Below are positions 1-59,418 of a stretch of 59,418 nucleotides of DNA, one piece after another. Position 1 is the first letter of the stretch, and each line of letters opens with the position of its first letter. The notes under the pieces were generated by a model. That model did not search any database, had not been told where the DNA came from, and worked only from the letters and a program-made list of their open reading frames with translations. A program made the translations under genes and the position numbers. This DNA is from Lentibacillus halodurans (GTDB taxonomy: Bacteria; Bacillota; Bacilli; Bacillales; Amphibacillaceae): assembly GCF_900112045.1 (NCBI RefSeq), contig NZ_FOJW01000019.1, positions 1-59,418 of the forward strand, written 5' to 3'.

Positions 1-415
1 GTCCAGCATGCCTTTCCGGTTCCGGCGGCTGAAAATCTCCTGTTTCAATCTGTTTCAGCTGTGAAACAAGTTCCCGGACATCCATGCTGCCATCTCCACC
101 ATCTCGGATCGCCTCAACCATGTCTTCCAACGATTGCACTGCCAGAAACATGACATCCATCACATCTTCCGTCACGTCCAATTCCTGATTTCTGATCTGA
201 TCGAAGACATTTTCCATTTGATGGGTTAAAGCGGCAATGTCATGAAATGCCATTGTTCCGGCCATGCCCTTCAATGTATGGGCTGAACGAAAAATGTCAT
301 GGACGATATCCGGATTCTCCGGATTCTGTTCGAGTTCTAATAAATGATGATTGATGGACTGCAGGTGTTCATCACTTTCGTCAAGGAATACATCAAGATA
401 ATCACTGGTATCCAT
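1..415 (-). CDS. cheA: Chemotaxis histidine kinase CheA, N-terminal part
   Basis: Only the first 138 or so codons are inside the window; the gene runs off the left edge. The reading frame starts at an ATG at 415 behind an AGGGGGG ribosome site. It shows a phosphotransfer (Hpt) domain with the motif SAHTLKG around residues 44-50, where His46 is the expected phosphorylated histidine. In this family the kinase phosphorylates itself and passes the phosphate to CheY and CheB to control flagellar rotation. It is the last visible gene of a leftward operon with cheX, motB, motA and an EAL gene. Full CheA is roughly 670 residues, so kinase, dimerisation and CheW-binding domains are not seen. A different Hpt protein is possible but unlikely in this context. 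Confidence 0.85.
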   Translation of the reverse strand, partial: MDTSDYLDVFLDESDEHLQSINHHLLELEQNPENPDIVHDIFRSAHTLKGMAGTMAFHDIAALTHQMENVFDQIRNQELDVTEDVMDVMFLAVQSLEDMVEAIRDGGDGSMDVRELVSQLKQIETGDFQPPEPERHAG

Positions 416-432
416 TTCAACCCCCCTATCTA

Positions 433-894
433 TTAATCAAGCAACAGGAAAATATCCAAATCTCCTAAATGATCAAATGAAGCCGTCACACTAAGGCCTT
501 GTTTAAAGCCCGATAATGTTGAATCTCCCTGTATCATCGTTGGGGCAGTAATATTAATATCAATCCCATTTTCGATGATATTCGTTGATAAACCCCCAGC
601 AATCATATTACCGAGTTCACCACTAAAGGATATAAGCATATCACCCTCAAGAGGCATCCCGTACATGGCTTCTCCAACCTTGCTAAAAATTGCAGACTTT
701 CCTGATAAAACCAGTTTTCCTTTAACATCCCCGGTAATACCAATCAGGACGCCAAACTTCAGACCAAAATCACGTTCTAATAACCGTGGATTTGTCCTTG
801 TATATTCAATTGGCACAACTGTATTCAACGATATCAAGGTACCATTAAGCAAGTTGGTGACTGCTTTATTTCGCTCGTTTGCTGTAATTTGCAT
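433..894 (-). CDS. cheX: Chemotaxis phosphatase CheX family
   Basis: A 153-residue protein of usual CheX length. The central segment SGELGNMIAGG carries the E-x-x-N signature that CheC/CheX/FliY phosphatases use to dephosphorylate CheY-P. It starts 6 bases after the motB stop behind GAGGAGTGAG, so it is in the same operon. Function from the family: removes phosphate from CheY so the motor signal ends. The single ExxN copy fits CheX rather than CheC, which carries two. Cytoplasmic, with no membrane segment. Confidence 0.8.
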   Translation of the reverse strand: MQITANERNKAVTNLLNGTLISLNTVVPIEYTRTNPRLLERDFGLKFGVLIGITGDVKGKLVLSGKSAIFSKVGEAMYGMPLEGDMLISFSGELGNMIAGGLSTNIIENGIDINITAPTMIQGDSTLSGFKQGLSVTASFDHLGDLDIFLLLD

Positions 895-900
895 TTGTTC

Positions 901-1683
901 TCACTCCTCATCGGAACTCGATTCTCCTGTCTCAATAACATGATTCGGCATTATTTGCACTTCAACTCTTCTATTTATTTCCATGTTTTGTTCATTTGTG
1001 TTAGGCACAATCGGATGATGTTCACCAAATCCTTTAGCACTGAACTGCTCTGGTTCCAGATTTTCGTGTTCAAGTAATAATTGCATAAAATTAATCGCAC
1101 GCATGGCGCTTAAGTCCCAATTAGACGAAAAATCACTATTTTCTATCGGGCGGTTATCGGTATGCCCGCTCACGACGATTTGATTAGGCGGATCAGTATA
1201 TAAAAAATTGGAAATTTCCCTGGCGAGCTTCCTGCCTTCTTTCTTCACTTCAGCACTGCCTGTATCAAAAGACACATCATTGGATATCGTGACAAATAAT
1301 CCCTCATTTGATAATTTTGTGCCTAACACTTCCGATAAATCATTTTGCTCAATATATTCGTTAATCTGTTGCTGCAGTCCCTTTAATTTTTGTAATTCAT
1401 TCATTTTATCAAGTTCTTGATCATGTTCATTATCATCTTCATTGCTATGATCTGCCTCAACTGGAACCTGATCCTGAGTACCGTTGCTGCCCTCTAATAT
1501 TCCGCTTCCTCCATTAAACTCACTATCAAAAACTTGTATCAGACTTTCATATTTCTGAGCATCTATTTCGCTCATCGCAAAGAGAACGATAAATAATGCA
1601 ACTAGAAGGGTCAGTAAATCCGAGTATGGAAGCAGCCACGATTCATTGATATGATTGCCTTTACGCTGTCTCTTCCGTCGCAT
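901..1683 (-). CDS. motB: Flagellar motor stator protein MotB
   Basis: About 260 residues: basic N-terminus, one membrane segment (PYSDLLTLLVALFIVLFAMS) with the conserved ion-binding Asp in PYSD, then a periplasmic OmpA-like peptidoglycan-binding domain (motifs SGHTDNRPI, NWDLSAMRA, NRRVEVQI). It anchors the stator to the wall and, with MotA, conducts ions that drive the flagellum. An ATG at 1689 lies directly on the ribosome site AGGAGG, so the second ATG at 1683 is the better start. The start lies inside the end of motA, which suggests translational coupling. The PYSD environment resembles proton-type MotB more than MotS, but the ion is not proven. Confidence 0.93.
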   Translation of the reverse strand: MRRKRQRKGNHINESWLLPYSDLLTLLVALFIVLFAMSEIDAQKYESLIQVFDSEFNGGSGILEGSNGTQDQVPVEADHSNEDDNEHDQELDKMNELQKLKGLQQQINEYIEQNDLSEVLGTKLSNEGLFVTISNDVSFDTGSAEVKKEGRKLAREISNFLYTDPPNQIVVSGHTDNRPIENSDFSSNWDLSAMRAINFMQLLLEHENLEPEQFSAKGFGEHHPIVPNTNEQNMEINRRVEVQIMPNHVIETGESSSDEE

Positions 1684-2461
1684 TTTCATCCTCCTGACCC
1701 AATATTGCCAACTCTTCCGAAGATAAGTAAGAACTTAACTTATCTTTGATGATCTGAGGAGATTCGCCATTTGTTATGGACAAAATGCCTTCTATCATAA
1801 TTTGCTTCAATCGAACTTCATTTTCGGACTTCTCTTTTAACTTATTGGCAAAGGGATGCCATAAAATATACCCGGAGAAAATCCCCAATAATGTTGCCAC
1901 AAAAGCAGCAGATATCGCTTTACCCAAAACCTCAATATCATTCAAATCACTAAGTGCAGCAATTAAGCCAATCACAGCTCCAAGTACACCTAATGTAGGC
2001 GCATATGTACCGGCTTGCGTAAATATAGATATACCTTTCTGATGCCTTTCCTCCATTGCATCAATCTTTTCCAGCATCACTTCCCGTATAAAGTCAGGGG
2101 ATTGACCATCAACAACTAATTGCAAGCCAGAACGCAAAAATGGATCATTCACATGGTCCATTTTCCCTTCCAACCATAGTATTCCTTCTTTTCTTGTCGT
2201 TTCAGCCCAGTTTGTGATATCTGTCATGAATGCTGTAGCATCGCTATTTTGATCCTTTGTAAATATGATTTTCAATAATGCTGGTACTTTCTTAAGCGTA
2301 CTCATTGGAAAAGCTATAAACACCGAGGCAGCAGTGCCTAAAAAGATGATTAATAGTGCTGCCGGGTTGATAATCGCCATAGGGCTTACCCCTTTTAATA
2401 CCATACCAGCCCCAACAGCAATAATCCCAAAAAGTATCCCAATAATTGATGCTTTATCCAT
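1661..2461 (-). CDS. motA: Flagellar motor stator protein MotA
   Basis: A 266-residue protein with the four membrane segments and large cytoplasmic loop typical of MotA. It starts with MDKASIIGILFGIIAVGAGM, has the loop with charged residues around WAETTRKEGILWLE, and the paired C-terminal helices (QAGTYAPTLGVLGAVIGLIA). It forms the ion channel of the stator with MotB. The gene overlaps the upstream EAL gene by 8 bases and the downstream motB by about 23 bases, so the three are one translation-coupled unit. Confidence 0.94.
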   Translation of the reverse strand: MDKASIIGILFGIIAVGAGMVLKGVSPMAIINPAALLIIFLGTAASVFIAFPMSTLKKVPALLKIIFTKDQNSDATAFMTDITNWAETTRKEGILWLEGKMDHVNDPFLRSGLQLVVDGQSPDFIREVMLEKIDAMEERHQKGISIFTQAGTYAPTLGVLGAVIGLIAALSDLNDIEVLGKAISAAFVATLLGIFSGYILWHPFANKLKEKSENEVRLKQIMIEGILSITNGESPQIIKDKLSSYLSSEELAILGQEDENATEETA

Positions 2462-3224
2462 CTTGTAACCTCCACAACCTTATATATTGATCTGGAAATT
2501 CACCCGACATATAATCCTTTATCGGTTTTGGCTTCCCTAAAACATACCCCTGTCCATACGTAACACCCAATTCCCTCGCTGTTTGCAGATCAGCCACAGA
2601 CTCAAATCCTTCTACGATAACCTCAGTATTATTGTCAAAGAGGGTCAGCATTGATTGAAGAGCCTTCTGTTTTTTGGGCGAGGCAGCCAGATTTTCAGCA
2701 AAATAACGATCCATTTTAGCTATATCAGGATTCAATTCCAATATGGAACTTAACATGAATTCCCCCTTCCCAATATCATCGAATGCAATTAGGAATCCTT
2801 CATTTCTGATCGCTTGAATAACCTTTTTTATCGTTGAAAAATTTGTTGCCCTCTCATATTCATTTATTTCAAATACAATATGACACGCTTCCATATGGCT
2901 ATAAGACTTCAGGTGTTGCAGAAGATCATAAAAAGTTGAATCAGCTAAAGTTGAGGGAAACACGTTGACAAATATATATAAATGATTCATAGATATATCT
3001 TTAATAATCTTCTGAAATGCTTCAAATATGGAACCCAGGTCTACATTAGCCAGCTGATTTTTTTGCCTGGCGTATTCGAACAGCCGTTCAGGATTTTGAA
3101 ACTGCTTTGAACGTATAAGCACCTCATACCCATGAACGGTATTTGTGGTTAAATTTACAATCGGTTGAACAACATGATAGAAGTCAATTTCGTCAGGCGC
3201 CAAACCAAAACGCAAATGATTCAT
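2454..3224 (-). CDS. EAL-domain cyclic-di-GMP phosphodiesterase
   Basis: A stand-alone EAL domain of 256 residues. The signature is EVLIR (residues 34-38) in place of EALLR. Other conserved pieces are FVNVFP (85-90), FEINEYE (118-124), the metal-binding DD pair (149-150), the KMD lysine (170-172), EGFE (205-208) and QGYVLGKP near 225. The metal and catalytic residues look kept, so it probably hydrolyses c-di-GMP, though EVL for EAL leaves some doubt. An upstream ATG at 3236 exists, but AGGGAT sits correctly for the ATG at 3224, which I chose. It is the first gene of the mot-che operon and lies behind a c-di-GMP riboswitch, suggesting feedback on motility. Confidence 0.85.
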   Translation of the reverse strand: MNHLRFGLAPDEIDFYHVVQPIVNLTTNTVHGYEVLIRSKQFQNPERLFEYARQKNQLANVDLGSIFEAFQKIIKDISMNHLYIFVNVFPSTLADSTFYDLLQHLKSYSHMEACHIVFEINEYERATNFSTIKKVIQAIRNEGFLIAFDDIGKGEFMLSSILELNPDIAKMDRYFAENLAASPKKQKALQSMLTLFDNNTEVIVEGFESVADLQTARELGVTYGQGYVLGKPKPIKDYMSGEFPDQYIRLWRLQDG

Positions 3225-3346
3225 ATTATCCCTCATTCTGTATTTTCTTTAATTTGTCTTCATGATGAACACAATCTATAACATTCTCCTAAGTTCCAAT
3301 AAAAATGGTCTCTGTCATCCTCATCAACATGATGATTTAATCCTTC

Positions 3347-3382
3347 AAAAAAAAAAGCCATTCAGGAATTAATAGAATAGCC
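3347..3382 (-). terminator. Intrinsic terminator of the c-di-GMP riboswitch
   Basis: Read leftward, GGCTATTC (3382-3375) pairs with GAATGGCT (3363-3356), allowing two G-U pairs, and is followed at once by a run of ten T. It sits between the aptamer and the EAL gene, as expected for an expression platform acting by termination. Confidence 0.75.
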
Positions 3383-3410
3383 AAAGGATCACATATAGAT
3401 GAGATTGATG

Positions 3411-3500
3411 ATTTGGCAGCCAGGCGGTCATGATGTCCTGTAACCGGCATTTTAGATCCTTGGCTTTGCGTCCTACCCTTTCGAATAGTTTGCCTTTTTC
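3411..3500 (-). promoter_or_regulatory. Cyclic-di-GMP-I (GEMM-I) riboswitch
   Basis: The leftward RNA contains the GEMM-I core. AAGGCAAAC is followed by a stem CTATTC-GAAA-GGGTAG with its GAAA tetraloop, then GGACGCAAAGCC, then a second stem ending in GCCTGGCTGCC, which closes the P1 pairing with GGCA. This matches the known class I c-di-GMP aptamer. It lies between a SigD-type promoter and an intrinsic terminator in front of EAL-motA-motB-cheX-cheA. Whether ligand turns the operon on or off was not determined. Confidence 0.88.
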
Positions 3501-3550
3501 TTCTAATTAATGGGTTTTTTGTACTATGTCTTTTTGTTCATCTTATTATT

Positions 3551-3577
3551 ATATCGACAAAATATAACAATCTTTTA
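3551..3577 (-). promoter_or_regulatory. SigD (flagellar sigma) promoter
   Basis: Reading leftward there is TAAA (3577-3574), exactly 15 bases, then GTCGATAT (3558-3551). The SigD/sigma-28 consensus is TAAA-N15-GCCGATAT, so there is one mismatch. It points into the c-di-GMP riboswitch and the motility operon. Confidence 0.8.
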
Positions 3578-3692
3578 TACTGTTGAACATAAAAATTTTT
3601 GATATTTAGTGAAATGAACTGCATCGTTTCGTATTCAGGATGATGTATTAAATAAAAGTATTTACCATAACGCATACGAAGAAATGCCGCTA

Positions 3693-3738
3693 AAAAAAGA
3701 TTCCCATCAGGTTCAATAACTTGATAGGAATCTTTTTT
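3693..3738. terminator. Bidirectional terminator
   Basis: AAAAAAGATTCC (3693-3704) and GGAATCTTTTTT (3727-3738) form a perfect 12-base stem with further pairing inside (ATCA/TGAT). A- and T-runs on both sides allow use on either strand. It separates the rightmost sulfur gene from the motility promoter region. Confidence 0.75.
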
Positions 3739-3973
3739 GCACAGTCATGATACAAAATGTAATGGTCAGAAAATGTATCTTGAATGATCCGCGATTCAGT
3801 ACACGAAATCAGTTAAAATCAGGTATTAGCGCTGAAATGATAACCGTGTACGACCTTATCAGACAGATGACGAATAAACCGGGCTATGCTAAAATAAACG
3901 TGCGGTTGGGTGCCAGTACCGAACTCCCCACCGCCGCAAATGGCTTTGCGAAGAGGGTGTTGCCGCACCTTCT

Positions 3974-4561
3974 TCATTCATGCAATGCCCTTCTCGGAAT
4001 CGATGGGCTGCCTGCTCCGACATAGTCTCCCCCGATTTGAGCTTGAAATTTGACCACATCTTCTCCCAGATAACGAAGCCGTTCCATGACTTCCGGATCC
4101 ACTAATGTTTTTTCAGAAAAATGACGATTATGTGCATAGACCGAACCCGGTACAATATGTGCTCGGAAAAATCCGATCAAAGGCTTCAACTGATGCTCAA
4201 TCGCCAGAAAATGATGATATGTTCCACCGGTTGCAATCAAGCCGACAACCTTCCCTTTCAATGCATCATTCGGGATCAAATCGAATACATTTTTCAAGGC
4301 ACCAGTATAGGACCCGCGATATACAGGAGTACCAATAATCAACGCATCTGCTTCTTCAATTTTTTTAATAACCTGTTTTGTATCGTTTTCATAGTACGTT
4401 GGATCTCGTCCGTCACAAAATTGCAAGTCATAATCACGCAAACTGATGATCTCTGTCTCAATCGACGGATTCTCAACTTTGGCAAACTCCAACACTTTGT
4501 CTATTACGATGGTTGTTTTTGAGCGGGGCGTCATACTACCCGACAATCCAAGCAGTTTCAC
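3974..4561 (-). CDS. NADPH-dependent FMN reductase (SsuE/MsuE type)
   Basis: A 195-residue flavodoxin-fold reductase: N-terminal LGLSGSMTPRSKT phosphate loop and GTPVYRGSYTGALKNVFD, the FMN-site motif of SsuE/MsuE proteins. In this family it reduces FMN with NAD(P)H and hands FMNH2 to a partner monooxygenase. Its ATG overlaps the sfnG stop by 4 bases (ATGA), so the two are coupled and the SfnG-like enzyme is the obvious partner. Cytoplasmic. Confidence 0.9.
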   Translation of the reverse strand: MKLLGLSGSMTPRSKTTIVIDKVLEFAKVENPSIETEIISLRDYDLQFCDGRDPTYYENDTKQVIKKIEEADALIIGTPVYRGSYTGALKNVFDLIPNDALKGKVVGLIATGGTYHHFLAIEHQLKPLIGFFRAHIVPGSVYAHNRHFSEKTLVDPEVMERLRYLGEDVVKFQAQIGGDYVGAGSPSIPRRALHE

Positions 4562-5640
4562 ACTGTCACTCCTTTTTCTTTCAATCGTTGCTCTTTTTCA
4601 CGCACAAGTGGGATCACTTTTTCCCCAAATGCCTTCAAGTCGGTTTCATAATGGAAAAATCCTGTTAAGATCAGTCCAACGCCAAGTTTTTTCAACTCAA
4701 TGATACGATCAGCTACCTGCTCCGGTGTTCCGATTAATCCAGTCTTAAAACCATCGTTGTATTGAACAAGATCTTCAAAAGTGGAATTTGCCCACATACC
4801 GTCATGATCTCTGGTTGATTGACCGGCCTCTTTTACCGATTGCCTAAAGCCCTCTACCGCTTCAACGTCGGCGTTAGAGACAATGTCCCGCAGTGTTTGA
4901 AGGGCTTCATTTTCGGTATCACGTACAATCGCAAACCCATTGGCAGCATAATTAACTGTTCGGTCCTCAGCTTTAGCCAGTGATCTAACGCCTTCAATCT
5001 GTTCTTTGAAGCCGTCTAACGTATTTCCGTTCATGAAATACCAATCGGACACACGTGCCGCCATTTCCCGGGCCGCTTTTGAATTTCCCCCCTGAAAAAT
5101 GGGGATATGCTGTACAGGCTTCGGTTTTAAAGGGGCACCGTTAATCCGATAAAAATCTCCTCTGAATATCGCTTCCTCTTCCGTCCACATCGACCGCAGC
5201 ACGCGGATGAACTCCTCTGATCGCCGGTATCGCTCATCATGCTCCAGCCATGGTTCACCATAGCCGGTAAATTCCCCTTTAAACCAGCCGCTGACAACGT
5301 TGACCGCTGCACGGCCATTGCTGATATGATCAAGGGTTGCCAGCATTTTCGCATACACACCCGGGTGCCAAAGACCAGGATGTACCGCTGCAATCAGCTT
5401 AATTTTCGACGTAACACTGGCCAGTGAAGAGGCGAGTGTTGCAGCTTCCAACTGATATTCCGCACCGTAGCTTGCAAAAAAACGTGTTTGCAACAATGCA
5501 AAGTCAAAACCGGCTTCTTCCGCGATTTGTGCATACCGTTTATTCGCCTCGAACGTCCAGTCCGTTTGTTGCGAAAGCTTAGAAACAACGAGCCCTCCAC
5601 TGACATTCGGCACCCAATAAGCGAATTGCAAATTACCCAT
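4558..5640 (-). CDS. sfnG: FMNH2-dependent dimethylsulfone monooxygenase (SfnG-like)
   Basis: A bacterial luciferase-like protein of 360 residues, close in length and sequence style to SfnG. Motifs include FAYWVPNVSGGLV at the start, LLQTRFFASYG, AAVHPGLWHPGVYAKM, NVVSGWFKGEFTGYGEPW and IFQGGNSKAAREMAA. In the family it converts dimethylsulfone to methanesulfinate using FMNH2 and oxygen, releasing sulfur for assimilation. The frame is open to 5688, but AAAGGAGG sits properly before the ATG at 5640, which is therefore the start. It is followed by the FMN reductase and preceded by a SAM-I riboswitch, so it should be made when S-adenosylmethionine is scarce. A related alkanesulfonate monooxygenase is the main alternative. 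Confidence 0.88.
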   Translation of the reverse strand: MGNLQFAYWVPNVSGGLVVSKLSQQTDWTFEANKRYAQIAEEAGFDFALLQTRFFASYGAEYQLEAATLASSLASVTSKIKLIAAVHPGLWHPGVYAKMLATLDHISNGRAAVNVVSGWFKGEFTGYGEPWLEHDERYRRSEEFIRVLRSMWTEEEAIFRGDFYRINGAPLKPKPVQHIPIFQGGNSKAAREMAARVSDWYFMNGNTLDGFKEQIEGVRSLAKAEDRTVNYAANGFAIVRDTENEALQTLRDIVSNADVEAVEGFRQSVKEAGQSTRDHDGMWANSTFEDLVQYNDGFKTGLIGTPEQVADRIIELKKLGVGLILTGFFHYETDLKAFGEKVIPLVREKEQRLKEKGVTV

Positions 5641-5703
5641 TTTGATGACCTCCTTTTCTTTCCATTGTAAAATGTCCCTGTGATGCAAGTGTTGGTTTGA
5701 ACC

Positions 5704-5913
5704 TTAACAGTCTTTTAGTTTGAATGTGGCTGCGACTTTTTGCCATTTTGTATACTTCAAAACGTTGTCATTGTGTTTCAACCTGCAAGTTTCACCTAAA
5801 TACGTCGTTGCCTTAAACATTTCCAGTGCCACTTTAATTAATCTTCCATTTTTCCTCACCTGAGCTATTAATACATGACGCTTCTTCTCATCGCATCCCC
5901 CCTTAAACGTCAT
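5704..5913 (-). CDS. Possible 69-residue leader ORF between SAM riboswitch and sfnG
   Basis: An open frame from ATG 5913 lies in the 270-base leader between the riboswitch terminator and sfnG. The terminator's 3' arm (GAGAAGGG) could serve as its ribosome site. The product is basic (KKRHVLIAQVRKNGRLIKVALEMFK) and I recognise no family. It may be spurious; the long leader itself is the more certain observation. Confidence 0.25.
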   Translation of the reverse strand: MTFKGGCDEKKRHVLIAQVRKNGRLIKVALEMFKATTYLGETCRLKHNDNVLKYTKWQKVAATFKLKDC

Positions 5914-5945
5914 AAAACCCTTCTCCAAAAAAGAGAAGGGTTTAC
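5914..5945 (-). terminator. SAM riboswitch terminator
   Basis: Read leftward: AAACCCTTCTC, a T-rich loop, GAGAAGGGTTT followed by TA. Its 5' arm CCTTCTC is complementary to GAGAAGG at the 3' edge of the aptamer (5979-5973), giving the classical S-box antiterminator choice. Confidence 0.85.
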
Positions 5946-5973
5946 AAAACATATATCACATTTTGCTGACGCC

Positions 5974-6112
5974 TTCTCATCTTCGGATTCATAAAGCAAT
6001 CCTCTGAAATTGGCACCGGGCTTTCGTTCCCATTCCACAAAATGTGCTGTCGAGCAATAAGCTGGTTGCCGAGAGTTCATAGGGTCAGTCCCTCCCTCTC
6101 TCTTGATAAGAA
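5974..6112 (-). promoter_or_regulatory. SAM-I (S-box) riboswitch
   Basis: The leftward RNA carries the S-box core: CTTCTTATCAAGAGAG, then GAGGGACTGACCCTATGAA, CGGCAACC, GGTGCCAATTTC and a closing GAAGATGAGAAG. The first 9 bases pair perfectly with the last 9 (P1). The kink-turn and pseudoknot segments match the known family. With SAM bound, the downstream terminator forms. It controls sfnG and the FMN reductase. Confidence 0.95.
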
Positions 6113-6142
6113 GTATTCGTATTATTCATTTATTTATAGAAT

Positions 6143-6171
6143 ATTTTAACGACAAGCATATTATTCGTCAA
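6143..6171 (-). promoter_or_regulatory. SigA-type promoter of the SAM riboswitch
   Basis: Leftward TTGACG (6171-6166), 17 bases, then TAAAAT (6148-6143). This is a near-consensus housekeeping promoter ending about 30 bases before the riboswitch. Confidence 0.75.
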
Positions 6172-6317
6172 CTATTTTTTATTCTAATATTGACTAATGG
6201 CCACAAAGTCCTGTGTAAACAATCAATTTTATGACGCTGATAAAAAGCGGTCGCCAATAAGTTCAATAACTTCATGGAAACCTCCATAAAGACATTATTT
6301 GTTACGACATCCAATAG

Positions 6318-6760
6318 CTATATTGAAAATGGCGGAATAAATCGGCCATCGATATCGGTGAAGTGATATTCCTTGGCTAAATCACCAGCTTTTAACACCT
6401 GTCCGCTTTTCTCCATGATGTTTGGGTCGCTTGCCAACGCTTTTATGCCACGTCCAACATAATAAGGGGTTTCAGCTCTTTTTAATTCCTCTAAGTTATG
6501 CCAATGTTTCTCATCTGCACATTATTAATAAGAATCTCCAGTTTTTCCTGTTCCTTACGAATTTGAGTGATGACTGCTTCTGTTTCTGAATCATTCGTAT
6601 GATCACAGCGAACTGCAATACCTTTTCCACCGTAAGCTTCAATTTGAGAAACTGTATCATCAATTGTTCCAGGCCAATTATTTGTGGAGTTTCCTTTCGT
6701 GCTGCGTCCCGTGATATCTTCATAATAGTTAGCTGGATGGCTCTTTTTTTGTTCAACCAG
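6318..6760 (-). pseudogene. Short-chain dehydrogenase relic
   Basis: Two parts of one SDR enzyme remain. The upstream part reads GRSTKG...GGKGIAVRCDHTND...LEILINNVQ (NAD-binding half). The downstream part reads ELKRAETPYYVGRGIKALASD...GRFIPPFSI and stop at 6318 (C-terminus). The Ser-Tyr-x-x-x-Lys active-site middle and the first glycine loop are missing, and the fragments are out of frame. This is a decayed, internally deleted gene, not functional. Confidence 0.75.
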
Positions 6761-6945
6761 AAGAAACGGTACAATAGCATAAACGATCAAAAACTACTGT
6801 TTATTGTAAAGCCGGGTGCCGGACAGTAATGCATGATTCAGCTGAAAAGTGAAGAATACCAAACCTTTTACTGTCCTTTTTCCGCCTCGTTTATCTCTTT
6901 AACTTATCTCCCCAGCGGTCCCTATTGATTCCCAATATAGCGTAT

Positions 6946-8142
6946 TCAAATCAAGTTGATTATATATCCACCCGCAACACCTGATATAACGATCAGCCAT
7001 GCGGGAACTTTCCAGATATTCAGCAAGGCAAATAGTATCATACCCAAGGCAAAGTCAGCAGCGTCAAAAATAGAACTTTTGACAACAGGGTCATAAAATG
7101 CAGCTAATAAAATCCCGACCACGCTGGCATTGACACCCATGAGTATTCCCTGGAAAGAAGCACGTTTTCGCAATGCATTTAAAAATGGTAAAGCAGCCAC
7201 AATCAGTAAAAAGGATGGCAAAAATATACCGATGGTTGCAACGACAGCTCCTCCTATCCCTTCCATTACCGTCCCAAGGTAGCTTGAAAATGTAAACAAG
7301 GGACCTGGCACTGCCTGAGCCATTCCATACCCAGCCAGGAATTCATCAGGTGACAACAAGCCCTGTGGGACAACTTCACGCTCAATCATCGGCAGCACAA
7401 CATGACCTCCGCCAAAGACCAATGAACCGACCCTGAAAAAGATATCAAATAGATTGACGAAAGGATTATTCGTAACCCTCGTTATAATTGGGAGAACAAT
7501 GAGAAAGATCACTAGAATACTTAACGAAAAAATGCCTGCCTTTTTTGAAATATTTATTGAAAAAGATTTCACATTGGACTCAGCTTTATGTTTAAAAAGA
7601 TTTAGCCCCAGCAACCCTGCTCCCAGGATAATAAGAATCTGCATCCATGCAAAAGGATAGAGCAACATAACGAATGCAGCCACTACCGCTATGGCGATAC
7701 GTGTTTTATCCGGTGTTAATTTTCTTCCCAAGCCTATTAGAGCATGTAGCACGACTGCTACTGCTACAACCTTCAGACTTTGAATAAACACCGCACCTTC
7801 CAAGGAAAAGGTTTGATAAAGCATTGCGAATATAACTAAAACAATAACTGATGGGAGGGTAAATCCGATCCACGATATGATGCCACCTAAAAATCCCCCG
7901 CGCAGCATACCTATTGAAATCCCAACTTGGCTGCTGGCAGGACCTGGGAGAAACTGGCAGAGTGCAATGATATCTGCATAGGTTTTATCATCCAGCCATT
8001 TCTTTCGATCAATATATTCATCTTTAAAGTAAGCTAAATGAGCAACAGGACCACCAAATGATGTCAAACCTAATTTTGTGGAAGCAAATAGAATCTCTAA
8101 AAGAACCTGTAAACGGTTTTTATGGTTTACTTGTTTTTTCAC
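6946..8142 (-). CDS. chrA: Chromate transporter ChrA family
   Basis: A 398-residue membrane protein with two homologous CHR halves, each with a glycine-rich motif and a PGP motif: SFGGP and FLPGPASSQVG in the first, FGGGHVVLPM and AVPGPLFTFSSYLG in the second. Around ten hydrophobic segments are visible. The family exports chromate at the cytoplasmic membrane. GTG start at 8142 behind GAGGGGG, 15 bases after the padR stop, so both are co-transcribed. Full family length. Confidence 0.93.
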   Translation of the reverse strand: MKKQVNHKNRLQVLLEILFASTKLGLTSFGGPVAHLAYFKDEYIDRKKWLDDKTYADIIALCQFLPGPASSQVGISIGMLRGGFLGGIISWIGFTLPSVIVLVIFAMLYQTFSLEGAVFIQSLKVVAVAVVLHALIGLGRKLTPDKTRIAIAVVAAFVMLLYPFAWMQILIILGAGLLGLNLFKHKAESNVKSFSINISKKAGIFSLSILVIFLIVLPIITRVTNNPFVNLFDIFFRVGSLVFGGGHVVLPMIEREVVPQGLLSPDEFLAGYGMAQAVPGPLFTFSSYLGTVMEGIGGAVVATIGIFLPSFLLIVAALPFLNALRKRASFQGILMGVNASVVGILLAAFYDPVVKSSIFDAADFALGMILFALLNIWKVPAWLIVISGVAGGYIINLI

Positions 8143-8157
8143 GCCAATCCCCCTCGC

Positions 8158-8463
8158 TTATTTGATTTCTTTAAATAACTCATAGGCTTTGGAGCGCGCC
8201 TCGTTAAGCACTGATTCTCCCCAGCTTGTGATACGATAATATTTTCTTATCTTTCCATTCACATTAACCTCCTCTTTAACCAATAATTGATCGACTTCCA
8301 TGTTGTGCAGAATCGGATATAAAGTCCCTGCACTTATTTCATAACCGTGTTCACGCAATTCTTCCAGCATCCATGAACCGTAAATGGCTTCTTCTTTTGC
8401 GTGGTGTAAGATATGAATTTGAATGAATCCCAAGAATAATTTTCGTAACACCTTGTTATCCAA
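8158..8463 (-). CDS. PadR-family transcriptional regulator
   Basis: A 101-residue winged-helix protein of the small PadR type (AIYGSWMLEELREHGYEISAGTLYPILHNME, then the wing with KIRKYYRIT). The start is a TTG at 8463 with a strong GGGAGGA site; no better ATG lies nearby. It heads the chrA operon, so it is probably the chromate-responsive or general repressor of the exporter. A palindrome just upstream is a candidate operator. Confidence 0.88.
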   Translation of the reverse strand: MDNKVLRKLFLGFIQIHILHHAKEEAIYGSWMLEELREHGYEISAGTLYPILHNMEVDQLLVKEEVNVNGKIRKYYRITSWGESVLNEARSKAYELFKEIK

Positions 8464-8496
8464 ATAATCTTCCTCCCATCAATAACGAAAACCGAT

Positions 8497-8509
8497 ATCG
8501 AAATTCGAT
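8497..8509. promoter_or_regulatory. Candidate PadR operator
   Basis: A perfect 13-base palindrome (ATCGAA-A-TTCGAT) about 33 bases before the padR start, beside a second short palindrome CGATATCG. The position fits autorepression; binding is inferred. Confidence 0.45.
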
Positions 8510-8978
8510 TCCAATTGTACAATACAATCCATTTAATTTAAATGCAAGTATCTTTCAAGTCCCAATAAGATATATAGGTTTCCTAATGAGACAGGGACAA
8601 AAGGATATGAGCCAAAGGTAAATCCGAACGATGATTTCACTATGATTAGAACAGTTCGATTGACCTTTTGAAGTATGTTTGAAAATTGGTTACACATGAT
8701 CGATAAACGGAGAAGTCACTTGGTCTTAGATTGACTTGCTTCCATGCTTTTGTTGGTGAGTGCATGATTATCGCTGCGGGAAAATATGCCCTTTCCAGGG
8801 GAACGGCAGCCTCAGCTAACGTTGCCAAGAAAACCAGTTTGTAAAGTGGATCTTCAGCTCTCGCTCTTCCCCCAAGCGTGTCGCATTTTTCGGCAGCTTA
8901 GAATCGTGTTCGCATAAGGTGACAGCAAACGTTCCATGAATTCTTTTCTTTCAACAATTAGAACCCCAACATGAGCGG
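8510..8978. other. Intergenic stretch, nothing assignable
   Basis: No open frame has a convincing start or family match. AT-rich upstream of padR (its promoter probably lies within 8510-8570), then mixed sequence leading into a foldback repeat. Confidence 0.5.
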
Positions 8979-9094
8979 CGGCAGCATACGGAGACGCCTA
9001 TGGGAATTGCACGAACCGAAGACCCCGCAGGAAAGAGGTCTTGGCTTTCCGAGGCGGCTGAATCCGTGCTCATGGAAAGCACAGTATGCTGCCG
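8979..9094. repeat. 116-base foldback repeat (MITE-like)
   Basis: CGGCAGCATAC (8979-8989) is exactly complementary to GTATGCTGCCG (9084-9094). The GC-rich interior contains GACCCCGCAGGAAAG-type sequence that reminds me of dispersed elements seen in Bacillaceae intergenic regions. No protein is encoded. It differs in composition from the AT-rich flanks. Confidence 0.5.
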
Positions 9095-9404
9095 GAGCGA
9101 ATGATCGCACGCAACTAACATCAGAATGAAAGGAAGACTGCACCAACATAAATTGTCACGCTTTCACATTCGTTATCAACGATGAAAGGATTGACTGCTG
9201 AAAAATAGAGGAATAAATGATACGAAAGGGTGTGCGATTACTTGTACATCCTTTCATATACCATTTTCCGCAAGACACTAAGTCGCAGGTATTAGCAAAC
9301 TTATTTCGTTATACTTTACAGAAAATTCACAGACGCTTATTAGTCACTTAACAGTTATAAGTTATACTCTAATTAAACAATGAATTCTGCCAATCGGAGG
9401 TGGT

Positions 9405-9467
9405 ATGATGCGCTTTATTATGAAGGTCTGTGTCTGCCTTGTTCCAGTTGTTATATATCTGGTTTAG
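9405..9467 (+). CDS. Possible 20-residue hydrophobic peptide
   Basis: A short frame with a strong CGGAGGTGG site: MMRFIMKVC followed by a hydrophobic tail. It lies 36 bases before the PAP2-like stub. It could be a leader peptide or the stump of a gene; nothing more can be said. Confidence 0.2.
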   Translation: MMRFIMKVCVCLVPVVIYLV

Positions 9468-9503
9468 AAGATTACCAACACCTTTTGATCAGGAGGTGAT
9501 TAG

Positions 9504-9620
9504 ATGGTGAAATATTTGAATGCCGTATATGAATTAGACTGTCGCTGCTTTCGGATCATTAATAAGAATTTTGAAAGGAGACAAATGCATTCTTTTTCAC
9601 AAGATTACGTACCGGAAATG
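9504..9620 (+). pseudogene. Truncated PAP2-phosphatase-like N-terminus
   Basis: Behind a perfect AGGAGGTGAT site the frame reads MVKYLNAVYELDCRCFRIINKNFERR, which resembles the N-terminus of small PAP2-family phosphatases. After about 32 codons it runs into the 3' end of the TasA-like pseudogene on the other strand, so the rest was lost in a deletion or rearrangement near 9600. The identification is from memory of the family and is only moderate. Confidence 0.4.
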
Positions 9621-10173
9621 GAACAAGCAATTGCAGTGAATCGCCTTGAAAAATATTTTGATCTTCCCCATTGTCAACAAAATTGAATTTTACAGTAAAA
9701 TCATGGACTGAACCTGAAGGCAAACCTTTTTCACCATACCATAGATACATTATATGTTGATCAATCGCTTCAGGCGTCACGTCTTGAAGTTCAGCAAGTG
9801 TTGTTCAATAAATAATCTCATCCATGTTATGATCGTTGTATAAAAATTCGACTTCGATGTGTTCCCCAAAATCTTCGGATCCATTGTCACCTTGGTCATC
9901 TGTTATCGTGTAAGTTGTTTCCAGAAGTACCTCCTTAATATCAAGTGTTCCATCGTTCGCCAATTTAAAATCACGGTAAAAAGAGCCACCAGGCTTTATA
10001 TTTTCCACATCGATGATGGCGGTTGAATTCAAATTCAAGTCTAACGTACCGGCTGCAAACGTGTTATTTCATTCTGAAGTATCACTAAAATATGCAACCG
10101 TACCGCCACTAATTAATCCTAACCCTAATACCGCCATTACTGCACCCAAACCTAATTGCTTTCTTATGGCCAT
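9600..10173 (-). pseudogene. TasA/camelysin family, broken copy
   Basis: From ATG 10173 (GGGAGGTGA site) the frame gives MAIRKQLGLGAV..., SGGTVAYFSDTSE, then a TGA, NNTFAAGTLDLNLN, later DEIIY, a second TGA, TTLAELQD, and the C-terminal block FVDNGEDQNIFQGDSLQL. The intact neighbour at 12306 has Ser at the second stop position. The C-terminus is also replaced by unrelated sequence at about 9620. It is a third member of the local TasA-like set, downstream of sipW. Confidence 0.85.
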
Positions 10174-10209
10174 TTTTGTTTTCACCTCCCTCTATATGAT
10201 TTAGCATGT

Positions 10210-10440
10210 CCTCTTCTGATGTCTTTTGTTAATAGATTAACAAGAAAGTATTAATCTACTATATAGATAGCATTAATTTTATATTAATTCTGATAATTTT
10301 TAGCGAATGATGACATGTTGAAATAACAAACATAATCGCAGCAATCATAATTGAACCAAAAAGCCTACCGGCAAATCCTGTATGATTTAAAAACTTTACG
10401 AACGAATTGGTAAAGGGCGGTAAAAGAAGAAGAGGAAATC
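10210..10440. repeat. Duplicate of the phoX/tatA control region with tatA relic
   Basis: About 90 bases from 10220 match 14461-14540 almost base for base (TTAATAGATTAACAAG, CTATATAGATAG, TTTTATATTAATTCTG). Further right, 10352-10435 still resembles tatA codons: ACCAAAAA, then ACCGGCAAA, then CGAACGAATTGGTAAA, but with stops. So an ancestral duplication placed the same divergent promoter block in front of the now-dead TasA copy and a now-dead tatA copy. Confidence 0.7.
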
Positions 10441-10503
10441 AGCACAAGTGGGAAAGTAGCTACTGTTTATGAAGTACATCGGTTTTTTACTGGATTATTT
10501 GGC

Positions 10504-10548
10504 AAACCGTTCTTTAGGATGGATCTCAAGCACCCTAAAGAACAGTTT
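10504..10548. repeat. Inverted repeat downstream of sipW
   Basis: AAACCGTTCTTTAGG (10504-10518) and CCTAAAGAACAGTTT (10534-10548) form a 15-base stem with one mismatch and a 15-base loop, about 95 bases beyond the sipW stop. No T-run follows on the minus strand, so it may stabilise the mRNA end rather than terminate. Confidence 0.5.
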
Positions 10549-10642
10549 CACAAAAAATGAAACAGATCTTCCTCTCCTTCCTATCAATAAATTATGGCTC
10601 ACACAGGAAGAAAGAGGAATAAACCTGTTTTCTCTATTCACT

Positions 10643-11203
10643 TCACATCGGCTTCTTTTTTTCAATATGATCCAATCTTTTTAACGTTCGCCATATGGTA
10701 AATCCGGCGTATCCAAGCAGCAGCAAACCAGGTATGATCATAAATAAGATACTTCCATTCGGAGACTGTGCGAAATTTATAATATAACCGACATATGGAA
10801 TCGTAAAGCCATTATATACCCCTATTACATTTTCAGCTAAAACCGGATCAGGATCGGGAGCATTATTGCTGTCCCCTTTGGTGGTGTAAACTACATTATC
10901 GTCTGTTGATATAACGTCTGTGATACGATGCGTAATTAATTTATCTTCTTCACCGATAAACGTAATCACATCACCCGATTGAAAGTTTGATCGATCCTTT
11001 TCGTCAACCGATTTTACAGCGATAATGGAACCTGTCTGGATACTAGGTTCCATGGATCCGGATAGTACAGATTTTAATTGGTAGCCGAATATCTCCGGCT
11101 GGCCTCCTGTCACTTTTGCGGAAATAACCAGTATTGCTGCACTTATCAGTAAGATGATGAATACGCCTGATACCGTTCGTCTTGTCCACTTTACTATTTT
11201 CAA
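10643..11203 (-). CDS. sipW: Signal peptidase I, SipW (ER) type
   Basis: A 186-residue membrane protease: N-terminal membrane segment, catalytic Ser50 in VLSGSMEPS, then His92 in LITHRI in place of the usual Lys, then a C-terminal membrane segment (about 150-175). The Ser/His arrangement marks the SipW/archaeal-ER class, which in Bacillus matures TasA and TapA. It follows the TapA-like and TasA-like genes in the same leftward cluster. TTG start with GAAGGTG site. Confidence 0.9.
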   Translation of the reverse strand: MKIVKWTRRTVSGVFIILLISAAILVISAKVTGGQPEIFGYQLKSVLSGSMEPSIQTGSIIAVKSVDEKDRSNFQSGDVITFIGEEDKLITHRITDVISTDDNVVYTTKGDSNNAPDPDPVLAENVIGVYNGFTIPYVGYIINFAQSPNGSILFMIIPGLLLLGYAGFTIWRTLKRLDHIEKKKPM

Positions 11204-11342
11204 TTCGCTTCACCTTCTTGCCATGGCTTACTTCCTTTACGACAGTTGCCTTCCTTTTTCCCCGTGTATTCTAAGGAACAGATTGCCTCCCCTTGCTTTC
11301 AAACTTCACAAGAACGGCAGATCAAGACAATCTGCCTAAGTG

Positions 11343-11687
11343 TTAAGGAGCGGCCTGCTCATCTTCTTCAGCTCCTGTCAAGGAGACACCTATATCTTCT
11401 TGTTCCCACTTGCCGATGCTCACACTTCCATTTGACTCTTGATGGTCCGTTAAGTATGCAGCAGTATTTGTTGTTACATATCCAGCTGAAAATAGAAGCA
11501 GATACATGAACATCACCATTTTAAAAAAGTGTAAAATGAAGACATTTCGTGGTTTGTTTTTTCCCTGCGGCGGTCTCTCAAATTGATCGCCCACCCTTCC
11601 CTCTGTTTCCTGATCCAGGTTAATGTCACAGCACTGATCTTTGAACAGAGATTGAATATCCTTATTCCCCATTCTCAGCATCACCAT
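11343..11687 (-). CDS. TapA-like short secreted/anchor protein
   Basis: A 114-residue protein: cytoplasmic N-terminus, one hydrophobic segment (about 56-72), then TTNTAAYLTDHQESNGSVSIG, which looks like the TasA/TapA signal-peptide end (TxAxFxD). It is much shorter than B. subtilis TapA, about 250 residues. It overlaps the end of the upstream TasA-like gene. No clear ribosome site is seen, and the internal ATG at 11672 next to that stop codon is an equally possible coupled start. Position between tasA-like and sipW supports a role in fibre assembly or anchoring; this is inference. Confidence 0.55.
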   Translation of the reverse strand: MVMLRMGNKDIQSLFKDQCCDINLDQETEGRVGDQFERPPQGKNKPRNVFILHFFKMVMFMYLLLFSAGYVTTNTAAYLTDHQESNGSVSIGKWEQEDIGVSLTGAEEDEQAAP

Positions 11688-12231
11688 CTTGCTGAATAGC
11701 TTTAAATTCCCAATTGAGTTCTAACTGATCCTCCTGAAAATGGCTTTGATCTTCCCCATTGTCCACCAATGTCAGCCGGACTGTGAAGTTTTTGGCTATG
11801 TCTCCCGCAGGAAATGATTCCACGATTGGCATAGAATTATCGTTCAATTCCGAAAGCGTTTTTTCAAATATACGTGTCTCTTCCTCGTCCTGATTCAACA
11901 GCAGCTCCACCAAAATATAATTGCCTAAGTTATCACCGTTGTTTGGTTCACCTTTATCAACGACTTCATAGGAAGCATGCAGGATTATTTCCTTCATATC
12001 CACACTTCCATCATTGGTAAGCTCAAACCTCGACTCCTGCGTATCTCCAGGCACTAAATCCTCAATTTGAAAAATCGTTTCTTTATTTGCACCTAAATCT
12101 AATGAGCCAGTTGTAATCTGATTATCAGTAGAGAATACATCCGTAAAATAGGCAGTTGTCCCTCCGGTGATTAAACTTAATCCAAGTGCAGCTAAGATGA
12201 TGCTCATGACAAGTTCATGCCTTATGGTCAT
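11662..12231 (-). CDS. TasA/camelysin family matrix protein (second copy)
   Basis: A 189-residue secreted protein. N-terminal hydrophobic signal ends in GGTTAYFTDVFSTDNQITTGSLDLG, the hallmark of TasA/CalY proteins processed by SipW. The C-terminal block LTLVDNGEDQSHFQEDQLELNWEF is shared with the neighbour. TasA family members form extracellular amyloid-like fibres or act as metalloprotease-like surface proteins. It is in a leftward cluster with the other TasA copy, the TapA-like gene and sipW. Confidence 0.87.
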   Translation of the reverse strand: MTIRHELVMSIILAALGLSLITGGTTAYFTDVFSTDNQITTGSLDLGANKETIFQIEDLVPGDTQESRFELTNDGSVDMKEIILHASYEVVDKGEPNNGDNLGNYILVELLLNQDEEETRIFEKTLSELNDNSMPIVESFPAGDIAKNFTVRLTLVDNGEDQSHFQEDQLELNWEFKAIQQDGDAENGE

Positions 12232-12305
12232 TTCAGCCCCTCCTCGGCGTATGTACCCGGATGTTTTTCAACAGATAATTTTCCCGGTGGTCAGGATTCC
12301 TAAGT

Positions 12306-12887
12306 TTATCTGGCTTCAAACGACCAATTAAGAGTTAATGCGTCTCCCTGAAACTGATTTTGATTTTCCTCGTTATCCACAAATTCGAATTGGACATACA
12401 TCGTGTCACTTGTTCCAGCCTCTAAACCACTTTGTTCATTTTCAAAACCGAGTACATTTTTTGCTACAGCATCTGGCGCCATGTCCTGTAATTCATATAG
12501 CGTTGTCGAATAAATGATATCATTAAATCGATCGCCTTCTGACTTGTCATAGTTTTCAAGGAAATTTACTCTAATGTGCTTGCCGAAATCATCCGTATTA
12601 TCACCTTCTGCATCGACTACTTCATAACTTGTATTTAATAGAACTTCCGTTATATCAAGTGATCCATTATTTTCCAAATAGAAAGTGCGAAATTCCCAAT
12701 CGCCGGGTCTAAGGTTATCCACGTTAATAATCACTTCCGGGTCCACCGAAAGATCCAGCGTACCTGCAGCAAACGTATTCTCCGATTCTTCTGTATCACT
12801 GAAATACGCAAAAGTTCCGCCACTTACTAAAGAGATTCCCAATGCTGCGGCAGCGAACCCCGTACCCAATTTTTTCCTTATACTCAT
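12306..12887 (-). CDS. TasA/camelysin family matrix protein (first copy)
   Basis: A 193-residue secreted protein with SGGTFAYFSDTEESENTFAAG after the signal segment, LRPGDWEFRTFYLENNGSLDI in the middle and FVDNEENQNQFQGDALTLNWSF at the end. Closest local relative of the broken copy at 9600. Strong AAGGAGG site before ATG 12887; this site is embedded in a small GCAAG/CTTGC hairpin. First gene of the matrix cluster, 92 bases downstream of phoX. Confidence 0.9.
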   Translation of the reverse strand: MSIRKKLGTGFAAAALGISLVSGGTFAYFSDTEESENTFAAGTLDLSVDPEVIINVDNLRPGDWEFRTFYLENNGSLDITEVLLNTSYEVVDAEGDNTDDFGKHIRVNFLENYDKSEGDRFNDIIYSTTLYELQDMAPDAVAKNVLGFENEQSGLEAGTSDTMYVQFEFVDNEENQNQFQGDALTLNWSFEAR

Positions 12888-12979
12888 TGCAAGAAACCTC
12901 CTTGGCTTGCATTCTTATTTTTTAAAGACGCCGTAAAATGCTTCCCGTTTTCCAAATTAAACACTTCTTACTTTCTGCC

Positions 12980-14416
12980 TTATATGATGGGAATGCCATT
13001 ACGCTGGAATGCAGCTGCTTCCAAATCGGACATTCCTTGTAATGCAGCAAAAGCAGACATGTTGTCCGAAACTTTAGGTGCATACCCTTGCGGAGGTGCT
13101 GCATGTCCCATTTGTCGGCCGCGACCAGGGTTTCTGCGTGCGAAAGGACCCCAAATTGCGAAAGTGATACCAGGTGTTTGAATATTCACGAATAATGTTT
13201 TCCCATCAGGTGAAAAGGTAGGACCTGCCAGTTCCGAATCATTGAGTACATTTTCAGCGAAAACGTACGTTTCTCCTTCTGGTGTTAATCCAATAATACG
13301 GTCAGATCCTCCGCCATCTTCCACAATCCATAAATCTCCCCACGGGGTCACTGTAATGTTGTCTGGAGATTCTAAATTATTGGCAGAAGTTGACTCATAG
13401 AAAAGTTCCAGCGTATTGGTTGAAGGAATGTAACGATAAATACGGCCAAGATTTTTACTCCCTGCATCGGTATCGGAAAACCAAAAGACGCCACCTACAA
13501 AATGGCAGCCTTCTAATCTGCTAAACTCGATGCATCCCTTCTGCCCAGCTTCAAGGCTCGGCTTTTCTGGATCCACATCCTTCCAGACGATTCCATAACG
13601 CTGCCCGGTGTGATAACTGCTCGCTTCATTTCGCGAAAGCTCTTCAATTGCAGCAGCCTGCAAGGTTCCTCCCTTATGTAAAGAACCAATCGTTTGACTG
13701 CGGTCATTTGGAAGAAAACGGTAAAAATAGCTTGGTCCAGCATCTTCAGTCATATATACAATTCCTGTCGCCGGGTCTACGTCAACCGCCTCATGAGAGA
13801 ACAGCCCCATTTCTCTAATAGGCGTTTTTGAAAGATTATTTTCCGGATCGTTTGGGTCCACTTCAAACACATAACCATGCCCTTGTACAAGTGTCTCCTC
13901 ACAGGTTATCCATGTTCCCCATGGTGTTCCCCCTCCCGCACAGTTTCGATACGTACCTGCAGACGTGACGTATTCATCTTTTAATTTACGATCTGGGCCA
14001 ACAACCAGTGCGGTCGTTCCGCCAATATTATCCTTGTGATACGGATTTTTACCAATCACTGGATAGTCCGATTCCTCCGATAATTCGTGATTGCGTACTA
14101 AAATCGTGGAATTATTCGTCCCTTGAAATGCACACATTCCATCATGCATTGCCGGTATTGGCCGTCCGTCTGAAAGCTCACCTCCCTCTTCAGATAAAAT
14201 ACGGTATTGAAAACCTCTTGGTAGGTCCAAAACTCCACCCGGATCTTTTACTAGAGGACCATAACCGCCAAACGATCCCTTTGATCTGTTTGGTGCTGCA
14301 AATGTACGATTTCCGGTCAGGGATAAAACGCCTGACATTCCCAATGCAATCGTTGCTGTGCTCATGCCGCTTACCTTTAAAAATTTCCGTCTGTCCATGT
14401 TAGATTCACCATTCAT
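12980..14416 (-). CDS. Tat-secreted PhoX-family phosphatase (DUF839)
   Basis: A 478-residue protein with a twin-arginine signal (MDRRKFLKVSG, Arg9-Arg10) followed by a hydrophobic stretch and an Ala-rich cleavage region. The body has DUF839/PhoX motifs: PAMHDGMCAF, LVRNHELSEE, GTYRNCAGGGTPWGTWITCEET, SHEAVDVDP, YRYIPST and PDNITVTPWGD. PhoX enzymes are calcium- and iron-dependent alkaline phosphatases outside the membrane; this one is shorter than the best-studied examples, so its substrate is uncertain. ATG 14416 has a GAGGAGG site. A tatA gene starts divergently 200 bases away, which fits a dedicated export component. Confidence 0.85.
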   Translation of the reverse strand: MNGESNMDRRKFLKVSGMSTATIALGMSGVLSLTGNRTFAAPNRSKGSFGGYGPLVKDPGGVLDLPRGFQYRILSEEGGELSDGRPIPAMHDGMCAFQGTNNSTILVRNHELSEESDYPVIGKNPYHKDNIGGTTALVVGPDRKLKDEYVTSAGTYRNCAGGGTPWGTWITCEETLVQGHGYVFEVDPNDPENNLSKTPIREMGLFSHEAVDVDPATGIVYMTEDAGPSYFYRFLPNDRSQTIGSLHKGGTLQAAAIEELSRNEASSYHTGQRYGIVWKDVDPEKPSLEAGQKGCIEFSRLEGCHFVGGVFWFSDTDAGSKNLGRIYRYIPSTNTLELFYESTSANNLESPDNITVTPWGDLWIVEDGGGSDRIIGLTPEGETYVFAENVLNDSELAGPTFSPDGKTLFVNIQTPGITFAIWGPFARRNPGRGRQMGHAAPPQGYAPKVSDNMSAFAALQGMSDLEAAAFQRNGIPII

Positions 14417-14449
14417 GGAAGAAACCTCCTCGTATTAATTAGGGGTGCC

Positions 14450-14590
14450 CTTCTTTTGATGTCTTCTGTTAATAGATTAACAAGGAAATATTAACTTACT
14501 ATATAGATAGTATTAATTTTATATTAATTCTGGTAATTTAGATTATTATTTAAGTGATGACATGTTAAAATACATACATAATCAGGAAAT
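14450..14590. promoter_or_regulatory. Divergent phoX/tatA control region
   Basis: AT-rich block with several TTAACA/TTAACT/TTAATT elements and an imperfect palindrome ACTATATAGATAGT. TTAACA-like direct repeats are the PhoP box in Bacillus, but the spacing here is not the regular 11 bases, so control by phosphate is only a suggestion. The same block is duplicated at 10210. Confidence 0.45.
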
Positions 14591-14617
14591 CGATGAATTT
14601 CTGTAGAAGGGAATGAT

Positions 14618-14818
14618 GTGTGGATGTTATCCAGCATTGGTATACCGGGGTTAATTTTAATATTGTTGATCGCGCTCATCATATTTGGACCAAAAAAACT
14701 TCCGGAAATCGGAAAAGCTACCGGGCAAACCCTGCGTGAATTTAAAAGCTCTGCGAATGAATTGGTAAAAGACGATGAAGAGGAAGAAAAAGACGTTAGC
14801 AAGAAGGAAAATATCTAA
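14618..14818 (+). CDS. tatA: Twin-arginine translocase subunit TatA
   Basis: A 66-residue protein: short N-terminus, one membrane helix ([17 protein letters not shown]), the conserved [11 protein letters not shown] hinge and an amphipathic helix, then an acidic-basic tail. It forms the Tat pore with TatC. Start is GTG 14618 (6 bases after AAGGG) or ATG 14624. No tatC is in the window. Divergent to phoX, its likely cargo. Confidence 0.93.
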
Positions 14819-14971
14819 TGTGCAGCACGGAAGAGTGTATAACCGCTTGTGGCAAAACCTAAGGCAAAGTTAACGATAGTTAATGAGTATTGTCGCATGA
14901 ATCACATCCGTTCCCATGGTAACCAGTCCGATCAGGGAACGGATAATCCTCCATAAATTCAAGAAAATCTC

Positions 14972-15200
14972 ATGATAGACACTACCTGTTCTCCAGCCGG
15001 TTTTGCCTATCCAACAAATCTTAACTTTTTGAATCAAGCACGCGAAAAACTAGAAGACATAATCGATGCACTAAACGACCCCTTAAAAGACAGATAAGTA
15101 ACGACTCACACCTATCGAAAAGGGGAAGTAAAGACGATTTTGTTTAAATATACTTTTTTACGATCTTTCAGACATCATAAGAAAAGTGACTCTTACAAAC
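14972..15200 (+). pseudogene. IS1182-type transposase fragment
   Basis: Frame reads MIDTTCSPAGFAYPTNLNFL, then NQAREKLEDIIDAL, an in-frame TAA after KDR, then THTYRKGE. This is the conserved DDE-domain stretch of IS1182/IS5-like transposases (D-x-T-C...YPTDL...LLNxAREK). Only this piece remains; both ends are gone. Confidence 0.65.
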
Positions 15201-15214
15201 TGAAATTTGACTTC

Positions 15215-15529
15215 CTACTTGGCTGTTCTGTCACGATATACAATCAGAGTAATGCCATTTAATATGATAGTAACGATGAGAAGAACTGCTGAGACAAACG
15301 CCACAGCACTCGTTGTGTCCATCAGCGCAGACCAATCCTTAATCTTTACCAAATAATAGGTATAGAAAATCTGAAAACATAGCGAGATAGCACAAGCACT
15401 GATGCTCATCATGGAAAAAGCCATCCAATTCTGATGGTCATGCGTTTTATATCGCATCAGATTAACAGCAGGAAGTATCCAAGCAATTAGTCCAAGCACG
15501 AGACTGCCAATATTAAGTAAGCCAGTCAT
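15215..15529 (-). CDS. Small four-helix membrane protein, unknown function
   Basis: A 104-residue protein with about three to four hydrophobic helices (near 5-22, 38-60, 70-95) and a motif MRYKTHDHQNW between helices 1 and 2. I do not recognise a characterised family. ATG 15529 behind AAAGAGGA. It stands alone between the transposase relic and the MFS gene. Confidence 0.6.
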   Translation of the reverse strand: MTGLLNIGSLVLGLIAWILPAVNLMRYKTHDHQNWMAFSMMSISACAISLCFQIFYTYYLVKIKDWSALMDTTSAVAFVSAVLLIVTIILNGITLIVYRDRTAK

Positions 15530-15653
15530 GTCTAATCCTCTTTTCTATCTTTCTTTCCCGTTTAGCAATTGTGTTATTTAATTCAGTGTAACACTCCCCT
15601 GTCAATCTTTAAATCGTATCTGTTTCCCCAGGTCCTTATAAACGCTATTTGCG

Positions 15654-16796
15654 CTAATTCTTTTTATGGTGATTTTTAGGACCTGTGAGCGAAGCCAACA
15701 TACCAACTACTCCATAAAGTATAAACGACGTAGCATAGCCCCATGTCCCAATGAACCATCCAGCGAGTAATGAGCCTATTACTTGGCCCAATGACAAAAG
15801 TAAAAATGGAACCCCAATACCTAATGATGCATTCGTAATAAATACGCGAATTCCCCACACAAGGAGAACGCCGGTTAAAAATATATAGGCGCAACCGAAA
15901 ATGCCAGCGGATAAGTAAGACATTAACAACCATTCAGGTGAAAAGGACAGTATAATGGATGCTGAAGCAATCGACAAACTCCCTAATTTATAAGAAAAAG
16001 ACAACCCGCCCTTTTCAACTAATGAACCAGAAAAACCTCCCAGCACACCAAATAGTCCAATGATGATCCAAAATCCGGAAAGCTGCCACTCACTGTAATC
16101 ACCAGCCACTTCAATAAAAGATCTGGAAAATGTCCAAAAGGCTGCTGTAGAAATCCCCAGGATAAGCGATGCCAAAACCAAAGGGATGGATCCTTCTACA
16201 CCTCGTATAGAGAACTGCCCTTTTTGAAACATCAATTTTGAACGCGTCCCGACTTTTGGAATTGCCCGGAAATTCCATATCAATATCAGGCAGGTCAAAA
16301 TGGCATAGATCAAATACGTTAGTCTCCAATTTGGCGATAATAGAATAGCGCCTGCTCCAGAAAGGGCAATGCCAAAACTTGTTCCGGAATTGATCCATGT
16401 ATTTGCTTTTCCTTGTTTATCCCGTTTAATCCAAAGTGATATTGCTGCGCCATAAGGTGGTGATATCAAGCCTGTGCTTCCTCCAGCAAGTAACACGCCT
16501 AACGCAAGAACCCATGCATTTGGAGCCATATATATCAACAACATGCCAGCAAAAGCTGACAGACCAGCCGAAATAATCATCCTTCTTGGTCCTTCTCTTG
16601 TCGTAATCACAGTGGATACAATGATTGTAAGGCAGTAGGCCAAATAAAATAACGACGAGACCATCCCTGATACAAATTCAGACATTTGAAGCGAGTCATT
16701 CATATCGGGAAGAAGCAGCCCGAAGCTAAACCTCGCTAATCCATAGGTGACAGCAATCATGGTAACCCCTGGTAAAACTAACTTTGAAAATTTCAT
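15654..16796 (-). CDS. MFS transporter, YbfB/YjiJ-like
   Basis: About 380 residues with twelve hydrophobic segments. Typical signs: YGLARFSFGLLLPDM in helix 1, LAGGSTGLISPPYGAAISLW in the helix 4 region, and WRLTYLIYAILT. It probably exports a small molecule. An ATG at 16805 touches the AGGGTGA site, so ATG 16796 is more likely. A 17-base operator identical in all but one base to that of the TetR gene lies 32-48 bases upstream, so the pump is the regulator's target. Confidence 0.85.
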   Translation of the reverse strand: MKFSKLVLPGVTMIAVTYGLARFSFGLLLPDMNDSLQMSEFVSGMVSSLFYLAYCLTIIVSTVITTREGPRRMIISAGLSAFAGMLLIYMAPNAWVLALGVLLAGGSTGLISPPYGAAISLWIKRDKQGKANTWINSGTSFGIALSGAGAILLSPNWRLTYLIYAILTCLILIWNFRAIPKVGTRSKLMFQKGQFSIRGVEGSIPLVLASLILGISTAAFWTFSRSFIEVAGDYSEWQLSGFWIIIGLFGVLGGFSGSLVEKGGLSFSYKLGSLSIASASIILSFSPEWLLMSYLSAGIFGCAYIFLTGVLLVWGIRVFITNASLGIGVPFLLLSLGQVIGSLLAGWFIGTWGYATSFILYGVVGMLASLTGPKNHHKKN

Positions 16797-16827
16797 GGCA
16801 TTCATTCACCCTAACTCCACAAATTAT

Positions 16828-16844
16828 ATAGAACGACCTTTCTA
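16828..16844. promoter_or_regulatory. TetR operator of the MFS gene
   Basis: ATAGAACGACCTTTCTA, differing by one base from the copy before tetR at 17436. It lies in the 58-base gap between tetR and the MFS start. Confidence 0.7.
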
Positions 16845-16862
16845 ATTTTAGTTTAAAAAAAT

Positions 16863-17411
16863 TTACGATGTATGTTGGACAAGCAATCGTGCCATCGCAA
16901 TAGAATGTTCCGTTGCTTTATCTGCACCAATCAATGTCGTCATGGAGGTAGTTCCTTCAAGCAGCAATGTGAATTGATTAGCTAAATCTCGTTCGTTATC
17001 TTTACCTTTCTTTTGAGCCAATTGCTGAAAATATTTAAGCAAATTAGATTTATGTCCCCTTGCAATATTCTCTATCTCATTATTGGTTCCCGCATAATCT
17101 TCTATCGCTCTTAAGAACATATCGCCTTTGTAAGATTGTTCTTTTAGCCATCGGCCATGAGCTTCAACAGCAAGAATGAAAGGAGAATCTGAATCCATTT
17201 CCACATGTGAATCCAAATAAGTCCAATAGCGTTCCTCCCGCTGTTTCAATACTTCTTCGACCAAATTGTCCTTGGAAGAAAAATGATTATAAAGCGTCAT
17301 CGTTGCTACATTCGCATCACTGATGATTTTCTTCAATCCTACGCCACGAAATCCGTGCTCATAAAATAATCGTTCAGCTACTTGTAATAATGTATCTTTT
17401 TTTGCAGTCAT
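16863..17411 (-). CDS. TetR-family repressor
   Basis: A 182-residue regulator. N-terminal helix-turn-helix: TLLQVAERLFYEHGFRGVGLKKI, then ATMTLYNHFSSKDNLVEEVL. The frame is open to 17645, but GGAGAAGTGAAAGAC places the start at ATG 17411, giving standard TetR length. Matched operators before itself and before the MFS transporter indicate autoregulation and control of the pump. Ligand unknown. Confidence 0.88.
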   Translation of the reverse strand: MTAKKDTLLQVAERLFYEHGFRGVGLKKIISDANVATMTLYNHFSSKDNLVEEVLKQREERYWTYLDSHVEMDSDSPFILAVEAHGRWLKEQSYKGDMFLRAIEDYAGTNNEIENIARGHKSNLLKYFQQLAQKKGKDNERDLANQFTLLLEGTTSMTTLIGADKATEHSIAMARLLVQHTS

Positions 17412-17435
17412 GTCTTTCACTTCTCCTTGAATTAG

Positions 17436-17452
17436 ATAGAACGATCTTTCTA
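17436..17452. promoter_or_regulatory. TetR operator of tetR
   Basis: ATAGAACGATCTTTCTA inside a larger imperfect palindrome (TTAGATAG...CTTTCTAA), 25 bases before the tetR start. Confidence 0.7.
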
Positions 17453-17663
17453 ATATAAGCCTATCAATTTCCAATCTTATCGTCAACCAATCGTTCTCAA
17501 TTTCCCAGGCTAGGCTGGGCATTGCGCTGCCCAATCTACCGGAAATTTCAGTCCTGTCCGCTGATTTCAATGACTGACCTGGTAAAAAATTTAGTATGGT
17601 GCGCGGATTTCCACAATACAATGTATATAACATGACATGATTCACGAAAGGAGTTATTTTTTT

Positions 17664-18599
17664 ATGCCGATACCACTTGCATTACAGCGCGGAGATACGA
17701 TTGGTATAGTCACATTAGGAAGCCCGCCGGAAAGAAATGAAGTCGAGACAGGTGTGGAAATGCTGGAAGACATGGGATTTAACACACTTCTTGGTCGTAA
17801 CGTGTTCGCGCGAGATGGTTTCTTAGCGGGAACAGAGCAAGAACGTGCGGACGATCTAATGCGTATGTTTGCCAATCCTCAGGTAAAAATGATCCTGCCT
17901 TCACGGGGAGGGGTAGGCGTATCCGGCATTCTCCCCTATCTTGATTACACATTTATCATGGGAAACGCAAAACTTATCAGTGGTTACAGCGATATTACGG
18001 TGTTGTTGAATGCACTGTATCAATTTGCCCGCATTATTGCTTTTCAAAGTCTTATGCTTGTTGATTTTAACCCTAGTACCCCCGAATATAATTTTAATCA
18101 TTTTTTTTCAGGGATTTCCACCCCTGCACCAACTCGACAAATCAATAATCCACCAGAAATCCCGCTGCAAAGTAAAATACCGGGAAATGTTACCGGGCCA
18201 ATTGTTGGAGGCAATCTTACTTCACTAATTGGCACAATCGGGACTCCTTTTGAAATCGATACCCGCGGAAAGATTTTGCTGCTCGAAGATACACATGAAC
18301 CCGTTAATACGATCTTCCGGTATATTGAGCAATTAAGATTAGCCGGTAAATTCCAGGACTGTATCGGGATTGTGATGGGAGAATGTACAGAATGTCCAGA
18401 ATCTTACGGTAGAACATATGAAGACCTGATCAATGAATTTATCGCACCATTTGGTAAGCCGCTTATGACGAATCTAGCCACAGCACACGGTACTTATAAG
18501 GCTGCAATTCCTATTGGGGCAACGGTCAATTTGAATACATTCAATAATACTTTAACGGTTCTTGAACCCACGACGACTCCTGTCATGTCCAGTTTCTAA
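17664..18599 (+). CDS. LD-carboxypeptidase (peptidase family S66)
   Basis: A 311-residue serine peptidase. The Ser-Glu-His triad is visible as Ser109 in SGYSDIT, Glu208 in ILLLEDTHEP and His275 in ATAHGTYKAAIPIG; RGGVGV (81-86) is the family's glycine loop. The family cleaves the L-Lys/DAP-D-Ala bond of murein tetrapeptides during wall recycling, or, as MccF, peptide-nucleotide antibiotics. No signal peptide, so it acts in the cytoplasm. Start ATG 17664 has AAAGGAG ten bases ahead; the earlier in-frame ATG at 17637 lacks a site. Confidence 0.9.
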   Translation: MPIPLALQRGDTIGIVTLGSPPERNEVETGVEMLEDMGFNTLLGRNVFARDGFLAGTEQERADDLMRMFANPQVKMILPSRGGVGVSGILPYLDYTFIMGNAKLISGYSDITVLLNALYQFARIIAFQSLMLVDFNPSTPEYNFNHFFSGISTPAPTRQINNPPEIPLQSKIPGNVTGPIVGGNLTSLIGTIGTPFEIDTRGKILLLEDTHEPVNTIFRYIEQLRLAGKFQDCIGIVMGECTECPESYGRTYEDLINEFIAPFGKPLMTNLATAHGTYKAAIPIGATVNLNTFNNTLTVLEPTTTPVMSSF

Positions 18600-18790
18600 A
18601 TGGAAGGAACCCCCTAATGTTCAAAGTATTTATAAGAGGCTCCTCAGATTCAGGTTATGTCAAGATCTTCAGTCCAACTTATTTATAGGGGGAACAATTT
18701 CCTTCATGGATAATTCTCTGCCCCCTTCTCGATAAACCAGCGTAAAAAATCGATTAATTTTATTGAATGCTTAATCATCTCCTGCTTATC

Positions 18791-19645
18791 TTATTGATTG
18801 ACTTTGAGCCACGTTCTAACCAGCCCGTCAACAATGGGATCAATCACAGAATGATCGATATCGTATTTGATATGGGAAAAGAGATTCCAGTTTGTCAGCA
18901 ATCCCCCAACGTTTACTTCTACATCTTTCGTTACGGCATGTTGATAATGTTGATTTAAACCTTTTAAGGGATAAGCGAGAATATCATCTTTGTCATAAAA
19001 GTTTAGCCACTCACCATTGATGTTTGGGTAATATTTTTGAATTTCGGGAGGCGGAACACGGATCGGCATGCCAAAGTCGTTAAAACGGAGCGACCATAAA
19101 GCAATTGGGCTTCCCATACTGTAAAATAAGGAAAGGGTTTCCCCTTTTTCTAAAGGTGTATTGCCGGAACATTGCTTTGTGATTTTCCCAATATTCTCTT
19201 GTCTTGCCTGTAAATCATAAAAATAATTACTGGCAACGACGGAACCAAGGCTATGGCTAATGACACATAAGGGAGCACATGACCCAGCTTTTGCTTGGAG
19301 ACTGTGCAAACACTGAGCTATAAGGGCGTGTACTTTATCATAATTTTGGTCGGATACCGATGAGGGCTGATACGCTACAGCATCGGCAAGAAACTCAACG
19401 ACAAAGCTGCGTAAAAAACGATAGTCCAGCTCCGTTCCTTGTTGCACCCTTTCCCATAATGTATTCTCCTCGTTTTCAAATATCGAAGACCAAAATACAG
19501 ATTGGAACACGAGGTTATTTTCTGGATCTTCTACTTTAAGTTTACTGCTAAAACCTTTGGTAATTTCCTTAATCATTTCCTTCGCAAAATCTTTATTTGG
19601 TGTTCCAGCACCGTGAAGTAAAACAATACCTATCTTCTGTGTCAC
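18791..19645 (-). CDS. Alpha/beta-hydrolase (lipase-like)
   Basis: A 284-residue protein starting with GIVLLHGAGTPNKDF (oxyanion-hole HG) and carrying the nucleophile elbow SHSLGSVVAS, with His candidates near the C-terminus (HIKYDIDHSV). No signal peptide. Substrate unknown. GTG start behind GGAGGGAG. It is a single gene without obvious operon partners. Confidence 0.75.
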   Translation of the reverse strand: MTQKIGIVLLHGAGTPNKDFAKEMIKEITKGFSSKLKVEDPENNLVFQSVFWSSIFENEENTLWERVQQGTELDYRFLRSFVVEFLADAVAYQPSSVSDQNYDKVHALIAQCLHSLQAKAGSCAPLCVISHSLGSVVASNYFYDLQARQENIGKITKQCSGNTPLEKGETLSLFYSMGSPIALWSLRFNDFGMPIRVPPPEIQKYYPNINGEWLNFYDKDDILAYPLKGLNQHYQHAVTKDVEVNVGGLLTNWNLFSHIKYDIDHSVIDPIVDGLVRTWLKVNQ

Positions 19646-19860
19646 GTGCTCCCTCCTCAGGATTATTGGAATGAAATGTCAAACCACCTGCATTATACCA
19701 AAATTCAATTTTTTAGGAATCATCTAATAGCCCTGATAACTTAGAAGTCTATGTCCCACAATGACCTTTATATAAGAATATTAAATTAGTCCTTCTTTGT
19801 TTACAAAGGACAGACTTACATGTAAAAAAATAAAACGAGAACTTAAAATGGGTGAAATCT

Positions 19861-19886
19861 CATTGTATCAATGAATTGATACAATG
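19861..19886. promoter_or_regulatory. Perfect 26-base palindrome upstream of the NlpC/P60 gene
   Basis: CATTGTATCAAT (19861-19872), two bases, then ATTGATACAATG (19875-19886). No T-run follows, so an operator is more likely than a terminator. It lies about 90 bases before the start of the P60-like gene. Confidence 0.55.
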
Positions 19887-19974
19887 GGGTTAGTTTGAAG
19901 ATGTGTTGGTCATCTAGAGACAAAAGCAAAGGACACATTGCTTCTAACTAATTTTTAAGTTGGAGGAATTCGAA

Positions 19975-20736
19975 ATGACTAAACCAAAACACCCCATCAA
20001 GATGTATGTCGTTTCCACCGCACTCGTCACATCTTTGGCATTTACACCTGCATTAAGTGAGAAGGTCCTTGCCAAGGCAAACGTAAATTCTTCAGATACT
20101 CATTCTTCTATTGATGTATCAGAAAGCACACTCTTGAGTAAAGGGGATCGTGGTGAAGCAGTTAAGTCGGTACAATCCGAACTTGCTTCCCAAGGTTATT
20201 ATACATATAATCTTGATGGAATTTTCGGCCCCATCACGAAAGAAGCTGTAGAATCGTTTCAATCCGACCATGGAATAACGATTGATGGAATAGTAGGTCC
20301 TGAAACAAAAGAAGCCCTATCCTCATCTTCAGTCGAAAGCATGAAATTAGATTCAAATTCGACTGATGCTGCTTCAGAATCCGAAGTCGTGTCTATTGCA
20401 GAAAACTTAATAGGAACACCCTATGTATGGGGAGGCACAACCCCAGATGGATTTGACAGCAGCGGTTTCGTTTCCTATGTATTTGACCAGGTTGGTATCA
20501 ATCTTCACAGAACAGAACATGATATGTGGACATCAGATGGTGTGAGGGTAGATTCACCTCGTATTGGTGACGTCATATTCTTTGAAGGAACATATGATAC
20601 TGAAGGAGCCTCACACAGCGGCATTTATATAGGGGACAACAAAATGATTCATGCAGGTAGCGAAGGTGTTGCCGTTGCTGATCTTAGCATAGACTATTGG
20701 CAAGATCATTATTTAGGTGTTAAATCATTTCAATAA
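19975..20736 (+). CDS. Secreted NlpC/P60-like wall protein with Cys-to-Ser active site
   Basis: A 253-residue secreted protein: signal peptide (1-35), a peptidoglycan-binding domain (about 52-118, with SKGDRGEAVKSVQSEL and DGIFGPITKEAVESFQ), and a C-terminal NlpC/P60 domain (about 136-253). The family normally has DCSGF as catalytic cysteine motif; here codons 161-164 read Asp-Ser-Ser-Gly, so Ser162 replaces Cys. The His (HSGIYIG, His214) and third residue (His226) are kept. It may be a wall-binding protein without endopeptidase activity, or a serine variant. ATG 19975 follows GGAGGAATTC; the TTG at 19960 is not needed. Confidence 0.88.
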   Translation: MTKPKHPIKMYVVSTALVTSLAFTPALSEKVLAKANVNSSDTHSSIDVSESTLLSKGDRGEAVKSVQSELASQGYYTYNLDGIFGPITKEAVESFQSDHGITIDGIVGPETKEALSSSSVESMKLDSNSTDAASESEVVSIAENLIGTPYVWGGTTPDGFDSSGFVSYVFDQVGINLHRTEHDMWTSDGVRVDSPRIGDVIFFEGTYDTEGASHSGIYIGDNKMIHAGSEGVAVADLSIDYWQDHYLGVKSFQ

Positions 20737-20748
20737 AGGTTAAAACGA

Positions 20749-20797
20749 GGGCTGACGCCAAAAAGGTCACCAATAGTTGACTTTTTGGGTCAGCCCC
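20749..20797 (+). terminator. Terminator after the P60-like gene
   Basis: GGGCTGAC with CCAAAAAGGTCAC pairs with GTTGACTTTTTGG and GTCAGCCC, followed by CTTT. Long GC-capped hairpin 13 bases after the stop codon. Confidence 0.75.
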
Positions 20798-20911
20798 TTT
20801 ACTTTGCCAATACTCGATTATAAAAAGACCGTCACCCAAAGTTTGAAATCCTTGATGGCAGCCTTAACTTACCTTTAAATTTAACCAGAATTCAAAAGGC
20901 ATCCTTCCTAA

Positions 20912-21385
20912 CTACAACACCACTAAAATTCTTGTATTAAAGGTATCTTCTTCATCCTCTTCACCTTCTGTTGAGTAACCATAGGCTATAGTACTCCCGT
21001 CTAAACTTACAGTTACATTATCAATGCTTTGGTTTCCCTTTAATTCTATTTCATGGATAGTTTCCAGTTTTTCTGTTTCAAAATCGAAAAGTTTCACTTC
21101 GTTATCATCAACGATAACTACATTGCCATTTGTTAATGTAAATAGTTGAGAATCCTCACCAAGTTCCAGAGATTCTTTAGTTTCTAAGTTAAGGGCATGG
21201 TATGTAATCGTTACAGTTTCATCAGAATTGTTAACGCCATATATAATGTATTTTTCGTCAGAGGTTAACATCGTTGTATATTTGTCTTGTGGCATCACAT
21301 TGTCTGAAACTAACAATGCATCTGTTTTCCCAGATTCAACATCATATGAGAAAATACCCCCCCATTCATAACAGTATTAATCACA
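20912..21385 (-). pseudogene. C-terminal fragment of a propeller-like protein
   Basis: The open part (134 codons) reads as beta-strand repeats (SDEKYIIYGVNN, NGNVVIVDDNEVKLFDFET, VSLDGSTIAYGYS). Coding similarity continues upstream as IFSYDVESGKTDALLVSDN, but a run of seven G at about 21356-21362 breaks the frame, and further upstream a stop appears. The N-terminus and any signal peptide are missing. I do not recognise a named family. Confidence 0.5.
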
Positions 21386-21528
21386 CCATAAATGGGCTAT
21401 ATCGAAGCATCTGTATAATTTAAAAACGCTGAAAACATGCGTTGTTTTAAAATAAAAACATAAAAAACCTTATACAAAAATGTATAACCCGTTGAATTTT
21501 AGTGGACAATGTTGACAAATGGTGGACA

Positions 21529-21568
21529 AAAAATAAAACCTCTAACCATCGGTAGAGGTTTTATTTTT
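21529..21568. terminator. Hairpin terminator
   Basis: AAAATAAAACCTCTA and TAGAGGTTTTATTTT form a long perfect stem around ACCATCGG. The symmetrical A/T runs suggest use in both directions. The rest of 21386-21837 holds no gene I can see. Confidence 0.7.
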
Positions 21569-21861
21569 CAGCCCTAACTGTTCGGAAGTTTAGTCATAAC
21601 TCTTCCCGTATCCTTCACTTTTTTTAACAAATTTAATGAGTAATACCTTTCAACCATAACAGATCATTAAGCATCAAGATATAGCACATGCCGATCGATT
21701 ACTGCTCTTCACGTACACCTCTATACCTAGTGACACGTGTGTTTGGTAATTATAAAAAAGACCAATAATTTGAAAAAAGTAACAGTGCATAAGCTATACA
21801 TACTAAAGGTAATTGTTGGAGATGCCTAAAGTAACCTGTGAAATTACTGGAGGGATATAAA

Positions 21862-22872
21862 GTGGAATCCGAAAAGAATGTCAAATTAACATCAGCGGAA
21901 ATGGGCAAACTTTGGATAACTTATGTAGGAAATACCATGGGGAAATGTGTACTGACTTACTATCTTAAAAATGTAGATGACACTGATATTAAAAAAGTTT
22001 TGGAAACTGCTTTGAAACTAGATGAGTCATTGATACAGGAGATAAAAACTTTTTTTAAGAAAGGAGATTTTCCATTACCCATTGGATTTACTGATGACGA
22101 TGTAAATTCAGATGCACCGAGACTATTTCACGATGAGTTTTACCTTTATTACCTGCAATATTTAGGAAAAGCAGGGTTAAGTATTTACTCCGCCGCCATT
22201 CCTTTGGTGACCAAAAAACCTATAAGAGACTTTTTCATAAATGCCATGAACGACACTGCTAAATTGTTGGCTGAAGTAAATCAGGTCTTAAATTCAAAAG
22301 GTTATTTACAGAATTCACCCCTTATACCGAACCCTGAAGGAATTGATTTTGTTGATAATCAAAGTTATTTGAAAGGTTTTTTTGGAGATAAGAGAACCCT
22401 TCATGGGTTAGAAATTGCTCATCTTTATGGAAACATCAACAATGATATCACAAGCAAGGCACTCATTATCGGTTTTGCGCAAGGGGCACGACATGAAAAA
22501 GTTAGAAAATTTTTAGAGCGTGGCAAAGGTATTAATCATAAGCACATAGAAGCACTTTCAAAAAAGTTGTCTGAAAATAGCTTGCCTTCACCATCACTTT
22601 TAGATCATTTGGTTACAACATCAACCACGCCACCATTTTCAGATAAACTTATGGTTTCTCATAAAATCGACATGTTCTCAATGAAGGTACGAGAATATGC
22701 CAATGGAGCGTCATTTAATGGAAGAAAAGATATTGGGGCTTTATATGCCCGTTGTTTATTAGATGTTTCACTATATGTAGAAGATGGTGCTAACCTTATA
22801 ATTGATCATAATTGGATGGAACAGCCACCAGAAGCACCAAACCGAAACCAGCTTGCTAAAGAAAAGGATTAG
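21862..22872 (+). CDS. DUF3231 family protein
   Basis: A 336-residue helical protein, two DUF3231 repeats of about 165 residues. Repeat signatures are seen as LTSAEMGKLWITYVGNTMGKC with PLPIGFTDDDVN in the first, and GDKRTLHGLEIAHLYGNI in the second, ending HNWMEQPPEAPNR. The family is common in spore formers and ferritin-like in helix pattern, function unknown. GTG 21862 has GGAGGG eight bases ahead, so the earlier in-frame GTG at 21838 is not the start. The relic downstream belongs to a membrane family that also follows the DUF3231 gene at 44684. Confidence 0.82.
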   Translation: MESEKNVKLTSAEMGKLWITYVGNTMGKCVLTYYLKNVDDTDIKKVLETALKLDESLIQEIKTFFKKGDFPLPIGFTDDDVNSDAPRLFHDEFYLYYLQYLGKAGLSIYSAAIPLVTKKPIRDFFINAMNDTAKLLAEVNQVLNSKGYLQNSPLIPNPEGIDFVDNQSYLKGFFGDKRTLHGLEIAHLYGNINNDITSKALIIGFAQGARHEKVRKFLERGKGINHKHIEALSKKLSENSLPSPSLLDHLVTTSTTPPFSDKLMVSHKIDMFSMKVREYANGASFNGRKDIGALYARCLLDVSLYVEDGANLIIDHNWMEQPPEAPNRNQLAKEKD

Positions 22873-22884
22873 ACTATGAATGGA

Positions 22885-23120
22885 AAAGTTACTTTGGAGT
22901 ATTACCCTTCCTGGCTTTGGTCAACTTCTAACCGGCAAGTTACCTAGAAGAGTTTTTGTTAATTGCGTCAGAATTTCTCGTAAACATTCAAGCCCACTTT
23001 AATGAGATCATCATTTTAAGCTTTCACGAGAATTTCCTAGAAGCCATTGATCAAGCCAATTACCAATGGTTTATTTTTTCCCCTGCCTATATTTTTTCGC
23101 AGCATAGGACGCTTACAGAG
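22885..23120 (+). pseudogene. Membrane-protein relic paired with DUF3231
   Basis: Frames read WSITLPGFGQLLTGKLP, then after a shift LLIASEFLVNIQAHFNEIIIL and SFHENFLEAIDQANYQWF. The same protein is recognisable at 44136-44598 on the other strand (WSIALLGFGQILNGK, LEFLINVQSNFNEIIISSFH). At least one frameshift; not functional. No gene is seen in the remainder up to 23500. Confidence 0.6.
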
Positions 23121-23500
23121 ACGATATAGTTGATTGCATTCCTTACGCCTGCTTCCCCAGACAGCGTTTCGGTTTTTCGCTCCTTCTACTTAACATTGAG
23201 CTATTCGGCATTTAGAAGCCTGTATTATCTCCGCTAGTACTACCTGTTTAAACAGGACACTCTTTACAATCGAAATGAACAAAAATATCAATATTGACAT
23301 AATCAATCCATCATATTAACACTTCGATTGAAATGTTGAAAATCCTTTTTTGTAGATAGATATGGAGAACTTTTTTGAGAGTAAGAATTCTATGAAATGA
23401 TTTGTAAGATAATTACAAGAATGGATATCTATAAATATTGAGGAAGACAAAGCTTATAGATCCGTCTTCCTCAGTCAGTCCTTCCTAACGGACAGTGCGA

Positions 23501-23926
23501 TCACGATATTTTCAAATCGTCAAACGAATTGATAACTCTTTCTATTTCCTGCTCACCAGCCGCTTCCCAACGGCTTTTATCAGTTATGTTTCCGTCCTTG
23601 TCAACAGGCGTTTGGAACTGATTGAAGCCTGTTGTTGTCAGCAATGAATTTCCGTCCCAGTCCAGTCCCGTGTTTACGACATGCTTGATTACATATGGCG
23701 TCCGGAATTCTAAATAGGCATTAGCACTGTCAAGTTCCCCTTCAATGACGTCAAACGGAATTCTGATATAGATCGTCTCGCCGCCTTCCCGGCACAGAAC
23801 CATATCGAATTTCCCACGGTCATATTCCCAGTTCCCGCAAAGGGTGTATCCATTAGTCCGAAACATTCTGTACACATCACCGAAATAGGCTTTCTTTCCC
23901 TCAATTTCCGTTTCTAGTTTTAACAT
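23501..23926 (-). CDS. yugN: YugN-like family protein
   Basis: A 141-residue cytoplasmic protein of the YugN family known from Bacillus, with MVLCREGGETIYIRIPFDVIEGELD and a central FRTPYVIKHVVNTGLD. Function unknown. ATG 23926 with AAGGTG. Stands alone. Confidence 0.75.
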   Translation of the reverse strand: MLKLETEIEGKKAYFGDVYRMFRTNGYTLCGNWEYDRGKFDMVLCREGGETIYIRIPFDVIEGELDSANAYLEFRTPYVIKHVVNTGLDWDGNSLLTTTGFNQFQTPVDKDGNITDKSRWEAAGEQEIERVINSFDDLKIS

Positions 23927-24117
23927 ACACCTTCACTCCTCGATTAAGATTATCATATTAGGTTTTAACTAAATGGTGGCGTAAAACACCACTAAATCTA
24001 TACTAAACATACACTTAAAACATCTTTTCTACACCTGTGGAATGACGTAAAAACCCCTTGTCGTTTGACCGTTCTGAAATGGACAGGAACATGTGGAATA
24101 TACTTGCCCACTACTTG

Positions 24118-24563
24118 CTAAAGCTCTACCGTTTTTGGCTCAGCACCCTTTTTGTTCATAATTCTTATTGTCACTGGTGTAATCTCCAACACAATATAGT
24201 TTGAATCATCCGGTCCATTAAACCAGTACTCCATGTATGAGTTCCACAATTCATGTCTTCAGTTCAACGCTACTGTTTATAGCGGCTCTTCCTTCATACT
24301 CCACATATTCATTCATCACCAAACCCTTTCCCTTCATAGCCTAATAAGATATGAGTGTATGGGTTTGCTTCTATTTCCTCTGATTTATGTGTTTCTATGC
24401 TTGTTGCTGTATAAAGCTTTAAACCTTTTCGGATAAAGGTCATATATCTTGAATGTGGTTTATCTTGTTTAACAGTCGCCATCGTACCAACAGCGTTGTC
24501 ATCTATAATTTTTTCAACAGTTGATTTCATTTCCTGCTGGCTCAATTGATGCACTCCTTCCAT
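24118..24563 (-). pseudogene. Pyridoxamine-phosphate-oxidase-like stress protein, frameshifted
   Basis: The first 84 codons (VEKIIDDNAVGTMATVKQDKPHSRYMTFIRKGLKLYTATS) are the flavin-binding split-barrel N-terminus of general stress protein 26 / YdaG type. After GKGFGDE the frame is lost; the rest continues in other frames as YVEYEGRAAINSSVELK, then YWFNGPDDSNYIVLEITPV and TIRIMNKKGAEPKTVEL with stop at 24118. Two shifts are needed to rebuild the protein. Confidence 0.7.
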
Positions 24564-24828
24564 CCAATAATCAATTATTTCCAGATATTAGCGAATTTAA
24601 CATGTTCCATTATTGTATATACTGCTTGTTCACCATGACTATAACCAAGTCAAGATTTTTTAGGATATTTCGACAATTAGTCCTTAAGCCTTCAAGTGCT
24701 TTCTGCAGTTTAGTCATTCATATGTTCTCCTTTTTAAAAAAAGTATTTATCCGTATTTTTAACAAGTGAAAGGAAATAATACCAAAAGGATTATGACTTT
24801 GAATTTATTACTTAAAAAGGATGATGGT

Positions 24829-25113
24829 ATGAAAATATTCCTGGTCGCAGGAAGTATTGTATTGCCTGTAATAATGTATTTAACCCAAAACAACTGGAAT
24901 AGACTCCGATTTATGTTTAATTTGGCAGCGGTCATATCCGCCCTGATATTTGGTAATATCGCCTCATTGTCGGTTTATCAGATAATTAAAAATGAAACAG
25001 TTATGATGATAAACATTCATGCGATATTTTTAAATCCTTTGTTTTTAATTACGGGCTCCTATTTAGGGTTATACATCATCTTCCGGCTACTTGCAGCAGT
25101 GATGGAGGATTAA
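24829..25113 (+). CDS. Small membrane protein, unknown
   Basis: A 94-residue protein with three hydrophobic helices (about 1-18, 25-48, 63-85). AAAAAGGATG precedes ATG 24829, which I prefer over an open-frame start at 24766 that has no site. No family recognised. The 260 bases before it hold only a doubtful 35-codon frame. Confidence 0.5.
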   Translation: MKIFLVAGSIVLPVIMYLTQNNWNRLRFMFNLAAVISALIFGNIASLSVYQIIKNETVMMINIHAIFLNPLFLITGSYLGLYIIFRLLAAVMED

Positions 25114-25124
25114 GCTTAAAATTA

Positions 25125-25330
25125 GGGTTTGGAACTATTCCCTAACAATGTAGTCAGACGAACACCTGAAGTTGTAAAGGTTGTGTCTGCTCCATGTTTT
25201 TTGTGTATACAGAGAAATTTTCGGGACTGAAGACATTCCTGAAATTATAATGAAAATGATAGGTATAGCTGGCAAAGTTAATAACAAATAAGTTGGTCCT
25301 CGTTGTACCACAAGAAGTATCCTTAGCATA
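25125..25330 (-). pseudogene. Relic of an AEC transporter C-terminus
   Basis: Leftward frames give LLLTLPAIPIIFIIISGMSS, VPKISLYTQK, then after a shift HGADTTFTTSGVRLTTLLG. This matches the C-terminal pattern of the intact gene next door (AGMPSAPTMSLYAQKFGADTHFASLGVM). A second, now-dead copy on the opposite strand. Confidence 0.6.
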
Positions 25331-25376
25331 AACTAATTTAGGTATATGCTTATCTGGTACAGCAGGAGTGATTATT

Positions 25377-26312
25377 ATGGATTCAGCATCGGCGTTTCTG
25401 CAGGAAATGGTTCATCTTTATATTACTGCACTGATCGGGTTTATGCTACGGAAAAAAGGAATTTTAAATCAAAGCACTGATCATGAACTGACACAGCTCA
25501 TTTTATATGTCACACTTCCTGCCCTGATTTTATTCTCATTGGATATTCCCTTTTCTTTTTTCTTAATTAAAGAATTCCTTTTGCTCTTGGGCATGTCTGC
25601 TTACATTCTGCTGCTGTCCATTTTCCTTGCTGGATGGATGCGGAGGCGCTCAAATCTTCCGGATAGGCAAAAAAGTGTTTATGAAGGACTTATTATCTTT
25701 GGCAATCAGGGGTATATTGGTTTTGCGGTCATCTTTGCTGTTTTTGGAGAGCAGGGTATTGTTTATTTAACCATGTTTAACTTGATTTATTTCATTCTCA
25801 TTTGGACGTATGGCATTTACTTATTCACAAACGATAAATCTCAGATAGAATGGAGGAAAATATTTTTAAACCCTGGCGTGCTCTCCACATTGACTGGAAT
25901 GCTCGTGTTGTTTCTTCCAATCAGCTGGCCAGGTTTATTGGTAAGCACATTTGAAAATGTCGGAAAAATGACTGTTCCGCTTTCGATGATCTTAATCGGC
26001 AGTTTAATCGCAAATATAACCTGCAAAGACTTTGCCTTTCTGATGAAAAACATTTATATATGGAAGGCAGTAATGTTCAAGCTTCTCATCATTCCGCTGC
26101 TGTTAATTCCTTTTGCAGCTTTTTCCATCCCATCATCTTTGCTCATGATAGCCGTTCTAACAGCAGGAATGCCTTCCGCCCCAACGATGTCACTTTACGC
26201 GCAAAAATTTGGAGCTGACACACATTTTGCCTCTTTAGGTGTAATGATTTCCAGTTTGTCAGGTATCCTCACGATCCCATTGTTATATGTTGTTTTACAC
26301 CTGATATTTTAA
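25377..26312 (+). CDS. AEC (auxin efflux carrier) family transporter
   Basis: A 311-residue membrane protein with ten hydrophobic segments and the AEC pattern: FMLRKKGILNQSTDHELTQLILYVTLPALI at the N-terminal half and GMPSAPTMSLYAQKFGAD at the C-terminal half. Members export or import organic acids such as malate. ATG 25377 has AGGAGTG; the GTG at 25368 is part of that ribosome site. A relic of a paralogue lies immediately upstream on the other strand. Confidence 0.88.
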   Translation: MDSASAFLQEMVHLYITALIGFMLRKKGILNQSTDHELTQLILYVTLPALILFSLDIPFSFFLIKEFLLLLGMSAYILLLSIFLAGWMRRRSNLPDRQKSVYEGLIIFGNQGYIGFAVIFAVFGEQGIVYLTMFNLIYFILIWTYGIYLFTNDKSQIEWRKIFLNPGVLSTLTGMLVLFLPISWPGLLVSTFENVGKMTVPLSMILIGSLIANITCKDFAFLMKNIYIWKAVMFKLLIIPLLLIPFAAFSIPSSLLMIAVLTAGMPSAPTMSLYAQKFGADTHFASLGVMISSLSGILTIPLLYVVLHLIF

Positions 26313-26442
26313 TAATCCTGGGCCAAAACCACTCGGTAATTATACAAGGTTAGGAAGACCGGATTACAGATGATGGTACAAGCTTATAACTGGTTTCTAA
26401 CAAAGCGCTCTTGATGCATCTTAGTTACGACTAATAATATGG

Positions 26443-26602
26443 CTAATAAAAATCCCAGTAACGCAGCAGATTAAGCGTTTCCAATAAATCCCCTTCTCCT
26501 ACAAACCTGCTAACTGCAATCACTGTATTATCAAAAATCAAAAAACCTAAAACTAAATAAATAAACGAACGTAGTGACCAGAATTGTGCTTTGGGTTCCA
26601 TC
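26443..26602 (-). pseudogene. Membrane protein stub cut by the IS21 relic
   Basis: Reads MEPKAQFWSLRSFIYLVLGF, then LIFDNTVIAVSRFVGEGDLLET and NLLRYW, before a stop at 26443. It looks like the N-terminal half of a small membrane protein whose end diverged; the IS21-type sequence begins right at its start. Confidence 0.45.
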
Positions 26603-27930
26603 TTAAAAGAATATCCAGATATGACGAGTGCCCAGGTACATGATTGGCTGCAGGAAAGGTTAGATGTAACAGCAGTAGCTGAGAACACTGTAAGAAACTA
26701 TGTGAAAGAATTAAGAGACAAGTATCATATACCTAAAGAAACGGCGGGACGGGTTTATGGCTCAGTAGAAGGAATTACCGATGAGAAAACAGATGCAAGT
26801 CGATTTTGGAGAAACCTTTGTATATACGGTGTCAGGGCAAAGAAAGAAGCTTTATGTAGCTGGGTTTATCTTAGCCCATTCAAGATACAAATATGCAGAG
26901 TGGTTAGATCGCCCTCTTCGTACATCTGACTAAATCAGAATGCAGGAAAATACATTTCAGTATTTTGGAGGGATGACGAAAGAAATTGTGTATGATCAAG
27001 ATCGTTAATTGGCGATTAGCGAGAATACCGGAGATTTAATCCTTACGGAATCTTTTACTAAATATCAAAAAACCAGAAGGTTTAAGATATATCTCTGTAA
27101 AAAAAGTGATCCAGAGTCAAAAGGGAAAGTTGAACAAGTAATAAAGTATGTGAAGAAGGCAAAGCATAGCATCTTCAAGGACTTGGATTCATGGCAACAG
27201 TCATGTTTGAAGTGGCTTAAAAGAACGGGGAATTATAAGATTCAGCATAATACAAAGAAAAGACCTTTCGAAGTGCACGCCCTCGAAAAGCAGCACCTTC
27301 AAAAGGTCAATGAAAATTACATTTTTGAAAATATCTCATCTATAAATATAACAAGAAAAATTCATAAAGACAACGTTATTCGTTTTGAAGGGAATCGATA
27401 TAGTATTCCACTTGGAACATTTCAAAATGGTGCGGGAAAATGTTGCTTATGTATCCGTGGCTGGAGAGGAGTTAAGCATCTCTCTTCACCCAGATGGCAG
27501 TCCAATAGCTGTGCATAAATTATCAAACGAGAAAGGGAGAATCATAACAGATCCCACTCATCGAAGACGATCTCAAACAAAAAGAGATAAACTGGTGAAA
27601 CAGGTTACGGAACAATTGGCTGAAACAGAAGACTCAATCTGGCTTATCATGACTTTACAAGAGCATTATCCAAGGCATACCATTGATCAATTCAAAGTGG
27701 TACTTAAGGTTATAGAAATATATCCACTTTATATCAACGATCCCGTAAAAGAAATGAAACGGCTTGTATTAACCAGCGCAAATTATTTAAGAGATATCGC
27801 CATTGCATTGGAGATACAAAGCAGCAAACAATCTTCCAAAAAAGAAGTGATTAATGAGAAGTATAAAGCCACGACTGCACCTGAACGTGATCAAGATATT
27901 TACCTTCAAGTTCTTCAAGGAGGTAGATAA
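26595..27930 (+). pseudogene. IS21-family transposase IstA, decayed
   Basis: Pieces of IstA in three frames: EYPDMTSAQVHDWLQERLDV and NTVRNYVKELRDKYHIPKE (DNA-binding part), DFGETFVYTVSGQRKKLYVAG (catalytic core start), ESKGKVEQVIKYVKKA, FEGNRYSIPLGTF, then the C-terminal segment to 27930. At least two frameshifts, a stop at 27006 and a missing N-terminus. IstB is absent, replaced by an IS256 fragment. Confidence 0.85.
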
Positions 27931-27934
27931 GATG

Positions 27935-28180
27935 GCAGATATCCCTGGGAATATGAAGCTCCAGATTCCCGTACTCCGTTTTGAATATACGCCCGTAAAA
28001 CCCATTACGTGAATTACCGGAATTAACACCATCCCGATCATAAGGCTCATAGTCCAGAAAAACAGTTAGTTCATGTTTCAAAAGCTGATTGACAGCTGTT
28101 TCCAAATGCCGCCGAAAAACTTCTTTAATATCTAGTTTTTGGGCTAGTGCTTCAAGTAAATCTGTAGTAGGATGATTCAT
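27935..28180 (-). pseudogene. IS256-family transposase N-terminal fragment
   Basis: From ATG 28180: LLEALAQKLDIKEVFRRHLE, TAVNQLLKHELTVFLDYEPY, SGNSRNGFYGRIFKTEYGNLELHIPRD. This is the mutator-type N-terminal domain; sequence identity stops at about 27940, where the IS21 relic begins. The catalytic DDE part is missing. Confidence 0.85.
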
Positions 28181-28182
28181 AG

Positions 28183-28240
28183 GGAAGACCTCTTTTCTGT
28201 GAATTAGTCGGCTAACTTTATTCTACAGAAAGGGTCTTCC
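28183..28240. repeat. Inverted repeat at the IS256 end
   Basis: GGAAGACCTCTTTTCTGT (28183-28200) faces ACAGAAAGGGTCTTCC (28225-28240). It sits just upstream of the transposase start and probably contains the outer IS256 terminal repeat. Confidence 0.6.
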
Positions 28241-28344
28241 TTTTTCTATGACATGAAATACTCAAATTCTATTTACACAAAAAATTTTACACTCTCGCAT
28301 CACGAGCTATTATCATAATTTAATTTTTTACTATTAGGTAAGTT

Positions 28345-28707
28345 TAGTTGCAAACAGACCGGTACGGTTATACACGAACCTTCAAAGTTTACGAATGCGA
28401 GGACTGTACAGGGTGCCCACCGCGCGTTCCCAATGCACCAAAGCGAAGGAACGCCAAGTGGGAAAGCCAAAAAGCATACACAAGACAACAGCTTTCGGAG
28501 GAAGAAACTGGTGAAATTTACGGCAAACGTAAAATTGATGTGGAGCCAGTCCTCGGATTTCTGAAGGCTAATTTGCGTTTCTCGCGTTTCTCAGTCAGGG
28601 GCCAGAAGAAAGTGAAAAATGAGCTGGGATTTGCATTCATGGCGGTGAGCATGAGAAAGTACACCGCCAAAAAGTCTAATCCTACCTTAGATGATAACAA
28701 CCATTAA
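28345..28707 (+). pseudogene. IS1182-family transposase C-terminal fragment
   Basis: YECEDCTGCPPR (the Cys-rich insert), then RKIDVEPVLGFLKANLRFSR, FSVRGQKKVKNELGFAFMAV and a stop at 28705. These are the C-terminal motifs of IS1182 DDE transposases (Glu in VEPV). The N-terminal two thirds are missing; a fragment of that part type occurs at 14972, but the two are not contiguous. Confidence 0.8.
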
Positions 28708-28710
28708 ATC

Positions 28711-28754
28711 AAAAAGGTTCCAACCATCAAAAACTGATGATTGGAACCTTTTTT
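28711..28754. terminator. Hairpin after the IS1182 fragment
   Basis: AAAAAGGTTCCAACCATCA pairs with TGATGATTGGAACCTTTTTT. Strong stem with T-run; likely the transposase terminator or part of the element's end. Confidence 0.75.
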
Positions 28755-28982
28755 AAGTCATTTTTGGCTAGTTATGTTCCAGCCTTAAACAAAATGGTTA
28801 TAGAAGTTTACATGAAAATGCTTTTCAATTGTTGACTTTTCGCTAAGGATCTAATGTGTCTTTTGTAAATGATTGATAAAACAAAGTAACCCTAATAAGA
28901 AAGTGTTTAACCCAAAGCAGGCATTCTTTTTATTAAACTAAAATTTTAAATCTTTATTTTACATTTATAGGAGGAATTTTTT

Positions 28983-29123
28983 ATGAAATATCAAAAAGAT
29001 CAGAGAAACGGTTTGTCACTGTCACAGGTTGGAATGGGATGTATGCGCCTCACTAAAAAAAGTGAAGGAATAAAAGTAATTTACGAAGCATTAGATGTGG
29101 GAATCAATTTCTTCAATAGGTGA
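28983..29123 (+). pseudogene. Aldo/keto reductase N-terminal stub
   Basis: AGGAGGAATTTTTT then MKYQKDQRNGLSLSQVGMGC, MRLTKKSEGIKVIYEALDVG, INFFNR and stop. The GMGCMR and alternate-helix pattern are those of AKR enzymes, which are near 300 residues; here only 46 codons remain. Confidence 0.7.
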
Positions 29124-29733
29124 AATAAACAAATTTCGGGGGACGGACTTCCTTCACATCCTAAACATTCATATCGCAAATCCTAAATCACTTGTGCCAC
29201 AACGAATCGTCTTCTCAACCGTTTCTTTAATATGACTACGATAGGACTTAGGGAAATGATCAGAATGTAGCTCCCAAAACCCGGCGAAATGCGAAATGTT
29301 CTTTTAAAATTGTTTAATAACACCAGTGCCTTTTCTCATCTGTTTCTTCTACTCTATTTGTTCCTTGCATTTTACCATAAAAGTTATCCACAGATATCAA
29401 ATTTTATAATTCCTAAACAACAAAAAAGCCACCAGTCTTATTCAAACTAGTGGTTCGTACAGTTTAATTTTATTTTACATAAAATGACAAAATTCGAGAG
29501 GTGGTACCGAAACAGGCATCATCTACCACTCATGTGGGGTTATGGCTTGGCTTTTATCATTTGTTAATACTTGCATGACTCGTTCAACTACATCACCTAA
29601 TCCGGTACGATTCGTGAAAACCTTCCTTAATATCAATCAACCCCTGGAAACTAAGTTAATGACCTCCGGAAATTCATTCGTATATGCAAGTGACATGTCA
29701 TGTTAGCTTCTCTTGTTTAGAAGTGAATCATCA
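29124..29733. other. Intergenic stretch with a hairpin
   Basis: No convincing gene. A hairpin at 29410-29440 (GCCACCAGT ... ACTAGTGGT) about 300 bases beyond the cupin gene may end the sugar-acid operon. The sequence after it (GACAAAATTC) recurs near 38833 behind a similar hairpin. Confidence 0.4.
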
Positions 29734-30177
29734 TTAAGTAATGTATGATTTTTTCTCATGTTTAGATAACATACAACGATCAGATTCTACTATAATCCTC
29801 TTGACATCAACAAATTCAAGTGAATTGTTTACTTGTGAATATACCCATAAGATTACTAGTTTTTCAGTTTTGCTTGCATTTACAAATCTATGTGGGATAT
29901 CAGGCGGGATAAAAGATGTATCAAATTTTCTTACAAATGAGCGATCACCCGCAACATCACAAAATGATTCACCTTCTAAAATAGTTACAGATTCCTCTAC
30001 GTTGTGTACATGGCATGGGAGACCTGCCCCCGGGTCAAAAGTGGCCAAACCTGTAAGAATAGATCTTGCTCCCATTTCTTTTGTTACCATGTTATGAAAA
30101 TAAACTCCGCTATCTATTTCAAATGGTTCGACCTCGTTATACTTATTTATAAACGGTCGATACAATTGGTCTTCCAC
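29734..30177 (-). CDS. Cupin-domain protein of the sugar-acid operon
   Basis: A 147-residue single-domain cupin. Metal-site motifs: PGAGLPCHVHNVEESVTILEG (His-x-His...Glu) and IPPDIPHRFVN (His). Such small cupins are isomerases, epimerases, dioxygenases or sensors; the substrate cannot be read from sequence. GTG 30177 with GTGAGGAG. It is the last gene of the leftward operon after the OtnK-like kinase, so it may process the same sugar acid. Confidence 0.8.
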   Translation of the reverse strand: MEDQLYRPFINKYNEVEPFEIDSGVYFHNMVTKEMGARSILTGLATFDPGAGLPCHVHNVEESVTILEGESFCDVAGDRSFVRKFDTSFIPPDIPHRFVNASKTEKLVILWVYSQVNNSLEFVDVKRIIVESDRCMLSKHEKKSYIT

Positions 30178-30252
30178 TAAATTCTCCTCACTTTCAGCTA
30201 TATCTTAGAAACAAGACAATCCTTCTAACTTATATATTTGAATTATAATTGA

Positions 30253-31542
30253 TTAGCCTTTAGAAAGGTCTTTTAAATGATTGATTGCTTTAGCCAAAAA
30301 ATCTACTTTACCAAAGCTGCCTGATTTTAATACAATGAGCATCTCTTTACCTATTGATAAACTGGAAGGCAGTCCAGGTTCAATCTCCTTTAAAACGAAG
30401 TTACCTTCTATTCCAAGTTTCCTTAAAATCGTTCCAGACGTGTCGCCGCCAGCGATAATCAGTCTTTTTAGCCCTGTTTCCTTTACTAGTTTATAAGAGA
30501 CTTCTGCTAACTTAGATGAAACTAACTTACTAATTGTAAAAGAATCAACATTGTAGTTTTGGGACCCTATTTCTTTAGTTTTGGCCACTACATTTTCAGC
30601 GTTATCCGCCATAACAAGCACGTCTTTTCCACTACTAATTGTATCTTTGGCTTGTTCAACTATTCTAGTGACTTCTTTTTTAGCTTCATCCTCGTTAAAT
30701 GCTCTACGAGAATCAAAAACTAAAGTCTTAACCCTATTAGTTGTTAAGTAATTTGTCTGCCCCTTTGTCTCCAGGGTTAAACTCCCGGAAACAACTAAAA
30801 CTCCATTGTCATCTTCAATATCTAAATTATCCAAAATTTTATTACCGTTTTTTTCTGGCCAATATTTAGGCAACTCCTCAGCAATTGCCGAACTGCCACA
30901 AATTACTGTTAAGTCATGAATAGCTTCTGCTACAATTGCTAGATCTTCTTGGTTTACAGAGTCAATGATACAATAATTAGCATTCTCTTTAGCTTTGTTT
31001 ATGGATTCCTTTAAGAAACTAGCTCCTTTCCTAACAGTGTCAATATTTATTAATGTAACTTTTCGGCTAGTTTGCTCCTGCAAAATATCGACAAGGTTGG
31101 ATTTTACCATTGGATGCACAGGATCATTAGCAAAGTTTGAGTTTTCTAGCATCACACCGTGAACGCTATGATTTCCATTTATCGTTTGTCTTCCATTTTT
31201 GGGAAAAGCAAGACTAATTACTGCAAATTCCTCATCCAAAGCATCTAACATCCCATCAAATTCCTGACCAATATTACCACGAAAAACAGAACAGGTTTTG
31301 TTAAAATATAACGAACAACCTAACTCCTTAAGGCTTTTTGTAGCATTATATGCTTTTTCATAACTGATTTCCTGGCGATCTAGTCTACTATCAGTGTCAA
31401 CAATCAATACATCTGAGTCAACCTCATAATCAGCGTTTTCTTTATAAGGAAGGACCTTAACAGAATATTGATTATTACCGAACATCACTCCGATATCATT
31501 TGCCCCAGTTGTATCATCTGCCACTACTCCTATCACGCTCAT
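30253..31542 (-). CDS. Four-carbon acid sugar kinase (OtnK/DtnK, DUF1537 family)
   Basis: A 429-residue kinase. N-terminal substrate domain begins GVVADDTTGANDIG (family D-D-x-T-G-A), contains KTCSVFRGNIGQE (the K-x-D/C-S-T-x-R-G motif) and AFPKNGRQTINGNH. The C-terminal nucleotide domain has GGDTSGTILRKLGI and a glycine-rich LKSGSFG. Members phosphorylate 3-oxo-tetronate, threonate or erythronate. The context, with LtnD- and OtnC-like enzymes, favours 3-oxo-tetronate 4-kinase activity. Confidence 0.88.
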   Translation of the reverse strand: MSVIGVVADDTTGANDIGVMFGNNQYSVKVLPYKENADYEVDSDVLIVDTDSRLDRQEISYEKAYNATKSLKELGCSLYFNKTCSVFRGNIGQEFDGMLDALDEEFAVISLAFPKNGRQTINGNHSVHGVMLENSNFANDPVHPMVKSNLVDILQEQTSRKVTLINIDTVRKGASFLKESINKAKENANYCIIDSVNQEDLAIVAEAIHDLTVICGSSAIAEELPKYWPEKNGNKILDNLDIEDDNGVLVVSGSLTLETKGQTNYLTTNRVKTLVFDSRRAFNEDEAKKEVTRIVEQAKDTISSGKDVLVMADNAENVVAKTKEIGSQNYNVDSFTISKLVSSKLAEVSYKLVKETGLKRLIIAGGDTSGTILRKLGIEGNFVLKEIEPGLPSSLSIGKEMLIVLKSGSFGKVDFLAKAINHLKDLSKG

Positions 31543-31658
31543 ACCCCTCCCATCAAATTTCCTAGTTAAGTATTTTCCTTCATTGTTTAAGCATGTGTGT
31601 GTTATTCACAACAATCATAATTACTTTACAATATGAAAACATACCTGTTGTGTCTATT

Positions 31659-32315
31659 TCATTTATTTTTATGAATCTTTCTTGGCTTGTATAATGAATT
31701 TTCCAAGAAGTCCTCCACAACTTTATCTGGTATTCTAGTTAATCGAATACCTGCTTTCTTAGCTTCAAGAACCATGCGACAAGCCATTTCCAAAGTTTCT
31801 AACCTCATCAATGCTTGCGGCATTGAATCATCAAATACAATGACGCCATGGTTTTTCATTATAATTATGTTAGCGTTCAATGATTGCTCAGCTACCGCAT
31901 CCCCTAGTTCTTGTGAGCCAGGATGGTAATAGTCAATATAAGAAACATTTTCTAGGTAATACATGGTTTCAATAAATAACTCAGATATGATGCTTAATTC
32001 GTTACTGCAGGCAACTAATGTCGTATAAAATGGACTAGAGTGTAAAATTGCTTTTGCATCCTTACGTTTTTTATAAATACCTGAATGCATCGGCGTTTCT
32101 TTAGATGCTTTTCTTTCGCCGCCTTTTTTATCTGTATAGATGTCAAAAACCACAAAGTCATCTTTCTTAAGTTCACCCAACTTAGTTCCAGAACCGCTAA
32201 TAAGCATTGATTCGTCATTCATTCTCAAACTTATGTTACCTGAAGTGCCCCATGCCAGCTGATTATCCACCAAACTTTTACCCGTATCTATTAGTTCTTT
32301 TTCAATAGAAGTCAT
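31659..32315 (-). CDS. Class II aldolase/adducin family (OtnC-like decarboxylase)
   Basis: A 218-residue class II aldolase fold protein: WGTSGNISLR and ISGSGTKLG (phosphate loop), KETPMHSGIY (catalytic Glu73), YYHPGS and IIMKNHGVIVF (metal His). OtnC enzymes decarboxylate 3-oxo-tetronate 4-phosphate to dihydroxyacetone phosphate. The usual H-x-H metal pair reads ILHSSPF here, so only one His is obvious. ATG 32315 follows AGGAGGTG; the GTG inside that site is not the start. Confidence 0.82.
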   Translation of the reverse strand: MTSIEKELIDTGKSLVDNQLAWGTSGNISLRMNDESMLISGSGTKLGELKKDDFVVFDIYTDKKGGERKASKETPMHSGIYKKRKDAKAILHSSPFYTTLVACSNELSIISELFIETMYYLENVSYIDYYHPGSQELGDAVAEQSLNANIIIMKNHGVIVFDDSMPQALMRLETLEMACRMVLEAKKAGIRLTRIPDKVVEDFLENSLYKPRKIHKNK

Positions 32316-32428
32316 AAGCACCTCCTATGTAAATTAGCTTCATTTATTTAGCAACTTTTGGCAGCTTGTAAATTTGTATGCTTTATAGAAAGTAATGCTT
32401 GTACATTTAAATTTTTTGGATTTTTTCT

Positions 32429-33334
32429 TTATTCAAAGCCTTCCTTACGAACCTGTACACCTAGTAAATCTTCATAAAAGCGAATCATTGCGTGTTTGTA
32501 ATAATCACGTTGCCCTCCCTGTAAAGCCAATTGGTAAGATTGCATTGTGCCACTTAATGTTGGTAGTGGAATCTCATGTTTCACTAAAACTTCATTGATG
32601 CTTTCCATATCTTTATAAGCTTTATCAAGTGAGAACCCATGTTCAAAATCCCCTTCTAAAACCTTCGGAACCAATGTTTTTGAAGCAAAGCTTGACCCTG
32701 TAGCTGTAATTAACACATCACCGAGTTTTTCGGGATCTAGACCAAGTTTGACACCAACTGGCATTAATTCACTAAAACTTGCCACACAAATATTTAATGC
32801 ACAATTATTAATTACTTTTGTGAGCTGACCACATCCGTTCTCACCCATGTAAAGCACCTGTGTCCCCATCTTGTCCAGCATAGGTTTAATTTTATTAAAT
32901 ACTTCTTCATTACCGCCACACATGATACTAAGTGTTCCTTCCATACTTTTTGCCTGTTGTCCAGAGATAGGGCAATCCAAAAATTCAACACCATTTGCTT
33001 TGCAGGTTTCAGCAATTTCCGTTGCACCTAGATAGCTTATTGTACTAAAGTCAATGATAGTTTGACCTGGATTTAAATGAGTTAAAAGACCACTTTTGCC
33101 TAACACTACTTCTTTTACAATGTCTAAGTTAGGTAAACAAAGATATATATAATCACTATCTACTGTATCCGTGATGTCAGTTGTTGTGTTAATTCCTTTT
33201 TCCTTGAATTGCTCTAATGCTTCTAGATTTGCATCACATGCAAGAAACTCAAACTCATTTTTCTGTTCACCCTTTGCTAAGTTTAAAGCCATACCCATCC
33301 CCATTACACCTAAACCAATAAAACTTACTTTCAC
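32429..33334 (-). CDS. 2-hydroxy-acid dehydrogenase of the HIBADH/LtnD family
   Basis: A 301-residue beta-hydroxyacid dehydrogenase: NAD loop FIGLGVMGMGMALNL, substrate motif EFLDCPISGQQAKSMEGTL (family D-x-P-V-S-G), catalytic Lys in GQLTKVINN, and a helical C-terminal dimerisation domain. LtnD oxidises L-threonate at C2 to 2-oxo-tetronate; 3-hydroxyisobutyrate or tartronate semialdehyde are alternative substrates. The neighbours make a tetronate substrate likely. GTG 33334 behind AAAGGAGAG. Confidence 0.87.
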   Translation of the reverse strand: MKVSFIGLGVMGMGMALNLAKGEQKNEFEFLACDANLEALEQFKEKGINTTTDITDTVDSDYIYLCLPNLDIVKEVVLGKSGLLTHLNPGQTIIDFSTISYLGATEIAETCKANGVEFLDCPISGQQAKSMEGTLSIMCGGNEEVFNKIKPMLDKMGTQVLYMGENGCGQLTKVINNCALNICVASFSELMPVGVKLGLDPEKLGDVLITATGSSFASKTLVPKVLEGDFEHGFSLDKAYKDMESINEVLVKHEIPLPTLSGTMQSYQLALQGGQRDYYKHAMIRFYEDLLGVQVRKEGFE

Positions 33335-33468
33335 GATTATACTCTCCTTTTAAATTATATTTTGTTTGTATAAGTTCTAAACTATTTTTCGCTTTATAAC
33401 TTCAAATAAACACTTATTAAAATTATGCGTTTAGTTGCTTTTAATAGTCGGATCATCCCCTGCATTAT

Positions 33469-34140
33469 TCAATTATCAATGGGCTGATTACCTTCAATTG
33501 TTTGAGAGACTGCTTTTACTGCTTCTCCTGGGCTTGTCAATACTGGTAGTCCAAGTGTTTCTGTTTCACTTTTCGCGGATGCCTGGGTAATCTGCGCAAG
33601 AACAATCGCTTCGCAACCTCTTTCTTTCAATTTAGCTGCCGCTTCACAGTTAAGACGATTATGCTCTGTTTCATTTCCCCCTTTTAGTTCCGTGAACGCC
33701 TGTGTGCTGACTTCAGTATCCACCTCTATTTCATTAGCAAAATCTTTTGCGAGCTTTTCAATTTGAGCTTTTGTCGCTGGTATAGATGGCGCGTTGGTTG
33801 CGACCACACCCACCTTTCTAAAGTTTTTAGCGGCATTTTCCAACATCGGTTGATCGACTGCCAATATTGGAACTGATATAAAAGGTTTCATAACATTGAC
33901 ATAAGGTGTCAGAACTGTACATGCTACGATGATTGCATCCACCCCAGCGTCCTGTGCAGCAAAGGTGATTCTGGCAAAATCTCGATATAATCGGTCATCA
34001 ATACCATCATTTTGATTTGCGTAGTACTGGATATTCTCATTAACAAAATTCAATAAGGTAACATCCGGTAACGTTTGTTTAAAAGCTTCATTTAACGGTG
34101 GCACAGCATTACATGTTGCATGAATCACACCAATTTTCAT
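33469..34140 (-). CDS. Aspartate/glutamate racemase-family protein
   Basis: A 223-residue protein of the Asp/Glu racemase superfamily. IHATCNAVPP at the start and AIIVACTVLTPY give the first catalytic Cys. The second-half motif, usually L-G-C-T, is IVLAQITQAS, so the second Cys is missing. Two-cysteine members racemise; one-cysteine relatives are decarboxylases or isomerases. It sits between the GntR regulator and the dehydrogenase. ATG 34140 has GAGGAGAGG; the open frame to 34179 is not used. Confidence 0.82.
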   Translation of the reverse strand: MKIGVIHATCNAVPPLNEAFKQTLPDVTLLNFVNENIQYYANQNDGIDDRLYRDFARITFAAQDAGVDAIIVACTVLTPYVNVMKPFISVPILAVDQPMLENAAKNFRKVGVVATNAPSIPATKAQIEKLAKDFANEIEVDTEVSTQAFTELKGGNETEHNRLNCEAAAKLKERGCEAIVLAQITQASAKSETETLGLPVLTSPGEAVKAVSQTIEGNQPIDN

Positions 34141-34210
34141 ATCAACCTCTCCTCTTCCTAAGTGTAGATAAATGGACATTGTTAATATCTAATATCATTT
34201 AGTCCGAAAA

Positions 34211-34900
34211 TCAAACATCATCATCGATGTTAACTTCAGATAATACAAACATTGCCAATTCACTATTGGTTGCATCCATATGGGACTCCATATACATTCT
34301 TGCACTATCTGAATCTCTTTTAGCAATTGATTTAGCAATCTCTTGGTGATAATGCACTGCTTTTTCAATCATTCCTGGACTTTTTGTGTAGGTGCGCAAT
34401 TGTTTCAACTCTTCCTGTAAATCTAAGTAAGCTTTTATGGCATACTCATTATGAGTTGATTCAACAATAAGCCTATGAAATCTATTGTCTTCTTCGTCTG
34501 TTGACTTAAAAGTTTGAGCCAATTCACTCATTATTTCCGAAGACTCCGTAATCATTTCGATTTCATGATTAGAGGCTCGTTTTGCTGCGACATTTGCAAA
34601 CAAAGGTTCTGTCATAAGTCGAAATTCCATCAACTTTAACAACTTCATGAAAGTTTTACGACTTACATTTGTGAATTGCATTGAAGGATCATAGCTTACA
34701 AATGTCCCTCTTCCTTGTTGGATGTTTACATATCCTTTGGATTCAAGAGTTCGAAAAACTTCACGGATTGTAGAAATCCCTACATTATACTGAGAAGCTA
34801 GTTCAATTATTGTTGGCAGCCTAGATTCAACCTCCCATTCCTGACTTTCGATCTTTTTTGTCATTTCATCTAGGAGTTGCCGATATTGAATTTTTGACAT
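34211..34900 (-). CDS. GntR-family regulator (FadR subfamily)
   Basis: A 229-residue regulator: N-terminal winged helix (RLPTIIELASQYNVGISTIREVFRTLESKG, then QQGRGTFVS) and a helical FCD ligand domain with metal-type His residues (FHRLIVESTHN, HYHQEIAKSI, ESHMDATN). ATG 34900 follows TTGGAGGA. Its own promoter contains a palindromic site that also occurs in the tctC promoter, so it probably represses both units until the sugar acid is present. Confidence 0.9.
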   Translation of the reverse strand: MSKIQYRQLLDEMTKKIESQEWEVESRLPTIIELASQYNVGISTIREVFRTLESKGYVNIQQGRGTFVSYDPSMQFTNVSRKTFMKLLKLMEFRLMTEPLFANVAAKRASNHEIEMITESSEIMSELAQTFKSTDEEDNRFHRLIVESTHNEYAIKAYLDLQEELKQLRTYTKSPGMIEKAVHYHQEIAKSIAKRDSDSARMYMESHMDATNSELAMFVLSEVNIDDDV

Positions 34901-34931
34901 TGGAATTCCTCCAAATTGTAATGATTTTTAT

Positions 34932-34959
34932 ATAATACATCATATGTATTATATGTCAA
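34932..34959 (-). promoter_or_regulatory. gntR promoter with built-in operator
   Basis: Leftward TTGACA (34959-34954), 16 bases, TATTAT (34937-34932). Between and over these lies the palindrome ATAATACAT-CAT-ATGTATTAT (34932-34952). The core ATACAT-N3-ATGTAT is shared with the tctC promoter. Confidence 0.78.
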
Positions 34960-35067
34960 TCACTCAATTAATTAACCCCCCCTAATCTGATTGTTCAGTG
35001 TGAGCACAAAACTAGTAGAAATGGGCTAAAGCCGACTATATATCCAAAATTTTTTACACTATTTCGA

Positions 35068-36558
35068 TTAACCTTCCTTTTTGAACAGATTAATAGATTT
35101 CTTCAATAATGGAGTAGATTGAATAATCGACACTAGTGCAATAAATAAAAGTATTGCTGAAGTAGGGTTTCTAAGAAATACTAACCAATCTCCATCTCCT
35201 ATAATTAATGATTGATGTAAACTGGTATCCAGCATTGCTCCAAGTATCATCCCTATAACCAGTGGTGCTACTGATATATTCAACTTGTCCATGAAATAAC
35301 CAACAATTCCAAATGTAAACATAATCATGACATCAGCCATACTATTATTCACAGCAAAAGTCCCTATTACAGCCATTAACACAATTATAGGTGCTAATAT
35401 CTTGCTAGGTATTTTAGTAACTCCCACAGCTAATCTAGTGTACAGAAGACCTAAGCCAAACAAGAACAGGGTACTAATCAACACCGCCCAAAGTAACGTA
35501 TATGTTACATCTGCATACTCAGACATTAATGTTGGACCCGGCATAATCCCATGTATCATTAGAGCTCCAAGTAATACAGCTGTGGTTGAACTTCCAGGTA
35601 CTCCTAAGGTAATGGTAGGTATAAGAGCACCGCCAACTACTGCATTATTTGCCGCCTCTGGTGCCGCTAACCCCTCAGGGTGACCGGTACCGAATTTGTT
35701 CTTTTCTTTCGAAAATCTTTTAGCTTCGTTATAACTAAACCAACTCGCTGTATCTCCTCCAGTGCCAGGGATAAGCCCTGTAAATACACCAATCACACCC
35801 GAACGCGCCAAGGTCATTTTAAAAGATTTTATTTCCTTCCATGTGGGCAACATTTTTCCCTTGATTTTACTTGCTTTTACTTTCTCACTATCTTTTTCTA
35901 CTAATTTAAAAGCCTGCGGAATTGAAAAAAGACCAATCAGAGCAACGACAAAAGATATTCCATCAAACAAATATACACTACCAAAAGTAAATCGAGTAGA
36001 TCCTGTAATGGGATCCATTCCTATTAAGGAAATTAATACACCTATTGCCCCTGATAAAAGACCTTTTATAACAGAGCCTGTGGAAAGAGAACCGATAATT
36101 GTCAGGCCTAAGACAGCAATCGCAAATAGCTCCACGGCACCAATTGCAAGAGCTACCTGTCCCAAAAGAGGAGCAACAGTCAAAAGAACTATACCACTTA
36201 TAATACCACCAACAAGAGAAGAAGTGAGTGAAATGCCCATAGCCTTCCCAGCCTGCCCTCTTTCAGTCATCTGATATCCATCTAATACAGTTGCCGCAGC
36301 AGCAGGCGTTCCAGGTGTATTAACTAAAATAGCTAATATAGACCCACCGTACATTGCACCCATGTATAAAGATGTCAACATAGTAATTCCCGTTGCAGGA
36401 TCCATTCCAAATGTAAGCGGTAAAAGTATTGCAATTGCCATTGTTGCAGATAAACCAGGCATTGAACCTACAAATAAACCAAGACTCATCCCAGCAATGA
36501 TAGCTAAGATACTTGTAATTGATAACACATTTGCTAGGCCCAGCATAATTTCATTCAT
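35068..36558 (-). CDS. tctA: Tripartite tricarboxylate transporter, large permease TctA
   Basis: A 496-residue membrane protein with about twelve helices and the TctA signatures: GLFVGSMPGLSATMAIAILLP near the start, GAMYGGSILAILVNTPGTPAAA, and FTGLIPGTGGDTASW. It transports carboxylates with TctB and the binding protein TctC. Lies 15 bases after tctB; start ATG 36558 behind AAGGGGGG. The downstream catabolic genes suggest a tetronate-type substrate. Confidence 0.93.
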   Translation of the reverse strand: MNEIMLGLANVLSITSILAIIAGMSLGLFVGSMPGLSATMAIAILLPLTFGMDPATGITMLTSLYMGAMYGGSILAILVNTPGTPAAAATVLDGYQMTERGQAGKAMGISLTSSLVGGIISGIVLLTVAPLLGQVALAIGAVELFAIAVLGLTIIGSLSTGSVIKGLLSGAIGVLISLIGMDPITGSTRFTFGSVYLFDGISFVVALIGLFSIPQAFKLVEKDSEKVKASKIKGKMLPTWKEIKSFKMTLARSGVIGVFTGLIPGTGGDTASWFSYNEAKRFSKEKNKFGTGHPEGLAAPEAANNAVVGGALIPTITLGVPGSSTTAVLLGALMIHGIMPGPTLMSEYADVTYTLLWAVLISTLFLFGLGLLYTRLAVGVTKIPSKILAPIIVLMAVIGTFAVNNSMADVMIMFTFGIVGYFMDKLNISVAPLVIGMILGAMLDTSLHQSLIIGDGDWLVFLRNPTSAILLFIALVSIIQSTPLLKKSINLFKKEG

Positions 36559-36573
36559 TTTAGTCCCCCCTTC

Positions 36574-37023
36574 CTAGGACAATACCCCCATCGGTATCGG
36601 TATATTTAAAAACAAATTAAATACCGCGTAAACAAAAGCTGTAAACCCTATAGATAAAATAAAGGCTAATATAACATTAGTCGCTCTTAAATACATAAAT
36701 ACTCCGAAACTAAAAATTGGTGTTAAGATAAAATAGCCAATAATATCTAAGAAAAAAATATATAATGCAATTGAAATCCCAAAAAGAAATACTCGCTTAA
36801 CATTTATGTTTTCTTTTTCAACCTGCTCATTTGTATTAGTCGCTTTCTTATGCTCAATAAAAGCTTGAATAAACATCGCTATAGCAAGAATAGCGATTAA
36901 AACTATTACAATTTGAGGTAACCTTGCAGCAGTATCTGGCAATTTTAGTGATTCTATGAAAAAAATAGATACGAAAACCAGAATCGATCCACTTGCAATT
37001 GTATATTTTAATAATATTGACAT
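36574..37023 (-). CDS. tctB: Tripartite tricarboxylate transporter, small subunit TctB
   Basis: A 149-residue protein with four hydrophobic helices, as usual for TctB. The frame is open to 37071, but AAGGGGGG precedes ATG 37023, giving a typical length. Located between tctC and tctA. Confidence 0.88.
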   Translation of the reverse strand: MSILLKYTIASGSILVFVSIFFIESLKLPDTAARLPQIVIVLIAILAIAMFIQAFIEHKKATNTNEQVEKENINVKRVFLFGISIALYIFFLDIIGYFILTPIFSFGVFMYLRATNVILAFILSIGFTAFVYAVFNLFLNIPIPMGVLS

Positions 37024-37093
37024 TTTAACCCCCCTTATGGGATGGAAGAAGAAGAGACCTTCCTCCTCCATATTTTTCTATAAATCCAGCGAG

Positions 37094-38146
37094 TTATCCC
37101 TCATACTCATCCTTTACTTCATCCCAAATCTCTGAAGTTGTTTCTTCTTGTTCATTTAGATAATTAATATATTCTTCCCCAATTTTAATATCAACTGGGA
37201 GCGAGACTTCTTCTAGAGATTTTTTAAACTCATCATCCTCACTTAACTGTTCGAAGGCCTCATACAATTCTTGCTTTGCATCTTCGGGTATGCCTTTTGG
37301 TGCAGTATAGCCACGAGAAGAACCAGTCACCAAATCCACACCTAGTTCCTTTAGAGTAGGAACATCCGGTAATAAATCCATTCTTTCTTCACTCATAACA
37401 GCTAGTGCTTTTAAGTTTCCTTCGTTAACTTGTGAAAAAACTACACCAAGGTTGTTAAAGCTAGCCGCTACATCTCCTCCAGCTGCTGCTTGCCACGATG
37501 GTCCATCCCCATCGTAAGGAGCCATTTCAACTTCTAAGCCAGTTGTATTCATCCACCTGAGTGTAGTGAAAAAGTCATCCCCACCAACACCTGAATGTGA
37601 AACGGTTAGATCACCAGGGTTTTCTTCAACATAATTAGCAAAGTCCTCATAAGTATCAAATTGACTATCATTTGGCACAACAATTACACCTGGATCTGTT
37701 ACAACATTTGCGATTGGCTCTAATTCATCTAGCCTATAATCAAGTTCGGGGTTCAAAATATAATTTGAGACAACTTGAGGCGATGGTGTAACACTAATTG
37801 TGTATCCATCGTTCTCCGCTTGTTGTGCTAGCCTAGTCCAGGCTATTGCTCCTGAAGCTCCGGGATTATATTCATTAACAAAATTAGCATCAAGATATTC
37901 TTGGAGATAAGGTTGCGTTAACTGAGCTAATTGATCGCTTCCTCCACCAGGATCAAATCCTATCAAAACATTAATGTCGTTATTCGGATAGCCGGATTCC
38001 GCGTTTTCTGCTTCTGCACTATCATTATTCCCCTCGCCCTCAGATTCCGTACCACTTGTGTGGTTGCTGCAAGCTACTAAGAGTAGTAAAAGTGCCAACA
38101 AGGTTATTGTTACAAATCTCTTCTTCCCAAACATTACGTCTAACAT
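37094..38146 (-). CDS. tctC: Tripartite tricarboxylate transporter, substrate-binding lipoprotein TctC
   Basis: About 350 residues. Lipoprotein signal with lipobox LVAC followed by an acidic linker, then the TTT binding fold: NVLIGFDPGGGSDQLAQL, NEYNPGASGAIAWT, DPGVIVVPND, SGVGGDDFFT, RGYTAPKGIPEDAKQELYEAF. It captures a carboxylate outside the membrane. GGAGGAGGATGAAG puts the start at ATG 38146. First gene of tctCBA; GntR-type operator in its promoter. Confidence 0.9.
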   Translation of the reverse strand: MLDVMFGKKRFVTITLLALLLLLVACSNHTSGTESEGEGNNDSAEAENAESGYPNNDINVLIGFDPGGGSDQLAQLTQPYLQEYLDANFVNEYNPGASGAIAWTRLAQQAENDGYTISVTPSPQVVSNYILNPELDYRLDELEPIANVVTDPGVIVVPNDSQFDTYEDFANYVEENPGDLTVSHSGVGGDDFFTTLRWMNTTGLEVEMAPYDGDGPSWQAAAGGDVAASFNNLGVVFSQVNEGNLKALAVMSEERMDLLPDVPTLKELGVDLVTGSSRGYTAPKGIPEDAKQELYEAFEQLSEDDEFKKSLEEVSLPVDIKIGEEYINYLNEQEETTSEIWDEVKDEYEG

Positions 38147-38902
38147 CTTCATCCTCCTCCATAAATTAGATTTCAGAAATAACCACCGATATATCAAGAA
38201 TTTGATAAAGGTTTTAATATTACAAATTAGTAGTAAATTAACTATAAATCACCAACAACGCCTTCTTTCCTTTTTTTACAGTTATTTATATAGAGTTTTT
38301 TAACCTTCATACTTTTAACTCCTTTCTTTTAAACTATCAACAATTGATTTGATTCTAACCCCCTTCACTTAATAATCCTTCTAACTAACCTGGTCAAATA
38401 TGTAATCGCTATCAATAATTTAAATTAAATTCTGTGGAATGTTTAACCAAGAGTTTCAACTAACAAGTGTCTTGATATCGGTTACATAATAAATATTTAA
38501 AAGTTAATCCACTTCCTTCAATGTAATTGTGTTGATGTTTAAAATATACATAAAATGTATTTGTTAGTCAATAATTTTTTTATTAATTTAAAAAATTATT
38601 GAAATATATATTCACAATAACCTTCTCAAAGTTAGTCACCTCCATAATAATTTTCTTATAATTAAACACTGATTTATAGAATATAATATTCCGGCAAGAC
38701 ACTCACAAATCTTTCAAAGCAATGTATATTGCTTTATCATTGTTTAAAAGTGTAGTTCTCAATTAAAGGGATAATAAAAAAGGCCACCAGTTGTATTTAA
38801 GCCAGTGGCTCCAATTGATTATTTAAGTTCGACAAAATTCATGAGATTTCGGTTACTTCTCCGGGTGTAAACCCGACCGGGGAAAGTTCCCCGATAAACC
38901 TA
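38147..38902. other. Long AT-rich leader and promoter region of tctC
   Basis: About 400 bases separate the promoter at 38543 from tctC, an unusually long untranslated leader; I see no reading frame with a good start and no known riboswitch motif in it. To the right of the promoter is a hairpin (about 38786-38813, GCCACCAG ... CAGTGGC). Confidence 0.45.
38543..38571 (-). promoter_or_regulatory. tctC promoter with GntR-type operator
   Basis: Leftward TTGACT (38571-38566), 17 bases, TATATT (38548-38543). The spacer and -10 hold ATACAT-AAA-ATGTAT (38546-38560), the same core as in the gntR promoter. Confidence 0.75.
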
Positions 38903-39105
38903 CATGCCAATAACTTCTCGTGATTCTGTTTCTTCTGTCTCGCTTACGGCCATCATGAAGCTTCCGATGACACAGATGCTGACGTTCAAGAGGAGTCCCC
39001 ACAGGCCACTCAAAATGTTCAGCAATGACAGATCAAAAATGGTCATGACCGATGCGACAATGGTCCCTGCAAGTACCCCTGCGAAGACCGCATTAAGTTT
39101 ATTGG
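38903..39105 (-). pseudogene. Sodium:solute symporter C-terminal relic
   Basis: Leftward frame NKLNAVFAGVLAGTIVASVM, FDLSLLNILSGLWGLLLNV, then SETEETESREVIGM and stop at 38903. The last two membrane helices and tail of what looks like an SSS-type symporter, visibly GC-richer than its surroundings. Truncated at about 39095, where the integrase relic starts. Confidence 0.5.
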
Positions 39106-39260
39106 CCGAGGCTGGCGTTAGTCTAGAACGTATTATGGAAAGATTAGGTCACTCAGAGGACAAAACCACCAAACAAATATATTTGCATACAACACAATCT
39201 GTAAGGAAAAGAGATTCTGAAAAATTCAGTAATCTAATGAAAACAATCACCAATTTTTAA
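39095..39260 (+). pseudogene. Phage-type tyrosine integrase C-terminal relic
   Basis: Reads LSLLAEAGVSLERIMERLGH, SEDKTTKQIYLHTTQSVRKR and stop. These are the last catalytic motifs (LGH and the tyrosine in IYLH) of a Tn916/phage-type integrase. The rest is missing. A perfect hairpin follows 26 bases later. Confidence 0.8.
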
Positions 39261-39285
39261 GTCCAAAAATGTTTTGTGAGCAAAA

Positions 39286-39316
39286 TTGTGACCACAACTT
39301 TAAGTTGTGGTCACAA
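39286..39316. terminator. Perfect hairpin after the integrase relic
   Basis: TTGTGACCACAACTT, one base, AAGTTGTGGTCACAA. Very stable; probably the integrase terminator or an element-end structure. Confidence 0.6.
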
Positions 39317-39489
39317 ATCATTGTCATATCAGGTTTAATAGGAGGCGTTTTACAACATGCCGCCCGTACTTGACTGTTTTATTTGGGATTTTGTAGGTCC
39401 CTAATTTCTATCCTTTTGTATTATTGGGAACATTAAAATACGAAATTGCTTTCACTCATTTTCGTGTTTTTATTGAAATTTGTGAGGTT

Positions 39490-39514
39490 TATGTGAGGTT
39501 TTAAACCTCACATA
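39490..39514. repeat. 25-base palindrome
   Basis: TATGTGAGGTTT, one T, AAACCTCACATA; half of it (TGTGAGGTTT) is also present just upstream at 39481-39490. Function unknown. Confidence 0.4.
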
Positions 39515-39530
39515 AGTTCTTTCACATTAC

Positions 39531-39560
39531 CTCTTAAACAAACGCGCCCGTTAACGGATA
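39531..39560. repeat. Dispersed GCGCCC/CGGAA repeat, copy 1
   Basis: Contains GCGCCCGTTAACGGATA. Related copies lie at 44051, 47637, 51092 and 51889, with weaker ones elsewhere in 39-52 kb. Confidence 0.5.
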
Positions 39561-39630
39561 AACGGGAGGTTTTGAAAAAGTGAAATGGTAATAATTAGCG
39601 TTGATAAGGATCCTGCAGACAATAAAGTTA

Positions 39631-39738
39631 TCATTTTTCGTCTGTTATCTTTTTTGAAGGTTTAACAGCCTCTCGGGACACCGCAATCAATATAACGATA
39701 GAAAATATAGCTGCTATGGTTATAACATCTGTGGACAT
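39631..39738 (-). CDS. Possible 35-residue membrane peptide
   Basis: GGAGCTATCAAAT then MSTDVITIAAIFSIVILIAV and a basic tail. One membrane helix with charged C-terminus, the layout of TxpA/holin-like toxins, but I see no clear antisense RNA here. Real or chance cannot be settled from sequence alone. Confidence 0.4.
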   Translation of the reverse strand: MSTDVITIAAIFSIVILIAVSREAVKPSKKITDEK

Positions 39739-39861
39739 ATTTGATAGCTCCTTAATTCACACAATATCTGAATTTTAACATACATTATTCCGCAACATGA
39801 CCCCACAATGGCAAATTGGGCGCTGCTGTTTATTCCGGAAGCGCGCCCTTTCGTATTATAT

Positions 39862-39889
39862 GGTCAGCTAGTCATTGTACTGGCTGACC
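39862..39889 (+). terminator. Hairpin before the IS110 left end
   Basis: GGTCAGC and GCTGACC form a 7-base stem with a 14-base loop, followed by TATTTT. It lies at the presumed left border of the IS110 element. Confidence 0.4.
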
Positions 39890-39899
39890 TATTTTAATA

Positions 39900-40075
39900 G
39901 GTTTTATCCTTGAGGTAGTCGGGGTAGGACGCTGGCGCCCGTGGGACTTGGATCCCGTCCGCAATACAGTCCACCCCCTCCTTGTAGAAGCATGTTTGAG
40001 GCTGGTTGGGACGCGATCCCGCATAACAAGCGAAGCTATGAAACTACAAGGGATGTCAGGGGCGTACCGGCGAAT
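39900..40075 (+). ncRNA. Probable IS110 bridge RNA
   Basis: The untranslated stretch before the transposase folds into two bulged hairpins. First: GGGGT-A-GGAC (39921-39930) pairs with GTCCACCCC (39969-39977); inside are two unpaired strands and a small apical stem GGGA/TCCC (39943-39955). Second: CCTTGTAG (39980-39987) pairs with CTACAAGG (40044-40051), again with two internal strands and an apical GGGA/TCCC (40008-40020). Two guide-bearing loops upstream of an IS110-group recombinase is the layout of the bridge RNA that pairs with target and donor DNA. The exact ends are estimates. Confidence 0.65.
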
Positions 40076-40098
40076 TTATTAAAGGAGTTTTGATTACT

Positions 40099-41298
40099 AT
40101 GAATCCTGTCATTGGCCTGGATGTCGCAAAAGAAGAAAGCCAGGTCCAAGCCTTTTTACAAAGGAAAAAACCTTATAAGAAAAGTTTTAAATTTGAACAC
40201 CATCTACAAGGACTTCACGCTTTTTATCAGTTTTATAAGGAAGTGGAACAGGTTTCAGGACAACCTCCGGCTGTCATCTTTGAATCCACGGGGCACTATC
40301 ATGAGCCTGTGCTTCAATTTCTGGAGGATCAGGCTATAACGTATTATTTGATCAATCCAGTGGTTTCTTATGAGGCCAGGAAAACGAGTCTGCGTAAGGT
40401 GAAAACGGATAAAATCGATGCCTTCCATCTGGGGGAGTTGTATTACAAAGAAGATCTGGAAGTATTTCAGAGGAAAACCGAGCAATACCTGAATCTGCGG
40501 CAATTAACCAGGCAACACAGCGCTTTAACAGATAGCTATGTTGAAATAAAACTGCAGTTTCAGGCTGCTGTGGACCATATTTTCCTAGAATATCATAAGG
40601 TTTTCAGTAATCTTTGTGGCAAGTTGTCGTTAAACACCTTACTGCACTATCCGACTGCTACGGATGTTCAAAAAGTCTCCCAGCAGACATTGGCCGATGA
40701 GATGCGTCAATTCGGGACAAGGCGTTCCCATGCATGGTTTTTGGATAAAGCAGCTCAATTAAAGGCTGCAGCGAATCGTAATCCCTTTCAACACCCTGTT
40801 TGTTATGGTCACGTTGTGAGCCTGCAGATGTATATTCAAATGCTATTTCAATACCAGGAACACCTATCCAAATTACAAAAAGAAATAGATGCCCTGGCTA
40901 AGACCTTTGAAGACTATGACGTGGTCCAATCGGTTCCTGGTATCGGAGAAAAGATTGGGGCAACAATCATCTCCGAAATCGGGGGAATCGATCAGTTCGA
41001 ACACCCAAAGCAACTGGCTGCCTGTGCGGGACTAGATCCGAGTGTTTTTGAGTCAGGCAAATATAAAGCATCCATCAACCGCATCACGAAAAGAGGATCA
41101 TCAAGATTGCGTCAGGCCCTTTATACGGCTGTACAATGCGGTCTTGCCAAAAACCGAAACAAGAAACTTATAGCCTTTTACAATCGCAAAAGAAACGAGG
41201 GCAAACCACACAAGGTTGCTGTGATTGCCTGTGCCAATAAACTCGTTCACTGGATCCATGCCATGTTAGAACGTCAGGAAGTCTTTGTAGATCCTTAA
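40099..41298 (+). CDS. IS110-family transposase (DEDD recombinase)
   Basis: An intact 400-residue IS110 transposase. N-terminal RuvC-like DEDD domain: Asp8 in GLDVAKE, Glu62 in FESTGHYHE, Asp104 and Asp107 in KTDKIDAFH. C-terminal Tnp domain: SVPGIGEKIGATIISEIGG (helix-hairpin-helix) and KRGSSRLRQAL (333-338 region) with the catalytic Ser. It excises and inserts the element guided by its bridge RNA. ATG 40099 with AAAGGAG; a TTG at 40090 is in frame but not needed. A related copy lies at the right edge. Confidence 0.95.
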   Translation: MNPVIGLDVAKEESQVQAFLQRKKPYKKSFKFEHHLQGLHAFYQFYKEVEQVSGQPPAVIFESTGHYHEPVLQFLEDQAITYYLINPVVSYEARKTSLRKVKTDKIDAFHLGELYYKEDLEVFQRKTEQYLNLRQLTRQHSALTDSYVEIKLQFQAAVDHIFLEYHKVFSNLCGKLSLNTLLHYPTATDVQKVSQQTLADEMRQFGTRRSHAWFLDKAAQLKAAANRNPFQHPVCYGHVVSLQMYIQMLFQYQEHLSKLQKEIDALAKTFEDYDVVQSVPGIGEKIGATIISEIGGIDQFEHPKQLAACAGLDPSVFESGKYKASINRITKRGSSRLRQALYTAVQCGLAKNRNKKLIAFYNRKRNEGKPHKVAVIACANKLVHWIHAMLERQEVFVDP

Positions 41299-41557
41299 GT
41301 TACTAAAATTATGAACATTCCGAAACCTTATCGGTTGAACGGTAAGGGTATTTGGTATGCTCAATTTTTAGTGTAACATGTTTTTTTAACTTTTTTAGCC
41401 TTGAATGTTGACAACTATTGGCTGGTATTGCGGAAGATCAGGACAATTATTTGATTGCTGCTTTTAAGTTGTTTTTAAATATATTTTAAGCCGTTTATTT
41501 TATATAATGTGCAACTCGATAAATTTGAATTTATAGACTAGGGAAGTGATTTGAAAG

Positions 41558-42125
41558 TTGATACAACAACCAAAAAATAAAAAGAGGTATCTATTTATAC
41601 TCTTGGGCGTTTATATAGTTGTATTGGTATACTTCATGTTTTTCGGATATAGACGTCCGCAGTTCGCAGGTTTAACGAATATCGATATTCGTTAATACCT
41701 GTTCGGATCCCTTGTGGCTTCCTAAACATTTTTCAATAGATATTATCAAAATCTGGATCTTTGCTCTAGGCAACCTTCTAGTATTTATTCCATTTGGAAT
41801 ACTTGTGCCGATGGTGTTTGAAAATCATTTTAAAACATACTTTAAGTTTATTAGCTTGTTTGTGTTTTTTATTCTATGTATGGAAATTGTTCAAATGGTA
41901 ACTTATTTAGGAAGCTTTGATACAGAGGATATTATTGTAAATACAATGGGTGCAACAATTGGCTACTGCTCATACAAAGTAAGCGAACGTATGAATACTT
42001 CAAGAAAGAATTTGGTTTCTATGGGATTGTCCATTGTGGGATTATCTTTGTTGATGTTTCTCATAGCGTGGGTATTTAACATTACGATCACACCATATCT
42101 TGAAAATACATTCGGAGTTTATTAG
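41558..42125 (+). pseudogene. VanZ-family membrane protein, two frameshifts
   Basis: From TTG 41558: KNKKRYLFILLGVYIVVLVY, then FMFFGYRRPQFAGLT. Homology continues in a second frame as EYRYSLIPVRIP and in a third as LWLPKHFSIDIIKIWIFALG, LLVFIPFGILVPMVF to 42125. Each change is a single missing base (near 41684 and 41710). VanZ proteins are membrane proteins linked to teicoplanin tolerance. Either decayed or affected by sequencing errors. Confidence 0.75.
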
Positions 42126-42367
42126 GGTAATTCTAGTTTATCTGGAAGTGGAAATTATGAATGAGGAGTTTGGTTAAATAGCGTTTTAAGTTAAAGTAAA
42201 AATACCAAACCCTTGTTCAACATAACTGCACCTTTAAGTTGTAACTGCTAAACTGAATTTAACAGTATCTGCTTGATACAATTGAACACTTTTTATCTAT
42301 TACTTCCCTCCAACAGGTAAAATTAACAAATAAGCTAATTTATTCCATAATCGCGCCTGTAAAAAAA

Positions 42368-42410
42368 AGAGGGTATCCTCAAAAACCGCTTGGCTTTTGG
42401 AGAACCCTCT
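42368..42410 (-). terminator. Terminator of the aldo/keto reductase gene
   Basis: Leftward AGAGGGT, TCTCCAAAAGCC ... GGTTTTTGAGGA, ACCCTCT, then a run of eight or more T. 53 bases after the stop codon. Confidence 0.8.
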
Positions 42411-42462
42411 TCCTTTATGCATATGAGGATATCGCTTGATGAATTTACGGTTCGATCAAAGA

Positions 42463-43332
<870 letters not shown>

Positions 43333-43430
43333 TCAAATATAAAATAGCAAACGGCCGCAAATCCCGGGAATCGGGTACCGCAGCTGGGGTTCCGCTTACG
43401 GCCGATTTGCTTTATAATAAGCATATCGCT

Positions 43431-43445
43431 TTCGTGTTACACGAA
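43431..43445. promoter_or_regulatory. Candidate MerR operator
   Basis: Perfect palindrome TTCGTGT-T-ACACGAA midway between the divergent AKR and MerR genes, 40 bases before the MerR start. The -35/-10 boxes around it are not clear. Confidence 0.5.
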
Positions 43446-43485
43446 GGCAAGCGATTTTTAATATTTTTTTCAAGGAGGATTACAC

Positions 43486-43944
43486 ATGCATACGGTCAAA
43501 GAAGCCGCCCTGATAACGGGACTCACCGAGCACGCTGTACGCTTTTATACCGATAAAGGGTTGGTGCCAAGCGTATCGCGCAATAAGAATAATATCCGGT
43601 TGTTCGACGAAGAATCGATCAACTGGCTGTATGGCGCCAAATGCCTCAAGCAGACCGGGATGCCGATTGAAAAAATCAAAACGTACGTCGACCTCTGCCT
43701 CGAGGGTGATTCGACCGTCCCGCAGCGCTTCGCACTTATAAAGGAGTATAAAGAAGCGGCGCTCGTTCAGCTCGAAGAAGCCAAGCGGCGCGTCTCCCAT
43801 TTGGAACAAAAAACCACACAATATCAGGCCATTCTGGAACACCGCATCCCAGACACAACTAATCCCAGCAAATGGGAAAAAAATCGGAAGGACGCGAACG
43901 GTGGTCCAGCATTCCGGAAAAAGATAGTATCGCAGCCGTCCTAG
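43486..43944 (+). CDS. MerR-family regulator
   Basis: A 152-residue MerR protein: MHTVKEAALITGLTEHAVRF with YTDKGLVPSVSR (winged helix), then IEKIKTYVDLCLEGDSTVPQR and a coiled-coil dimerisation helix. No Cys-rich metal site, so it is the organic/aldehyde-sensing type. AAGGAGG before ATG. Divergent partner of the aldo/keto reductase, with the same elevated GC. Confidence 0.9.
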   Translation: MHTVKEAALITGLTEHAVRFYTDKGLVPSVSRNKNNIRLFDEESINWLYGAKCLKQTGMPIEKIKTYVDLCLEGDSTVPQRFALIKEYKEAALVQLEEAKRRVSHLEQKTTQYQAILEHRIPDTTNPSKWEKNRKDANGGPAFRKKIVSQPS

Positions 43945-43968
43945 AAAATACCCATATGAAGAAACAGG

Positions 43969-43987
43969 GGGTAGAAATATTCTACCC
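43969..43987 (+). terminator. Hairpin after merR
   Basis: GGGTAGAA-ATA-TTCTACCC, followed by TCGTTTCG. Weak T-run; probable terminator. Confidence 0.5.
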
Positions 43988-44050
43988 TCGTTTCGTTGAG
44001 AATGACGACTATCATTTTCAATTTATTCTATAATCCATGTAAGCGCAATC

Positions 44051-44082
44051 CTTATTCAATTACTGCGTCCTTTAACGGAATA
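44051..44082. repeat. Dispersed GCGCCC/CGGAA repeat, copy 2
   Basis: CTTATTCAATTACTGCGTCC followed by TTTAACGGAATA; best match to the copy at 51889. Confidence 0.5.
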
Positions 44083-44122
44083 GTTGACCATATTCTAAGG
44101 TTGTGGAATACTTAATAATAAT

Positions 44123-44154
44123 AAAAAAGCTGACACTAAATAATCAGCTTTTTT
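44123..44154 (-). terminator. Terminator of the DUF3231-associated relic
   Basis: AAAAAAGCTGA and TCAGCTTTTTT, 11-base perfect stem overlapping the end of the membrane-protein relic; works on both strands. Confidence 0.7.
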
Positions 44155-44598
44155 CTGATAATCCTCTGTAATAAAAATCCAACAAGCAACCCTGGAATGA
44201 CACTTAATATTGGAAGCCAAATTGGCCCCAACAATACCCAAATAGTGTAAGTTTAGATGAATAAATGGTTCCTACGGTCACAAAATAGGCTGAAAATACA
44301 AAAGGTTAAAAGGAATATGGTTTTTTTCCACCGCCTGCATCTTTATAGGCATCCCACATCGCAAAGAAATACAGACAAGGATAGAACATCAACCAGCCAT
44401 AATTCGTTTGTTGAATTGCTTTTTCAATTTCCCATGAAAACTTGATATAATGATTTCGTTAAAGTTAGATTGAACGTTAATCAGAAATTCCAATGCAATA
44501 AAAAGTAATCCTTTAAGGAACTTACCGTTTAAAATTTGGCCAAAACCCAGTAACGCAATACTCCAAAAGAGTTTTTCATACTTATTATTTCGATTCAT
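44136..44598 (-). pseudogene. Membrane protein paired with DUF3231, frameshifted
   Basis: From ATG 44598: MNRNNKYEKLFWSIALLGFG, LEFLINVQSNFNEIIISSFHG; after a one-base shift EIEKAIQQTNYGWLMFYPCL, YFFAMWDAYKDAGGGKKPYS, then an in-frame TAA, FVFSAYFVTVGTIYSSKL, and after a further shift WLPILSVIPGLLVGFLLQRI to stop at 44136. The reconstructed protein has about five helices. A homologous relic follows the DUF3231 gene at 21862. Confidence 0.65.
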
Positions 44599-44683
44599 AT
44601 TACCAATCCAAATTATCGCAGATGTTATTTTTGCTTTTCTTCCTGTAATAAAGACAACGACAGTATTGACAACTCTTATGTCT

Positions 44684-45706
44684 TTATTTGTTTCTCTGCC
44701 CTTTTGATAATTTCGTTCTGTCCTGTGCTTGAGGAGGTTCCTCCATCCAACCGTTTTTAATCATGATCTGTCCGGTGTTTTTAGAGAAAGTGAAGACGTC
44801 TTTTGCGATTTTCGCCAATTTTAGAGGTAAATCGCTTCGTAAACTAAATGCCGAACCAATAGCATTGCTTGTCAGACCAAAACTGCCAAAAACACTGGTT
44901 TGGTACATCATCAATTTGTCTGAAAAAGGAGCATTGGTCGAATCGGTTGCTGTACCTGCCCATATAGAAGGAGTGTGTAAATCACTTTGACGCAAAACAT
45001 CACTTAACGTGGTAACAATTTGTTTCGCAAGTTCTTTTCCATCAAAGAAAATGTTTGCAGCATCATTATTTTGCGCTGATTGGGCAAAACCGGTCATGAG
45101 TGTCGAACCTATCGTATTGGACTCCAAAGCAAGGTAAAGATTGGCAATTTCAACAGTGTTTAAAGGTCTTTTATGACTTAACAAATTAAATCCGGACATA
45201 TACTGCTTATTACGTGCAAATTCAACGTTTTTTGGCATTGGAACATATGGCGGACGCGGAATTGCCGAATTCTTCAACAGAAAACCTGTTGTTTGGTCAA
45301 AAGCTTCTTGAGCATCAGCCGTAAAACGCTGGTACAATTCTCTTATGTCATCCCTATAAGCTATGGATAGATGTACTGTGAAAAGTCCCATATTGATGGC
45401 TGTAATCATACGCAAGTGCATGATATCAAACATTTCATCGAATAAACGAGGCGCACCAGGTTCTACGTCTTTTTCAGTAAAACCAACTGGCAGAACAGCC
45501 CCTTCGTCTTGAAATATTTTTATCAGTGTATCTACATGTTCACTTTCCTTGTTGTAATAGGATTCTAAAATATCTTTGGCTTCCGGATTCTCTGCTTTTT
45601 CAATGTAATATTCCAAAAACCTCATGTTCATCGTCTTGTTTTGATAACCCATCCAAAGTGTTCCTAATTCTGCCCCTGAAATTGACAGATGGTCTGAACT
45701 GGTCAT
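44684..45706 (-). CDS. DUF3231 family protein
   Basis: A 340-residue, helix-rich protein with two DUF3231 halves (ISGAELGTLWMGYQNKTMNM, LPVGFTEKDVEPGAPRLFDE; then HKRPLNTVEIANLYLALESN and NGWMEEPPQAQDR). Same architecture as the copies at 21862 and 45845. ATG behind TTAGGAGGATG. Function unknown; associated with spore formers. Confidence 0.82.
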   Translation of the reverse strand: MTSSDHLSISGAELGTLWMGYQNKTMNMRFLEYYIEKAENPEAKDILESYYNKESEHVDTLIKIFQDEGAVLPVGFTEKDVEPGAPRLFDEMFDIMHLRMITAINMGLFTVHLSIAYRDDIRELYQRFTADAQEAFDQTTGFLLKNSAIPRPPYVPMPKNVEFARNKQYMSGFNLLSHKRPLNTVEIANLYLALESNTIGSTLMTGFAQSAQNNDAANIFFDGKELAKQIVTTLSDVLRQSDLHTPSIWAGTATDSTNAPFSDKLMMYQTSVFGSFGLTSNAIGSAFSLRSDLPLKLAKIAKDVFTFSKNTGQIMIKNGWMEEPPQAQDRTKLSKGQRNK

Positions 45707-45844
45707 GTTTACATCCTCCTAACTCTTATCATTCGTTACTGGATAAATACGTTGTCCAAAGTTTTGCAATTTCCCCAGACCCAATTTAACTTAATGGTCT
45801 GTCATTTAATCCCTCCAGAATTAACATTGTTGGCGTATACCCAG

Positions 45845-46853
45845 TTACTTTTTGGCTAATTGATCATGGTCAATCATGCGTGGTGGTTCTTCCAATCAGC
45901 CATTTTCAATCATAAGATTCACTCCATCTTCCGTATATTTAGCAATTTCTGCCATAAGACGTGGATAAAGAGCTGCTAAATCGTGCCTTAATGCAGTTGA
46001 TACACTTGTTCCATAATAAGCAATACCTATCTGATTCAGTCCTAGAGTCTGAAACAGCAAACTTATCTGAAAATGGTGAAACAGTTGAGTCGGTAATTGG
46101 TTCATCTGAAAGCATTGAAGCCGGAAGATTATTTTTCTCTAGTGTCGACGTGAAGATTTGCACATGTTTCGATGATATTTCTTTTCCCCGTTTAAAATAT
46201 TGCCGCACCTTGTTAGATTTAACGACTTGACTAAAACCGGTTAATAAATGCGAACCCAGCGCATTTCGTTGGGTATTTGCATAAAGATTGGCGATTTCTA
46301 GACCAAGCAATGGCCTTTTCTCCCCGAACCATCCCGCCAAAAAACTTTGCTTCGTCACAAAATCCACTTGACCTGGCGATTCCATAAACGGAGCTCGAAC
46401 ATAAATACCTTTCGACAACAATACATTATTCATAGCCTCGTCATGTAGTTGAGTGGCTTCCTGTAGTCACTCAGAAAAGTAATCTCGAACATCTTGACGT
46501 GCACATAAGGCAATCGCCTGATCATTCATTTCCATCGCCATTTGAGCGGTCTGTTTGATGTTGTTTAGCATAAATTCATCCGAAAATAAACGCGGCGCCT
46601 GTAAATCCACGTCTTGATCAGAAAAACCAAACGGAACGGGACGATTATCAGCTTGAAAAAGTGCGGTGAGTTTGGGAATACGGGCTTAAACAAGCGTCAA
46701 GGCTTGTTGAATAACCGGACGAATATCAGCATCATCAACGATTTGCATAAAGTATTTCGTTGTACAAATGGTCATACTATCCTGCATATAACTTGTCCAG
46801 AGTTGTGAAAACTCCGAGGAATTCAGTCTCGGATTATGTTGTGTTTGATCCAT
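45845..46853 (-). pseudogene. DUF3231 family, broken copy
   Basis: Starts MDQTQHNPRLNSSEFSQLWT with a good site. In-frame stops: TAA after LTLV, TGA after YFSE, and TGA after IENG where intact copies have Trp (NGW-x-E-x-PP). A frameshift lies after SPFSDKFAVSDSRTES. The C-terminus LEEPPRMIDHDQLAKK is still readable. Tandem with the intact copy at 44684. Confidence 0.85.
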
Positions 46854-47214
46854 GCCTATCACCCTTCATTATTTATTTCATGCTTGTCATATTTTTCACC
46901 CCCCTCCAGAAGATATACATCCCTCAATCTGTAAAATGATAGTTCTGCAATCCACTATTATATATGCACGTATGAATTTTGATGATGCCGATGACTCGCT
47001 TGTATAATGTTTACTATATCCTAAGAAAAAAGGCAGGGTCGAAGGGGAATAATGAACGATTTTGAGGAAACTACATACATTTTGTTCGTGAATTTAAAAA
47101 TAAGCGTAATCAACATTAACAATCGATGAAAAGGAAATTCTTAAATGGGTTGCCCAAAAGCATGCTTGGGAAGTAAAATGGAAAAGAATGTCTGATTAAG
47201 AATTTATGTGCAGG
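46854..47214. other. Intergenic stretch with coding debris
   Basis: After the DUF3231 promoter region, 47050-47190 contains broken coding-like text (DFEETTYI..., DEKEILKWVAQKHAWEVKWK) that I cannot assign to a family. Confidence 0.35.
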
Positions 47215-47355
47215 ATGAACAATTTATCTGATGCCTTGCTCATTGAATTTTATCATCAAGCAAAGGCATTAAATTTAGGCTCAGATTTTATTAGGCTAAT
47301 CAAAAAGGAAATGAAACCACGCGGCTTGTTATTGGTGTTGATATGCCAAGTTTAA
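47215..47355 (+). CDS. sda: Sda-like sporulation checkpoint inhibitor
   Basis: A 46-residue frame MNNLSDALLIEFYHQAKALN, LGSDFIRLIKKEMKPRG. It keeps the Sda pattern L-S-D-x-L-L-I-E-x-Y, A-x-x-L-x-L, F-I-x-L-I-x-x-E and the same length as B. subtilis Sda, an antiparallel helical hairpin that blocks sporulation kinases such as KinA. The last ten residues differ and overlap a DUF4871 relic, so the tail may be replaced by a fusion. An in-frame ATG at 47206 is an alternative start; neither has a strong site. Confidence 0.6.
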   Translation: MNNLSDALLIEFYHQAKALNLGSDFIRLIKKEMKPRGLLLVLICQV

Positions 47356-47620
47356 ATAGCCAAAAGTGGATGTGGCATCTTTGGGGAATTGAAAATCCTG
47401 AGAACGTAGAATTTTAACGGTTGTTAGTTTTCATAAAGAAACAGGAACTGTTCATCAAATTCTAACAGATGGATGGACAAAAACTCTTGGTGGACCAAAC
47501 AATGGTGCAGATGCACATACACCATCAACAGTAAAAATACCAGAGTCAGGAGAATGGGCTATGTTACTTTATACTGATGGTGAATTATTTGACACATTAA
47601 TATATGAAATAAATGATTAG
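47316..47620 (+). pseudogene. DUF4871-type protein relic
   Basis: In another frame over the Sda tail: NETTRLVIGVDMPSLNSQKW, MWHLWGIENPENVEF, stop, then after a one-base shift TVVSFHKETGTVHQIL, TLGGPNNGADAHTPSTVKIP and WAMLLYTDGELFDTLIYEIN. The tail pattern is that of DUF4871 (YhfM-like) proteins. N-terminal signal and half of the domain are missing. Confidence 0.6.
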
Positions 47621-47636
47621 ATTTTCAAGAAAATGC

Positions 47637-47670
47637 TTGTTCAATCATCGGGCGCTATTCCGGAATAAGT
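47637..47670. repeat. Dispersed GCGCCC/CGGAA repeat, copy 3
   Basis: TGTTCAATCATCGGGCGC then TATTCCGGAATA; degenerate member of the family. Confidence 0.4.
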
Positions 47671-47754
47671 CTTGACACCCGTTTCATATATAAGGGCCAC
47701 TTAACGGAATCACTCTTGGGTTAATTTAGGGGATTGAAAAACGGAGAGGTACTA

Positions 47755-47896
47755 TGTCCAAGTCCATTTAGGGGCTTATGAGGTAAAATGGACTTGGGAG
47801 CATACAATTAAAACGATATTCAGGTTAAACTGCCCTTACTGTGGTGAAAAACAATACGAATCGGCATCATCAAGAATCAGAAGTTTTCTTTCTTAA
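47755..47896 (+). pseudogene. Zinc-ribbon (cxxc_20_cxxc) protein relic
   Basis: VKWTWEHTIKTIFRLNCPYC GEKQYES..., matching the second half of the intact gene at 51534 (INCPYCGEKQYQTQ). First CxxC and the membrane part are absent. Confidence 0.5.
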
Positions 47897-48026
47897 TTTA
47901 AGGTAGTAGTTCCAGAGACGTGCGCACTTCCGGAATAAAGGACAGCGTCCAATTTACCATTGTAGGGGCATTGAAAGGAATAAAATTTAAGTAACAGTAT
48001 GATCTGATTAGTAGGGGGTAAAAGGT

Positions 48027-48849
48027 ATGGCCAAAGAAATTGGTAGAAATGATCCTTGTTTTGTGGAAGTGGAAAAAAGTACAAAATATGTCATAGTGAT
48101 GTTCACCCAGAGTCAAGAGCAGCTCGTTTGATTAACATATATACGAATATTGATAATAAAGTTAAAGATTATCAAGAATCAACAGGATATATACCACCTT
48201 GTCATAAAGGATGTTTTAATTGTTGTTATGATGACTTTTCTATTTCTGAATAGAATTTGAATTTATTATGAGAGAAATGAAAAACTGGAATGAAGATATT
48301 GTGAAAGAAGTGTTTGATCGTGCCTTAGCTCAATGTGATTTTCTAAAAGAAAAAAATCCAGAGGTATGGAATAACCTTGAAAAATATGCTCATAATAATG
48401 CATCTATTATGGGTAAACAATATGAATATCATGGAAAAATTCGCCGTAATAGTTTCCCTTGTCCTTTATTAAATCCCGAGACAAAAGCATGTATGGTTTA
48501 TGATTCACGACCTATTATCTGTAGAAGTCATGGTACTGCTCATGTTAATGCTCATAAACATAGTAACACCGAAATATGTGAATTTATTCCTGAATCTAAG
48601 CAACATGCAAAACAAACGCCATCTGTTGATCACGAACAAGAAGAAGCTTTATCTTTTATCAATATGAAAACACCAGATGGAGAAATAGCACATTTGAGAA
48701 CGTATCCAATATATTATTGGTTTAAGATTATTTATGAAAGAACGGGTGAAAAAAAGGCACAATATAATCACTATGACGATACAGTGAATTTTGATAGACC
48801 AATAAAACAGGCTGATTATTATACTTTGAAAGGATTTAACACTATTTAG
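48027..48849 (+). pseudogene. SEC-C plus YkgJ cysteine-cluster protein, two single-base shifts
   Basis: MAKEIGRNDPC starts the SEC-C zinc motif, then the frame slips in a T-run and continues CGSGKKYKICHSDVHPES. Next is CHKGCFNCCYDDFSISE; a missing A near 48251 gives TAG and shifts to EFEFIMREMKNW. The long last frame holds FPCPLLNPETKACMVYDSRP and CRSHGTAH, the YkgJ-type cysteine cluster, ending at 48849. With two bases restored it would be one intact protein, so sequencing error is a real possibility. Confidence 0.75.
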
Positions 48850-48891
48850 GGTTAACTAGTAATCCTATACATGTTCCATTACAATAAAGTT

Positions 48892-48930
48892 CAAAAAAGT
48901 TGTTTACTGGACAAAAAAGTCCTTTACTGG
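48892..48930. repeat. Two-copy tandem repeat, 20-base period
   Basis: CAAAAAAGTTGTTTACTGG and CAAAAAAGTCCTTTACTGG, two mismatches, one base apart. No gene nearby; function unknown. Confidence 0.5.
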
Positions 48931-49098
48931 CATAAGTGTTGATCTTCAACTAAAGGGTGCAGTTGTTGAATAACACAGGGAGGAAAATGATTAATAAACT
49001 GCTAGCTTGTAAGGTCTTTTTGTACAAAAGTAACAGTTGGTGTTTTCTTTTTTAGCAAAATCAGGTATACTGTATATAGAAGTTCATATAATAATAAA

Positions 49099-49124
49099 GC
49101 CGCAGACGTTATACCGTCTACGGC
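49099..49124 (-). terminator. Terminator of the type I toxin mRNA
   Basis: Leftward GCCGTAGACG and CGTCTGCGGC form a 10-base stem with one G-U pair, followed by TTTATTATT. On the other strand the G-U becomes an A-C mismatch, so the structure is tuned to the minus-strand RNA. Confidence 0.7.
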
Positions 49125-49210
49125 ACAATAGACCAAACCCCATCAAGAGGGGCTAGGCAGCATCTAGGAAAAATAATCCCTCGGCGCTACCACAACGCAT
49201 TTTTGAGGGG

Positions 49211-49297
49211 TTATTTTTTATGGTTTTTGTCAGACATAATGAACACCACTAACATCCCAAAGGATATCATCAGCGTCAGAGTATCAACAAAATCCAT
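49211..49297 (-). CDS. Type I toxin, TxpA/holin-like membrane peptide
   Basis: A 28-residue peptide MDFVDTLTLMISFGMLVVFI with a basic tail SDKNHKK: one helix then lysines, the pattern of the putative holin-like toxins (TxpA, BsrG, YonT relatives) that damage the membrane. GGGAGGTG ten bases before ATG 49297. The mRNA seems to run from a TATAAT box at about 49400 to the terminator at 49099, leaving a long structured 3' region where an antisense antitoxin RNA usually pairs. Confidence 0.75.
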   Translation of the reverse strand: MDFVDTLTLMISFGMLVVFIMSDKNHKK

Positions 49298-49396
49298 TGG
49301 CAAGCACCTCCCTCCCTGGGAAGTCTCCCAACGAAGACTAACGGCAGATCGACAGTGCTACCAAACCCCTCATGCGAAGCCGGTCTATTGTATTTT

Positions 49397-49402
49397 ATTA
49401 TA
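49397..49402 (-). promoter_or_regulatory. Toxin promoter -10 box
   Basis: Perfect leftward TATAAT (TGTTATAATA context). No good -35 at 17 bases. A candidate promoter for an antisense RNA is the rightward TATACT at about 49067-49072, near the toxin terminator, as in txpA/RatA. Confidence 0.45.
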
Positions 49403-49620
49403 ACATATTGCTATCATTTATACTGTGATTACTGAGGAATTTTTTGTTTTATTCAAACTAATCATTAGTTTAACAACAATAGTATAAATCATTTTCCGAA
49501 CGGGCGTTTTAATCGAACAATAGTGTGCTGAAGTTGAGTCATATAATTGTGTTAACATTAAATAGGTAATCTAATGGAATAGGAACAATGGCAATAAAGT
49601 AAAAATAAGGACTGTTCTTG

Positions 49621-49956
49621 ATGAAAAATCATATAAAAGTGAATGGGAAGCTTCTTCAAACAAATAAACGTTTTTCTCAATTGAAAGAGAGTCAAAAGAA
49701 TTGGATTGTTCCTGAACTTTATAATTTATATCACAATAAAATGAAGGAAATTCGTACAACAAGAAAACTTCCACCACACCATCGTGATACAGTTATTTCA
49801 TCTCTATATGAACAGATTAGGGATAGAGAAATATGGATTCCATATGGTGAAGTAAAAAAGTACATGTTTAGTAAAACTGCAAAGATGGTAAAATCGTTTA
49901 AAAAACAATTTCCTGAGCTGAGTAAGGAAATAGAAGCCGAGCACGCTAAAAAATAG
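49621..49956 (+). CDS. Conserved small protein, unknown
   Basis: A 111-residue basic, helical protein: HIKVNGKLLQTNKRFSQLKE, HHRDTVISSLYEQIRDREIW, IPYGEVKKYMFSKTAKM. I have seen the QIRDREIWIPYGEVK type of sequence in Bacillaceae hypotheticals, but no function is known to me. ATG 49621 with AAGGA nine bases ahead. Upstream of an integrase relic, so it may belong to the same mobile unit. Confidence 0.6.
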   Translation: MKNHIKVNGKLLQTNKRFSQLKESQKNWIVPELYNLYHNKMKEIRTTRKLPPHHRDTVISSLYEQIRDREIWIPYGEVKKYMFSKTAKMVKSFKKQFPELSKEIEAEHAKK

Positions 49957-50126
49957 AATGAATTTTGCATGCTGTTTTAAAAATGCAAGTCATGATTAAC
50001 TATTCAGGTCACTGTTCCGAAATTTTCGTGATTACTCAAGGCTTATTCGATTGTTGAATAAAAATTGTGTGAAAAGACCATACTAGAATCAAATTAATTG
50101 ATTCATAGTGTGGGAGAGTGAAAAAC

Positions 50127-50970
50127 ATGTTGTTGTCGAAAGCATGGGAGAATTACCAGTCTGATAAAAGAATCGAAGGTTATTCTCTTCTTACTTTGAA
50201 GATGTATGGCTTTCAATGTGAGCTTTTACAACGTTATTTCGGTGATATCAGAATGAACGATATTACAACGGAAAATCTGAAACAATACCTGGGCGAAGCT
50301 GGAGGACATTTAAAGCCATCCAGTTTGGGTCATCGTGTACGATTCATTAAGTCATTGTTTAAATGGACACATGAGGAAGGTTTTATCTCAAAAAATCCGG
50401 CTGCTAAATTAAAAGAACCTAAGTTAGGCAAACGAATTCCGAAGTTTCTTTCTGAACATGAGATTGAGCATCTTCGAGAAGGTTGCCACACACCAATGGA
50501 GAATGCTTTATTTGAATTTTTTTTATTCAACTGGTTGCCGGATCGGAGAAATCGCAAAATTAAATCAAGATGATATTAATTTTGCTGGGAACTCGGTGAT
50601 TGTGCATGGGAAAGGCGATAAGGAAAGAGAAGTATATTTTAATATACGCTGTGCGATTTGGTTAAAAAGGTACTTGGATGAACGTAACGATGACGAACCC
50701 TGCTTGTTTGTCACGGAACGCAAACCCAAGAGGCGTATGGGTGTAGACAGTTTGAGATACATTGTTAAACGTATTTCAAACCGTGCTGGAATTAAAAAAA
50801 CAATTCACCCCCATCAATTAAGGCACAGTTATGCTACACACATGGTAGACAACGGTGCACCCCTTGAAGTAATCCAAAGCCTTCTTGGTCATGAAAAGAG
50901 TGAGACCACGAGGATTTATGCTCATCTAAGCGGGAAATTGAGACATGATTTTTATAGTAAATATTTTTGA
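50127..50970 (+). pseudogene. XerC/D-like tyrosine recombinase, frameshift in a T-run
   Basis: N-terminal core-binding domain (TLKMYGFQCELLQRYFGDIR, SSLGHRVRFIKSLFKWTHEE) and catalytic domain (TGCRIGEIAKL, HGKGDKEREV, HPHQLRHSYATHMV, LGHEKSETTRIYAHLS). All R-K-H-R-H-Y residues are present. An eight-T run at 50517-50524 holds one T too many, splitting the frame after FEFF. With seven T it would be a complete enzyme of about 280 residues. Start ATG 50127 with GGGAGAG. Confidence 0.85.
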
Positions 50971-51041
50971 ATCGGGTCAAATTGAGGAAAATCAGCAATA
51001 ATTTTTACCGAAATAAAAACGGCATTACCCAAATGTAACGT

Positions 51042-51076
51042 CTGTATCCTAGATTACCCAATAATCTAGGATACAG
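51042..51076. terminator. Terminator after the integrase
   Basis: CTGTATCCTAGATTA and TAATCTAGGATACAG, perfect 15-base stem with five-base loop, then GCTATTTTTAT. Confidence 0.8.
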
Positions 51077-51091
51077 GCTATTTTTATATTT

Positions 51092-51120
51092 CTTATTCAA
51101 GAAAAGCGCCCGTTAACGGA
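51092..51120. repeat. Dispersed GCGCCC/CGGAA repeat, copy 4
   Basis: CTTATTCAAGAAAAGCGCCC followed by GTTAACGGA. Confidence 0.5.
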
Positions 51121-51198
51121 AGCTCTAAGTTATTTTTAATAGCTTTTTATGATAACTCTACTACCTCACATTTTTATTAGTGTTAGGTGGGGCACAAT

Positions 51199-51432
51199 TC
51201 AGGAACCAGCGTTACCTTGCTTTCTATATTTTTCGCTTTGTAAAGCAAAGAACGCCCAAATCAGCACGAAAAAAGTTGCGTAACCTGTGTTATTTTCAAC
51301 AAGTCTTCCAAGAAACCATCCAACTATGTCACCAGCAAACAACAATATAAATGTAAGGACAATTGTTAATAGAATGGAATGAATAATCAATTTAGGAAAT
51401 CTAATCATTGATACTTTTGGAAAGTTGAACAC
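51199..51432 (-). CDS. Small two-helix membrane protein, unknown
   Basis: A 77-residue protein with helices near 14-38 and 50-66 and a polar tail SEKYRKQGNAGS. GTG 51432 with AGGAGG nine bases ahead. No family recognised. Confidence 0.55.
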   Translation of the reverse strand: MFNFPKVSMIRFPKLIIHSILLTIVLTFILLFAGDIVGWFLGRLVENNTGYATFFVLIWAFFALQSEKYRKQGNAGS

Positions 51433-51533
51433 TAATAAAACCTCCTAACAATAGCATTATCCAAAAATTATTACAGACTTAATTTGTTTGATTAAAGTGC
51501 TCGATGACGGAATAAACTTTTTACTGCTTATCT

Positions 51534-51839
51534 CTAAAAAAAGTTAATATATTCTTCTCTGCTACTTATTTCCACTAAAAACGGATATAAAAGCATAGCA
51601 ATAATGAATAAAACAGGAAATAGACTGAGCAAGATGGCTCCTGGAATATCAAAGAAAATGTTAATCAGCAGTGGCAGTAAAATCATAACAGTCAAAAAGC
51701 TAATTTTGGTTTTTGATTTTTGTGTTTGATATTGCTTTTCCCCGCAATAAGGGCAATTTATTGCAGGATTCAATGTAGTGGTTTTTTTGATAGTTTGTTT
51801 CCAACTCCACTTGTTGTTGCAATTCTGGCAAGTTGGCAT
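51534..51839 (-). CDS. cxxc_20_cxxc zinc-ribbon membrane protein
   Basis: A 101-residue protein: two CxxC pairs 20 or so residues apart (CQNCNNKWSWKQTI ... INCPYCGEKQYQ) followed by two membrane helices (about 48-68, 70-92). This is the TIGR04104-type family found in Bacillus, function unknown. AAGGAGTG places the start at ATG 51839. A relic of a second copy is at 47755. Confidence 0.75.
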   Translation of the reverse strand: MPTCQNCNNKWSWKQTIKKTTTLNPAINCPYCGEKQYQTQKSKTKISFLTVMILLPLLINIFFDIPGAILLSLFPVLFIIAMLLYPFLVEISSREEYINFF

Positions 51840-51888
51840 TTTAATCACTCCTTACTTTAAAACCTGGCCCGATTCAAAGGGGTGTACT

Positions 51889-51920
51889 CTTATTCGATTA
51901 CTGCGCCCGATTGCGGAAGA
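51889..51920. repeat. Dispersed GCGCCC/CGGAA repeat, copy 5
   Basis: CTTATTCGATTACTGCGCCC followed by GATTGCGGAAGA. Confidence 0.5.
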
Positions 51921-51970
51921 TCTTTATACTTTAATACCGTTCTTTTTAAACCACCTGTTAAATCATTCAT

Positions 51971-52165
51971 TTACAAATGGCTAAGAATATTGACAAGCTT
52001 CCCGAATGGGTCCCTTACATAAAATCGCCGAACCCACCATGGCTCCTTAGCTGGTCTATACTCAATTGGAATCCTTGCTTCTTTTATGCGAGTTAGCGCA
52101 TCGTCGAGGTCATCAACTTCAATTGACAGATCAGGCACAGACGTCTGGGAGCCTCTCATTATTTT
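51971..52165 (-). pseudogene. VOC/glyoxalase C-terminal fragment
   Basis: PDLSIEVDDLDDALTRIKEA, YRPAKEPWWVRRFYVRDPFG KLVNILSHL. This is the second half of a VOC (glyoxalase/bleomycin-resistance) domain; the first half is absent and the sequence upstream is unrelated. Confidence 0.65.
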
Positions 52166-52242
52166 CTGCCTGTTAGCAATTTCACCAAAATGAACCGGCG
52201 CTGTGTGCGCTGCCCGCTAACCGCACCATAGTGCCCAATTCT

Positions 52243-53706
52243 TCACAATCCTCCATTTCTGCTTAACCTTATTCGATAATAGACTCTCAAAATGGTAAGA
52301 ACCAATCCAATGATGAAAACGATCGCCAATAAGATCATCGCAGCTGGAAAAAGACCAAACGCATCAATAATCGTTGAACTATTATCCTTTAGTGTCGGAA
52401 CAATAAATAACAACCAGCCGATTGCCACGACAGGTATCAATTGTGGAATCAAACGCAGATAGAATCTCCAAACTGGATGTTGTTTGCGTTTATACGACCA
52501 TTTTTTACTTCTCCGTATTCCTATGATACCTAAAATCAAGTAAATCAATGTGATACCACCAAGTGACCAATCAATGATTTTAGGTGTTGGAGCTTTCAAT
52601 TCGGGTGCTTGTCCCTCCGTCAATTGTATAATTCCTGAACTCATCTCATATGCATGTTCGAATGTAGTAGTGAAGCTATTGAGTAAAACGGCAACTGCAT
52701 AGCCGCTACTTGGAACGATATCTTGCTGAGATTGGAAAGTAGATATTGAACCGCTATGAGAAATTCGAGCTGGTTTAATATTTGGAGAGCTAAAAGACCA
52801 GCCAAACCCATATATTTCACTTCCAGGTTGTGGTGAATATGACTCTTTCAGCAGCTCTTGGGATAATAATTGTACTCCATTTTCATTTTTCCCCTCGTTC
52901 GTATGCATAGATAGCCATTTTCCCATATCACTAGCTGTCGTAAAGATACTTCCTGAACCACTGAACATTTTTTCAAGTTCTGTCCATGGCATTGCCGTAC
53001 CATATAGCGTGACATATCCTCGAGATATTCCGAATTCCTTTACAATATCCCCGGAGCGAACTGCTGAGATGGAATCATTCATTCCGAGCGGTGAGAATAC
53101 ATTTTGTCTCAGGTAGTCATTAAATTCTTTCCCACTAATTTGTTCTACCAAATAAGCTAATGTCCAGTAGTTTGCATTACTATATAAATGTTTTTCTCCA
53201 GGGTCAGATTGCAGTTTCCAATCACGAAGACGTTCTACACCTTCTTTTAACGTATTTGCTGGGGCTACAATGGCAGGATTAGGCAGCCCGGATGTGTGAC
53301 TCAACAATTGACGTACAGTCACCTGTTTCCACCTTTCATCACCCAGTTTTAGTTCTGGAAGATAATTTACAATTGGGTCGTCCAGTTTCATTTTCCCTTC
53401 CTCAACCAATTGCAAAACAGCAAATGCAGTAAATGGCTTCGTACCAGAAGCAATACCAATCTTAGACTTTGCAGTCAGTGGTTTTCCGTCAGAATCATGA
53501 CCAAATCCTTTTTCATATAGTACTTTCCCATCCTTTACGACTACAATGGCTGCACCAGGCAGTCCGTTTTTTTCGATATAATTCGCAACATATTCTTCAA
53601 CACCTGATGGATCGAGCGATTCAGCAGCCTGGGTTGATAAAGGTACATTCAATAAATTTATGAAAATCATGATCATCAGTAGAAAAACACCTGTTTTTTT
53701 ACACAT
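52243..53706 (-). CDS. Membrane-anchored serine hydrolase (beta-lactamase class C fold)
   Basis: A 487-residue protein: signal peptide (1-28), PF00144 domain with S87-G-T-K90 (S-x-x-K), Y175-S-N177 (Y-x-N) and H317-S-G319, then a C-terminal part with four membrane helices (about 378-485). Members are D-alanyl-D-alanine peptidases, esterases or regulators of wall turnover; resistance to beta-lactams cannot be assumed. AAGGAGC before ATG. Followed 18 bases later by the end of the tautomerase-like gene that precedes it. Confidence 0.87.
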   Translation of the reverse strand: MCKKTGVFLLMIMIFINLLNVPLSTQAAESLDPSGVEEYVANYIEKNGLPGAAIVVVKDGKVLYEKGFGHDSDGKPLTAKSKIGIASGTKPFTAFAVLQLVEEGKMKLDDPIVNYLPELKLGDERWKQVTVRQLLSHTSGLPNPAIVAPANTLKEGVERLRDWKLQSDPGEKHLYSNANYWTLAYLVEQISGKEFNDYLRQNVFSPLGMNDSISAVRSGDIVKEFGISRGYVTLYGTAMPWTELEKMFSGSGSIFTTASDMGKWLSMHTNEGKNENGVQLLSQELLKESYSPQPGSEIYGFGWSFSSPNIKPARISHSGSISTFQSQQDIVPSSGYAVAVLLNSFTTTFEHAYEMSSGIIQLTEGQAPELKAPTPKIIDWSLGGITLIYLILGIIGIRRSKKWSYKRKQHPVWRFYLRLIPQLIPVVAIGWLLFIVPTLKDNSSTIIDAFGLFPAAMILLAIVFIIGLVLTILRVYYRIRLSRNGGL

Positions 53707-53723
53707 TATTTAAGCTCCTTTTT

Positions 53724-54062
53724 TCACCATATCTCTAATTTTCCTTTGTCCATCACGTGTCCAGATTGAATTATGGATGTCATGATGAATATGTCTTCTT
53801 TCTCTATCTCCAATTGATCATATATCGATTGAAATAGAAATCTTTGTATTTCTCTCACGTTATTCTCTTCCCATAAGCTTGGAAGATAAAGCTTGACCAT
53901 CAATTTATAATTTGCTCCAACCTGCATGATATTCTCGACTACGTTAATTGTACAATATTCTTTACCAACACTGGCAGCCGTCGCCCAGTCTTCGAGCATC
54001 CGTTCACACTGTTTTTTGCTGATTTTCAAATCTTTACTGGCATGGAAAAAAGCAATTGGCAT
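53724..54062 (-). CDS. Tautomerase-like protein
   Basis: A 112-residue protein starting MPIAFFHASKDLKISKKQCE, with Pro2 in the position of the catalytic proline of the 4-oxalocrotonate tautomerase superfamily. The middle (MVKLYLPSLWEENNVREIQR) and C-terminus fit that fold loosely. The frame is open to 54158, but AAAGGACG precedes ATG 54062. Just upstream of the serine hydrolase and probably co-transcribed. Confidence 0.55.
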   Translation of the reverse strand: MPIAFFHASKDLKISKKQCERMLEDWATAASVGKEYCTINVVENIMQVGANYKLMVKLYLPSLWEENNVREIQRFLFQSIYDQLEIEKEDIFIMTSIIQSGHVMDKGKLEIW

Positions 54063-54335
54063 CAATATCGTCCTTTCATTTATATTTAGACACTCATGCC
54101 GTTGGCAAGGCACCATCAGATGATGAAATTTCATTGAAGCCCCTCGACTGTGGATCAATAGTCACTTGATCCCTGCAGTCCGAGGCCTTCATAAAAACAC
54201 TCTTGCAATACGCCAAGGTTTTTATTTCGGGATAGAGCAAGTGAAATATAAGAATTTGTACACTCAGAACAGAAAAAGAGGAACCCTGTAAGGATTCCAT
54301 AAGAGATGCAACTTACTGACTTCCTACACTGCCTT

Positions 54336-54701
54336 TTATATTTGACTTAATGCACAGACGGCTCCTTCTGGATACTCAATGACGGCAAAGCTGCCGCACC
54401 CCGAGCCTTCCGGTTTTCTCAGCACATTCCCACCAAGCTCACGGCACATCTTTAAGCTATAGTCCAGATCTTTCACTTGAAAATAAGTCAGCCATACGGG
54501 AGGCAACCCCGCATTGCTTCCCGACTGATGACAAATGCCGGCAACAGGAGTCCCCTCTTTGGTTGTCATCATGTAATCACTATAATTTCCCATATTGACT
54601 TCACTGTGCTCCCAACCGATCACCTTTTTATAAAATTCGCGCACCTGCTCTGCATGCTCGACGGTTAAATCGGCGGATATAATCTTCCCTTCCTCTCCCA
54701 T
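54336..54701 (-). CDS. VOC-family (glyoxalase-like) protein
   Basis: A 121-residue single VOC unit pair: KIISADLTVEHAEQVREFYK KVIGWE, then VWLTYFQVKDLDYSLKMCRE LGG and GSGCGSFAVIEYPEGAVCAL. Such proteins are lyases, dioxygenases or binding proteins. GGAGAATAAGTGAC precedes ATG 54701. 65 bases downstream of the AraC gene, so it may be its target or partner. Confidence 0.8.
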   Translation of the reverse strand: MGEEGKIISADLTVEHAEQVREFYKKVIGWEHSEVNMGNYSDYMMTTKEGTPVAGICHQSGSNAGLPPVWLTYFQVKDLDYSLKMCRELGGNVLRKPEGSGCGSFAVIEYPEGAVCALSQI

Positions 54702-54765
54702 GTCACTTATTCTCCTTTCTTTATTTGATTTCGGTTTCATTATAACCAATTTCATTCACACTCAT

Positions 54766-55572
54766 TTATCCTGAATTGCGCTGTTGAATGTATTTTTTCA
54801 TCAATAATGATAGAGAGACCAGTATCGGCGGGTCTGTGTTTCGTCTCGGCCGCAACGCCAGATCAATTCCTTCCCTGATATGAAAGCCTTGGTCGAAGGC
54901 GAAAGGCTCTCCCCATCTTGCGTATAAAGAATTGTGAAGAATTTCCCTGTTCGTTGTATGCTTGGACTTCGCGATCGATGACGCCATCAAATAATATGTG
55001 CCGGAACAAATATTTGCCAAACGATAAAAACCATCTTTTTTCAACAATTGAAAATAGGCGGGCAACCCCTCCGGTACAGGCTTTTTAAATAACCCGACTA
55101 ACACGATCCCCTCATCAAGCTGCTCCACCCCTGTTACCCATCCGCAAACCACGGAACCATCGCTGCCGTATGGAATACTTGTTTTTGCACGATGGACTTT
55201 CATGGAATGGTGGTATTCGTGCAATTGCCGTGACTGGGCACGGTATTGAGCCGGGGTCATGCCGACTTTCTGCATAAAGGACGAAGTGAAGGATCCCAGG
55301 CTCTGGTAACCGACATCCAGACAAATATCCCGAATCGTCAAATTGGTGTTCAGCAAAAGCGTCTTGGCGTTCTGAATGCGGACGGCGGAAATATAGTAAA
55401 GGGGAGATATGCCTGTTACTTTATTAAAAATTTTGGTTAAATGGTACGGACTGTAGGAAGCGATGGCGGCCAGATCGGACAAAGCTATCGGACCATCCAA
55501 ATGGTGATGAATATATTCCAGCACCCTCTCCACGGCTGCCTCCCACTCCGTCCTCTCATGATCTTGCGACAT
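54766..55572 (-). CDS. AraC-family regulator
   Basis: A 268-residue protein with the two helix-turn-helix motifs at the N-terminus (ALSDLAAIASYSPYHLTKIF and NLTIRDICLDVGYQSLGSFT, then KVGMTPAQYR), followed by a GyrI-like ligand domain (VCGWVTGVEQLDEGIVLVGL). This order is that of SoxS/Rob-type effector-binding regulators. GGGGAGAGG precedes ATG. A 39-codon frame ends 12 bases ahead. Confidence 0.85.
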   Translation of the reverse strand: MSQDHERTEWEAAVERVLEYIHHHLDGPIALSDLAAIASYSPYHLTKIFNKVTGISPLYYISAVRIQNAKTLLLNTNLTIRDICLDVGYQSLGSFTSSFMQKVGMTPAQYRAQSRQLHEYHHSMKVHRAKTSIPYGSDGSVVCGWVTGVEQLDEGIVLVGLFKKPVPEGLPAYFQLLKKDGFYRLANICSGTYYLMASSIAKSKHTTNREILHNSLYARWGEPFAFDQGFHIREGIDLALRPRRNTDPPILVSLSLLMKKYIQQRNSG

Positions 55573-55583
55573 AATCCTCTCCC

Positions 55584-55703
55584 CTATCTTAATCCAGATT
55601 CGTTTTTATAATTTTTGCACATAAAGTACTCATCGTTGACTTTGACGTTTACACGAGTCAACTGTAAACCATCCTGCCCTCTGATTACCGTATGTGAATT
55701 CAT
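55584..55703 (-). CDS. Possible 39-residue peptide before araC
   Basis: GGGGGTAATGCA then MNSHTVIRGQDGLQLTRVNV, KVNDEYFMCKNYKNESGLR. Stop lies 11 bases before the AraC start, inside its ribosome-site region. Composition looks protein-like, but no family is recognised; leader peptide or stump are both possible. Confidence 0.35.
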   Translation of the reverse strand: MNSHTVIRGQDGLQLTRVNVKVNDEYFMCKNYKNESGLR

Positions 55704-55932
55704 TGCATTACCCCCACACACTTTAACTTTAATATTGAATGACGATTTCTTTTAGATTGCTATTTTGAGTGGCGTGAGATCAATTCCTATTGAAAAACTA
55801 TCATTCCTTCATCATAATGTATGCATAAGACTATTTAGAAGCGGACCACAACTTTTATGGACTTATTACAAGTTGGGCTCTAATGGTTGGAATGGTTTGC
55901 AGCAGAATTGCTAAAAAAGGAGCTATAGACGA

Positions 55933-56427
55933 ATGAGTACAGCTAAAGATGAACTGAACCCCACTCTTGCCACTCGAAAATTGCAACTGGCCATTGCCTT
56001 GAGCTCGTTGGTTTTTACCATCGGCACTACATTGCATAATTTCGTTATTGTAAACACTGCTTTGATCGAGACGATGATGCGTATGGAAGGTGTTGCTGAT
56101 CCAGCTGCTGAAGCATCAGGCTTCACAACAGGCTTTCGCATTGTCGGCTGCATCTATATTCTCGGTAATGCGTTAGGTATGCTGTCACTGTTTAACAGAT
56201 CGCATACACTGTGGTGGACCGTCTTCACCGTTAATATCACTCAGGCAGCAGGGTTCGTAATGATTCCTTCATCCATGTGGACAGCTGCTGCCGAAGCGTA
56301 CGGCTTCTGGGGTATTTTGCCGAGCACTGTGACTGACGGCGGTGCGTTGATCCTGATCTTGTTCATGATTTATTTTTTGATAAAATACCGAAGCCCATGG
56401 GGTCAACAACGAGTAACCAAGTCATGA
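55933..56427 (+). CDS. Four-helix membrane protein, unknown
   Basis: A 164-residue protein with four hydrophobic helices (about 17-40, 65-85, 92-112, 130-152). AAGGAGC ten bases before ATG 55933. No function recognised. Stands between araC and the sigma relic, reading the opposite way. Confidence 0.6.
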   Translation: MSTAKDELNPTLATRKLQLAIALSSLVFTIGTTLHNFVIVNTALIETMMRMEGVADPAAEASGFTTGFRIVGCIYILGNALGMLSLFNRSHTLWWTVFTVNITQAAGFVMIPSSMWTAAAEAYGFWGILPSTVTDGGALILILFMIYFLIKYRSPWGQQRVTKS

Positions 56428-56716
56428 GAACCCAGCTTTCTTCGCGTTCTCGAGCGCACATGAGAAAAAGGCACATGATATTCCCAGCATCGTAAAAAGA
56501 ACTCTTGCTTTGTTCCTCCCCCTCATGGAAGAACATAAACAAATAAAATTTCTTATGAATACACAGTTGCTGCTTTCTGCATTGGATATCCAGAGCTTGT
56601 CAAAATTAAAACAAATCTGGACATCAGTCTGAAAAGTTCAGATCGGGAGTTGCTGAAATGAACTCGAAAAAGTAAATAATGTTAATTAATCTATTGACTT
56701 TGCCACTGCACTCTAC

Positions 56717-57400
56717 CTAAATCCGGGTAAGCTTATCTGGGTTTCGTACGACGTAAATTCTGGCAAGCTTTCCGCAATGGAGATGTATAAACATGGTAGC
56801 AACAATTTCGTCCATCGAACGAAGTAATATCCCCGTCCCACCGTTCAAAGGAGCCACCTCAAAGTGGATATTACTTTGATAAATAGTCTTTGCGCTGCTG
56901 AGCGTCATTGCCAGGATATGAGCCACTTGATCGCGCGTTTGTACCGGATGCTTGAATGCAGTTATTTTTCCGCCTCCGTCGGCAACTAGCATGACGTCTT
57001 CACTCAGGAGAGACAATACATGATCAACATTTCCTTGCTCAAGAGAAGTGATGAATCGGCTAACCCATTCCAAATCGGTCGGTTCTGCCTTGACCTGTTC
57101 TTCCGTGGATATTCCCATCTTGCTTCTCGCCCGGCTCATTGGCTTGCGGCAATTCGTTTCTCGATTGCTGAGCAAGTCAGCGATTTCGGAATAATCGAAG
57201 CCAAGCGCCTCACGCAGTATGAAAACCGCTCGCTCTGTCGGGGTTAACTGCTCCAACGAGCATGGCGTAAGACAGCAGGTCGCGGTGGACGACTGTTGTT
57301 TCGAGCGTATACGACTCAGATGTCCGAATCGGTTCGGGTAGCCACGGACCAACATACACTTCCCGTCTCTTTCGCGCTGATTTCTGAAGATTGAGACAGT
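56717..57400 (-). pseudogene. ECF41-type sigma factor (SigJ-like), frameshifted and truncated
   Basis: Leftward: NHCLNLQKSARKRREVYVGP WLPEPIRTSESYTLETTV, then RDLLSYAMLV; a shift; LEQLTPTERAVFILREALGF DYSEIADLLSNRETNCRK (sigma region 4), then a SnoaL-like domain (LEWVSRFITSLEQGNVDHVL SLLSEDV) to 56717. YVGPWLPEP and the C-terminal SnoaL domain are typical of ECF41. Region 2 is missing and the frame is broken in the linker, so it is not functional. Confidence 0.75.
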
Positions 57401-57440
57401 GATTAGAGTTATTTGTTAACCTAATTTATGAAATACGTAA

Positions 57441-57593
57441 TCACTTGAACTCCTTATTATCGTAAGCTATTATTTGACCTTCCATAGCATAAAAGTTCAT
57501 TGATATTTTCCGAGTCCTATTATTAAACTCAGATTGGTATTTTATGTAATCTGGAAATGAACTTGCTTTTACTTCAAAGACTCTATAACTCAT
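57441..57593 (-). CDS. Third gene of the unknown operon, 50 residues
   Basis: MSYRVFEVKASSFPDYIKYQ, SEFNNRTRKISMNFYAMEGQ, IIAYDNKEFK. Its ATG overlaps the end of the preceding gene by 11 bases, so it is translation-coupled. Protein-like composition, no family recognised. Too short for standard gene lists. Confidence 0.5.
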   Translation of the reverse strand: MSYRVFEVKASSFPDYIKYQSEFNNRTRKISMNFYAMEGQIIAYDNKEFK

Positions 57594-57837
57594 TGGTTTC
57601 TAAACCATTTTTCAATTCAGCACATCCAACAATTGATTCCATTTCGTTATTGGTGTTACGTCTCTTAACAAACAATTTGTCAAATCTAAAGTCAAAGCCA
57701 TAAATTTCACCATTCGGCTTTACTATTAACGGATATACTTTGATCTCACTCGGTAATTCAGATAAATCATTTTCTATCTCAATATAAAAAGTAATGAAAT
57801 CTATTTTATCTCCACTTTCATTCTTTTGTACTTGCAT
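57583..57837 (-). CDS. Second gene of the unknown operon, 84 residues
   Basis: MQVQKNESGDKIDFITFYIE, then IENDLSELPSEIKVYPLIVK, PNGEIYGFDFRFDKLFVKRR. Alternating strand pattern suggests a small beta-rich fold. Starts 12 bases after the stop of the first gene. No family recognised. Confidence 0.6.
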   Translation of the reverse strand: MQVQKNESGDKIDFITFYIEIENDLSELPSEIKVYPLIVKPNGEIYGFDFRFDKLFVKRRNTNNEMESIVGCAELKNGLETNEL

Positions 57838-57849
57838 TTTAAATTTAAT

Positions 57850-58608
57850 TTATTGAATTCTTTGACTATTATCTAAACAATTTGGCACTTGATTTAGAAC
57901 TTCTTCTAAGATGTTATCGACTGTATTTATGACATAGTCGTAAATTTCCTTAACTTTGACCAATGCTTCCTCTTGTTTGTAAAATGCGTTGTCATAACAA
58001 AACTCATTAATATAAAATTCATCTACTTTTCCGATCATAAAACTGTTTTTAACTGTTATCAGTATAGTCTTTATGTGTTTGATATAGTTATCAAAAGCTG
58101 ATAAATACTTAAATTCATTATCATCTTTTATTTGAGATAACTGTTGTTTCAAATTAGCAAAGTCATATATACTATTTATCTTGGACAGTACTTTTTTAAG
58201 AAGTCCCTTATCTGTTACAGGGTATGCTTCATCACCGAGCAATCCAGCATTAATAATTTGAAACAAGACATCCATACTAACCCTTGCATAATGGAAAAAC
58301 TCAATTGTAGTTTTTCTTAGAAAAGCAACATCGTCAATTTGATATCCAGCTATATCTAAATTTGTTCTATTCAATTCAACTTGTGTAATTGATGCATTTC
58401 CTTCTTCCATTGCATTATGGAATATTTCATTTTTTGTAGACTCTAATACAATTTTTCGATGCTCATATATTTTATTTAGCAAGTTGTATGACATTGACAT
58501 GTAGCCTAAAGTTTCATGCAGACTCTTAACATATTGCCATGCATCATAAACTTTTTGTTCTGCCAATTTCTTTTCCAACGGATTTCTTTTCCAACTGTTT
58601 AAAGTCAA
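57850..58608 (-). CDS. First gene of the unknown operon, helical, weakly HEPN-like
   Basis: A 252-residue, almost fully helical protein. Residues 103-122 (EFFHYARVSMDVLFQIINAG) and 167-180 (KYLSAFDNYIKHIK) recall HEPN-fold proteins, but the R-x4-6-H catalytic motif reads DNYIKH (173-178), so RNase activity is doubtful. Start is unclear: TTG 58608 is in frame, while the best-placed ATG (58615, behind AAAGGAG) is out of frame, so an early frameshift is possible. AT-rich, unlike the sigma relic beside it. Confidence 0.6.
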   Translation of the reverse strand: MTLNSWKRNPLEKKLAEQKVYDAWQYVKSLHETLGYMSMSYNLLNKIYEHRKIVLESTKNEIFHNAMEEGNASITQVELNRTNLDIAGYQIDDVAFLRKTTIEFFHYARVSMDVLFQIINAGLLGDEAYPVTDKGLLKKVLSKINSIYDFANLKQQLSQIKDDNEFKYLSAFDNYIKHIKTILITVKNSFMIGKVDEFYINEFCYDNAFYKQEEALVKVKEIYDYVINTVDNILEEVLNQVPNCLDNSQRIQ

Positions 58609-59056
58609 TATTCATATTGATCTCCTTTTTTACCTATATTTCCACAAGACGTGGCTTTTTCATTTGCACAATTTTACTTAGCGTACCTAGTGTTTTTTCA
58701 ATGATCCACATGCTTTTTGTGGACTGTCATGTTGGTCGATGGAAGCAATAAAAACTATCCGTAACTAAAATTATAATTGCTCACTTAGGTAAATTTTCAC
58801 CATTACATCTGTTCTCTTTATTCACTAACCTTGTAGGAAGATATTGAATATCGATTTCATTTTGAGAAATCTATATATTATGCCGCTATTAAGAACCATC
58901 CTATATGGTATTAGCCAAATAATCTGTTTTTATTTTAACATAAAAATCTAATTGTAAAGGAGAGAGTTATGCCACAATCCCAGCTAACAAGAAGTCAACC
59001 CCTGAGACTAAAAAAGTTTCTAAGAACATGATACAATAAATTCGCAACGACAAATA
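58609..59056. other. Intergenic stretch before the IS110 copy
   Basis: AT-rich; contains the AAAGGAG site of the unknown operon and presumably its promoter. The part near 58970-59050 may be the end of the IS110 element. No gene seen. Confidence 0.4.
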
Positions 59057-59075
59057 GCCTTCCCAATCGGAAGGC
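59057..59075 (-). terminator. Hairpin after the second IS110 transposase
   Basis: GCCTTCC-CAATC-GGAAGGC, 28 bases past the transposase stop; T-run is short. Confidence 0.5.
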
Positions 59076-59102
59076 AATAAAGAATATTTGTTCGTATTGT
59101 TC

Positions 59103-59418
59103 CTAAGCTTCTACAAAAGCTTCTTTTCGCTTAAGCATGTAAAAGATCCAATGAATCAGCCTGTTCATGCACGCCCCCATTACGACTTTATGCGGTTTGC
59201 CTTCTTCTCGATTGCTTTGATAAAAAGCGATAAGTCTCGTATTTCGTGATTTACGCAAACCACATAAAACAGCGGTATACAAGGCTTGACGCAGTTTACT
59301 GGAACCGCGTTTGGTCATGCGATTTTGCGTGGCTTTGAATTTTCCTGATTCATGAACCCTGGGGTCAACCCCCGAAAAAGCAACTAACTTTTTCGGATGA
59401 TGAAATCGATCAATTCCC
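59103..59418 (-). CDS. IS110-family transposase, C-terminal part
   Basis: The frame continues to the window edge. It reads GIDRFHHPKKLVAFSGVDPR, NRMTKRGSSKLRQALYTAVL and HKVVMGACMNRLIHWIFYML, clearly related to the copy at 40099 (RGSSRLRQALYTAV) but not identical. The catalytic Ser region is present; the DEDD domain lies outside the window. Confidence 0.9.
   Translation of the reverse strand, partial: GIDRFHHPKKLVAFSGVDPRVHESGKFKATQNRMTKRGSSKLRQALYTAVLCGLRKSRNTRLIAFYQSNREEGKPHKVVMGACMNRLIHWIFYMLKRKEAFVEA

Follow-up and report, generated by a model that had tools for sequence, protein, structure and literature searches.

The window analysed here, a stretch of 59,418 nucleotides from Lentibacillus halodurans, contains a motility operon in which a riboswitch is predicted to sense the probable substrate of the first encoded enzyme. 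This raises the question of whether c-di-GMP turns the operon on or off, and which sign the resulting loop would have. A preliminary description of the locus recognised the link between riboswitch and enzyme, which we confirm, but suggested a self-tuning loop, which does not agree with the expression platform, as this predicts an OFF switch. Our main reading, to which we give a probability of roughly 0.7, is a SigD-promoted class I c-di-GMP transcriptional OFF switch over EAL-motA-motB-cheX-cheA, with a double-negative loop. The operon lies on the minus strand and runs from a SigD-like promoter through a GEMM-I aptamer and an intrinsic terminator into five genes:

3551 to 3577, minus strand: SigD-type promoter-like site TAAA-N15-GTCGATAT, with 11/12 matches to TAAA-N15-GCCGATAT
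3411 to 3503, minus strand: class I c-di-GMP riboswitch aptamer, RF03167 c-di-GMP-I-GGC (cmscan 65.9 bits, E 2.2e-13)
3409 to 3417, minus strand: antiterminator 5' arm GCCAAAUCA, overlapping the aptamer 3' end
3380 to 3391, minus strand: antiterminator 3' arm UGAUCCUUUGGC, overlapping the terminator 5' arm
3347 to 3382, minus strand: intrinsic terminator, consisting of GGCUAUUC (3375-3382), an 11-nt loop, GAAUGGCU (3356-3363) and U10 (3347-3356)
2454 to 3236, minus strand: EAL-only protein, probable c-di-GMP phosphodiesterase (PF00563, 134.9 bits)
1661 to 2461, minus strand: motA, flagellar stator (PF01618, 113.2 bits), with an 8-nt overlap with the EAL gene
901 to 1689, minus strand: motB, flagellar stator (PF13677, MotB plug, 64.8 bits; PF00691, OmpA, 58.1 bits)
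433 to 894, minus strand: cheX, CheX phosphatase family (PF13690, 47.5 bits)
2 to 415, minus strand: first part of cheA, truncated where the window ends (identified from its open frame and from relatives, not by Pfam)

The range given earlier for the locus, 2454-3577, was correct but left out motA to cheA. The gene order EAL-motA-motB-cheX-cheA holds, as Pfam identifies four of the genes, and cheA is recognised from its truncated open frame (2-415, minus strand), which resembles the N-termini of CheA-like frames of about 2 kb adjoining cheX in relatives. The overlaps of EAL with motA and of motA with motB, together with spacings of less than 20 nt to cheX and to cheA, fit a single operon. Translation of the EAL gene likely starts at its second in-frame ATG (3224), which has GAGGG ahead of it in our reading of the sequence. 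Elsewhere in the window, a SAM riboswitch (RF00162, 77.8 bits, 5974-6112, minus strand) lies upstream of genes at 4558-5688 and 3974-4561 on the same strand, whose products by eye, without a family search, resemble a flavin-dependent monooxygenase and a flavin reductase.

The proposed GEMM-I aptamer was recovered by a covariance-model search, its 65.9 bits with RF03167 being above the gathering score of 59. The parent model RF01051 scored 76.5 bits at 3412-3504, against a gathering score of 35, and our own covariance model R1 gave 81.9 bits for the window aptamer, itself one of the training sequences of R1. For comparison within the family, we used 56 EAL loci (L068-L123), chosen by hand from the best single-domain matches listed, and 80 motA loci (L128-L207); of the 94 motA places listed, 85 fall within the compared loci and 9, from one genus (g36), lie outside. 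The compared loci and the own genome gave 59 model hits (38 + 21), which were reduced to 57 aptamer places by removing the weak L159 (24.9 bits) and the repeat L095 (same place as L130).

Folding of the region after the aptamer revealed the terminator that had been described there, a hairpin of GGCUAUUC and GAAUGGCU followed by U10, with a z of -3.7 for a 66-nt segment that also takes in an outer helix past the U tract. The automated terminator scan returned no match at this place; it permits loops of 3-8 nt only, and the window loop has 11 nt. Taken as a whole, the 211-nt leader is not unusually stable relative to shuffles (z -0.47). A terminator-like hairpin with a U tract was found by our own scan in 52 of the 57 GEMM leaders, a count made without a shuffle control.

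The direction of the switch follows from a third strand. The aptamer 3' end, GCCAAAUCA, can pair with UGAUCCUUUGGC, leaving a 3-nt bulge. This antiterminator is in competition with the aptamer as well as with the terminator, whereas those two can form side by side. Binding of the ligand is accordingly expected to promote termination, and from the modelled layout c-di-GMP should switch the operon OFF. Free folding of the window leader yields an antiterminator-type fold of -38.8 kcal/mol, with GCCAAA paired to UUUGGC, and this type of fold is the best one before the terminator 3' arm is made. Forcing the terminator gives -37.7 kcal/mol, about 1 kcal/mol away, and forcing the exact bulged antiterminator gives -37.1 kcal/mol, slightly worse than the terminator; these energies are rough, since in the -38.8 fold the U tract is base-paired to the A-rich leader too. 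An alternative antiterminator picked by eye, in which the aptamer strand AGCCAAGGAUC pairs with GAUCCUUUGGCU, was dropped, as relatives share the pairing of the aptamer 3' end instead.

The two arms vary in a coordinated manner among relatives. Using 35 leaders with a GGCTAT-type terminator arm, we combined each 5' half with each 3' half in a permutation test, from which the leaders without such an arm (22/57) were excluded. The cognate duplexes had a mean of -6.33 kcal/mol vs -4.72 +/- 0.26 kcal/mol for swapped halves, and none of 20,000 permutations, which are not fully independent because the 35 leaders share kinship, was as low. With the invariant core omitted, the values were -1.60 vs -0.55 +/- 0.25 kcal/mol, again with 0/20,000 permutations. 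Cognate halves beat the median swapped partner in 30 of the 35 leaders and failed to do so in five. Furthermore, in the MFE fold of a transcript ending about 16 nt past the start of the terminator arm, the aptamer CC pairs with the arm GG in 29/35 leaders, a figure obtained without a control. Scored leader by leader, the antiterminator reached p<=0.05 in 14 of 33 GGCTAT-type leaders (window, 0.005) and in none of 19 leaders with other terminators. The latter take in most of the EAL-linked leaders, 11/16 of which have no GGCTAT-type arm, and the null result limits the antiterminator claim to GGCTAT-type leaders.

The earlier assignment of a c-di-GMP phosphodiesterase gene is supported by the active site. 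Besides matching the EAL profile (134.9 bits), the window protein has E38, R42, N91, E123, E126, D153, D154, K174, D176, E209, E212 and Q229 intact, residues whose catalytic roles we assume. In an alignment of 57 EAL proteins, these twelve motif columns are kept in 53 to 57 sequences. Loop 6 reads DDIGKGE, its final residue being variable across the family. The best solved relatives are a bacterial EAL phosphodiesterase (6ifq, 6ih1) and Listeria PdeB (4q6j), and the window protein is probably a c-di-GMP phosphodiesterase as well. The own genome encodes two GGDEF domains (GGDEF and SGDEF motifs) and two EAL domains, one protein holding both kinds, along with one HD_5 domain, two PilZ domains and two GEMM-I aptamers, so its c-di-GMP network seems small. 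Since the GGDEF-EAL protein and the HD_5 protein are also present, the window EAL may contribute little.

We propose that transcription starts from a SigD-dependent promoter and runs through a class I c-di-GMP riboswitch, which acts as a transcriptional OFF switch. At low c-di-GMP, the aptamer 3' end GCCAAAUCA would pair with UGAUCCUUUGGC and thereby occupy the start of the terminator 5' arm, and RNA polymerase would read on into the genes for the EAL phosphodiesterase, the MotAB stator, CheX and CheA. At high c-di-GMP, the ligand would hold the aptamer 3' end, the terminator would form and the entire operon would be cut off. Expression of the stator and chemotaxis genes would then require SigD together with low c-di-GMP. 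As the product of the first gene probably degrades the riboswitch ligand, the loop would be double-negative: low c-di-GMP would bring more phosphodiesterase and stay low, and high c-di-GMP would turn the phosphodiesterase off and stay high. An OFF switch over a phosphodiesterase lets the substrate shut off its own removal and rise further, which amounts to positive feedback that is at most bistable. This corrects the sign of the loop relative to the first reading; homeostasis would call for an ON switch, and we rejected self-tuning negative feedback on the grounds of the three-strand platform. A minimal model combining degradation with a non-cooperative OFF switch, in which E stands for the regulated capacity, K for the switch constant and b for the background capacity, ceases to be monotonic when E*K exceeds b*Km; in this model, bistability without cooperativity is possible but not guaranteed, depending on parameters. 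The most far-reaching version is a one-operon bistable switch: a SigD promoter, AND-gated by the OFF riboswitch, would drive the phosphodiesterase along with the stator and the chemotaxis kinase, and the riboswitch would by itself join second messenger and flagellar motor in a positive loop. We regard this version as less likely than not. If true, a bistable operon would make cells commit to swimming or settling, not fine-tune c-di-GMP.

Across the family, GEMM-I is present in 120 of 159 genomes, the EAL protein is matched in at least 144/159 and MotA, at E<=1e-60, in 91/159. Sixteen of the 57 aptamers lie directly before motA, 16 before an EAL gene (16/57 EAL loci examined, in 15 genomes), 8 before cheX and 17 before other genes, among which we named methyl-accepting proteins, LuxR-type regulators and GTP cyclohydrolase by reading their sequences. 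The complete GEMM-I-EAL-motA-motB-cheX-cheA arrangement recurs at three loci in two further species of the same genus, one locus in G044 (L094) and two in G045 (L093, L068). Direct reading shows AGAATGAGG preceding the EAL start in L093 and L068, as in the window. All three EAL copies are modified: in L093, Ser replaces the Arg of ExLxR; in L094, Gly replaces the Asp of KxD; and in L068 (4193-4888), the second operon copy of G045, the EAL frame is broken by a stop and GEMM-I and motAB are kept. Retention of the riboswitch over motAB as EAL changes or decays counts against the loop as the main purpose. L093 also carries a second GEMM-I within the operon, between motB and cheX (5267-5355), and in seven further genomes cheX is directly preceded by GEMM-I, with a recognised motB ahead in six.

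The own genome's second GEMM-I (L124 3875-3959; G000:C11:43874-43958, plus strand) is located about 50 nt before a sinI-like gene, which is followed by a sinR-like gene. It has A, not G, at the presumed selectivity position, and our own scan found no terminator for it. GEMM-I also adjoins sinI-like frames in L021, where a sinR-like frame is present too, and in L027. At L162 (1259-1343) and L190 (3037-3120), the gene downstream of GEMM-I reads like folE (GTP cyclohydrolase I), a metabolic target that we did not expect; the L162 aptamer carries A at the presumed selectivity position.

The SigD promoter motif of the preliminary description was found at 3551-3577 (minus strand), where it is backed by its position, though the motif is weak genome-wide. 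Its 11/12 matches were scored against TAAA-N15-GCCGATAT, which we take to be the SigD consensus of B. subtilis. The own genome has a gene for a FliA/SigD-type sigma factor (261.5 bits), and one of its two flagellins has TAAA-N14-GTCGATAT about 330 nt upstream; the other has no upstream site above 8/12. A second motif at 17119-17146, with a 16-nt spacer and inside a coding frame, was taken as chance. To count enrichment, we considered sites with at least 10/12 matches, a 15-nt spacer and a distance of at most 200 nt upstream of the aptamer. Such sites precede 8 of 32 motA- or EAL-linked aptamers (motA, 5/16; EAL, 3/16), the expectation from approximate dinucleotide shuffles being 1.8% and 0.7% per leader, respectively; none was found before the 8 cheX-linked or the 17 other aptamers. 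In the same-operon relatives, the score is only 9/12 (L094) and 8/12 (L093).

From its sequence, the operon promoter is expected to use SigD. The site could instead be a chance match, another promoter transcribing the operon and the riboswitch alone gating it. We hold this to be unlikely, if by no means negligible: the strict motif, with 7 matches in the 3.67 Mb genome vs 3 for the reversed control, is not clearly above background, and 24 of the 32 motA- or EAL-linked leaders have no site of at least 10 matches, but the window site scores 11/12 at 46 nt ahead of the aptamer, five further leaders have sites with 10-11 matches at 38-53 nt, and a consensus scan of 3200-3800 on the minus strand found no sigma-70-like site. 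Far less probable is a ligand other than c-di-GMP, such as cAMP-GMP. The base before GCAAAC, which we take to correspond to position 20 of Vc2, a ligand-contact and selectivity position presumably occupied by A in the cAMP-GMP class, is G in the window aptamer, as in 53 of the 57 aptamers examined, and A in 4/57. The aptamer is expected to bind c-di-GMP, even though c-AMP-GMP-specific GEMM-I variants are on record (PMC7266159).

As for the loop, c-di-GMP acts as a "settle down" signal, and stator expression is unwanted when cells should settle. A homeostatic arrangement, in which c-di-GMP turns the operon ON and so makes the enzyme that removes it, would also raise the stator genes at just that time, and the three-strand layout gives an OFF switch. 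We consider it very unlikely, ON switches of the GEMM-I type being known nonetheless from Bc2 of B. thuringiensis (PMC6366702). Another account deserves more weight, although we doubt it: a plain OFF switch for the stator and chemotaxis genes, with the EAL protein a passenger or a degenerate c-di-GMP binder and no meaningful feedback. It fits the occurrence of GEMM-I directly before motA in 16 genomes and before cheX in 8, the alteration or interruption of all three other EAL copies of the operon, and the further phosphodiesterase-type proteins of the genome. Against it, every catalytic residue checked is intact in the window EAL, and the link between GEMM-I and EAL genes described above is a recurrent one. 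We retain the OFF switch with a double-negative loop as our main reading, with the qualification that control of motAB may be more important than the loop, given the alteration or interruption of the other EAL copies and the separate association of GEMM-I with motA and cheX.

That GEMM-I riboswitches control motility is already established, an OFF switch ahead of flgB being one instance (PMC6200980, PMC6366702, PMC9262584), and the window operon elaborates on this scheme. Many GEMM-associated genes relate to c-di-GMP production, degradation or signalling, according to PMC7266159. Among the best-matching open-access titles and abstract openings, we found no GEMM-I-EAL-motAB-cheX-cheA operon; subscription papers lie mostly outside this search, so novelty is unproven. 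The nearest parallel is Cd1 (Cdi-1-3) of Clostridioides difficile, a class I aptamer before flgB that works as a transcriptional OFF switch (PMC6200980, PMC9262584), and whose aptamer and terminator are described as coexisting and competing with an antiterminator (PMC9262584). The window shares the class I aptamer over motility genes and the same layout of coexistence and competition, the OFF direction having been measured for Cd1 and being predicted here. Cd1 is reported to control early flagellar genes including sigD (PMC6366702), whereas the window has a SigD-type promoter and EAL, stator, CheX and CheA genes.

In Bacillus methanolicus, a Bacillus relative, putative c-di-GMP riboswitches are described ahead of an operon for c-di-GMP turnover and ahead of sinI (PMC4342826). 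The former resembles the window in preceding c-di-GMP turnover genes, and the latter resembles the second GEMM-I of the own genome ahead of its sinI-like gene; the available parts of that paper mention neither stator or chemotaxis genes nor a switch direction. Bc1 of Bacillus thuringiensis lies before an mcp gene (PMC5816809, PMC11218506) and is likewise a GEMM-I over a chemotaxis gene, but, as far as the accessible text of PMC11218506 goes, it covers the receptor gene only and has a long platform with two terminators, unlike the window operon. The EAL-only PdeB of Listeria (Lmo0131, PDB 4q6j) is reported to hydrolyse c-di-GMP in vitro (PMC4125290). The window protein is EAL-only too and matches PdeB in sequence (E 1.7e-15); it differs in its riboswitch, none being mentioned for PdeB in the portion of PMC4125290 at hand. 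Set beside these systems, the OFF riboswitch predicted here spans a probable phosphodiesterase as well as motor and chemotaxis genes, and would offer a compact, testable case of RNA-closed positive feedback in the decision between motile and sessile life.
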